DNA of 28,103 bases from a virus, in the IMG/VR virus record IMGVR_UViG_3300042505_000610, positions 1 through 28,103 of that record. One strand, 5' to 3'. Positions within the stretch are counted from its first letter, which is position 1; each line of letters begins with the position of its first letter. The notes below the pieces were generated by a model. It was not told the DNA's origin and did not search any database. It saw only the letters and a program-made list of their open reading frames with translations. The position numbers and the translations under genes were made by a program. Positions 1 through 28,103 of the stretch are shown here, in pieces.

Positions 1-1456
1 CATACTTCAACATTTGCGTAGCAATAGCCAAAGAAATAGTCCTGTCGTCATGCGGGGAACCCCCCATCTTGCCGTTGGACTTGCGAACAAAGGTTCGCAA
101 CTCCGCAATAGTCCTGTCACAATACAAAACAACCCCCTCATCCCTGAGGGCGGCGACAAGTTCGTCAATAGCCAACGGCTTAGAGGTTACCGTGGTTCGC
201 CAACCCATCGTTTCCGTAGCCTGAGCCACACGCTGATTAAGCCGCCGCTGCCTATAAAGGTTCTTGTAACCCACACGCTGGGCAGCCTTGAGGGAAGTCA
301 AACCGTGGTTGTTGGACTCAATGCCGACCAACGCCTGATTATACCACCACCCCAAATCAGCCATCAACTCACCAAATATGTCTGGCTCAATATGTCCATG
401 CCAATGAGCAACCACCTCACCTGTGGCTGCGTTGATAATATGGGCGGAAGAATAGTCGCCATACGACAATCCTTCCGCCACATCCGCCCCAATCACATAC
501 ACACCATCAGGGCGCGGATAATCCCACACTCGCAACTCACCCTCTTCCGAATGGCGAAACTCGTAGTTGCGGTCAGAATACACATGAAGATACCCGATAT
601 CAGGTTCTGCTGTGGGCATAGCATCCAACAGGTCAATATTGAAAACAGGGTTACCTGACTTCACAAACGCTTCCTCGGGGAAGCGAGGATATTCCTGATG
701 CAACTGCCATGACTGCATATTGCGGGACTTTGCGGTGTACCAGTCATCGTCACGGTCACCTGCAGACCACGGAAAGAAAATACCCACAAACTGGTTGGAA
801 CCAGTTTGTGAACCAACCCACAACTGGTGAAAAAAGTTTCCTGAACCATTGGCGGTGGACAAACCAATCACTCGTCCGCCGACATCCGCAATAGGTTCAA
901 TAGAAGCCCACGCTTCCTCGGGGTTTGGCAAGAACGCCCATTCGTCCACAATAACCAAATACACAGACTCACCACGAGCGGGGTCGGAGCCGCTGGGCAG
1001 CGACTCCAAACCCGACTCGTTGTCAAACATCATTTTCTGCTGATGGTCCGTAACCTGCTTGGGTCCTCGTTCCTTCATCCACTGCGGAAGAAACTTATAA
1101 CCATACTTGGACTTTGCAAGCAACTTAACAGACTCACGCTCGGTCCTAGAGAGCATAACAACAAAACGGTCGGGACGGAAAAACACCAGCCAAAACGCAT
1201 ACGCCGCAGCCAGCGTAGAGAACCCCACCTGACGCGCTTTGAGAACAACACTATAGCGTTCCGACATCCAAACTTCCATAGTTTCCATCTGGGCTTCACG
1301 CAACTCAAACCTGATACGCCCCTGCTCGGGGTGCTTAATGTACCAGTAGGCTTCACAGAAGTATGCGAACGCTTCCAGTTGTTCTTCCATTGTCGGGTTT
1401 TCGGGTCCACGGCATTTACGCCACTCCCGCTCATTAACCAGTGCTTGCAGGTCCAT
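1..1456 (-). CDS. terL: Terminase large subunit (3' end beyond the left edge)
   Basis: This is the ATP-driven packaging motor and nuclease that cuts and pumps phage DNA into the procapsid through the portal. The frame is open from ATG at 1456 to the window edge, giving 485 residues. The ATPase domain has a Walker A-like KARQVGFST at residues 73-81, a Walker B LVIVDEW near 167-173 and the coupling motif GLSTANG at 198-204. The nuclease domain shows the acidic sites IGADVAEG (D325) and VGIES (E380), and SPHDDR close to the edge, so only a short C-terminus is missing. The start lies two bases after the stop of the 369-residue gene upstream, so translation is probably coupled. A perfect 12-bp inverted repeat sits inside the gene at 785-810. 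The family call is very safe; whether packaging is cos or headful cannot be told. Confidence 0.96.
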   Translation of the reverse strand, partial: MDLQALVNEREWRKCRGPENPTMEEQLEAFAYFCEAYWYIKHPEQGRIRFELREAQMETMEVWMSERYSVVLKARQVGFSTLAAAYAFWLVFFRPDRFVVMLSRTERESVKLLAKSKYGYKFLPQWMKERGPKQVTDHQQKMMFDNESGLESLPSGSDPARGESVYLVIVDEWAFLPNPEEAWASIEPIADVGGRVIGLSTANGSGNFFHQLWVGSQTGSNQFVGIFFPWSAGDRDDDWYTAKSRNMQSWQLHQEYPRFPEEAFVKSGNPVFNIDLLDAMPTAEPDIGYLHVYSDRNYEFRHSEEGELRVWDYPRPDGVYVIGADVAEGLSYGDYSSAHIINAATGEVVAHWHGHIEPDIFGELMADLGWWYNQALVGIESNNHGLTSLKAAQRVGYKNLYRQRRLNQRVAQATETMGWRTTVTSKPLAIDELVAALRDEGVVLYCDRTIAELRTFVRKSNGKMGGSPHDDRTISLAIATQMLKY

Positions 1457-1458
1457 TG

Positions 1459-2568
1459 TTAAACACCAAACACATTTCTTCCATTAGCAACAGCATCAAG
1501 AACAAACCTTTTGTTCCTGAAACCATTCAACTGATTATGCACATACGGACCCTCGTTCGGATGGAAAATTGCAGCATATTTCTGAATCCGTTTTTCATCA
1601 GACAATGCGACGCTGTCGGGAATCTCGTAGTAATCCCTGAAACGCACAACACCATTTTCCAGTTCTATGTTTTCCTTGACAAGAATTTCATCCAAAGTCC
1701 ACAACTCGGGATTGCGGGAAACAATCCAACTCAAAGAACTTGCGGCAAGTCTACTGGCAACAATTTCAATTGTTTCCGCCCTAGTTTCCTCAAGATTATT
1801 TGGCTGGGTGCGGGCATTTGTGGAACCATGCAAAAAATTGTGTATATGCATAGGCGGCAAAGAATCCAAAACCTGAATCTCCATTTCGGTCAACTGCATA
1901 AAACGCCAAAAAGAATCAGCCAGCACAGCAGCCTCATCATCCGCATAAAAAGGTTTTCCGTAAAACAATTTCCATTCCCAAACAAGCCTCAAAACTTCCT
2001 GAAGCGTTTTTCCAGCAACTGGAACAATAAGATTCTCAAACTTTTCCTTAAGGACAAACTCTTCGTGCGTAAACTCTATATAGAAAATGTGTCCCACTCC
2101 AGCAACAGAAAAGAAAGACTCATAAACAACAACTTGAGAAACATTGGAAAGAACGGGAAGAGGAAAATCCTGTTCAAACGGTCGCACACCAAAAGAACCC
2201 CTATCGCATCGCCAATCTCCATTGGCAATTTCCCTAGAGGGAGAAAAATAGAAAACACCATTAGTTGACGACAATTTTTTGTTCAGAATGTTCAAAACCC
2301 GTTCCACGGGATACAAATTCAAAATCTGTGACTGTCCATCCGCTTCAACAACCAAATTCTGCAAACCAAGTTTTTCAGTAGGATGCTTCCAAGCGGCAAG
2401 AATTGAACCATCAGCCATTTTGAAAAAGTCAACAAAGTCAACTTCCTCATTGCCATTGCCAGTTGACACATAGGCGACAACATTGTCTGAAAACTTGGGC
2501 AGTTTATCCAAAAGATAAAATGCGCGATGGGTTTCCAAAACATCCAAAGAAAAATTATTTGTTTTCAT
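1459..2568 (-). CDS. Conserved-looking protein of unknown function, 369 aa
   Basis: I do not recognise this protein. It has no signal peptide, no membrane segment and no low-complexity region, and reads as a soluble, mixed alpha/beta protein. Notable stretches are a hydrophobic-aromatic region near residues 145-170 and a helical region rich in E and L near 175-260. Only two bases separate its stop from the start of the large terminase, and only six bases separate it from the glycine-rich fibre gene upstream, so it belongs to the leftward late operon. Its place directly after fibre and fibre-tip genes makes a tail adhesin accessory protein or fibre chaperone possible, but that is inference from position. 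Its coding sequence is more AT-rich than the plus-strand block. Confidence 0.8.
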   Translation of the reverse strand: MKTNNFSLDVLETHRAFYLLDKLPKFSDNVVAYVSTGNGNEEVDFVDFFKMADGSILAAWKHPTEKLGLQNLVVEADGQSQILNLYPVERVLNILNKKLSSTNGVFYFSPSREIANGDWRCDRGSFGVRPFEQDFPLPVLSNVSQVVVYESFFSVAGVGHIFYIEFTHEEFVLKEKFENLIVPVAGKTLQEVLRLVWEWKLFYGKPFYADDEAAVLADSFWRFMQLTEMEIQVLDSLPPMHIHNFLHGSTNARTQPNNLEETRAETIEIVASRLAASSLSWIVSRNPELWTLDEILVKENIELENGVVRFRDYYEIPDSVALSDEKRIQKYAAIFHPNEGPYVHNQLNGFRNKRFVLDAVANGRNVFGV

Positions 2569-2574
2569 AGTACC

Positions 2575-3714
2575 TCACGGACCATAATACTTGAAGGTGA
2601 TGCCACCAGCAAGACCAGCACCAAAATGGGAACCACCACTACCGACAATTGTTCCAGAGCCAACAGTAAAACCGCCAGCAGAACCATTCCCCTGCGTTCC
2701 ATAGCCTCCGCCGCCGTTGCCGCCACGCAAACCGTATGCGCCGCCACCAGCACCACCGTTTCCGCCTACCTGAGAAGGAGAGTTGTGTCCCGTTGCGTTG
2801 CCGCCACCACCATCGGTGCCGCCGCCACCGCCGCAAGCATAATATCCACAATCCCAACAATAGTTATCTTGATAATACCCACCGTTGCAGGCTCCGTTCT
2901 TGTCAACGCTGGTACAAACAAAACTTTGCGAACAAACCTTATACCAACCATATGCATTTGTACCGCCAAGGTTGGATGGGTTTGAACCAGAACCAGCAGT
3001 ACCACCACGACCATTCGGCGCACCACAGGAGCCAGGATGTTCGCCAGCGGTGCCACCTCCGCCAGTCCAACTAGTAGACCCAATAGTCAGTGTCGTACTT
3101 CCACCAGAGGTGGCAGTACCAACACCAACACCACCGTTGCCTGCGGCACCACCACCACCGACAGAGCCGCTAATGGTTTGTGTTCCCCCAACAGAAGATT
3201 GATGGGAGGAAAACAGTCGGTAACCACCACCACCGCCGCCGCCATAGTTGGCTCCCCCGCCGCCGCCGTACAGCAACATTTCATAAACAACAGGAGCAAT
3301 CGCGTTATCAAGATACGGTGTAATGGACGGCAAACTCAAAGACCAAGAACCAGAAGTTGTATTTGTGTAGGTTTTCAAAGACCAAGTAGTAAAAGAGTTT
3401 GTTGCCCCAATGGTTGTCCCCGCTGCATTAACAGCCCTGCACCTGTAATAGTAGGTGGTGTTATTCAGCAACCCACTGGCATTATAGTATGCGTAATAGT
3501 TGCTTCCAGTAACCGTGACCCAATGTGTCACGGTTGAAAAAGAAGCAAACGAGGCACTGGTGGAGTAGTCAAAATAAACCGTGGTGTCATGCAAATTGGC
3601 GGAGACAAACGCGGAAAAGGTGCAGCGGTCCTGATTAAAGTTAGTTGCTGCTTGCGGCACAACGGTAGGAGGGAGTGCTACACCGCCAGCATAAAGCCCT
3701 CTGTGAGTCGGCAT
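2575..3714 (-). CDS. Fibre-tip-like protein: FN3-like domain plus polyglycine domain
   Basis: This is probably a virion adhesin that decorates or tips the collagen-like fibre encoded just upstream. Residues about 20-110 look like a fibronectin type III-type beta sandwich: aromatic and threonine-rich strands ending with the typical phrase TTYYYRCRAVNAAG. Residues about 145-370 are a glycine-rich domain with runs of four to seven glycines separated by small residues, as in polyglycine-II type receptor-binding tips such as gp38 adhesins of T-even-like phages. A cysteine cluster (residues 261, 267, 276, 286, 289, 294) lies inside the glycine domain and could form disulfides or bind metal. The start ATG overlaps the stop of the collagen gene (TAATG). 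Receptor binding is inference; the domain composition is visible. Confidence 0.82.
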   Translation of the reverse strand: MPTHRGLYAGGVALPPTVVPQAATNFNQDRCTFSAFVSANLHDTTVYFDYSTSASFASFSTVTHWVTVTGSNYYAYYNASGLLNNTTYYYRCRAVNAAGTTIGATNSFTTWSLKTYTNTTSGSWSLSLPSITPYLDNAIAPVVYEMLLYGGGGGANYGGGGGGGYRLFSSHQSSVGGTQTISGSVGGGGAAGNGGVGVGTATSGGSTTLTIGSTSWTGGGGTAGEHPGSCGAPNGRGGTAGSGSNPSNLGGTNAYGWYKVCSQSFVCTSVDKNGACNGGYYQDNYCWDCGYYACGGGGGTDGGGGNATGHNSPSQVGGNGGAGGGAYGLRGGNGGGGYGTQGNGSAGGFTVGSGTIVGSGGSHFGAGLAGGITFKYYGP

Positions 3715-4988
3715 TAACCAAGGTCCCCCATCAGGGCATACGCATTAGGGGCAATACACATCAGCGTTGCCGCCGAACCAACCGCCCTAAGGGATGTTGC
3801 GGGCGTTGAATACAGCGTAATCCCAGCACCAGCAGAAAACGAGACAGCACCAGCCCCAGTACGCAAAAAATCACAAGACTGACCAATATTAAATGCCGTT
3901 CCCGTATTAAGTGTTATCGTTGCAGCAGCCGTCACATTGTGAAAAACCCCGACCGCAGTGGGAGACAACGAAAGGCTTCCCCCGACACTCAAAACAGTTT
4001 GAACAGTCGTCCAGTCACCAGCAGGACCTTGCGGACCTGTAGCACCAGTAGCCCCAGTGGCACCAGTAGCACCTGTAGCCCCCGTAGCCCCAGTAGGACC
4101 AGTGGGTCCCTGTGGACCCGTATCACCCTGAGGTCCCTGCGGACCAATCGGTCCAGTAGCACCAGTCGGACCCTGAGGACCAACAGGACCAACATCACCC
4201 TGAATACCTTGAGGACCAGCAGGACCCTGAATTCCCTGTATGCCCTGCGGACCCTGAGAACCGACCGCACCAGAAAGATTCACAATCCAAGAAGAATAAG
4301 TACCCGAACCTTCGGTATCCGTAACAGTTGCAACCATGGCACCAGTACCAGCATTATAGGAATCAATTTCCGCGTGAATATGGTTAGGCACACTATGTGA
4401 AATCAAAATAGTTTGGTTGACAGAATAAGACAACCCAACACCAACCATCAAAGAAACAGTAGCCCCCACAGCGGGAATCGTAATTGTGCTAGTTGAAGTA
4501 GTTTCGTATTTGTCTCCAGCCAGACCCTGTGGACCTTGGGGACCCTGAACACCTTGCGGTCCCTGCGGTCCTGTAGGTCCAATCGGACCAGCATCACCCT
4601 GAACCCCCTGAGGACCAGTAGGACCAGTTGCCCCAGTTGCTCCAGTCAAACCAATCGGTCCCTGAGGTCCTTGAGGACCAGTCAAACCAATAGGTCCAGT
4701 AGCACCCGTAGGACCAGTAGGTCCAGTAGGACCCGTCAAACCAATAGGACCCTGAAGCCCCGTCAAACCGATGGGACCCTGCGGTCCTTGCGGACCAGTA
4801 ACCCCTTGGGGACCAACGGGTCCCACGGGACCCTGAGGACCCGTGGAACCCGTTGCGCCCGTTGCACCAGTCGCGCCAGTTTCCCCCTTGGGACCCATGC
4901 TTCCTGAAGCCACAAGGCTTATACCCTGACTGGTTACAACACCCGACAGTATGTTCCCTAGTTTAACATAAATTTCCGTAGTAGACAT
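3714..4988 (-). CDS. Collagen-like phage fibre protein, 424 aa
   Basis: This is a trimeric collagen-like fibre, probably a tail or side fibre. A 30-residue N-terminal segment is followed by Gly-X-Y triplets at residues 32-159. A globular beta-rich insert spans roughly 160-242, a second Gly-X-Y block 243-325, and a C-terminal beta-rich head runs to residue 424. The triplets are dominated by GPQ, GAT, GPT and GLT, usual for phage collagens, which trimerise without hydroxyproline. The start is taken at 4988 rather than an in-frame ATG ten codons upstream, because 4988 forms a TAATG overlap with the preceding gene and the extra codons would sit inside that gene. The C-terminal head probably nucleates trimerisation, and the glycine-rich gene that follows probably supplies the tip. 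Confidence 0.9.
4014..4262 (-). repeat. Second Gly-X-Y triplet repeat block of the collagen-like fibre
   Basis: In-frame nine-base repeats encode 27-28 Gly-X-Y triplets (residues 243-325). The DNA shows near-identical units such as five consecutive GAT triplets near residues 300-317, a likely site of copy-number slippage. Confidence 0.9.
4512..4895 (-). repeat. First Gly-X-Y triplet repeat block of the collagen-like fibre
   Basis: In-frame repeats encode about 42 Gly-X-Y triplets (residues 32-159). A longer motif of the type [13 protein letters not shown] recurs at least three times, so the array grew by duplicating units longer than one triplet. Confidence 0.9.
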
Positions 4989-5323
4989 TATCGGGTCACA
5001 TCCGCCAACACGGTACACTTACCAGCAACAATAGTAGAAACAACACCACCCGAAGTGCGCTGAAGGTCCCAAAACGCATTACCAGCCACTAGGGCGGCTG
5101 ATGCGGCAGACGCAAGGGTCAGGGTAACCACACCACCCACCGCGTTCGTAATCACACAAGAAAAAGATGCGGCAATAGTAGCCGAGTCTCGGGTATAGCG
5201 GATTTGGGACGCAAAGGAGTCCCCCGTCAGGTTAACGGGGGTTCCATCGGGGTTGCTCACGGTCACATTGATAACTTCCGTGTCCCCTCGCATAATTTTA
5301 ATATCTTGCTTTGCAGGCACCAT
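4988..5323 (-). CDS. Small beta-rich tail/baseplate-like protein, 111 aa
   Basis: The N-terminal phrase, an RGDTE motif followed by alternating hydrophobic strands and DGTPVNLTG, resembles the N-terminal beta domain of baseplate/upper-fibre proteins of the BppU type. Such domains usually anchor fibres to the tail. The rest is a regular series of short beta strands rich in V, T, A and G with no membrane segment. It starts one base after the stop of the zinc-ribbon gene and its stop overlaps the start of the collagen-like fibre, so a role as fibre connector is likely from both fold and position. The similarity is by eye; homology to BppU is not proven. Confidence 0.75.
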
Positions 5324-5324
5324 A

Positions 5325-5471
5325 CTAATACTCGTTTTGTTCTATCTTGAACGACTTGGCTCGCCGTTCCTTGGTGTCACGGTACTGCTCGCAGACAGGA
5401 CACCTGTAGTGGTCCACGCGGCGGATTTCCCAGCCACAGTTCTCACATTCGTCAATCTCGGGAAGATTCAC
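5325..5471 (-). CDS. Small zinc-ribbon protein, 48 aa (GTG start)
   Basis: This short gene encodes a rubredoxin-like zinc knuckle: CENCGWE, then RCPVCEQY, two CxxC pairs 14 residues apart, followed by a basic tail (KERRAKSFK). There is no in-frame ATG; GTG at 5471 is the best start, preceded by a purine-rich stretch. The start lies inside the end of the small terminase-like gene (20-nt overlap) and the stop is followed after one base by the next ATG, so it fits the operon exactly. Its place beside a terminase small subunit suggests DNA binding during packaging, or a late-transcription role, but this is inference. Confidence 0.65.
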   Translation of the reverse strand: MNLPEIDECENCGWEIRRVDHYRCPVCEQYRDTKERRAKSFKIEQNEY

Positions 5472-5874
5472 GGAAAGACTTCTCTTGGGTGGCTACGCTG
5501 GCAATAAGTTCCTCAAGGTCCTTGTCGGATATCTCCGCCAAAGACTGGGTATGGTTAATGTTAACCTGTGCAGGGGCAAGACGGTTGGTTGCCTGAAGGT
5601 ACAGTTGGGCGGCTTTATTGTCGCCGCCGAGCGCACGATTATAGATTTCGTCCAATAGTTTTTGGGTTCGTTCGGGGGACCCTTGGAGTTCGTCTACTCG
5701 TTTTTGCCATTCGGCTTTGAAGTGGGGTTTCTTTTCCCATCTCCTGAGGGTGGTTTCGTCCACGCTGTGGAGTTTGGCGTAGGCGGTTTTGGATGCGGGC
5801 TGTCGGTGTCCGTGCGGAATGAGGAGCCAGTTTAGGTAGGCTTCTTGTCGGGTGTCTAGGGTTGTTTCTTCCAT
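5452..5874 (-). CDS. terS: Putative terminase small subunit, 140 aa
   Basis: Small terminase subunits bind the packaging site on phage DNA and hand it to the large subunit. The protein has an N-terminal helix-turn-helix around residues 25-50 (tolerance to the host-style phrase SKTAYAKLHSVDETTLRRWEKKP). A helical oligomerisation region follows, with GDNKAAQLYLQATNRL near 84-99, a phrase typical of phBC6A51-type small terminases. The frame is open much further upstream, but the upstream codons run through the divergent control region, so ATG 5874 is preferred. It is the first gene of the leftward operon. Odd: five genes, including fibre genes, separate it from the large terminase at 1456. A plain HTH regulator is the alternative. 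Confidence 0.72.
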   Translation of the reverse strand: MEETTLDTRQEAYLNWLLIPHGHRQPASKTAYAKLHSVDETTLRRWEKKPHFKAEWQKRVDELQGSPERTQKLLDEIYNRALGGDNKAAQLYLQATNRLAPAQVNINHTQSLAEISDKDLEELIASVATQEKSFRESSRD

Positions 5875-5935
5875 ACTATTGGGTTGGCTGTTCTGATTGT
5901 TGACTGGTTTGGTCGGGAATAGAACAGCGGGGGGG

Positions 5936-5941
5936 ATTATA
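5936..5941 (-). promoter_or_regulatory. Candidate -10 box of the leftward operon
   Basis: A perfect TATAAT on the minus strand lies 62 nt upstream of the small-terminase start, in the only gap before this operon. No good -35 is present at 16-18 nt, so the promoter may need an activator or a phage sigma-like factor. Confidence 0.45.
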
Positions 5942-6023
5942 GGGGGGGTCAAGGAAAACTGTATTGACGGTACGAACCTTAGTGAGTACCGACAATGAAT
6001 ACTGTATACTAGGCTTAAGGATA

Positions 6024-6046
6024 GGTCCACCCAAGGTGGGTGGACC
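6024..6046 (+). promoter_or_regulatory. Perfect 9-bp inverted repeat, operator- or hairpin-like
   Basis: GGTCCACCC, five bases, GGGTGGACC. It sits between a TATACT hexamer (6005-6010) and the first rightward start codon (6078). It could be a repressor operator between the two divergent operons or a hairpin in the 5' leader of the rightward transcript. A weaker pair, CGGTAC/GTACCG, lies at 5968-5991. Confidence 0.5.
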
Positions 6047-6077
6047 CCCAAAACAGAACTATAGGCGGGGACAACCA

Positions 6078-6194
6078 ATGCGTATCATCAAGGCACTAGC
6101 GATTGTTATCGGGACCTTTTTTTGTTTGGTGCTAGCGTCCGTTATTTACCTGCTGAATGCCGCTAAAGACTTCCGCACAATTCCCCTAGACTAG
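6078..6194 (+). CDS. Small single-span membrane protein, 38 aa
   Basis: Residues 4-26 form one hydrophobic helix (AIVIGTFFCLVLASVIYLL region) after a short basic N-terminus (MRIIK). A short charged C-terminal tail follows. It is the first gene of the rightward operon, ten bases before the next start. It could be a membrane-anchored accessory such as a superinfection-exclusion or holin-like peptide, but size and topology alone do not decide that, and it lies far from the lysin gene. The start is supported by GGGGA eight bases upstream. Confidence 0.6.
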   Translation: MRIIKALAIVIGTFFCLVLASVIYLLNAAKDFRTIPLD

Positions 6195-6203
6195 GATGGT
6201 GTC

Positions 6204-6491
6204 ATGTTTGAGAATATGGTGAACAACCTGCCCGAATGGACCGAGGTCAGGGTTCGCTGGATGGATGCTCACGCACCAGCCAGCGGCTGGCACGACCTAG
6301 ACGAATACACCCCCGATGATGCGGTAGCGGTCACACTGGGGCGTATCTGGAAGGACTGCAAGCCGAACTATCTGACACTGGTCGGAACCATTTTTGAGGG
6401 TGACGACATGAAGATGGCTAGCGACATTAATCATATCCCGTTCGGAATGGTTTTGGACATTGAAATCATAAAGGAACCCCATGCCCGCTAA
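6204..6491 (+). CDS. Small conserved phage protein of unknown function, 95 aa
   Basis: The sequence has the pattern of a widespread small phage protein. VRVRWMDAHAPASGWHDLDE is followed by a short helix, a beta strand ending LVGTIFEGDD, and IPFGMVLDIEII at the C-terminus. The W-DA and G-W positions and the closing IP-G motif recur in such proteins in my recollection, but no function is established. It overlaps the next gene by 11 nt. No membrane segment or cysteine pair is present. Position at the start of the rightward operon suggests early expression. Confidence 0.75.
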   Translation: MFENMVNNLPEWTEVRVRWMDAHAPASGWHDLDEYTPDDAVAVTLGRIWKDCKPNYLTLVGTIFEGDDMKMASDINHIPFGMVLDIEIIKEPHAR

Positions 6492-6804
6492 TTCCACCCC
6501 TAGAGACCCTAGACTGCAACGCGCTGGTGTTAGCGGCTATAACAAGCCCAAGCGTACCCCCAGTCATCCAACCAAGTCCCATATTGTCGTCGCCAAAGTA
6601 GGGTCCACCATCAAAACCATCAGGTTCGGACAGCAAGGTGTCCGAACCAACCAGACACGCGGACAACAGGAAGCATTCAAGTCCCGCCACGCCAAGAACA
6701 TCGCCAAAGGACCCCTCAGTGCCGCATATTGGGCAGACAAGGTCAAATGGGACCCATCCAAAACTGCTGCACCCAAAAACAAGAAATGGGTTAAAGGCTC
6801 CTAA
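6481..6804 (+). CDS. Basic conserved phage protein, 107 aa
   Basis: This is a highly basic protein with the order GYNKPKRTPSHPTKSHIVVAK, TIRFGQQG, and FKSRHAKNIAKGPLSAAYWA, ending KNKKWVKGS. This arrangement resembles a small conserved family I recall from marine and freshwater phages, including cyanophages, annotated only as hypothetical. High K/R content suggests nucleic-acid contact. AAAGGA sits five to ten bases before the start, and the gene overlaps the preceding one by 11 nt. It is followed after six bases by the tRNA gene. Confidence 0.8.
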   Translation: MPANSTPRDPRLQRAGVSGYNKPKRTPSHPTKSHIVVAKVGSTIKTIRFGQQGVRTNQTRGQQEAFKSRHAKNIAKGPLSAAYWADKVKWDPSKTAAPKNKKWVKGS

Positions 6805-6810
6805 GATTAC

Positions 6811-6883
6811 CGCCCTTTAACTCAACTGGTAGAGTAGCAGACTTTTAATCTGACGGTTGCGGGTTCAAGCCCCGCAGGGGCGA
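6811..6883 (+). tRNA. tRNA-Lys(TTT)
   Basis: The full cloverleaf can be drawn. A 7-bp acceptor stem pairs 6811-6817 with 6876-6882 (one G-U). The D stem is around CTC/GAG at 6821-6834. The anticodon stem pairs 6838-6841 with 6849-6852, with a 27-43 mismatch, and the loop 6842-6848 carries anticodon TTT at 6844-6846. The T stem GCGGG/CCCGC is at 6859-6875 with a TTCAAGC loop. The discriminator base is A6883 and CCA is not encoded. It may supplement AAA decoding in the lysine-rich phage proteins. No integrase is seen, so use as an attachment site is unsupported. Confidence 0.93.
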
Positions 6884-7383
6884 CAACCCCACCCAACTAG
6901 GGTATCAAACCTTTATAATATAAGGTTCATATTGGCATGGACAACGCCGGCATTATGACGGCGGTCACATAATCGTTATGGTATCCCCAGAAACCAAAAT
7001 CATAACGCATCGGCTATGGGCTATAACTATATTACAGGCATGACGGGCGCGCCCCCCCATGCCCCCCCACCCGCATAGGCGACCCCATCGGAAAGTATCG
7101 GTAAACACTACCATAAAGCAATGGGTCATAATGACCTAAACAGGGGGGTCAGGCTCGTGATGCGGGCATGATGCGGGCATGACACCCGTGTCGTGTGTGT
7201 GGCGCACCTATGCGTGTTTTATGCGTGTCGTGTGTCATTGTGTGCATTATGCGGCGGGATGACGGTGGCTGGGTGTGACGGCGTAGCCGTCGCAAGGCGT
7301 GTGAACAGCAGTCCCGAACTGTTCCCAAATTTTTTCCCTTATTTCCCAAGGGTTTGCGGGGTGTTATGAAAATTAACATTTGC
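6884..7383 (+). other. Non-coding control or origin-like region
   Basis: No credible gene is present in this 500-bp stretch; the open frames on both strands have implausible composition. It holds AT-rich patches (6910-6930 containing TATAAT at 6914-6919 inside AACCTT/AAGGTT; 7326-7345; 7364-7385). It also has C-rich runs near 7050-7070, a perfect GGTCA-TAA-TGACC palindrome at 7124-7136, and several short direct repeats. A 6-bp hairpin with GTA loop is at 7277-7291. The mixture of AT-rich islands, palindromes and iteron-like repeats between early genes fits a replication origin or promoter region, but no box of a known initiator is recognised. Confidence 0.4.
7160..7235 (+). repeat. Short direct repeats, iteron-like
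   Basis: ATGCGGGCATG occurs twice in tandem at 7160-7170 and 7171-7181. CGTGTCGTGTGT occurs at 7187-7198 and again at 7224-7235. ATGCGTGT occurs twice around 7210-7228. They might be initiator-binding iterons; this is inference. Confidence 0.55.
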
Positions 7384-7880
7384 AATTGTGTCGGGTTTGC
7401 CCCATCATGTTGTCGGCTCGGTGCCTCGGTATCGGGTCGGGAGTTCCCCCGTTCGGCGGGGCGATACGGACTCCCCCGACTAGGAGCGATGGCGGGATGC
7501 CTCGGTGCCTAGCGGACCGTGTAGCGATGGCGCATCTTTGGTGCGTTCTGAGGCACGGGGCGACACACAATGCGGATTGCGCTCCGTGTGTCGCATTATG
7601 CTCTCGCCCCTCGTGGTGGCAGGGACACGGACCACGCTCGTACGCTATGTCGTGGGTTCCCCCGCGTCCTGCTCGCTCCCACGGATTATGGACTTCGTCC
7701 ATAATCAGGCTCCACCGAACGGCTCAGGTGGCGAGGGAATAGGAGTTCGTGACCTGCCCATCCTCGTAGAGGATGGATGACGGGTTTGGCACGGACCTCG
7801 TAGAGGTCCGTGGGGTGTTGGTTTGCCTCACGGACCTTGCGTTGCGATGTCCTTGCCGAACCTTACGGTTCGGAGCCGTG
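7384..7880 (+). ncRNA. Candidate large structured RNA
   Basis: There is no convincing gene, but the stretch is packed with exact helices. Examples are GTGCCTC 7421-7427 with GAGGCAC 7550-7556 and GTATCG 7429-7434 with CGATAC 7462-7467. CCCCG/CGGGG lies at 7447-7461, and GTCGGG 7436-7441 pairs with CCCGAC 7475-7480, which crosses the previous helix like a pseudoknot. GGGGCGA 7557-7563 pairs with TCGCCCC 7604-7610, and GCGACACAC 7560-7568 with GTGTGTCGC 7586-7594. CGTGGT/ACCACG spans 7612-7636. Hairpins follow at 7684-7706 (10 bp), 7758-7776 (8 bp), 7790-7812 (10 bp) and 7856-7873 (7 bp). Size, ornate folding, a phage setting and a nearby tRNA match the description of GOLLD/ROOL-type giant RNAs. 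Strand (+) and limits are inferred; membership is untested. Confidence 0.42.
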
Positions 7881-7885
7881 TATTG

Positions 7886-7967
7886 CCCCCACCATCATGG
7901 AATGATGGTGGGGGTGGTACTCATCTCCGATGAGTCAATCAACACAACCCATAACCTAGGAGGTTAT
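7886..7967 (+). promoter_or_regulatory. Three-hairpin mRNA leader, copy 1
   Basis: Hairpin A has 13-bp arms at 7886-7898 and 7902-7914 with loop GGA. Hairpin B is ACTCATC-TCC-GATGAGT at 7919-7935. Hairpin C is ATAACCT-AGG-AGGTTAT at 7951-7967 and places the strong Shine-Dalgarno AGGAGG (7958-7963) partly in its loop, seven bases before the ATG at 7971. A second copy stands before the ATPase gene. The arrangement suggests regulated or insulated translation. Confidence 0.7.
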
Positions 7968-7970
7968 ACC

Positions 7971-8243
7971 ATGCCCCATCATCAGCCCTTTCCCATCAAC
8001 AACGCCGAATGGTTCCCCGCGATGCGGGACCGTGGGTGGACCACGATGGAGACGCTGGACAGCACCGAGCCGAACCACTACGGTGGTGGCGGACACATCC
8101 TCATGCGGGAGTTCCACATGGCGGACGAGAACGGGAACTTCGCGGGTGTCGCCGTGAACGAGGTGTTCGTGGACAAGCGGGGCGAACTGCGGTCCAAGTG
8201 GTACTTCGTGCCGTTCATCCTCACCGCCGAGGACTGCCTCTAG
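7971..8243 (+). CDS. Unknown 90-aa protein behind a structured leader
   Basis: I do not recognise this protein. The start at 7971 is fixed by AGGAGG seven bases upstream; the longer open frame upstream passes through hairpins and is rejected. The product is soluble and mixed alpha/beta: a polar N-terminus (MPHHQPFPINNAEWF), a glycine run at 38-41, then beta-type segments ending WYFVPFILTAEDCL. No metal motif is complete, although two histidine pairs are present. It shares its leader architecture with the CobS-like ATPase gene that follows, so the two are probably co-regulated and may work together. The very strong ribosome site suggests high expression. Confidence 0.78.
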   Translation: MPHHQPFPINNAEWFPAMRDRGWTTMETLDSTEPNHYGGGGHILMREFHMADENGNFAGVAVNEVFVDKRGELRSKWYFVPFILTAEDCL

Positions 8244-8369
8244 TCCGATACGGAGTATCGGAACAGTCGGAGCCGTCTACTGTCCGCACCACCACGGAGT
8301 GGTGGTGCGGGTGGTACTCATCTCCGATGAGTAACAACACAATCCCAGCAACATAACCTAGGAGGTTAT
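8244..8369 (+). promoter_or_regulatory. Hairpin plus three-hairpin mRNA leader, copy 2
   Basis: TCCGATAC-GGA-GTATCGGA (8244-8262) directly abuts the stop of the preceding gene. It is followed by hairpin A (12-bp arms 8284-8295 and 8299-8310, loop GGA), hairpin B (8316-8332, identical to copy 1) and hairpin C (8353-8369, identical to copy 1, containing AGGAGG at 8360-8365). Hairpin A keeps its shape but differs in stem sequence from copy 1, which is compensatory change. Confidence 0.72.
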
Positions 8370-8373
8370 CACA

Positions 8374-9618
8374 ATGGCAAGCAAAGCCCCAATCATCGTC
8401 TCCGTGGACTTGTCCACGGAGCGCGTCACCTACCGTGAGGGTTCCCTCACCAAGACGGACCGTTTCGCCTACCTTTCCAAGGTTGGAAAGTTGGCGGCTC
8501 TGAAGCACCTCGGGTGGAGGTCCAGCGGGAAGCCCCCGATGCACTGCACCGAGACCGAACTTGCCCACGCATGGCAGGTCCTGATGCGTGAAGGCAAGGA
8601 CAACCAGCCCCAGCCCGAGGCACCGAAGGTGCCGACACCGACCAAGGAGGTCCCCATTCCCACCCAGCCCGCACCGCAGACGAAGTCTGCCCAGCCGAAG
8701 CACCAGCCCCAAGGTGGAACCTTGGAGCAGGCTCTCGGCGAGATTCTCGGTGGCATCGTTGAGGGTCGGTTCACCGAGGTGAACGCCGAGATGCAGTCAC
8801 TCCGTGACCTCATCGCCAAGACCCAGCCGAAGGTGACCGAGATTCACCTGCCCAGCGGCGAGACCAAGCGACTGGACGGAGTCCAGCACACGGTCTTTCC
8901 GACCGTTCTCGTGGGAATCTCCCAGCGTCTCCCGCTGTGGCTCGTTGGTCCCGCAGGGACTGGCAAGTCCACCATTGCCGAACAGGCTGCCCAAGCCGTA
9001 GGCTTGGAGTTCTCGTCTCGGTCCTGCTCGGCGCAGACGACCGAATCCAACCTGCTCGGGTTCATCTCGGCGAACGGCGACTATGTGGTGTCGGAGTTCC
9101 GCAAGCGGTACGAACACGGCGGCGTGTTCCTGCTGGACGAGGTGGACAACGGGAACCCGAATGTGCTGACGGTGCTGAACTCGGCACTGTCCAACTCGTT
9201 CATGGCGTTCCCCGATGGCATGGTCACCCGCCACAAGGACTTCGTCCTTGTCGCCACGGCGAACACATACGGCAACGGTGCCACCGCGGAGTATGTGGGG
9301 CGCAACCCGATTGACAAGGCGTTCACCGACCGATTCTCGGTCTTGGAGGTCGGGTACGACAACGCCGTGGAGGAAGCGATGCTTGCATCGGTTTCGCTGA
9401 CCAAGGAGGTTGCCACGAAGTGGCTGACCGTGGTTCGGAAGTGCCGTGCCAATGTGGCGAAGTCGGGTCTCAAGGTCGTGGTGTCGCCTCGTGCCACCTT
9501 GGCTGGAGCCAAGTGGCTGTCGGGTGGCATCCCGATGGAGACCGTGGTCTCCATGTGCATCCTCAAGGGCGCATCGCCTGACCAGTCGGCGAAGATTCTG
9601 GACGGGGTGGCTCTCTGA
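8374..9618 (+). CDS. CobS/MoxR-type AAA+ ATPase, 414 aa
   Basis: AAA+ ATPases of this group remodel protein partners using ATP. The N-terminal 75 residues form a small separate domain. Residues about 76-115 are a proline-rich linker. The AAA+ core has Walker A GPAGTGKST at 192-200, Walker B VFLLDEVDN at 251-259, sensor 1 VATANT at 292-297, and the arginine finger region DRF at 319-321. The closest general resemblance is to CobS-like ATPases, which in phages are often followed by a partner gene, as here. The start is fixed by AGGAGG eight bases upstream. The coding region carries many exact hairpins (8400-8421, 8709-8725, 8991-9007, 9233-9251). The actual substrate is unknown; a cobaltochelatase role in a phage is unlikely. 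Confidence 0.9.
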   Translation: MASKAPIIVSVDLSTERVTYREGSLTKTDRFAYLSKVGKLAALKHLGWRSSGKPPMHCTETELAHAWQVLMREGKDNQPQPEAPKVPTPTKEVPIPTQPAPQTKSAQPKHQPQGGTLEQALGEILGGIVEGRFTEVNAEMQSLRDLIAKTQPKVTEIHLPSGETKRLDGVQHTVFPTVLVGISQRLPLWLVGPAGTGKSTIAEQAAQAVGLEFSSRSCSAQTTESNLLGFISANGDYVVSEFRKRYEHGGVFLLDEVDNGNPNVLTVLNSALSNSFMAFPDGMVTRHKDFVLVATANTYGNGATAEYVGRNPIDKAFTDRFSVLEVGYDNAVEEAMLASVSLTKEVATKWLTVVRKCRANVAKSGLKVVVSPRATLAGAKWLSGGIPMETVVSMCILKGASPDQSAKILDGVAL

Positions 9619-9627
9619 GCCACCCCG
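9603..9627 (+). terminator. 11-bp hairpin across the ATPase stop codon
   Basis: CGGGGTGGCTC, loop TCT, GAGCCACCCCG; the TGA stop at 9616-9618 lies in the loop and 3' arm. There is no following T-tract, so it may be an attenuator, a processing site or a 3'-end stabiliser rather than a canonical terminator. Confidence 0.45.
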
Positions 9628-9647
9628 CCTAGCGGAACATAACAACA

Positions 9648-9660
9648 GAAACGGAGTTTC
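9648..9660 (+). promoter_or_regulatory. Shine-Dalgarno in a GGA-loop hairpin
   Basis: GAAAC-GGA-GTTTC places the ribosome site CGGAG in a three-base loop four to five bases before the ATG at 9664. It has the same logic as hairpin C of the two leaders upstream, but an unrelated stem sequence. Confidence 0.5.
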
Positions 9661-9663
9661 ACA

Positions 9664-10515
9664 ATGAAGATTGAGTCCACCAAGACAACACATTATGAAC
9701 TGTTCAGTTCATTCGGCGAGTTCATCGCTCGTGCGTCCAGCAACCGCGACCCGAGGTCGTCCGACAAGAAGTGGGACGACAAGAACTGGGCAAAGACCAA
9801 CACCCTCTCCGAGGGTGTCAAGTCCGCCAGTGTCGGCTACGCCGAGATTCGTCCTCAGGTCAACGCCATTATGGACATAATGGAGGAGCGGCTCGCGGAG
9901 AAGTTCGGCAACCGTTTCGTGACGCACTACGATGTGGCGGGTGCGTTCGTGGATGTCGGCAGGTTCGTCACTGGCGAGCCTGAGTGCATGGTGCAGTGGG
10001 CGGAGGAGCCGTCAGCGTCCATGGGTCGGGTCGTGAAGGTGTGCGTGGCTGGCACCGCCAGTGCCTCGGTCACATCCGAGGCAATCATCAAGCGTGGCAC
10101 CGCCATCGTGGCACTGCTGGACACCCTCCACAAGTTGGGTGTCGGCGTGGAACTGTGGTGGGATTCCACCATCAGTGGTGACAAGAACGACAAGAAGCAG
10201 ACGGTTTATAGCACCGCTGTGAAGTTGCACGATTCCTCGGAGCCGTTGGATGTGGACGCACTGATGTGGGCGGTCGCCCACCCGTCCATGCTCCGCAGGC
10301 TGGTGTTCTCGGTGCAGGAGCAGTCGGAGTACGCCGATGAGCAGGGCGCGAGGGAGTATGGCGGTTATGGTCACCCCACCTCGGTGGCAATGCCGTACAT
10401 TATGGACTTTGATGTGGTGGTTCACCACATCGTCCACGGGAGCCACGATGAGGTGGTGCGTGACCCGCTCGCTTGGGTCATCAGCAAGGTTGAGGGTCTC
10501 GGTTTCACCGAGTGA
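9664..10515 (+). CDS. Probable partner protein of the CobS-like ATPase, 283 aa
   Basis: The gene follows the ATPase after 45 bases in the same operon. The phrase YDVAGAFVDVGRFVTGEPECMVQW at about residues 89-112 resembles an uncharacterised phage family that I recall beside CobS-like ATPases. By analogy with CobS-CobT and MoxR-VWA pairs, it may be the substrate-recruiting or effector subunit. I see no clear VWA MIDAS motif (DxSxS), so it is not a standard CobT. No membrane segment is present. The RNA-level oddity is strong: exact hairpins at 9695-9712, 9800-9818, 9866-9883, 10411-10431 and 10498-10512 lie inside the gene. Confidence 0.75.
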   Translation: MKIESTKTTHYELFSSFGEFIARASSNRDPRSSDKKWDDKNWAKTNTLSEGVKSASVGYAEIRPQVNAIMDIMEERLAEKFGNRFVTHYDVAGAFVDVGRFVTGEPECMVQWAEEPSASMGRVVKVCVAGTASASVTSEAIIKRGTAIVALLDTLHKLGVGVELWWDSTISGDKNDKKQTVYSTAVKLHDSSEPLDVDALMWAVAHPSMLRRLVFSVQEQSEYADEQGAREYGGYGHPTSVAMPYIMDFDVVVHHIVHGSHDEVVRDPLAWVISKVEGLGFTE

Positions 10516-10529
10516 CACAGGAGAACATA

Positions 10530-10724
10530 ATGAAAGAGCCGATGTTTGTTGGTCACACCGATGTTCACGGAGGTTGGTGGGTTTTCTCGGATGCCCCCGA
10601 TGACCGTTGCCCGCACTGGTGGGATATCCGTGGATGGACATGGGGGGACTGCGCGGAGTTCCTCCACGAACCCAGCGATGCACACCGCATGGTGTGCCTA
10701 GCGTTGTCACCAAAGGTTTGGTGA
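10530..10724 (+). CDS. Small tryptophan-rich protein, 64 aa
   Basis: I do not recognise this protein. It contains seven tryptophans in 64 residues, arranged in GGWWVF, HWWDIRGWTW and a final W, plus three cysteines and several histidines. It looks like a compact aromatic-core domain. The ATG at 10530 has ACAGGAG seven bases upstream, so it is preferred over an in-frame GTG at 10512 that overlaps the previous stop. The 3' end lies in an exact inverted repeat at 10705-10726 that includes the stop codon. The next gene begins four bases later. Confidence 0.65.
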   Translation: MKEPMFVGHTDVHGGWWVFSDAPDDRCPHWWDIRGWTWGDCAEFLHEPSDAHRMVCLALSPKVW

Positions 10725-10726
10725 CA
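10705..10726 (+). repeat. 10-bp inverted repeat across a stop codon
   Basis: TGTCACCAAA, GG, TTTGGTGACA. The TGA stop (10722-10724) is in the 3' arm and the next ATG is at 10729, so the structure could control translation of the following membrane-protein gene. Confidence 0.6.
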
Positions 10727-10728
10727 TT

Positions 10729-10908
10729 ATGCGGTACATACCCGCCGCGATAGCGGCACTGGTGTTTTGCCTATTGGCAAAAGAAGTCTTTTCGGCAGAG
10801 TTTGTCTCCGCCGATTGGGAAACCCGTACCACAATCATCCTGATTGTGGGCGGGGCTGGATGCATTGTGGTTGACTCTGTCAACACAATCAGGAAAGGAA
10901 AGCAATAA
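10729..10908 (+). CDS. Small membrane protein with two spans, 59 aa
   Basis: Two hydrophobic segments are visible: residues about 3-21 (YIPAAIAALVFCLLAKEVF) and about 34-50 (TTIILIVGGAGCIVV). A short polar loop separates them, and the tail is basic (RKGKQ). This is the topology of small class-II-holin-like or accessory membrane proteins, but the gene lies far from the lysin, so a holin role is unproven. The stop overlaps the next start (TAATG). The coding sequence contains exact hairpins at 10765-10782 and 10829-10849. The start is downstream of the preceding hairpin, without a strong Shine-Dalgarno. Confidence 0.65.
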   Translation: MRYIPAAIAALVFCLLAKEVFSAEFVSADWETRTTIILIVGGAGCIVVDSVNTIRKGKQ

Positions 10909-11453
10909 TGGATAAGGCAATCAACCCACCTACGGTGGACGAGATGGAGACACGCTGGTCAGGCTTTGACCAAGCGTGGGGTGCGCTGTGGGAAAAGATG
11001 TTTTCCCACTTCACCCGCATTGAGGGTGCAGGCGTGTTCTCGGACGAGGCTTGCGCTCTCGGTGACGAGGTGATGGAGATTATGGAGGCTGTCCTCCATT
11101 TCCACGACAAGGACCGCAATCATATGCTGGTTTTCGGCTATGAGATGGGCTATGAGGACCGCTGTGCCGAACTCGCATCCAAGGCACCCGAGACACCCGA
11201 GGCACCCAAGCCCGTGGATGTGGATGCGGAACTGGAGGTACAGGTGACCGCACTGGTGCGGGTCACCCGCGACTGCCTGCCCGAGGGGATGTTCACCTGT
11301 GACGATGGGCTTTATGAACTGACCGATGAGGGTCGGGCGTGGTTCATGCAGGAAGCGTCACAGGTGACCGACTTCGGTCCGTACGAGTTCACGGTGGAAG
11401 ATGTGGACCTGCCGTGGGGGACTGACGGAGACTTCTTCCCTCATCCGTTCTAA
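10908..11453 (+). CDS. Acidic protein of unknown function, 181 aa
   Basis: I do not recognise this protein. The N-terminal half (1-90) is helical and acidic, with aromatic positions (WSGFDQAWGALWEKMF). A proline/glutamate-rich linker follows at about 92-106 (APETPEAPKPVDVD). The C-terminal half is beta-like and ends in a proline/phenylalanine-rich tail (DGDFFPHPF). The start overlaps the stop of the upstream membrane-protein gene and has AGGAAAGGAA upstream. Exact hairpins occur at 10988-11009 (9-bp arms) and 11243-11267 (11 bp with one bulged base). A structured non-coding stretch begins at its stop codon. Confidence 0.75.
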   Translation: MDKAINPPTVDEMETRWSGFDQAWGALWEKMFSHFTRIEGAGVFSDEACALGDEVMEIMEAVLHFHDKDRNHMLVFGYEMGYEDRCAELASKAPETPEAPKPVDVDAELEVQVTALVRVTRDCLPEGMFTCDDGLYELTDEGRAWFMQEASQVTDFGPYEFTVEDVDLPWGTDGDFFPHPF

Positions 11454-11626
11454 CCGCCGAGTTGCGGGAAAGCGGTTACAACGCTACCGTGTGTTGCACT
11501 GCCTGACAGGCGTGGTGTGCAAAGCGTTGAGTCTGTCACCAACCCATCCTCCCGATGGGTTGCGTTGTGTCCCACCCTTTTCGTGTTTGGGGTGGGGCAT
11601 AACGGAGTTCATCGGGAACTCCTTAT
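11451..11626 (+). promoter_or_regulatory. Structured 5' leader of the DUF3846 gene
   Basis: Between two genes lie five consecutive helices. They are TAACCGC/GCGGTTA (11451-11478, overlapping the upstream stop) and a three-tier stem at 11479-11529 made of CAACGCT/AGCGTTG, TTGCAC/GTGCAA and GCCT-GAC-AGGC. AACCCATC/GATGGGTT (11541-11561), CCCACCC/GGGTGGG (11571-11596) and ATAA-GGAGTTC/GAACTCC-TTAT (11599-11626) follow. The ribosome site (AAAGGGGA) follows outside the last helix. It may be a riboregulator or an RNA-processing element; no known riboswitch class is recognised. Confidence 0.5.
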
Positions 11627-11643
11627 CCTGAAAGGGGATTACA

Positions 11644-12294
11644 ATGCTGAAAGCAGGTTTGTTCCTGCCCACTGGGGCGGGTGTTACACCTGAGCCGTGC
11701 TTCGTGGACGGCTACGAGGACATCCAAGCGCAAGTCGGTGGACTGTTTGATGTGGTCGTCACCAGTCTTGGTGACGGTGACCGTGTCGCGTTCGTGGGTC
11801 ATGTCCATGACGAGGGGCTTCTTCTCGGACTGGAGATGAACTACCTCGCCACCGCACTGTTCCAGCGCGAGATTCGTGGCGGGTGCGTGGTCCTGTGGGG
11901 GCTGAACGAGGACGGCGTTTATGACGGCGACAATTATGACATCCCCGAGGAGATGTCCCGCTTCCTGTGCGAGGAACTGGTCGGCTTCGCCGCTGACACC
12001 TACAATCAGGCGGTGGTGCTTGACATTGCGATGCAGATGGTCGTGAAGGCGAACATCGCAACGCAGGAGGAGGTTGACGCAATCAAGTTTGACCTGTACC
12101 GTTTCGCCACGCTCCACATGGTGGAGGAACTGGTCGCCAAGGAGCGGGAACTGCGCTCCATGCTGGTGCAGTTGGGGGCGCACATCAAGCGAACCCACAA
12201 GGACGAGAACGAGGCTGAGACGATTATGTCTTGGCTGGCAGAAATGTGCGATATGTTGGGCAACGGACCGTTGTTCGGCGGAGAGGAAGACTGA
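11644..12294 (+). CDS. DUF3846-like protein, 216 aa
   Basis: Residues about 22-105 match the general pattern of DUF3846. The features are an N-terminal GYEDIQAQVGGLFDVV, then DEGLLLGLEMNYLATALF, and a beta strand ending CVVLWGLNEDG. Proteins of this family are common in phages and plasmids of Gram-positive hosts, and no function is established. The C-terminal half is helical and charged (about 115-195), with a methionine- and glycine-rich end (MLGNGPLFGGEED). It follows a long structured leader and has AAAGGGGA eight bases before the ATG, so its expression may be regulated at RNA level. The next gene begins two bases after its stop. Confidence 0.78.
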   Translation: MLKAGLFLPTGAGVTPEPCFVDGYEDIQAQVGGLFDVVVTSLGDGDRVAFVGHVHDEGLLLGLEMNYLATALFQREIRGGCVVLWGLNEDGVYDGDNYDIPEEMSRFLCEELVGFAADTYNQAVVLDIAMQMVVKANIATQEEVDAIKFDLYRFATLHMVEELVAKERELRSMLVQLGAHIKRTHKDENEAETIMSWLAEMCDMLGNGPLFGGEED

Positions 12295-12296
12295 TT

Positions 12297-12473
12297 ATGA
12301 AGTCGGAGAATCGGGGGCGCATCGGAATCCCGCATGACGAAGATGATGCCCGTGCATACAGGGGCAAGTCCCGTGTGTGGCGACCTGCCCATTGGAACAA
12401 TGGCGGTGAGTGGTACGACAGCGTCAAGGCTGGTCGTAGGAAGTTCCGTCCGAAGAGAAAGGAAGTGAAGTGA
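12297..12473 (+). CDS. Small basic protein, 58 aa
   Basis: I do not recognise this protein. It is hydrophilic, with an acidic patch (HDEDDARAY), an aromatic centre (WRPAHWNNGGEWYD) and a strongly basic C-terminus (GRRKFRPKRKEVK), which suggests nucleic-acid or RNA contact. The start at 12297 lies two bases after the stop of the DUF3846 gene; a longer frame upstream is only a shadow of that gene. Its stop overlaps the GTG of the next gene. Confidence 0.65.
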   Translation: MKSENRGRIGIPHDEDDARAYRGKSRVWRPAHWNNGGEWYDSVKAGRRKFRPKRKEVK

Positions 12474-12670
12474 CCGAGTCGGTTATGCCGTCCGCCCGCA
12501 AGGCGGCGGCGCGTAAGCCCGTCACACCCAAGGAGGTGTGGCGGGCAGGCGTGTACGAGTGTCCGTTGTGCCAGAACCGCATAGCCGTTCTGGTGGATAT
12601 GACTGCACCGCCTGTGTGTTGGAACCATAAGAGCCACAAGATTGTGGAGATGAACAGGAGAAAGAAATGA
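12470..12670 (+). CDS. Small zinc-ribbon-like protein, 66 aa (GTG start)
   Basis: CPLC near residues 31-34, followed by CWNH about 19 residues later, forms a possible CxxC/CxxH zinc site; basic residues dominate both ends. The GTG start overlaps the previous stop (GTGA), with AAAGGAAG upstream. The stop overlaps the next gene's start. A possible function is DNA or RNA binding; nothing more specific can be read. Confidence 0.65.
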   Translation: MTESVMPSARKAAARKPVTPKEVWRAGVYECPLCQNRIAVLVDMTAPPVCWNHKSHKIVEMNRRKK

Positions 12671-12852
12671 GAGATGACAATATGTGTCCGAGGTGCTTTA
12701 TGACCTATGAGGGTCGTCCTGCACTGTCTAGGCTCACACGGGGTGATGTCCCCGAGCGGGACCGCATTTATGTGTGTTCCGATTGTGGGGTGCTGGAAGC
12801 ACTGGAGCAACACAACCGCGGGGGTATCCCGCACGATTGGAGGGGGCTGTAA
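12667..12852 (+). CDS. Small zinc-ribbon protein, 61 aa
   Basis: CPRC at residues 7-10 and CSDC at 37-40 form a clear four-cysteine zinc ribbon, with the downstream phrase LEQHNRGGIPHDW. It sits between another zinc-site protein and an HTH protein and is joined to both by overlaps (TAATG with the next). Preceding AGGAGAAAGAA supplies the ribosome site. It is probably a transcription or DNA-metabolism accessory; no enzyme motif is seen. Confidence 0.72.
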   Translation: MRDDNMCPRCFMTYEGRPALSRLTRGDVPERDRIYVCSDCGVLEALEQHNRGGIPHDWRGL

Positions 12853-13616
12853 TGGAAGCCGAGTTGGGATGTGGCACGGCGGGGCATGACCCCGCCTGCC
12901 TGTGTGATGTGGTAATCAGACAACCCTTGCCACCTTTGCACGAGTGTTTTCGTGACGCTGTGCAGGAGTTGGGTATGGGGGCGCAGATAGCCGAGTTGCG
13001 GGATTATGGGATTCCGTGGACTGATGAGACTATCCTTGACTTTTTGTGTGATGTGCAGAAGTTTTGGGATGCATGGAATGACCGTTTGGCGAACGGTGAT
13101 TACAGGCAGTTGGTGGATGTGCCACCGCTCAGGTTTGAGTCGTCCATAAAGAACTTCCACAAGTGGGCTGAGGTTCGTGAGGCGGTCCTGTTTTGTATGA
13201 ACCGTTTCGGGGAGAGTCTTGTCACTATCCTTGACCATTTGGGTGTGTCGGCTGACTTGTTTATGGCTAGTGCGACACAGAACAAGGTGGGTGTTGGTTG
13301 GCGTATGTCTGAGATGCGTGATTTGGATGAGGCGATGATGCGTCCGAACCTTGTTATGACTGAGGTTGCGGAAATATTTTCTTTGTCTCCTCGCACGGTT
13401 GAGGGTTTGCGTAAGTATTGGGATGAACGCCGTAAGCGTTTGGAATATGGCGGGGACAATCCTGCTAGGATGTATATGCAACAATTGTGTCGGGACACGG
13501 ACTTGCCTCCGACTAGGATTGTGGAAATGGTGTACGAGTCTCATGGTGTGAAGTATGCTAGGTCTAGCATAACGAAGTGTCGTGAGCGTATGATGAAGAA
13601 GATGAAAGGGGTATGA
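12852..13616 (+). CDS. Helix-turn-helix DNA-binding protein, 254 aa
   Basis: The C-terminal half has two HTH-like segments. Residues about 169-190 (VMTEVAEIFSLSPRTVEGLRK) have the pattern of a sigma-region-4/LuxR-type recognition unit. Residues about 219-245 (PPTRIVEMVYESHGVKYARSSITKC) look like a second one, followed by a basic tail (RERMMKKMKG). The N-terminal half is helical with several tryptophans. The start at 12852 overlaps the preceding stop; an upstream in-frame ATG at 12774 lies inside the previous gene and is rejected. It heads the replication block, so it may be a regulator or an origin-binding protein. Which of the two is unknown. Confidence 0.75.
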   Translation: MEAELGCGTAGHDPACLCDVVIRQPLPPLHECFRDAVQELGMGAQIAELRDYGIPWTDETILDFLCDVQKFWDAWNDRLANGDYRQLVDVPPLRFESSIKNFHKWAEVREAVLFCMNRFGESLVTILDHLGVSADLFMASATQNKVGVGWRMSEMRDLDEAMMRPNLVMTEVAEIFSLSPRTVEGLRKYWDERRKRLEYGGDNPARMYMQQLCRDTDLPPTRIVEMVYESHGVKYARSSITKCRERMMKKMKGV

Positions 13617-13617
13617 C

Positions 13618-13695
13618 ATGGAACTAATTGTCCATGCTACTATTCTATTGGCAATAAACATAGGAGTTAGGTATGCGTATAGACGAGCAAGGTAA
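13618..13695 (+). CDS. Possible 25-aa membrane peptide
   Basis: ATG at 13618 opens a 25-codon frame: about 18 hydrophobic residues (MELIVHATILLAINIGV) followed by a basic, tyrosine-rich tail (RYAYRRAR). It fills the only gap between two genes, has AAAGGGG upstream, and overlaps the next start by 23 nt. It may be real or chance. Confidence 0.35.
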   Translation: MELIVHATILLAINIGVRYAYRRAR

Positions 13696-14581
13696 ACGCA
13701 TTTTTGTGCGTCAGTCGGGTCTGAATGACATGATTATCTGTGCGGAACGCTCCCGCCTTCGGCAGGTGCTTCCGCAACTGGTTTCTGCCAGTGATGCCAC
13801 GATTATGGGTACAGCGGTCCATTACGGCATTGAGCAGATTCTCGGCGGTTCCACCCATGTGGAGGGGCGTGATGCTGCTTTGGAACATTTTGAGGTTCTC
13901 CGCAAGGAACCTTTTAAGCAGACCAACATTGACCCTGATTCGTATCACGATTCCATCGGGTCCATGATGGATGCTTTTGTGGGTGGGATTCTGCCTGAGG
14001 TGGAGTTGGGCGGTGCCATAGAATACCGATTCATGGCACCGCTGAATGTGCGTGTGGATGGTTACGAGGTCATCTTGGAGGGGACTATGGATTATGTGTC
14101 TCCCAGTGGGGTGATTTGGGATTGGAAAACCGCAACCCGCGCCTATAACGGCAAGGACAAGCAGTCCACCTCCATTCAGGCTTCCGTGTATGCTCATGCA
14201 GCGCATTACAACGGGAAGTCGCCGATGCCGACCGATTTCCGTTATGGGGTTATGGTTCGCCAAGCCTCCCCTAAGGCGCAGATTGTGTATCTGCGTCGTG
14301 ACTCATCCCATGTTGCGTGGTTGCGTGACACGGTTGAGTCTGCTGTTCGCTATGCCCTGAGGATGGGTTTGGACTATCCTTGGTTGCGTAACGACACTGG
14401 TGCCTTGTGTTCGGACAAGTGGTGTTCCCACTGGTCCGTATGCAAGGGTGCTAGACTCAGTCCTGAGGAACTGTCCATCCCTGCTGTCCCCGTTTCTGTC
14501 TCCGTTGACAGGGGAACAATTGGGGTGGTAAATTCTCAACCACAAACAACTGACCAAGAAAGGGCAGATTCCAATGGTTAA
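13673..14581 (+). CDS. Cas4/RecB-like Fe-S exonuclease, 302 aa
   Basis: This is a PD-(D/E)XK nuclease of the RecB/Cas4 type, probably a single-strand-producing exonuclease used in phage recombination or DNA end processing. The nuclease core shows GTAVHYGIE (46-54, H50), an acidic E near 117, GTMD (D140), the D-x-K pair WDWKT (D150, K152), and the QxxxY motif (Q169, Y173). Four cysteines, C23 at the N-terminus and C246, C251, C257 near the C-terminus, match the split 1+3 cluster that binds 4Fe-4S in Cas4 and AddB-type nucleases. AGGAG precedes the ATG. It overlaps the next gene by 8 nt. No Cas1, Cas2 or repeat array is nearby, so it is not part of CRISPR adaptation here. Confidence 0.9.
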   Translation: MRIDEQGKRIFVRQSGLNDMIICAERSRLRQVLPQLVSASDATIMGTAVHYGIEQILGGSTHVEGRDAALEHFEVLRKEPFKQTNIDPDSYHDSIGSMMDAFVGGILPEVELGGAIEYRFMAPLNVRVDGYEVILEGTMDYVSPSGVIWDWKTATRAYNGKDKQSTSIQASVYAHAAHYNGKSPMPTDFRYGVMVRQASPKAQIVYLRRDSSHVAWLRDTVESAVRYALRMGLDYPWLRNDTGALCSDKWCSHWSVCKGARLSPEELSIPAVPVSVSVDRGTIGVVNSQPQTTDQERADSNG

Positions 14582-15023
14582 CAAAGACCAAAGCATCATC
14601 ATGCAGGTCGCCGCAAAGATTGCGTGTGACCTCGTACCCAAGGGGGCTAGCGTTGACGAGAACATCGTTGCGTTTGACCATGCGTACTCCGCAGTGTGCG
14701 AAATCATCCTGACTTCTCAGGGTTTCACAATGCCTAGCGGTGATGCACCCGCCTCCACTGAGCAGGCAGATATCGCCAATCTTCAGCGTGTGTTCCCCGA
14801 GGCAACGCCGACCAATGAGCGTGTTTCCGATATGACGGGCTTTCAGGTCCGCATTAAGGGTCGCCAGCATGGTCCGATTCCGCAGTGGCTCGTTGACGAG
14901 TGCGCCAAGAAGGGCGTGACCGAAGTGTGGGACAACCGTGACGGTCTCGCGGCGAACCCGAAGCGTCCGTGGTTCAAGTCCACCACCACCAACGATGCGT
15001 TTTGGGAACCGAAGCGCAAGTAA
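14574..15023 (+). CDS. Conserved replication-associated protein, 149 aa
   Basis: The N-terminal 60 residues are helical. A long polar stretch follows, then a tightly packed C-terminal domain around residues 100-149 with GPIPQWLVDECAKKGVTEVWDNRDG and PKRPWFKS, ending in FWEPKRK. I recall this C-terminal pattern in phage proteins next to exonuclease or helicase genes. Its aromatic, basic character fits DNA binding, and in other phages a single-strand binding protein occupies this place, but no OB fold is obvious. It is joined to the exonuclease by an 8-nt overlap and lies 22 bases before the helicase gene. The assignment as replication-associated rests on position. Confidence 0.7.
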   Translation: MVNKDQSIIMQVAAKIACDLVPKGASVDENIVAFDHAYSAVCEIILTSQGFTMPSGDAPASTEQADIANLQRVFPEATPTNERVSDMTGFQVRIKGRQHGPIPQWLVDECAKKGVTEVWDNRDGLAANPKRPWFKSTTTNDAFWEPKRK

Positions 15024-15045
15024 TCCATAAAGAAAGAGAACCCAC

Positions 15046-16140
15046 ATGACTCAGTCATTTGCTGAGCGTTGGGAGGCACTAGGGCGTGGGGATAATCTCC
15101 CCACGCCCGATGTGTCTAACAGCGTAAAACAGCGTCACCATTATGAGCCGTTGGCGACAGCGGCAGACGATTTCGTGCATTGGGCGCAGAACCCAGCCGA
15201 ACGCATATACCTAGGCTTCCCCGATTTGGACAGTCAGATGCGGGGCATTGCCCCGTCTGAGATGTGCCTGATTAATGGTTATAGCCACAGTGGCAAGACG
15301 ATGTTCTTGTTGCAGATTCTGTTGGCTAACGCAGATAAGTCGGTCATATATTTCTGTCCTGACGAACCTCGCACATTGACGCTCATCAAGTTGGCGTGTC
15401 TGTTGCATGGGGTGGATGCGTCTGTGTTGGAGTCGCAGGTGGCGAACAACGATGCGAACGCTATCCAGTTGCTCAGGTCCACGGCTAACGAGTATTTCCC
15501 CAATCTTGCGGTGTTTGACCAAATGATGACCCTTAATGAGATGGAGCAAGCCTTGGATGAGGTGCGTGATATGTGGGGTCAGCCACACCTGATGGTGTTT
15601 GACTATTTGGAGTTGCTGAACGGCGGGGGCGAGGATGTCCCCTCCAAGGCGAACACGCTCAAGGCGTTCGGGAAGCGTCATAACATTCCGTTGCTGGTCC
15701 TGCATCAGTCCAGCCGTACCGCTGGTGCGGACGGCAAGAAGATGACCATCAGTTCGGGTGCGTATGGCGGTGAACAGCAGGCAACACACATTATAGGTGT
15801 GCGCCGTAAGCGGTTTGAGATTGAGGCTGCCATCCGTGAGATAGAGGAGCGGTTGGATACAGCCAAGAACGCGGAACGCCTGCTGGAGCGGCTGGATGCG
15901 TTGCGTTATGACCTGAGGATTCATCAAAACACTGTCACGGTGAACCTTGTTAAATGCAAGCGTCCATCCAGTCAGTTGCTTGACGATATTGATTTTGAGA
16001 TTGAGTTGGGGACTGGCAGGTTGACACGCCTACCTGATGGTGTTAAGCCGTGGCTGAATGACCAACCGCCTGCCGACTATTCTGTCGGCGAGCAGTTGAG
16101 CATGGACAACCTTTACCTAGACGAGGAGATATGGACATAA
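15046..16140 (+). CDS. DnaB-type replicative helicase, 364 aa
   Basis: This helicase has a RecA-fold motor of superfamily 4. It shows Walker A INGYSHSGKT at 76-85, the acidic motif FCPDEPRT at 103-110, Walker B LMVFD at 182-186, and the sensor LVLHQSSR at 217-224, followed by GGEQQATH. It lacks the long N-terminal primase-binding domain of bacterial DnaB and is shorter than usual (364 against about 450 residues), similar to compact phage helicases. The primase gene follows with a 10-nt overlap, so the two act as a separate-chain helicase-primase. A perfect inverted repeat at 15082-15108 (11-bp arms) lies near its start and could affect translation. Confidence 0.93.
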   Translation: MTQSFAERWEALGRGDNLPTPDVSNSVKQRHHYEPLATAADDFVHWAQNPAERIYLGFPDLDSQMRGIAPSEMCLINGYSHSGKTMFLLQILLANADKSVIYFCPDEPRTLTLIKLACLLHGVDASVLESQVANNDANAIQLLRSTANEYFPNLAVFDQMMTLNEMEQALDEVRDMWGQPHLMVFDYLELLNGGGEDVPSKANTLKAFGKRHNIPLLVLHQSSRTAGADGKKMTISSGAYGGEQQATHIIGVRRKRFEIEAAIREIEERLDTAKNAERLLERLDALRYDLRIHQNTVTVNLVKCKRPSSQLLDDIDFEIELGTGRLTRLPDGVKPWLNDQPPADYSVGEQLSMDNLYLDEEIWT

Positions 16141-17042
16141 AAGAAAGAGACGCGATTGATGACTTCATGCACCTGTTCCGTGGACGAGCCGATGCTTACG
16201 GCTCCGAGGAAGGCGGGTGTGTGCGTCAGCGTGTCACCCGTGAACTGTACGAGCGACACCTGCTCGGCTATGAACCCATCGGTATATATCCGATGGTTCC
16301 CCGCAAGTCCGACTGGTGGTGTGTATGGGGTTGCTCCGACATTGACATAGAGGACTACAATATGGCTGTCAGGTTGCGTGAAGCGTTGGCTGCGGGCGGT
16401 GTGACCGCCTACATTGAGCGTTCACGCTCCAAGGGCTACCATGTTTGGGTCTTTGCTCAAGAACCTGTCCTTGCTAAAGATATGAGACGAATGTTTCTAG
16501 CCGCGCATCAGGTTGCGGATATACCTGCCCGCGAGGTCAACCCAAAGCAGGAAACCTTGGACAGTTCAGCCAAGTTCGGCAATTATGTTCGCCTGCCGTA
16601 TGCCAACTCCCTGTATCAGTCATCCAAGCGCAAGATTCTCGCCAACCATGACACCTATGTGCCTATGGATGTGTTCGTGCGGGACGCACTGGCGAACCGC
16701 ACACCCAAGGATGTGATTGAGCGTCTCGCTGGCTACTACAAGCCCCCGACTCCATCCCACGCCTTCAACACTGACTATGTGCCGTGCGAATCGCTGGACG
16801 ATGCCAAGAAGAACCTGAGTCCTCTTGGCAAGGTCATATGGCGGGACGGACCCCTACAGGGTCGGGACCGCTCCTCCACCCTCGCCAAGTTGGGTCACGA
16901 GTGTGTCAGGTCGGGTCTCAACCCGTCTGAGACACGCATAATCCTTGTGGACGCTGACCGCCGTTGGGGCAAGTACCATATGCGGACAAACGGCGAACTG
17001 GAGATAGATAAACTCGTCTCACGGGTTTACATAACCACATAA
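16131..17042 (+). CDS. Archaeo-eukaryotic-type primase, 303 aa
   Basis: This primase makes RNA or DNA primers for replication. It has the motif order of the AEP/PrimPol superfamily. Motif I is WGCSDIDIED (catalytic D70 and D72). Motif II is SRSKGYHVWVF (H104). The EVNPKQ segment lies at 135-140, and GNYVRLPY at 150-157 matches the family's GN-x-LP signature. The C-terminal 80 residues, with RDGPLQGRDRSSTLAKLG and a helical tail, resemble PriCT-type accessory regions. It is not a DnaG-type primase: there is no zinc finger or TOPRIM. Its overlap with the helicase gene supports joint action. No DNA polymerase gene lies in the window. Confidence 0.87.
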   Translation: MDIKERDAIDDFMHLFRGRADAYGSEEGGCVRQRVTRELYERHLLGYEPIGIYPMVPRKSDWWCVWGCSDIDIEDYNMAVRLREALAAGGVTAYIERSRSKGYHVWVFAQEPVLAKDMRRMFLAAHQVADIPAREVNPKQETLDSSAKFGNYVRLPYANSLYQSSKRKILANHDTYVPMDVFVRDALANRTPKDVIERLAGYYKPPTPSHAFNTDYVPCESLDDAKKNLSPLGKVIWRDGPLQGRDRSSTLAKLGHECVRSGLNPSETRIILVDADRRWGKYHMRTNGELEIDKLVSRVYITT

Positions 17043-17057
17043 CCGACAGGAGAAACT

Positions 17058-17219
17058 ATGGACCCCCAGCCGCAGTCATTCATTGATTTCCAAATGGAAA
17101 TCATTGAACTGTATAGAACCATAGACCGTCTTGAGCATGAGATGGAAGTTTTGAAGATGAAACTTCACGAAGCACGGACAGAAAACGCCCGCCTATCTAG
17201 GGAGTTGGGCAATGCCTAG
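17058..17219 (+). CDS. Coiled-coil small protein, 53 aa
   Basis: Almost the whole product from residue 10 to 50 is one charged helix with heptad spacing of I, L and M (IIELYRTIDRLEHEMEVLKMK). It is likely to dimerise. ACAGGAG lies five bases upstream of the ATG. It overlaps the resolvase gene by 8 nt. Function is unknown; a small clamp or regulator of a replication enzyme is possible. Confidence 0.68.
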   Translation: MDPQPQSFIDFQMEIIELYRTIDRLEHEMEVLKMKLHEARTENARLSRELGNA

Positions 17220-17589
17220 TGTTAGGAAAAAGAAGAAGCACACCGTAACGATTGGTGGTCGCCCAACGCCCAAGGGTCGCCCACGGCTTGGTCGCCGTGG
17301 ACGGGTGTTCACCCCCGAGAAAACCTTGATAGCGGAAGCAGCCATCAGGGAAACTTGGGATGGACCGTTATGGGAAGGACCAGTGTGGATTGAGGTGTGT
17401 TTCTATCCTGACCACACAACCGTGACGGTGGGCGAGTCAGCCGACCAGCCCGTGTGCAAGTTGCGCGGGGACATTGACAACTATGTGAAAACCCTGATGG
17501 ATGGGCTTAACGGTGTCGCATGGTTGGATGACAAACAGGTTTACAAAGTAGTCGCATACAAGGCGAACAACGAGGAGGAAATAGCATAA
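17212..17589 (+). CDS. rusA: RusA-family Holliday junction resolvase, 125 aa
   Basis: RusA enzymes cut four-way DNA junctions with metal ions and resolve branched DNA before packaging. The length is typical. The N-terminal segment PTPKGRPR (18-25) and VFTPEKT (32-38) are family signatures, and the catalytic region GDIDNYVKTLMDGLNG (86-101) carries D87, D89 and K93. DD at 106-107 completes the acidic set. It overlaps the preceding coiled-coil gene by 8 nt and its stop overlaps the next start (TAATG). A hairpin CCACGGC/GCCGTGG lies near its beginning. Confidence 0.92.
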   Translation: MPSVRKKKKHTVTIGGRPTPKGRPRLGRRGRVFTPEKTLIAEAAIRETWDGPLWEGPVWIEVCFYPDHTTVTVGESADQPVCKLRGDIDNYVKTLMDGLNGVAWLDDKQVYKVVAYKANNEEEIA

Positions 17590-17720
17590 TGAACACCATA
17601 ATGGTTTTGGTCTGGGGAAGTCTGGGCGTTCTCGGCTGGGTGAAGTACCTGATTGCGGAGGACCGTGTGTACCGTCTGGAGCGTATTCTGCGTGACCACA
17701 AGCGCAAGGCGGGTGGGTAA
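17589..17720 (+). CDS. Small single-span membrane protein, 43 aa
   Basis: Residues 3-21 form one hydrophobic helix (TIMVLVWGSLGVLGWVKYL), followed by a basic and charged tail with 11 K/R residues (RVYRLERILRDHKRKAGG). The topology is therefore N-out or a tail facing the cytoplasm. Its start overlaps the resolvase stop. It may anchor replication or nuclease proteins to the membrane, but that is inference. The next gene's GTG follows one base after its stop. Confidence 0.65.
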   Translation: MNTIMVLVWGSLGVLGWVKYLIAEDRVYRLERILRDHKRKAGG

Positions 17721-17721
17721 T

Positions 17722-18207
17722 GTGGGCAAGTTCTCCGATTATGACCTCCCTAGACGAAAGTTTGATTTCTTTGAGGACCTGAAGTATGGCAAAAAGGGTG
17801 AAGAACTGGTTGCTGGATTTTTGGATTCGCTTAGTGCTGGAGCATTTGAGGTTAAGACCGACCGATATCGCAACGGACGGATGGTCTTTGAGATTGAGCA
17901 TAACCCCCGTAAACGCAAGGACGAAAACGGAAAAGCCGTTTGGGAACCATCAGGACTCAGCGTAACCAAGGCTGCATGGTGGGTGTATGTTTATACACTC
18001 AACGGTTCGGAAGGCGCGTTCCTGATTGTGTCCGTGCCACGAATCAAACGCTACTTGGACATCAACAAGGACCGCTTTAATCGTTCCACGATGAAAGACT
18101 TTGCTAGGGGAAGTTCCAATCCGTCCCGAGGGTTCCTGCTGGAACCCGAGGATGTTATGGACCTGCTGACGAACGCTGCCTACGATGAAGTACGAACCGA
18201 AGCATAA
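17722..18207 (+). CDS. PD-(D/E)XK-type nuclease-like protein, 161 aa (GTG start)
   Basis: The core reads like a compact restriction-endonuclease fold. KYGKKGEELVAGFL (21-34) contains the first acidic residue E28, followed by AFEVKTDRYRNG (41-52) with the E-x-K pair E43 and K45, then VFEIEHN (55-61). PSGLSVTKAAWWVYV (76-90) is a phrase recurring in small phage nucleases of this group. It probably processes phage DNA ends or branches. GTG 17722 is chosen because AAGGCGGG stands eight bases upstream and the previous gene stops just before; an in-frame ATG at 17653 is inside that gene. It overlaps the next gene by 23 nt. Confidence 0.8.
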   Translation: MGKFSDYDLPRRKFDFFEDLKYGKKGEELVAGFLDSLSAGAFEVKTDRYRNGRMVFEIEHNPRKRKDENGKAVWEPSGLSVTKAAWWVYVYTLNGSEGAFLIVSVPRIKRYLDINKDRFNRSTMKDFARGSSNPSRGFLLEPEDVMDLLTNAAYDEVRTEA

Positions 18208-18517
18208 CAAGAAACCCGAGTCGTTTATGGAGGCAATGATGCTTCCATTTGTGTACGACTTGGATGACGAGAGAGACCGTTGGGAAATCATTGACATCGT
18301 CCAGCAGGTGGTCGCCTCACTCAGTGAGGACGACCAAATTTGTCTGAATGGTGTGTTCGGAACCGAACGGGAGACATACGAAGAATTGTCTGCTACACTG
18401 GGTGTGAAAGCGAAGTCTCACGCATGGTCAAAGACGCAGAAAGCGTTGGCGAACCTGAAGAAAGCCTTGCTGGACAACCCCCGATTCATGGAGTTAACAA
18501 ATGGGTATTCAGGATAA
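18185..18517 (+). CDS. Sigma-region-4-like protein, 110 aa
   Basis: The C-terminal part (about 63-95, TYEELSATLGVKAKSHAWSKTQKALANLKKAL) has the layout of a sigma-70 region 4 helix-turn-helix. The first helix recognises a cognate surface and the basic second helix would read DNA. The N-terminal half is acidic and helical (DLDDERDRWEIIDIVQQVVASL). There is no region 2, so it cannot act as a full sigma factor; it may redirect host RNA polymerase or act as an anti-sigma-like regulator. It could help read late promoters lacking a good -35, such as the leftward one at 5936. That link is speculative. Confidence 0.72.
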   Translation: MKYEPKHNKKPESFMEAMMLPFVYDLDDERDRWEIIDIVQQVVASLSEDDQICLNGVFGTERETYEELSATLGVKAKSHAWSKTQKALANLKKALLDNPRFMELTNGYSG

Positions 18518-18746
18518 ACCATTCACACCCGATGTGCAGGCTTCATATCTGCTCGCTATTGCAGTGTTGCTGGACATTCTGCATCCCGAGAAAAACATTT
18601 TGGAACTATTAACTACTATTGCGGAAGGAATTTATGACGATGTCATCACCTCAGGTGGACCTAAAGAAACTGAGGGAGACGCTAGAAATGCTGGCGGAGG
18701 AAGCGAAACAACTACGGATACCGATGGTCAGACAGAGAATGATTGA
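18501..18746 (+). CDS. Acidic protein of unknown function, 81 aa
   Basis: Residues about 10-48 form a hydrophobic-amphipathic helical region (VQASYLLAIAVLLDILHP, then NILELLTTIAEGIYDDVI). The last 32 residues are a disordered, acidic tail rich in G, E, D and T. The tail region (113 nt) also codes in another frame for the next gene. It overlaps the sigma-like gene by 17 nt. Either the tail is real or the gene is longer than the functional part; I cannot decide. Confidence 0.55.
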   Translation: MGIQDKPFTPDVQASYLLAIAVLLDILHPEKNILELLTTIAEGIYDDVITSGGPKETEGDARNAGGGSETTTDTDGQTEND

Positions 18747-18789
18747 CGACTTTAAGGTCGTCATTGATGCGATTGAGAAACAGCGATGA
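18634..18789 (+). CDS. Small amphipathic helical protein, 51 aa
   Basis: The product is one long charged helix (DLKKLRETLEMLAEEAKQLRIP, then RQRMIDDFKVVIDAIEKQR). GGAAGGAA lies about five bases before the ATG, a better ribosome site than that of the overlapping 81-residue gene. It overlaps that gene by 113 nt in a different frame and the next gene by ATGA. An alternative start is two codons downstream. Confidence 0.6.
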   Translation: MTMSSPQVDLKKLRETLEMLAEEAKQLRIPMVRQRMIDDFKVVIDAIEKQR

Positions 18790-18929
18790 AAAGCACACCC
18801 GAAATTGAGACGGCATTTTGGAAAGAGGAAGCCGACAAATGGAAGAACCTCGCCATGAGACTTCTCGGAGAACACGCCCCCAAGAAACTATATCCTGACG
18901 AAAAGAGAGATGATGAGCAATCCGTTTGA
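18786..18929 (+). CDS. Small helical protein, 47 aa
   Basis: The product is mostly one amphipathic helix (EIETAFWKEEADKWKNLAMRLLGE) with a lysine-rich, then acidic end. It starts within the stop of the preceding gene (ATGA) and overlaps the following gene by 20 nt. No motif is recognised; the dense packing argues for expression. Confidence 0.58.
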   Translation: MKSTPEIETAFWKEEADKWKNLAMRLLGEHAPKKLYPDEKRDDEQSV

Positions 18930-19149
18930 CCCTGAGGACATCAGGGAAATTGAGGAAGCATTCGCCCGCGTGGACGGCGAAGTCAACGGCTACAGGGTGG
19001 AGTTCATCCTAAGCAAAGAGGCTGCGCTGGACATGATTAAGGAATGGGAACTCGCGATGCTGGCAGACCGCACAGCAGCCAGTATGTGCTGGTCCCGTTA
19101 CGGCTATATAATCGGTGAGATTATTTCGGCGGTTGAAGAATTCGGCTGA
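18910..19149 (+). CDS. Small protein of unknown function, 79 aa
   Basis: This is the last gene of the rightward operon. Residues 5-50 are acidic and helical (DPEDIREIEEAFARVDGEVNGY, then SKEAALDMIKEWELAMLADR). The C-terminus is more hydrophobic (WSRYGYIIGEIISAVEEF). Two consecutive ATGs start the frame; the second (18913) may be used because the purine-rich stretch AAAGAGAG ends just before the first. The stop lies 29 bases inside the convergent lysin gene, so the two transcripts overlap at their ends. Function is unknown. Confidence 0.68.
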   Translation: MMSNPFDPEDIREIEEAFARVDGEVNGYRVEFILSKEAALDMIKEWELAMLADRTAASMCWSRYGYIIGEIISAVEEFG

Positions 19150-19591
19150 GCGGGTCAGACCCGTCAGCCCAAGCGGTCTTGGTGGTCTCAATATGCAACC
19201 ACTTTGCCCACGCTTCACCCATGCCCCAACCATCAGGGTTACCCTTGCGCCAACCCTTGGTGGGGGTCCACACAGAGTTGCCAACATAATCCACAATCAT
19301 CTGCACACCCCACTCCTTTGAGTGGTTCACCAGTTCCTTCATCGCGTTCTTTGCTGCCACCCGTGTGTCATAACGCCAGTCAAGTGCGGCACCAAACGAA
19401 TGGCTACTAACCTTGTCGTTGCCACGCTGGTTTCTTTTGGCGAGAATACCGACACTTTGCCCACCGTGACGCTTCACCAAATAATCCTTGATAGCCACCA
19501 AGTTCGGACTAGCCTTGCGGAACCGTAGGCGGTCAGCCGCACGGTTCGCCTGCCAATCATAATACTCCGTCTTGTTAATCGCCACCTTCAA
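19121..19591 (-). CDS. M15-type peptidase endolysin, 156 aa
   Basis: This enzyme probably cuts peptide bonds in host peptidoglycan for lysis. The zinc site has the order typical of the M15 (VanY/endolysin) family: SSHSFGAALDWR (H64, D71) and WLHIE (H133). No separate cell-wall-binding domain or signal peptide is present, so export would need a holin. None is adjacent, although small membrane proteins are encoded at 6078, 10729 and 17589. Its start overlaps the end of the 1746-residue virion gene by 17 nt. An alternative is a virion-associated peptidase, given its place behind virion genes. The peptide specificity cannot be told. Confidence 0.85.
   Translation of the reverse strand: MKVAINKTEYYDWQANRAADRLRFRKASPNLVAIKDYLVKRHGGQSVGILAKRNQRGNDKVSSHSFGAALDWRYDTRVAAKNAMKELVNHSKEWGVQMIVDYVGNSVWTPTKGWRKGNPDGWGMGEAWAKWLHIETTKTAWADGSDPLSRILQPPK
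19144..19169 (+). terminator. Candidate terminator hairpin between convergent operons
   Basis: GGCTGA, one bulged G, CGGGT, loop CAG, ACCCG, TCAGCC: an 11-bp stem with a single bulge that includes the stop of the rightward operon and lies inside the 3' end of the lysin gene. No T-tract follows on either strand, so termination efficiency is uncertain. Confidence 0.45.
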
Positions 19592-22500
19592 TCACACCCC
19601 TTCTAGCCAAATCCTTAAGGAAGTCTTTGATTTGGAACTGTCGGTTAATTGCCTCACCACGCTGCTGGCGTGTACCGACCTCACGGACGGGGACACCAAG
19701 CCATGACAGACGACTCGTGTTTGCCCGCTCCGCATAGGTGTCCTTGCCGCCCAGAACACCGCCAGACAGTCGTTGCGCCTGCCCCAGCGGGGGCAACAAA
19801 CTGGCAATAGCATAACTGACACGGGGGTTTACCTCAACCTCACCATCGGCGTTACGGCGACCAAACGCATCAATACCACCAATAGCACCAAGGTTCGCTA
19901 TGAGGCTGTCAACACCTCTAGCCTCGTTGAACTTGTCGGTAAACGGAATATCCATAGCCAACTGCTTATCTGCCAGCAACTCAATCGGCACCTTGATAAG
20001 AGGGTTAGCCTGACCGATAAGACGCTTCGGGTCCAACAGTCCAGCCGCAGTAGACGCAAGCCTGTTTTGCGGAAGGTCAGGGGCAAGCACGGTGTTCCCA
20101 CCCAGTCCGATAGGTCCAACCTCGGCAAGCCACTTCGGCATCATAATGTCCTCTGACACTGGATGTCGCTGCCTGATTTGTTCGTACACCGAATAGGTGC
20201 TGGGGCGAAGCAACTGTTCGGTCATCTGCAAAGGAATGTTCCTTGTGGTCCAAACCCAAAACGGAACGAAGTACCGTTTTGTGGTTTCATCCAACGCCGA
20301 CAGGTCGCTATAATCAAAGTGGTATCGGCTGATGCGGTAAACCGCATCATCATATGAGCCACCATTCCTGAGGGTATCCAACGCCATAGGCAGACGGACC
20401 GAGTCCTCCACAAAAGTATTAGCCTTGCCGAACGCTCGGGTAACCTTGTTGTTGATAATTTTCTCGGTAAACCCACGAACTGTTGGTGCCATAAAGTCGT
20501 CCGAAATGCCACGACCTGTTGCGTGGACAGCACGGAGAGCCTTCTCATACAATGCCCGCTCGGCGGCATCCGTAATGCCCAACTCGTCCAGCCACCTGTT
20601 CGGACCGTACTTGTGATAGGCGGTCGCGGCACGAATGCCGCGCCCCATCTCCTCAAAACTGACACCAGCAACCGTGTTCATAAAGGTTGCGCTGATAGCG
20701 TTACGAACAGAGAACCCTAGGCTCATCGTTGCGTAAATCTTGAAGGCGTTCTGATAGTCAATCATTGCCCTCTGCCAAGCACTGCGGGTTGCAAGGTTCT
20801 TCAGTTTCTTCACATTCGGAAGCAACTTCTCCGCCATGTCGGGCGGCATCTGAATACCCATATTCTCAATCTTGACCCATCCGTCAACAATGTCATCCAC
20901 CGCCAACGGCAACAGGTCACCAGCACGGGCAGAGTTCACCAAACCCTCGGACACCTGCTGGTACGCCTCATAATACGCCAACTGTGCCTCATCCGCGTGC
21001 AACTGGGTAAACACCGCTTCTAGCGCACGATGCTCACGGGTGCCACCCAACGCCTTGATGGACTCCATCCTGCGGAGAACCAAATCAGACCACAGCCGCG
21101 TGTCTGATGCGGGCGCACCACGCGGAGGTTCCATAGCCAGCAGGGTGCGGAAATCATCCAACTCCTGACGCAGGTAAGCACCAGTCTTGTCGTCCCACCG
21201 CTCCAAAACCTTCTTCTGATTAAACAGGGTGGCAAGACGCTCACGCTGACCCTGAAGCCTGTCCTCAATCTTGGAGGTCGCATTGCCCTGCATACGGGCA
21301 ATCTGCGCCTCCTTGGCGGCAATCTTGCTATTAAGACTAGCCTCGCGTTTGTTCAGAATATCCAACGCCCGTTCACGGGTCACCTTCTGCTGGCGACCCC
21401 CAACCGTAATCGTAAGAGTCCCCGACTGCTCCCAGTCTGTCCACGCCTTCTGTGCCGCTTTCATGCGCCTAGTGCCAGCCCCCTTCAGGGCGGCAGCCTG
21501 ACGGGTGGCTGGCTTCAACTCGTCACTAAGAATTTGACGCTGAAGATTCGTAGTCTGAGCATCCATACTAGCCTCAGTGACGGTAGCCAGTTTCTCGCTG
21601 GAGTTAAGCGCAGCGGTATGGTAATCGTCATCCATAATGGCGCGGACAAACTCGTTATCCTTTGTGAACTGCACGGGGGAACTGGTCCGCCCAGTAAGGT
21701 TGTCGGGAGAATACTGTTTGGCGTATGACCAGTTTTCGGGGACAATCAGCGAATAGGCTCCTTCAGCCATCGGATTGTTTTCCCCCATAACGACACGGCT
21801 GGGAATAAGAATGGGTTTGGTGGCAGACTGCTCAGCCATATAACCCAGAATGTCATCCACCATCTGGGCGGCAACCAAATCCGAACTTTCAAGCCCCGCA
21901 ACAGCGGCAACATCGTTAAGCAGTTCCCTAAGAACAGACATTGACTGCTCAAGGAACTCGTCCGTCACAACACCAAGTTCATGCTGGGATGCCTGCATCG
22001 TTCCGACAAACCCGATAAGTTCCGAAAGTTCGGGATATATTTCGTCAAACATTTCGTCAAGGTAACCCTCGTTGACTGTATCTTCCCACGCCTGAGTCCA
22101 CACGGGGCTGTCCAGCCCAGCACGGTCCATCGCCAAACCTATTGCCTCACCGATACCGCCGTCCGAATCCCAAAACTCATAAAACTTTTCGGGTTCCCTC
22201 ATGTCGTGAACATTGTCAAGGGTGGGGGCGTGAACGGCAACGGACCGTTCATCGCCCATAAACGCAGCCCGTGCAGCCGCCATCTCATCCGTGGTCATGC
22301 CTTCGCCGCCAGCAACAATCGGGCGGGTACTCAAAACACGGTAAGGAGGACCTTGAGTGTTGGGGTCAAACGGGCGTTCCGTCAAGTCATCCCAAACACC
22401 GTACACCAAACCGTCATCAGCATAATCAGCCTCAACAATTACACGACCCAAAACCTCGTGACCCTCAATATCTTGAATCAACTGCTTCTCAACCTGAAGC

Positions 22501-24815
22501 ATCTCGTTCAAAGTGTCCGCATCAACCTCAGGCAGATTATCCAACTGCGACCTGATAGCCCTGAGACGCTTCTGCAACTCCCTGTAGGCGACAGTGTCGG
22601 AGACACCTTCGCCCCTGTTGATTGCATCCAGCAACTTTGTGGGACTCTTCGGGATACGCTTAGCGTTCGGATACATTGTCACGAAAATGTTCCGCAACTC
22701 CTCCACCGCTGCCGCCTCAACGGCATCACCGTTCACAATCGCAGCCTTAAGTTGTTCAACCTCGTCAAACAGTGTTTTATGCAAATCATAAAACGCGCCA
22801 CGCTCAGCCTCACCCTTGGTTGCGGCAACCCTGACGGCTTCCGCAAGCCTGATTTCAATGTCTGCAATAGCCTGTTGAACCTTGGCAATATCCGCAGCGT
22901 TAGAAGTCATAACAGCGGTCTTTTCATCCAGCAAAGTCTGAACACGAGCAACAACATCCTGAGCCTTGTTGCCAGCAGAAGCACGACCCCTGTTTACCGC
23001 CTTAACCAACTGCTTCTTAATAGCCAGAATCCCGTTATGGGATTCCTGCAACTGGGCAACCAACTGGTTGTTCGGAACAAACTTTTGGTTAATCACACGA
23101 CTGAAATCCGACCCATAATCCATCATGCGCCTAAAGTAGCCTTCACGCCCACGGGCAGCCGCCATAGAATACGCATACGAATCAGCAATCTGCACAAGGT
23201 CCGTACTGAAAAAGTCAACATCCAAACCTGTTTTACTGCGGAAAATATCGTTCACTTCCCGCACAACACTTTCGCTGGTTATGTCCTCGCCCATAAACTG
23301 GGAATACTTGACGGTGCCATCGGGCTGAACCTCGGGTGCGCGAATCTTACGATGCATGGCGGAACCAGTAGTTGAACCAATTTCCGTCATGCTCATATCG
23401 GAATCCTTGAAGAACCCCGACCTTTGCCCCTTGTCGCTGTAAATCCACCGAAGCGCATCATCCGTGATGCGGTGGTGGATAAAGTCCTCAACAAAACCAA
23501 TATCACGCATGGAGCCGTTAAAGTCCACATTAAAACGCCTGTAGACCGTGTTCACCTCGTCACGCAACTGGTTCTGCCAGTTGCGGTAATCATCAACAAT
23601 GCCACGAAGATGGGCGGGGACAGCACGGTTCGGGTTCTCAACAAGGTCATAAAGAACCTTTTGGTCAGGCTCGGACAACTGGCGAACCGCCTTCATGGTT
23701 TCCCTGATGCCCCACAGGTTCTTGTTGTATGACTCCGCCTTGAAACCCTTGGCATACTTTGTGGATGTCCAATGCGCCACCTCTTGCAGAACATCATTGT
23801 CGGACAAACCCTTGTTTCGTCCGATGTTTTTGGTGACCAAACCGACACGGCTGGACGGGGTCATCTTCGTCCTAAGGGTGGTCAATTTGTTTGAGCGGGC
23901 AATCAGGTCACCAGTAGCCGCTCTGGTGCGGGTGGCAACGCTGTATGCTTTGTTGCCCGAAAACATGGACGCAATAGCCTCGGTGCGTGGCAGAACCTGC
24001 CCAGCAAAACGGATACCATACTTGATGTTTTCCGCCTCACGGACATCCTTCGGTACGGCACTAACGCCGTACCGCATAATGTCATCCAGTTTCCCAGCCA
24101 GTTGCGGATGCTTCGCCAACATTTCAGCAGTACCCAACCGTGCGGTCAAAGCCATTCTGCCCGCCTTGCCGACATGGTTCATTGCGCCAACACCCGCATA
24201 AGTCAGCGGGTCAAACGCGACATCAGCAGCAAAATCAATGATGCCATCAACCCACTTAACACCAGTGTTAATCATCTTAAAGTTTTTGTCACCCGCCTGA
24301 CGGGTAAAATCAGACCAACTAGCCTTCGGTCCGTTCGGGTTACGGTCCGCGTCCGCCGCATCAAAAGCCTGATAGGTTAGGTCCGCAATTTCCTTAATAC
24401 CCGACTGGATGCCACGGGACACAAGGGACGACCCTTCAAGGGCAACCTTGACGGGTGCAAACGCAGCCTGCCCAGCAGCCTTGATGAGTCCACCCCACGA
24501 TGTAGCCTCACGCAAATCGGTCGGCTGACGGAACCCACCCTGCTTGTATTTAACCTCAAGAGTGCGGCGCAACTGGTTCTTTGTAGATTCACTAGCAGTG
24601 GAGTTAGAGATTTTTGCCAACGCATTAAAATATGCGTTGTCCAACTTTTCCTGCTCCTCCAAAAGAGAAGTCTTGGTGTCAGGAATTCCACTATCCGTTT
24701 TGGCGGGGACTGCCCCGCTCAAATCAAGAGCGTTTTTCTTGTCGGGGACAAACGGGTTCGGCGGAGTGGTATTGGATGTTTTCGGTTTACTAAACGGGGA
24801 ACGATAAACAGCCAT
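19575..24815 (-). CDS. Giant virion-associated protein, 1746 aa
   Basis: At 5.2 kb this is the largest gene in the window. The N-terminus is polar and proline-rich. Residues about 185-220 contain a hydrophobic phrase (FAADVAFDPLTYAGVGAM). A long helical, coiled-coil-like region spans about 590-800 and others lie near 1130-1330. The phrase FVPFWVWTTRNIPLQ, near residue 1515, recalls the C-terminal parts of large internal virion proteins that are ejected with DNA in short-tailed phages. No RNA polymerase catalytic motifs of the N4 type, no lytic transglycosylase motif and no protease motif are seen. It is probably an internal core or ejection protein; a tape-measure role is possible but the repeats and long uniform coil of tape measures are absent. 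Confidence 0.72.
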   Translation of the reverse strand: MAVYRSPFSKPKTSNTTPPNPFVPDKKNALDLSGAVPAKTDSGIPDTKTSLLEEQEKLDNAYFNALAKISNSTASESTKNQLRRTLEVKYKQGGFRQPTDLREATSWGGLIKAAGQAAFAPVKVALEGSSLVSRGIQSGIKEIADLTYQAFDAADADRNPNGPKASWSDFTRQAGDKNFKMINTGVKWVDGIIDFAADVAFDPLTYAGVGAMNHVGKAGRMALTARLGTAEMLAKHPQLAGKLDDIMRYGVSAVPKDVREAENIKYGIRFAGQVLPRTEAIASMFSGNKAYSVATRTRAATGDLIARSNKLTTLRTKMTPSSRVGLVTKNIGRNKGLSDNDVLQEVAHWTSTKYAKGFKAESYNKNLWGIRETMKAVRQLSEPDQKVLYDLVENPNRAVPAHLRGIVDDYRNWQNQLRDEVNTVYRRFNVDFNGSMRDIGFVEDFIHHRITDDALRWIYSDKGQRSGFFKDSDMSMTEIGSTTGSAMHRKIRAPEVQPDGTVKYSQFMGEDITSESVVREVNDIFRSKTGLDVDFFSTDLVQIADSYAYSMAAARGREGYFRRMMDYGSDFSRVINQKFVPNNQLVAQLQESHNGILAIKKQLVKAVNRGRASAGNKAQDVVARVQTLLDEKTAVMTSNAADIAKVQQAIADIEIRLAEAVRVAATKGEAERGAFYDLHKTLFDEVEQLKAAIVNGDAVEAAAVEELRNIFVTMYPNAKRIPKSPTKLLDAINRGEGVSDTVAYRELQKRLRAIRSQLDNLPEVDADTLNEMLQVEKQLIQDIEGHEVLGRVIVEADYADDGLVYGVWDDLTERPFDPNTQGPPYRVLSTRPIVAGGEGMTTDEMAAARAAFMGDERSVAVHAPTLDNVHDMREPEKFYEFWDSDGGIGEAIGLAMDRAGLDSPVWTQAWEDTVNEGYLDEMFDEIYPELSELIGFVGTMQASQHELGVVTDEFLEQSMSVLRELLNDVAAVAGLESSDLVAAQMVDDILGYMAEQSATKPILIPSRVVMGENNPMAEGAYSLIVPENWSYAKQYSPDNLTGRTSSPVQFTKDNEFVRAIMDDDYHTAALNSSEKLATVTEASMDAQTTNLQRQILSDELKPATRQAAALKGAGTRRMKAAQKAWTDWEQSGTLTITVGGRQQKVTRERALDILNKREASLNSKIAAKEAQIARMQGNATSKIEDRLQGQRERLATLFNQKKVLERWDDKTGAYLRQELDDFRTLLAMEPPRGAPASDTRLWSDLVLRRMESIKALGGTREHRALEAVFTQLHADEAQLAYYEAYQQVSEGLVNSARAGDLLPLAVDDIVDGWVKIENMGIQMPPDMAEKLLPNVKKLKNLATRSAWQRAMIDYQNAFKIYATMSLGFSVRNAISATFMNTVAGVSFEEMGRGIRAATAYHKYGPNRWLDELGITDAAERALYEKALRAVHATGRGISDDFMAPTVRGFTEKIINNKVTRAFGKANTFVEDSVRLPMALDTLRNGGSYDDAVYRISRYHFDYSDLSALDETTKRYFVPFWVWTTRNIPLQMTEQLLRPSTYSVYEQIRQRHPVSEDIMMPKWLAEVGPIGLGGNTVLAPDLPQNRLASTAAGLLDPKRLIGQANPLIKVPIELLADKQLAMDIPFTDKFNEARGVDSLIANLGAIGGIDAFGRRNADGEVEVNPRVSYAIASLLPPLGQAQRLSGGVLGGKDTYAERANTSRLSWLGVPVREVGTRQQRGEAINRQFQIKDFLKDLARRGVIEGGD

Positions 24816-25582
24816 CAGCCACCAAGCAGATTCTTCTTCAACACACTGGTAATCCCAACCAAGGCGGGATTAATCTTCTTTTCTTTCGCCTTGGCGGTAA
24901 AAGTCTTGACAAACTGGTCGGTCAGTTCAGATGCCCGCTGTTCCGACTTGCCTCGCGCAATCATAGCCTTACGGAACTCGTTGCTTTTCTGCTTTGCCAA
25001 TTCATCAATACTGGTAGCAATGCCCTCCAAACCAGTGACACCAGTTCGGGAAGTCAAATACTCACCAGTTGCCATCTCGGGGTTCATGGATGTAAACCCT
25101 TTGTTTTTGCGGAACCCCATAAAAGCGGCATACTGCTTTTTCTGTCGTGATGCCTCGTCTGACACAAAGTTGTCCACATCGTCCATCATTTGACTAAGCA
25201 GGCTTTCCCGAGACGACTGGTCGGGAAGAAGGGAATTATCCTGAAGCAACTGTTTACGGGCTTGCGTCATAAGACGCTTATTGCCGCCCGTTGCGGCAGC
25301 AGTATCAAAAAACTTCTTAATCAGACCCTGATATTCGGACGGCATCATGCGGTAACGCATAAGCGTTGTGTTCACATTTGCTGCGGGGTCATAATCAAAC
25401 TCGGGGTCAAACTGGGAATACTGGTCCACCACTTCACGCCCCGAAGAACGCAAAGCAGCCAGCCGTTCAGGGTTTGTCGCCAACGCCAAAAGAACCCTGA
25501 GCGGATTCACACTCTCGGTGGAACCGCCAGCCTCCAAAGCCGCCAAAATCTGCTCAGCGGAAAGATTCTTTTTCTTAGCCAT
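24815..25582 (-). CDS. Probable internal virion protein, 255 aa
   Basis: I do not recognise this protein. It starts with a basic stretch (MAKKKNLS) and is helical and soluble throughout, with a lysine/glutamine-rich C-terminal third (residues about 190-255, FRKAMIARGKSEQRASELTDQFVKTFTAKAKEKK). Its stop touches the start of the giant virion gene at 24815. Position between a Q/A-rich protein and the giant protein suggests that the three form an internal core set, as in T7-like phages with three ejection proteins. That is inference from order and composition. Confidence 0.68.
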   Translation of the reverse strand: MAKKKNLSAEQILAALEAGGSTESVNPLRVLLALATNPERLAALRSSGREVVDQYSQFDPEFDYDPAANVNTTLMRYRMMPSEYQGLIKKFFDTAAATGGNKRLMTQARKQLLQDNSLLPDQSSRESLLSQMMDDVDNFVSDEASRQKKQYAAFMGFRKNKGFTSMNPEMATGEYLTSRTGVTGLEGIATSIDELAKQKSNEFRKAMIARGKSEQRASELTDQFVKTFTAKAKEKKINPALVGITSVLKKNLLGG

Positions 25583-25613
25583 AATCTAACCCCTATAAAT
25601 ACGGTGTTTTGTT

Positions 25614-26879
25614 CTACTTGCCCTTACCTTTGGACTTGCCCTTGGACTTCTTCGGCTTGTACGCACCAAACTGCTGCTCCGTAGCCGCACGAGTCGTAGC
25701 AGCAGTCTGCCGCCCCTCAAGAAGTGCCTGAAGCCCAGCCTGCATCAGACTGCTACGAAAATCCTCCGCAGCCCCAACATCTTGTGCCTGAGCAGTCCGC
25801 AGATTCGCAACATCTTGTGCCTTAAGACCCGTAATACCCTGAGTAAGTCCAGTCAACCCAGCCGCCTGAGAACCCGTAATAGCGTTCCTGAGAGCGGTAG
25901 CATAATCCACACCAGCCGCCTGCTGAGCCTGATACGAACGGTTCTGAAGGTCAGCAAGGAACTTGTTGTACGCCTCGTCTGTCCCCGCCTGCTGTTGAGC
26001 GGCTTGCCCACTAGCCCCATAAGCGGCAAGGTCGGCACCAAGCCCCTGCTGGGGTGTGGTGCCAACCAACGCCTGAAGATTAGCAAACGCGGTCGGGTCC
26101 TTAATGTTAGCCAAAGCATCCGCAGCAGCCTTATTGATAGCCTCGGTTCCCGCAGCGGTCTGAGTTGCATAATAGTTATCCAGAGCAGTCTGCTGCGGCG
26201 CATAACGGGCGTTAATGTCTGCAACCTGCTGACCATACATTTGCTGTGCCAACTGGTTATACATTTGCTGTGCCTGAGTTGCAGCAACTTCCTGCTGTTT
26301 GGCACCCTGAATACCGCTAATATAGGCATTTGTGTAGTCGGCGGCTTTGCCGCCGCCTCCACCACTACCATCAAGGAGACCAAGCCGTTTCATCAGTTCC
26401 AAAACACTTGAAATATCTTCCTGATTTGTCGCTTCTTCAGCCTCTTCATCCACAATAAAGGTATCTTCCTGCTTGAAGCCTTTACCGCCAACATAGCGTC
26501 CAGCCCCAACCTGAGCAGCCGTAGGACCGCCCATACCGCCCCGCCGAGGGGTTGTGGGGGCAGGAACCATGGTAGTCGGGGTAGCCCTAGGGACAGTCGT
26601 GGTTGTCGCCTTGGGGGCTGTGGTCGTAGAAGCCGCTGTAGACCGCTTGGGAGCCGTTGTAGTGGGCGAAACCCTACGGGGGGCTGTCGTACTAGGGGCA
26701 ACCGTTGTAGAGGGCGTAGCGGGCTTCCCAGTCGTCCTGCCAGCAAAAGCATTAGACAGGAAATCCCCCGCCCCCCCAGTAGGGGTAGGGACGGGCTGTC
26801 CCGCGGGACCAATAGGGGAATACCCCCCGCTGGTCGTATAGTTCTCGTACCTGCCAGTTGCAGGATTAAATTTAAGCAT
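25614..26879 (-). CDS. Probable internal virion protein with T/P-rich segment, 421 aa
   Basis: The product has three parts. Residues 1-45 are G/P-rich. Residues about 45-115 are a mucin-like segment of repeated TTAP, TTTVP and PRR units with many arginines. Residues about 175-400 form a long helical region rich in alanine and glutamine (for example QQMYNQLAQQMYGQQVADI), ending in a very basic tail (KPKKSKGKSKGKGK). Gln/Ala-rich helical proteins behind fibre genes are often internal ejection proteins of short-tailed phages. The basic tail may bind packaged DNA. The gene ends 31 bases before the next start. Function is inferred. Confidence 0.7.
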   Translation of the reverse strand: MLKFNPATGRYENYTTSGGYSPIGPAGQPVPTPTGGAGDFLSNAFAGRTTGKPATPSTTVAPSTTAPRRVSPTTTAPKRSTAASTTTAPKATTTTVPRATPTTMVPAPTTPRRGGMGGPTAAQVGAGRYVGGKGFKQEDTFIVDEEAEEATNQEDISSVLELMKRLGLLDGSGGGGGKAADYTNAYISGIQGAKQQEVAATQAQQMYNQLAQQMYGQQVADINARYAPQQTALDNYYATQTAAGTEAINKAAADALANIKDPTAFANLQALVGTTPQQGLGADLAAYGASGQAAQQQAGTDEAYNKFLADLQNRSYQAQQAAGVDYATALRNAITGSQAAGLTGLTQGITGLKAQDVANLRTAQAQDVGAAEDFRSSLMQAGLQALLEGRQTAATTRAATEQQFGAYKPKKSKGKSKGKGK

Positions 26880-26893
26880 AATTCCCCCTAGTT

Positions 26894-27328
26894 TTAGTAA
26901 CTCGCCAAAGACTTAATATTCATGGCATCAGACATAATCTTCTTAGCCTTCTCAAACCGCAATTCCGCAAGATAATCATTCAAATCATCCTGCTCCGAAG
27001 CCTCCGTAGCCTGAATTTCGTTCAACGACTCCTGAAGCGCACGGCTTTCCTCACCCAAATCACGCTGCAAAGACTCCGCATACCTAGCCAAACCACGCGA
27101 CCTGATACCCGACTGAACATTCGGACCACCAAAACCGCGCTGACCAAAACTGGAAACAAGCGGTTGCATACCTTCCGAATATTTGCGCTGAATTTCCGCC
27201 ATGTTGCGTTGTCCACGCTTCTGACCCAGCATAGCCGAATTAGCCAGTGCAGTGCTGCGAACCTTTCGTTTGCGGATGGCACTAGCCTCCCGCAAACCAT
27301 AATCACCATACATATCAAAGTTAGACAT
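26894..27328 (-). CDS. Helical virion-operon protein, 144 aa
   Basis: The N-terminus is basic and polar (IRKRKVRSTALANSAML). The middle, around residues 50-80, carries GQRGFGGPNVQSGIRSRG. The rest is helical and acidic, with LQESLNEIQATEASEQDDL near residue 100-118. The start overlaps the stop of the coiled-coil peptide (TAATG). It lies in the leftward virion operon between fibre and internal-protein genes; a minor virion or assembly protein is likely. No enzyme motif is visible. Confidence 0.7.
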   Translation of the reverse strand: MSNFDMYGDYGLREASAIRKRKVRSTALANSAMLGQKRGQRNMAEIQRKYSEGMQPLVSSFGQRGFGGPNVQSGIRSRGLARYAESLQRDLGEESRALQESLNEIQATEASEQDDLNDYLAELRFEKAKKIMSDAMNIKSLASY

Positions 27329-27474
27329 TACTTTTCACCAACCTTCTTCTTCAAGTCGTCAACTTCTTTTTGTAGTCTTTCCAGTTCACGAGACAAACTC
27401 GTGAACGCCTGAATAAGAACACCAGAAGTGTCAATCCCAGAAAGCAGGGACATAAACGGGGGATTCCAAGCCAT
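27328..27474 (-). CDS. Small coiled-coil protein, 48 aa
   Basis: After a short hydrophobic N-terminus (MAWNPPFMSLLSGIDTSG) the product is a heptad-patterned helix (FTSLSRELERLQKEVDDLKKKV). Its start overlaps the stop of the fibre gene and its stop overlaps the next start, both as TAATG, so it is tightly coupled. Similar small proteins next to fibre genes act as trimerisation or assembly helpers, but no direct homology is recognised. Confidence 0.72.
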   Translation of the reverse strand: MAWNPPFMSLLSGIDTSGVLIQAFTSLSRELERLQKEVDDLKKKVGEK

Positions 27475-28103
27475 TACGCCACCCGAATCAAATAGTTCAG
27501 AACCACATAGGGCTGAAGGTTGTCGTGTGCCTGTCCGCCACCTGTCGGGTTGTTCGTTGCCGTAGTGGCGTTGTTAACCGCTGTTTCAGAGTTGTTCGTT
27601 GCCGTTGTAGCCTGATTAGTTGCCGTAGTGGTGGAAATTGAGGCAATGCTCGGTGTGGTTGACGCACCGTTGGTTCCCGCAGCCACATAATCCGTGGTGT
27701 TGTTATGCGCCCCAGAAGAAGCAGAAATAGTTGCCTGCGTTGTGTGCGTATGCGGGTCCTGAGTGTGGTTATGCGGGTTCTGGGTATGACCGTGCGGATT
27801 CTGGGTGTGGTTGTGCGAGTTCTGTGTGTGGTTGTGGCTCGGAATTTGTGATTCCGTCAGCGTCACAGTCTTGACACCACCCAGTTCGCCCAGCCCATCA
27901 AACTCGGTTTGGGTTGCATCCAAACCGACAATGACCCGACCCTTCAGGTTCGGCAGGTTGAAAGTTGTTGACCCGTCACCAACACCATAGGTAATCCCCA
28001 CCAACGCAAACAGGGACGCATACGAGGTGCGGCTGATGGCAGAGCCATCTGCCAGCATCCACTTGCCACCCGCAGGAGCAACAGAACCAGCAAACGGCAC
28101 CAG
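27474..28103 (-). CDS. Tail fibre with collar domain and HxH repeats (5' end beyond the right edge)
   Basis: This is the C-terminal 209 residues of a fibre gene that continues past the window; a GTG at 28100 is inside the frame and is not taken as the start. The visible part begins with the phage tail collar fold: PAGGKWMLADGSAISRTSY, LFALVGITYGVGDGSTTFNLPNLKGRV. Then come five HxH motifs spaced six residues apart (encoded at 27741-27836). A T/N-rich repeat region follows, and the closing signature is GGGQAHDNLQPYVVLNYLIRV. In T4 long-fibre tip gp37, HxH motifs of a trimer hold iron ions in a needle; the same is inferred here. It probably binds the host receptor. Confidence 0.9.
   Translation of the reverse strand: MVPFAGSVAPAGGKWMLADGSAISRTSYASLFALVGITYGVGDGSTTFNLPNLKGRVIVGLDATQTEFDGLGELGGVKTVTLTESQIPSHNHTQNSHNHTQNPHGHTQNPHNHTQDPHTHTTQATISASSGAHNNTTDYVAAGTNGASTTPSIASISTTTATNQATTATNNSETAVNNATTATNNPTGGGQAHDNLQPYVVLNYLIRVA
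27741..27836 (-). repeat. Tandem HxH hexapeptide-coding repeat
   Basis: Five units of about 18 bases encode HNHTQN, HNHTQN, HGHTQN, HNHTQD and HTHT with a constant step of six residues, matching the metal-coordinating HxH ladder of T4 gp37-type fibre tips. Confidence 0.8.

Follow-up and report, generated by a model that had tools for sequence, protein, structure and literature searches.

Two neighbouring genes of a virus, at 7971 and 8374, are preceded by leaders that carry the same three hairpins, A, B and C, in the same order. This arrangement raises the question of what a duplicated leader does at the junctions between genes. The window analysed here is the whole 28.1-kb virus record (28,103 nt, IMGVR_UViG_3300042505_000610).

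The duplicated leader and its genome

The genes that follow the two leaders, and the next gene downstream, are:

7971..8243, + strand: small ORF of 90 aa, between leader copies 1 and 2
8374..9618, + strand: AAA_5 (MoxR/CobS-like) ATPase gene, phrog_249
9664..10515, + strand: DUF7192 gene

A family search returned no match for the 90-aa ORF, and differing small ORFs occupy the same position in relatives. Farther downstream lie PD-(D/E)XK nuclease, DnaB-like helicase and primase-like genes, which together with the AAA_5 and DUF7192 genes form a replication module; a similar gene order is found in MW202803.1, annotated as a podovirus from a spring. Searching viral contigs with the AAA protein yielded 73 relatives, and the tree of this protein places the window within a 15-row clade (support 99/98). 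The sole match in a genome scan for hosts was distant and lay in a Sphaerotilus bin. Elsewhere in the window, a tRNA-Lys (6811-6884), in place of which many relatives have a tRNA-Asn, is followed by ~1 kb (to 7855) with many short hairpins and no convincing gene, and a long collagen-like Gly-X-Y repeat protein is encoded amid the structural genes (3714-4985, - strand).

The elements of the two leaders (copy 1, 7870-7967; copy 2, 8267-8369), with the hairpins 0 at their upstream sides, are as follows:

7856..7873, + strand: hairpin 0, copy 1, CCGAACC-TTAC-GGTTCGG, at the upstream edge of leader 1 and overlapping the TCGGAG strand
7870..7930, + strand: irregular hairpin of copy 1, with a TCGGAG/CTCCGA lower stem, an internal loop, an 18-19 bp upper stem (extended A) and a GGA loop; candidate RNase III-type site
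7880..7920, + strand: hairpin A with its extension, copy 1, 19 pairs
7886-7914, + strand: hairpin A core, copy 1, CCCCCACCATCAT-GGA-ATGATGGTGGGGG
7919..7935, + strand: hairpin B, copy 1, which competes with the lower stem; candidate hairpin for the 5' end left by cleavage
7951..7967, + strand: hairpin C, copy 1, with the Shine-Dalgarno (SD) core GGAG in the loop and the start of the 3' arm, 3 nt before the ATG
8244..8262, + strand: hairpin 0, copy 2, TCCGATAC-GGA-GTATCGGA, immediately 3' of the small-ORF stop codon
8267..8327, + strand: irregular hairpin of copy 2, like that of copy 1
8284-8310, + strand: hairpin A core, copy 2
8316..8332, + strand: hairpin B, copy 2
8353..8369, + strand: hairpin C, copy 2, with the SD in the loop, 4 nt before the ATG

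The preliminary description had reported this ordered leader before both genes, with B and C the same in the two copies and A differing while its pairing is preserved, and the sequence bears this out element by element. The leader consists of a direct repeat of 66 nt (86% identity, spacing 397 nt) plus an identical 18-nt block around C, and both copies fold more stably than shuffled sequences (z -5.8 and -5.5 for copies 1 and 2, respectively). The arms of A do pair as described, and only the stem lengths of 13 and 12 bp had to be revised, because TAYTG/TGGTA extends A to 18-19 pairs; the stems of 12-13 GC-rich pairs are already very stable (-24 kcal/mol). The covariation evidence for A comes from a comparison of the window's two copies, which align without gaps. 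Both bases differ in 3 of 13 pairs (one C-G to G-C, two T-A to C-G), 1 pair becomes G-T and none is broken. By hand arithmetic, the chance that three random changes in the 3' arm would meet changed partners with the right letter is ~5e-4.

In the minimum-energy fold, TCGGAG (7870-7875; 8267-8272) pairs with CTCCGA (7925-7930; 8322-8327), and formation of this lower stem excludes hairpin B. No letter of the lower stem or of B differs between the copies, and hence these parts carry no covariation signal. Besides the window, the exact sequence of B was found in only two near-identical viral contigs.

The GGA loops of A had been likened to those read by CsrA/RsmA proteins, and both do match A-N-GGA (ATGGA and ACGGA). 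As an explanation, this likeness found no support, since GGA is not kept in the equivalent loops of relatives (AACGA, GAACGAAGTGA or TTA) and the record lacks csrA; reading of the loops by CsrA is scarcely credible.

Hairpin C and the Shine-Dalgarno core

The SD core lies within the loop of C, as first described, and this proves to be a habit of the whole clade. In the window, the 17-mer of C occurs at two sites only (chance expectation 0.01 with up to 3 mismatches), and a third SD hairpin precedes the DUF7192 gene at 9664:

9648..9660, + strand: third SD hairpin, GAAAC-GGA-GTTTC

For the relatives, every orthologous leader was taken whatever its outcome, and a leader was counted when a stem of at least 5 pairs surrounded the SD. 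By this criterion, SD hairpins were found in 25 of 31 DUF7192 leaders and 27 of 36 AAA leaders, with 1.8 expected in each case. The comparison of leaders across related phages that the preliminary description had proposed thus gave, for C, different arms with retained pairing: each of the two leader sets contains 14 distinct hairpin arms. Most AAA genes of the 73 relatives have such a hairpin in front, for example TTTACCT-AGG-AGGTAAA, TAATTAC-TGGAG-GTAATTA, TGAAAC-GGA-GTTTCA and GCATGA-GGAGGAA-TCATGC. The excess extends to all SD-bearing ORFs of the relatives (188/796 vs 31 expected), to the window clade (41/111 vs 4.8) and to the clades with hammerheads and tRNA-like structures described below (52/186 vs 7.3), and is absent from distant phages with a related AAA domain (11/231 vs 8.5). 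A fixed-geometry set, picked for having the hairpin, showed 6 of 7 pairs changed on both sides. Alignment A4 was drawn from hairpin-bearing leaders, so that its 96% paired is biased and the all-leader count is the fair test; in alignment A1, of DUF7192 leaders, rows whose loop length differed were misplaced, and no counts were taken from it. On the strength of these sequence comparisons, hairpin C is a real, selected RNA structure whose sequence is free except beside the SD. The earlier claim of selection on structure is therefore supported, strongly so for C, which keeps its pairing in orthologous leaders despite changed arms.

Compensatory changes might also arise by mutation, if quasi-palindromes are perfected by template switching, with no selection involved. 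The short loops and perfect stems suit such a process, and A is represented by just two copies. However, template switching would not put SD cores into hairpin loops at start codons at the frequency seen in the DUF7192 leaders, nor would it spare the distant phages; it is largely refuted for C and, taken over the whole leader, very unlikely. Another possibility is that C and A are DNA operators, that is, palindromes bound by a repressor or activator. Both are perfect dyads, and the nearest known motif, ESAS, has been proposed as a DNA site (PMC3203893). Arms that vary freely while pairing holds are, however, the opposite of what an operator would show, the SD lies in the loop on the coding strand, and G-U pairs are present, which makes the operator reading highly improbable.

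It had further been suggested that folding of C could gate translation. In such a scheme, the SD would be sequestered until a protein, an RNA or a change in temperature opens the hairpin. In C, as in dozens of orthologous leaders, some of the SD is indeed paired. The GGAG core nevertheless sits in the loop, the stability of C is modest (-5.3 kcal/mol; SD-hairpin stems, -2.5 to -6.4 kcal/mol) and suits presentation better than gating, and the same design precedes several unrelated genes; SD presentation or insulation is simpler. Because the sequences of C are not conserved, a sequence-specific regulator is unlikely. We regard gating as unlikely; it concerns C only and can be combined with cutting at A.

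The closest described arrangement is that of Cluster K mycobacteriophages, whose SAS is a single 13-mer of fixed sequence, GGGATAGGAGCCC, said to be non-palindromic, with the SD inside, located at the start codons of non-structural genes only, about half of them with an upstream inverted repeat (PMC3203893, PMC12699233). The likeness is an SD-containing repeat a few nucleotides from the start codons of non-structural genes (in the window, 3 and 4 nt before the ATG of early genes on the + strand). In contrast to the SAS, the window and its relatives vary the sequence and keep the pairing, whereas the inverted repeats of the Cluster K ESAS lend no support to RNA pairing (PMC3203893). Read against the published SAS consensus with up to 2 mismatches, neither the C 17-mer nor the hairpins of relatives match.

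Among viral contigs, the exact 17-mer of C was present in ten stretches, and outside the window's kin every occurrence lies 0-4 nt before an ATG in unrelated phages. Kinship of these occurrences was set aside, and they were taken as a good ribosome-binding site met by chance or convergence. In two contigs of 3.5-3.8 kb, ATAACCTAGGAGGTTAT stands directly before genes for 112- and 124-aa proteins (L005, 2108-2124, - strand; L010, 1413-1429, + strand), possibly coat genes of single-stranded RNA phages.

Hairpins, ribozymes and tRNA-like structures at the same junctions

Four junctions in the window's replication module (7880, 8278, 9598 and 11550) carry its strongest intergenic hairpins, with 19, 18, 16 and 29 pairs, respectively, all on the coding strand. 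The first two are the extended A hairpins, and the others are:

9598..9632, + strand: 16-bp hairpin spanning the AAA stop codon, upstream of the DUF7192 gene; z -4.4
11550..11617, + strand: 29-pair irregular hairpin upstream of gene 11644; z -7.2

In searches of ~7 kb, the top-scoring hairpins fell at these junctions in 4 of 7 cases in the window, 3 of 3 in L025, and 2 of 2 in both L017 and L018. Stems at the junctions have 21 and 21 pairs in L017 and 15, 15 and 28 in L025; L018-L024 have 17-19 pairs at the DUF7192 and 11644 junctions, and L018, L022 and L024 have a bulged hairpin of ~20 or more pairs at the AAA junction. The hairpins at the 11644 junction of L018, L019, L020 and L022 are fully paired despite compensatory and G-U changes. 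The preliminary description had looked to relatives for preserved pairing in A, and the answer is mixed: 8 of 11 clade loci keep a strong hairpin, in unrelated sequence, at one or more junctions, and L012, L021 and L026 have no long hairpin at the junctions compared. Together with the AAA-junction hairpin of L020, reduced to 6 bp, these absences indicate that the long hairpin is dispensable in some members.

A, B and C showed no terminator-like site (a GC-rich hairpin with a T run), and the searched stretch of the window contained no forward promoter-like site. Four relatives (L054, L057, L058 and L063) have a TATACT box at the AAA junction, without a hammerhead or tRNA-like element there; a promoter possibly makes the 5' end in these phages.

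In other relatives, type II hammerhead ribozymes are found, always on the coding strand and numbering at most three per phage, with the pattern GGAC-GAAA-stem III-UC, stem I, CUGAUGA-GUCC:

L033, coding strand: hammerheads at 5513, 5903 and 9081
L035, coding strand: hammerheads at 5539, 5910 and 8953
L046, coding strand: hammerheads at 3803, 4082 and 6987
L029, L030, L031, L037, L041, L042, L047, L051 and L059: further carriers

A strict version of the pattern fits 86 viral stretches, and a covariance model (R1), applied to 40 relatives, gave 28 convincing sites, each of them on the coding strand. In an alignment of 16 hammerheads, the core is intact, 99.4% of pair cells are paired, and 12 of 20 pairs are changed on both sides. 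The sites found by model R1 include a weaker hammerhead-like variant before the 11644 homologue in L043 (8933-8989), L045, L048, L050, L052, L053 and L056; this variant keeps CUGAUGA, has an altered stem II and, in some cases, altered core pairs. In the window itself, the pattern is absent, and the best match of the model (E 0.034) lies within a structural gene and is unconvincing. The gathering thresholds of Rfam missed both the hammerheads and the leaders; applied to 5400-12000 of the window and to 12 relatives, Rfam reached threshold for tRNAs only, the remainder being low-score.

In L033, L035 and L046, hammerhead 1 precedes the small ORF, and hammerhead 2 starts on or beside the stop codon of that ORF, before the AAA gene. 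These are the places of the window's two leader copies, and the place of copy 2 is also taken by hammerheads in L047 and others. The third hammerhead precedes the homologue of window gene 11644, where the window has its 29-pair hairpin. If 4 of ~20 junctions are taken at random, the agreement of all three hammerhead junctions with hairpin junctions of the window has p ~0.004, a value whose numbers were set after seeing the data, the coincidence having been noticed post hoc.

A third kind of element, a tRNA-like structure without a D arm, occupies the AAA junction in 10 relatives by model and 16 by pattern:

L064, 5873-5926: tRNA-like structure upstream of the AAA gene
L065, 5379-5437: tRNA-like structure upstream of the AAA gene
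L029, 5841-5894: tRNA-like structure upstream of the AAA gene
L043, 5864-5917, and others: tRNA-like structure upstream of the AAA gene

It consists of an acceptor stem and a T arm with a 7-nt loop (TTCAATT or TGCAATT) and has no CCA. At the AAA junction the model matches with E ~1e-15 to 1e-9, and 10 of 17 pairs are changed on both sides. Weaker matches (E 0.003-0.014) precede the small ORF in L014, L015, L025, L064 and L065; these fold as tRNA-like structures, and their carriers include members of the window clade. The model found no match in the window. RNase P recognises acceptor/T-arm mimics. The 15-row window clade has no hammerheads and no tRNA-like element at the AAA junction, and labels of hammerhead, tRNA-like or neither on the AAA tree require six changes in total. 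C, the hammerheads and the tRNA-like elements all show covariation, and the last two share their positions with the long hairpins.

Sharing a junction with a ribozyme is not proof of sharing its job. The long hairpins may remain uncut and stabilise mRNA ends or insulate each ribosome-binding site, like the tandem 5'-UTR stem-loops of the ompA type, and the hammerheads of relatives would then be a different solution at a place that tolerates structure. In most relatives, ORFs are bracketed by stop-codon hairpins and 5' hairpins; hammerhead cleavage itself would leave hairpins at both new ends; and the stability of the GC-rich A stems fits protection as well. However, 16-29 pairs exceed what end protection needs, and the agreement with hammerheads at three junctions would be an accident. 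We consider this alternative possible, though doubtful. The same agreement also speaks against template switching, which would not place hairpins at hammerhead junctions.

Transcript cutting as the proposed function

Our preferred reading, to which we assign a probability of roughly 55%, is that the leaders punctuate a long phage transcript, which is cut at A by a host enzyme of the RNase III type. Since relatives carry hammerheads or tRNA-like structures at the same junctions, A most likely marks the cut site, and the common factor at these junctions is best read as RNA that is, or could be, cut. The cutting itself, the nuclease responsible and a switch from A to B are what we infer from these structures, and the junction genes would be co-transcribed. 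A (18-19 bp, probably together with the lower stem) would serve as the double-stranded site for the endonuclease, and cutting would separate the small-ORF, AAA, DUF7192 and 11644 messages. A cut in or near the internal loop would free CTCCGA, so that B could form at the new 5' end as protection, while hairpin 0 would protect the 3' end of the upstream message; with its loop, C would then present the SD core a short way ahead of the start codon. At these junctions, sister phages would rely on hammerheads or on tRNA-like structures, the latter possible substrates of RNase P or a different tRNA nuclease. Duplication of the leader is consistent with a junction module having been copied to another junction, where the copy may have replaced the tRNA-like element that clade relatives keep before the small ORF.

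Each of these elements resembles a known kind. In T7, R1.1 is an RNase III site of 60 nt that lies between two genes and has an internal loop of 4/5 nt (PMC6121014). The likeness, which was drawn for the window's own hairpins, is a ~60-nt (61-nt) irregular hairpin with an internal loop between early genes, with an intergenic position at the window junctions 7880, 8278, 9598 and 11550; a helix of ~20 bp, as expected of sites of the R1.1 type, is predicted by the 18-19 bp upper and 6-bp lower stems of the minimum-energy folds. The window differs in that its sequence is unrelated and B competes with the lower stem of its candidate sites. Type II hammerheads are on record from phages and prophages; several flanking phage genes had been noted earlier, and transcript processing was proposed for them; HHphage, for example, lies 13 nt upstream of the helicase start in haloviruses HF1/HF2 (PMC3088659). 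The window's relatives resemble these phages in having intact type II hammerheads, several per phage, at the junctions considered here, whereas the window has long hairpins in their stead. The acceptor stem and T arm found in relatives at the AAA or small-ORF junction resemble tRNA-like structures processed by RNase P, but these candidate sites lack the D arm and CCA, and the window has none.

In open papers, we did not find described a case of hammerheads and other processing elements taking each other's place at shared junctions, nor a clade-wide hairpin-held SD. The parts are of known kinds, and, as far as these papers go, the exchange and the clade-wide hairpin ribosome-binding site appear to be new. 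There is about an even chance that, in one clade of small podovirus-like phages, hammerheads, tRNA-like structures and long RNase III-type hairpins are interchangeable processing modules at orthologous junctions, spread by copying, alongside a clade-wide SD in the loop of a freely varying hairpin. The role of hammerheads in phages and bacteria is a long-standing question on which this exchange bears: if it is true that ribozyme, tRNA-like element and hairpin replace one another, their shared task is very likely transcript cutting. The hairpin-held SD is a second rule, one of translation start, that holds across the clade.

Follow-up and report, generated by a model that had tools for sequence, protein, structure and literature searches.

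A mirrored partner array is the main result of this analysis of a tail-fibre gene from an uncultured phage. The protein carries a ladder of HxH heptads and, beyond a variable segment, a second array of TATN-type heptads, and in its relatives the unit numbers of the two arrays covary. Read from the sequences, this suggests that the topology and strand register of the fibre needle can be deduced from the gene and that the needle is a modular object. Reading the protein as a fibre tip that resembles gp37 of phage T4 holds up, but tips of this kind are known already; what is new here is the TATN partner array.

The collar-needle gene and its two arrays

The window, which is the whole stretch of DNA analysed, is a complete IMG/VR contig of 28,103 bases. 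Its features of interest are listed in Table 1. The visible part of the gene is 100% identical to a gene on a second contig (L002), where the full protein has 273 aa and the two genes upstream show weak matches to PHROG structural-protein families. The window protein passes the curated cut-off of the Pfam Collar model PF07484 (71.6 bits vs a cut-off of 24), and the gp10 C-terminal domain (PF21939) matches it as well (E 6.9e-9). The ladder follows this collar domain, as the earlier note on this DNA had described, and all five of the HxH motifs that the note had reported are present, at residues 90, 97, 104, 111 and 118 of the 209-aa frame. Their spacing is exactly seven residues and not six as had been claimed, which corresponds to a tandem repeat of 21 bases (TRF period 21). 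This exceeds chance: when the residues of the protein were shuffled 20,000 times, at least five HxH were reached in 0 shuffles.

The TATN array is absent from the earlier note and was found here by TRF and translation, with TRF placing this second 21-base array at 27549-27629. Its four TATNxxx heptads equal the number of complete HxHxQxx heptads in the ladder, also four. Judging from the alignment, the C-terminal segment that follows should go back to the collar. The same layout of collar, ladder, variable segment and TATN heptads is found in relatives, with other numbers of units.

Table 1. Features of the collar-needle gene in the window
Feature	Position	Strand	Basis or remark
Tail-fibre (collar-needle) gene, 3' part	27474..28103	-	209 aa visible; 5' end cut off by the right end of the contig
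Phage tail collar domain PF07484, residues 2-58	27930..28100	-	Pfam E 5.1e-20
HxH ladder (outgoing) with period 7, made of four complete HxHTQ[ND]x heptads followed by a fifth HxH	27744..27836	-	Frame translation, TRF
Segment between the arrays, residues 121-159 (39 residues), presumed distal tip	27627..27743	-	Variable among relatives; topology of T4 gp37 (available part of PMC6957217)
Returning partner array, four TATN-type heptads TATNQAT-TATNNSE-TAVNNAT-TATNNPT	27543..27626	-	TRF, translation
C-terminal segment, ending in QPYVVLNYLIRVA	27477..27542	-	Alignment with the last part of gp34 of phage A-1(L)

Two other genes of the window may belong to fibres. The product of 3714-5018 (minus strand) is a collagen-like fibre (PF01391, E 2.5e-33) and a second probable trimeric fibre of the phage, while 19575-24815 (minus strand) encodes a protein of 1746 aa with no Pfam match and a weak match to a PHROG tail fiber family (E 6.9e-6).

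Covariation and mirror order of the arrays among relatives

Three viral scans yielded 235 loci, all of which were used, with 272 matching frames. After frames running off the 3' end were discarded and those with identical last 120 residues were merged, 211 proteins were left, of which 209 have a longest HxH chain of 1 to 12. The first and third scans are biased towards ladders, because their query peptides contained ladder letters. The second scan used a collar-only query, and its proteins unseen in the first scan include 70 with HxH, split into 25 with a chain of at least two and 45 with a single HxH.

Presence of the two arrays is closely linked. Among the 211 proteins, at least two chained TATN heptads occur in 81 of the 83 proteins with at least two chained HxHxQ heptads and in 0 of the 117 that have no chained HxHxQ heptad, while all 11 proteins with one chained HxHxQ heptad have no more than one TATN heptad. 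Unit numbers were compared by script. Under a first definition, set after sequences had been read by eye and before misfits were inspected, the number of later units equalled the number of ladder spacings in 60 of the 98 proteins with at least three chained HxH, against a mean of 17.7 and a maximum of 32 in 10,000 permutations. The 38 misfits were then read and suggested that the matched unit is the complete HxHxQxx rather than the bare HxH; the unit definitions were widened, and the counts for 84 and 79 proteins given next use the widened definitions.

At least two clustered Q units were found in 84 proteins, with the partner array after the ladder in 79 and before it in five. By the chained count, the HxHxQ and TATN numbers of these 79 proteins are equal in 57, within one of each other in 77 and two apart in the other two (r 0.95), so that they are unequal in 22 by script; 20,000 permutations, which ignore relatedness, gave a mean of 15.3 and a maximum of 30 equal. 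A plain motif count under the widened definitions gave equality in 53 of 79. As a control for relatedness, we formed 27 disjoint nearest pairs with different ladder lengths and collar identities of 51-100%. The partner array shifts by the same number as the ladder in 18 of these pairs and in the same direction in 22; it is unchanged in four and moves in the opposite direction in one. The clearest exception to pairing is a MAG protein (L244, 6001-6597) with seven HxHxQ heptads vs four TATN heptads. An archaeal MAG, titled Methanobrevibacter, also has a short ladder (L248, 6001-6060), accompanied by one TATN and one TAEN heptad. Across all parsed heptads, the Q is kept at 0.90 of 340 outgoing units and the N at 0.99 of 296 returning ones, the latter figure being favoured by the seed pattern.

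Since both arrays are 21-base tandem repeats, they could in principle be a functionless product of repeat slippage or an artefact of assembly; short-read assembly may alter copy numbers, and the L244 protein is mismatched. This origin is scarcely credible, however, and was set aside as unlikely on three grounds: the second contig matches the gene at 100%, the two arrays covary, and adjacent HxHxQ units are highly different at silent sites. In 223 pairs of adjacent units, 0.72 of silent sites differ (pS) vs 0.18 of other sites, and for the window's own outgoing heptads the values are 0.74 and 0.12. That units are invariant at both H and at Q follows from the way they were selected and carries no evidence.

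The order of units provides a second line of evidence, as an antiparallel hairpin demands that the unit order be reversed on the returning strand. Nineteen ladders are mixed, with some units of nine or eleven residues, and here the later array is exactly reversed in eight and exactly forward in none; in the remaining 11, neither order is exact by script. For instance, a ladder of 7,7,9,7,7,7,7 in L044 is followed by 7,7,7,7,9,7,7, and L059 has a 9 and then ten 7s in the ladder and ten 7s and then a 9 in the return. L164, L118, L169 and L187 are also clear cases of reversed order, and L057 (7,9,7,9,7,7,7) gives a reversed fit if an additional unit is read on the side of the tip. Ten loci, taken from genomes of bacteria and archaea, were judged by eye. 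The order fits in L239 (7,7,9,7 vs 7,9,7,7) and in L242, L243 and L247, whose nine-residue unit comes first in the ladder and last in the return; the number fits in L241 and L246, L240, L245 and L248 fit only when altered units count, and L244 does not fit. Taken together, the mirrored and covarying arrays fit an antiparallel hairpin needle like those of T4 gp37 and A-1(L) gp34, in which a rung would be a paired module; the sequences strongly indicate that the needle chain runs out and back between collar parts.

In the five proteins with the partner array first, the order of the strands is swapped, with TATN heptads leading and the HxH ladder last (L064 2568-5189, L065 2145-5321, L067 1989-5159, L070 1-906 and L075 1-1230). 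Counts agree in L065 and L070 (3 vs 3 each) and in L075 (2 vs 2), and differ by two in L064 and by one in L067 by script. No Pfam Collar match was seen in the three swapped proteins tested (L064, L070 and L075). Close relatives also differ by parts of the needle. L006 and L023 have the tip and most of the needle in common, but the collar-adjacent unit of the ladder is exchanged in L023, and so is the unit that ends the return array. L044 and L052 show no difference before the needle, whereas needle and tip differ, with matching changes in the two arrays; exchange of a whole needle is thus one route by which counts remain equal.

Other ladder types were sampled from contigs selected solely for four HxH spaced at a constant period, using four patterns; the figures hold among the matches listed and are unfit for comparing frequencies. 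Low-complexity ladders were set aside, 35 at period 6 (27 kept) and 22 at period 8 (20 kept) among the matches listed. Of 70 nine-residue ladders among the matches listed, 21 are followed by a strongest repeat at lag 9, none by one at another lag, and 49 by no repeat above threshold, so only the period is shared by the two parts. The count rule is unsupported for nine-residue ladders among the matches listed, with 13 of 40 equal and a permuted mean of 11.8, 34 of 74 having been left out with fewer than two later units. Of 61 heptad ladders among the matches listed, 8 have lag 7 for their strongest later repeat, 10 have lag 8 and 5 have another lag, and no clear later repeat was found in 38. 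The pairing rule therefore holds for the HxHxQ type and not for every heptad ladder. Heptad ladders of other types (HTHTGPS, HTHSMQS; L303, L314) are followed by a strongest repeat of eight residues, so the length of the partner unit may differ from that of the ladder unit.

Known needles, the proposed trimer and its metal

By sequence, the nearest solved structure is 8kec, the long tail fibre gp34 of Anabaena phage A-1(L). Residues 9-208 of the window protein align with residues 175-379 of the gp34 arm, with E 3.4e-20 by phmmer and 1.9e-21 by profile. Both homologues run in one order, from a collar-like part through the HxH array and the returning segment to the C-terminal segment. Read by eye from the alignment, gp34 has four HxH units and four returning units of nine residues each, whereas the units of the window protein have seven, and gp34 is without the HxHTQ/TATN motif. 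The arm comprises residues 156-379, is 180 A long, and is likened to T4 gp37 and described as binding host cells in the available part of PMC10966104; the words "histidine", "metal" and "HxH" are absent from the main text of that paper.

An AlphaFold2 monomer of the full-length L002 protein, made with a 33-row alignment, has pLDDT values of 70-87 in the collar, 63-68 in the ladder, 46-58 in the tip and 58-64 in the return, and its needle is without any assigned strand. Foldseek with this monomer places 8kec first (chains A and B) and 2xgf, the needle of T4 gp37, next (E 3.7e-4, probability 0.98). Together with the A-1(L) alignment, this gives good support to the gp37-like needle that the earlier note had proposed. 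The comparison with gp37-type tips that the note called for gives a match at the level of fold but not of sequence: 2xgf is absent from the matches of phmmer to E 1 and of the profile to E 0.1. The chains of T4 gp12 and gp10 do match the family profile, but only over the collar side or the first HxH; their collar-type domains are of the PF07484 and PF21939 types, and both models match the window protein.

As described in the accessible portion of PMC6957217, residues 882-1009 of gp37 form the needle, which contains seven irons and interrupts a collar-type domain (811-881 and 1010-1026); the substitutions H929A and H931A abolished plaques. Its HxH series resembles that of the window protein in kind. 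The motifs stand at 883, 915 and 929 before the tip and at 966, 980, 989 and 998 after it, with irregular spacings of 32, 14, 37, 14, 9 and 9, whereas all five of the window protein lie in one run with period 7. The T4 spacing of nine is also odd, and by this analogy the odd spacing of seven would be no argument against histidines that face the axis.

We consider it likely that the window gene encodes a collar-needle type of tail-fibre or receptor-binding protein, with a paired three-chain hairpin needle and a metal at each HxH rung. Each chain would begin with a short N-terminal part and the collar, run outward as the HxH ladder, make the variable tip, return as the TATN array and end at the collar. 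Three such chains would wind about one axis, so that in each rung three HxH, that is six histidines, would surround one metal ion, probably iron(II), in octahedral geometry. The Gln of HxHTQ and the Asn of TATN may help to lock the outgoing and returning strands together. As one rung would take one heptad from each strand, the needle would grow by whole paired modules. Its variable tip would bind the receptor. A surface-exposed histidine ladder that binds a host ligand or mineral directly is very improbable: ladder length varies widely in the family, as that of an adhesive repeat might, but since the ladder covaries with a second array, a buried and paired role is more probable, and in T4 the receptor residues are located in the gp37 tip (available text of PMC6957217).

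By analogy with the solved fibres, it is very probable that the five histidine pairs bind metal ions in a slender needle of three chains, and iron is taken as the ladder metal from T4 gp37 and the pyocin fibres. According to the available part of PMC6116203, iron was seen by X-ray fluorescence in the R1/R2 pyocin fibres and is also present in the P2 and phi92 spikes, while the T4 gp12 crystals held zinc at HxH after heat denaturation and reconstitution in zinc salt. The same hairpin needle might thus carry another metal (zinc, nickel or a mixture) or have only some rungs filled, a possibility that we entertain tentatively on the strength of the gp12 zinc; the seven irons of gp37 and the iron of the pyocin fibres speak against it. 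A paired trimer without metal, with histidines serving for packing or hydrogen bonding, appears unlikely. The outgoing Gln and the returning Asn are also strongly kept, so packing is under selection too; however, HxH is the iron motif in solved fibres and spikes (same part of PMC6116203), and a single HxH without an array is common, as in the 45 of 70 new HxH proteins of the collar-only scan.

The earlier note took a histidine ladder of this sort to predict a metal-stabilised receptor-binding tip in a phage unrelated to T4. Such a prediction is not novel, as HxH motifs have been proposed to hold metal in gp37-like fibre tips of Alteromonas phage R22Y (six motifs, PMC11705849), Burkholderia phage E094 (seven motifs, PMC8174754) and the BASEL phages AnnaHegner and ManiWeber (PMC11990801). 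Since such tips outside T4 are published, the kind is already known. The accessible parts of these descriptions mention neither heptad ladders nor a paired returning array. The second tail fibre of the E. coli phage HeidiAbel (Bas97; L250 613-1278), a laboratory isolate, is a family homologue with 38% identity to L006. Read by eye, it has three nine-residue units before the tip and three after, compared with the seven-residue units of the window protein, and its authors predicted the tip as T4 gp37-like but truncated, without mention of its HxH motifs (available part of PMC11990801). The string HNHTQ was not found in the full-text literature searched, nor were paired arrays in repeat-bearing needles among the matches listed, as far as titles and abstract openings go. 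In T4 itself, duplications of a small histidine-box domain of gp37 reportedly widen the host range, according to a report of 1996.

Proposed paired modules and three-copy proteins of bacteria

A broader reading, which we favour somewhat, is that these are needles of paired modules, each rung combining an HxH unit with a fixed partner unit. HxHTQ[ND]x would pair with TATNxxx, the HGHGITDPG type with TTGISVNxx, and longer units likewise. Modules would be added, lost or exchanged, and the strand order swapped, with the register kept, and both the length and the metal load of a needle could be read from the genome. As part of the same reading, small-genome bacteria, probably Patescibacteria, would have captured the needle in three-copy proteins of prepilin type, forming a covalent trimer that could be a pilus-borne adhesin.

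Fibre needles are poorly predicted from sequence because the strand register is invisible. In this family the sequence itself appears to spell out the register, which would provide a simple test of trimer models for many fibre tips. The number of metal ions per phage could also be estimated, which bears on proposals of phage-carried iron in natural waters, and the needle may serve as a modular scaffold with its length set in whole rungs. The three-copy proteins would offer a single-chain version for structures and an idea of the means by which episymbiotic bacteria might attach to their hosts.

One such locus is that of the bacterium UBA6025 (L239), in which two adjacent genes (1774-4488 and 4493-6754) each encode three Collar stretches and an N-terminal prepilin signal (PF07963, above cut-off). 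The 753-aa protein of this locus has an fn3 domain above cut-off too. In the same class, a one-copy query found matches in 26 of 392 genomes. The fetched loci contain 26 frames that match the family; 12 of them carry three collar-needle copies (11 genomes; L239 and L259-L268), and the prepilin motif is present by pattern in nine of the 12. The copies of a protein share their HxH spacing: spacings of 7,7,9,7 occur three times in one of these proteins and a spacing of 7 occurs three times in three. Eight have one HxH per copy, 160-169 apart, and two of these eight have an extra upstream HxH. Splitting by script was possible for five of the 12; in each, all three copies have an identical pattern and are 52-84% identical to each other. 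An AlphaFold2 model of a three-copy protein had a mean pLDDT of 38.7 and was discarded.

The occurrence of three copies in a single chain provides independent, if indirect, support for a three-chain needle. The carriers, which are small-genome bacteria with listed sizes of 0.5-1.7 Mb, are probably Patescibacteria, to which L245 belongs by title. It is possible that the three-copy prepilin-type protein is a natural single-chain trimer and a pilus-borne adhesin. Work joining Patescibacteria, tail fiber and pilin was not found in the literature searched, nor was a tail collar in the Saccharibacteria or pilin literature among the matches listed. The other frames of the 26 depart from the three-copy form: L286 has two copies, L271 is split over two frames, and the remaining frames have one copy.
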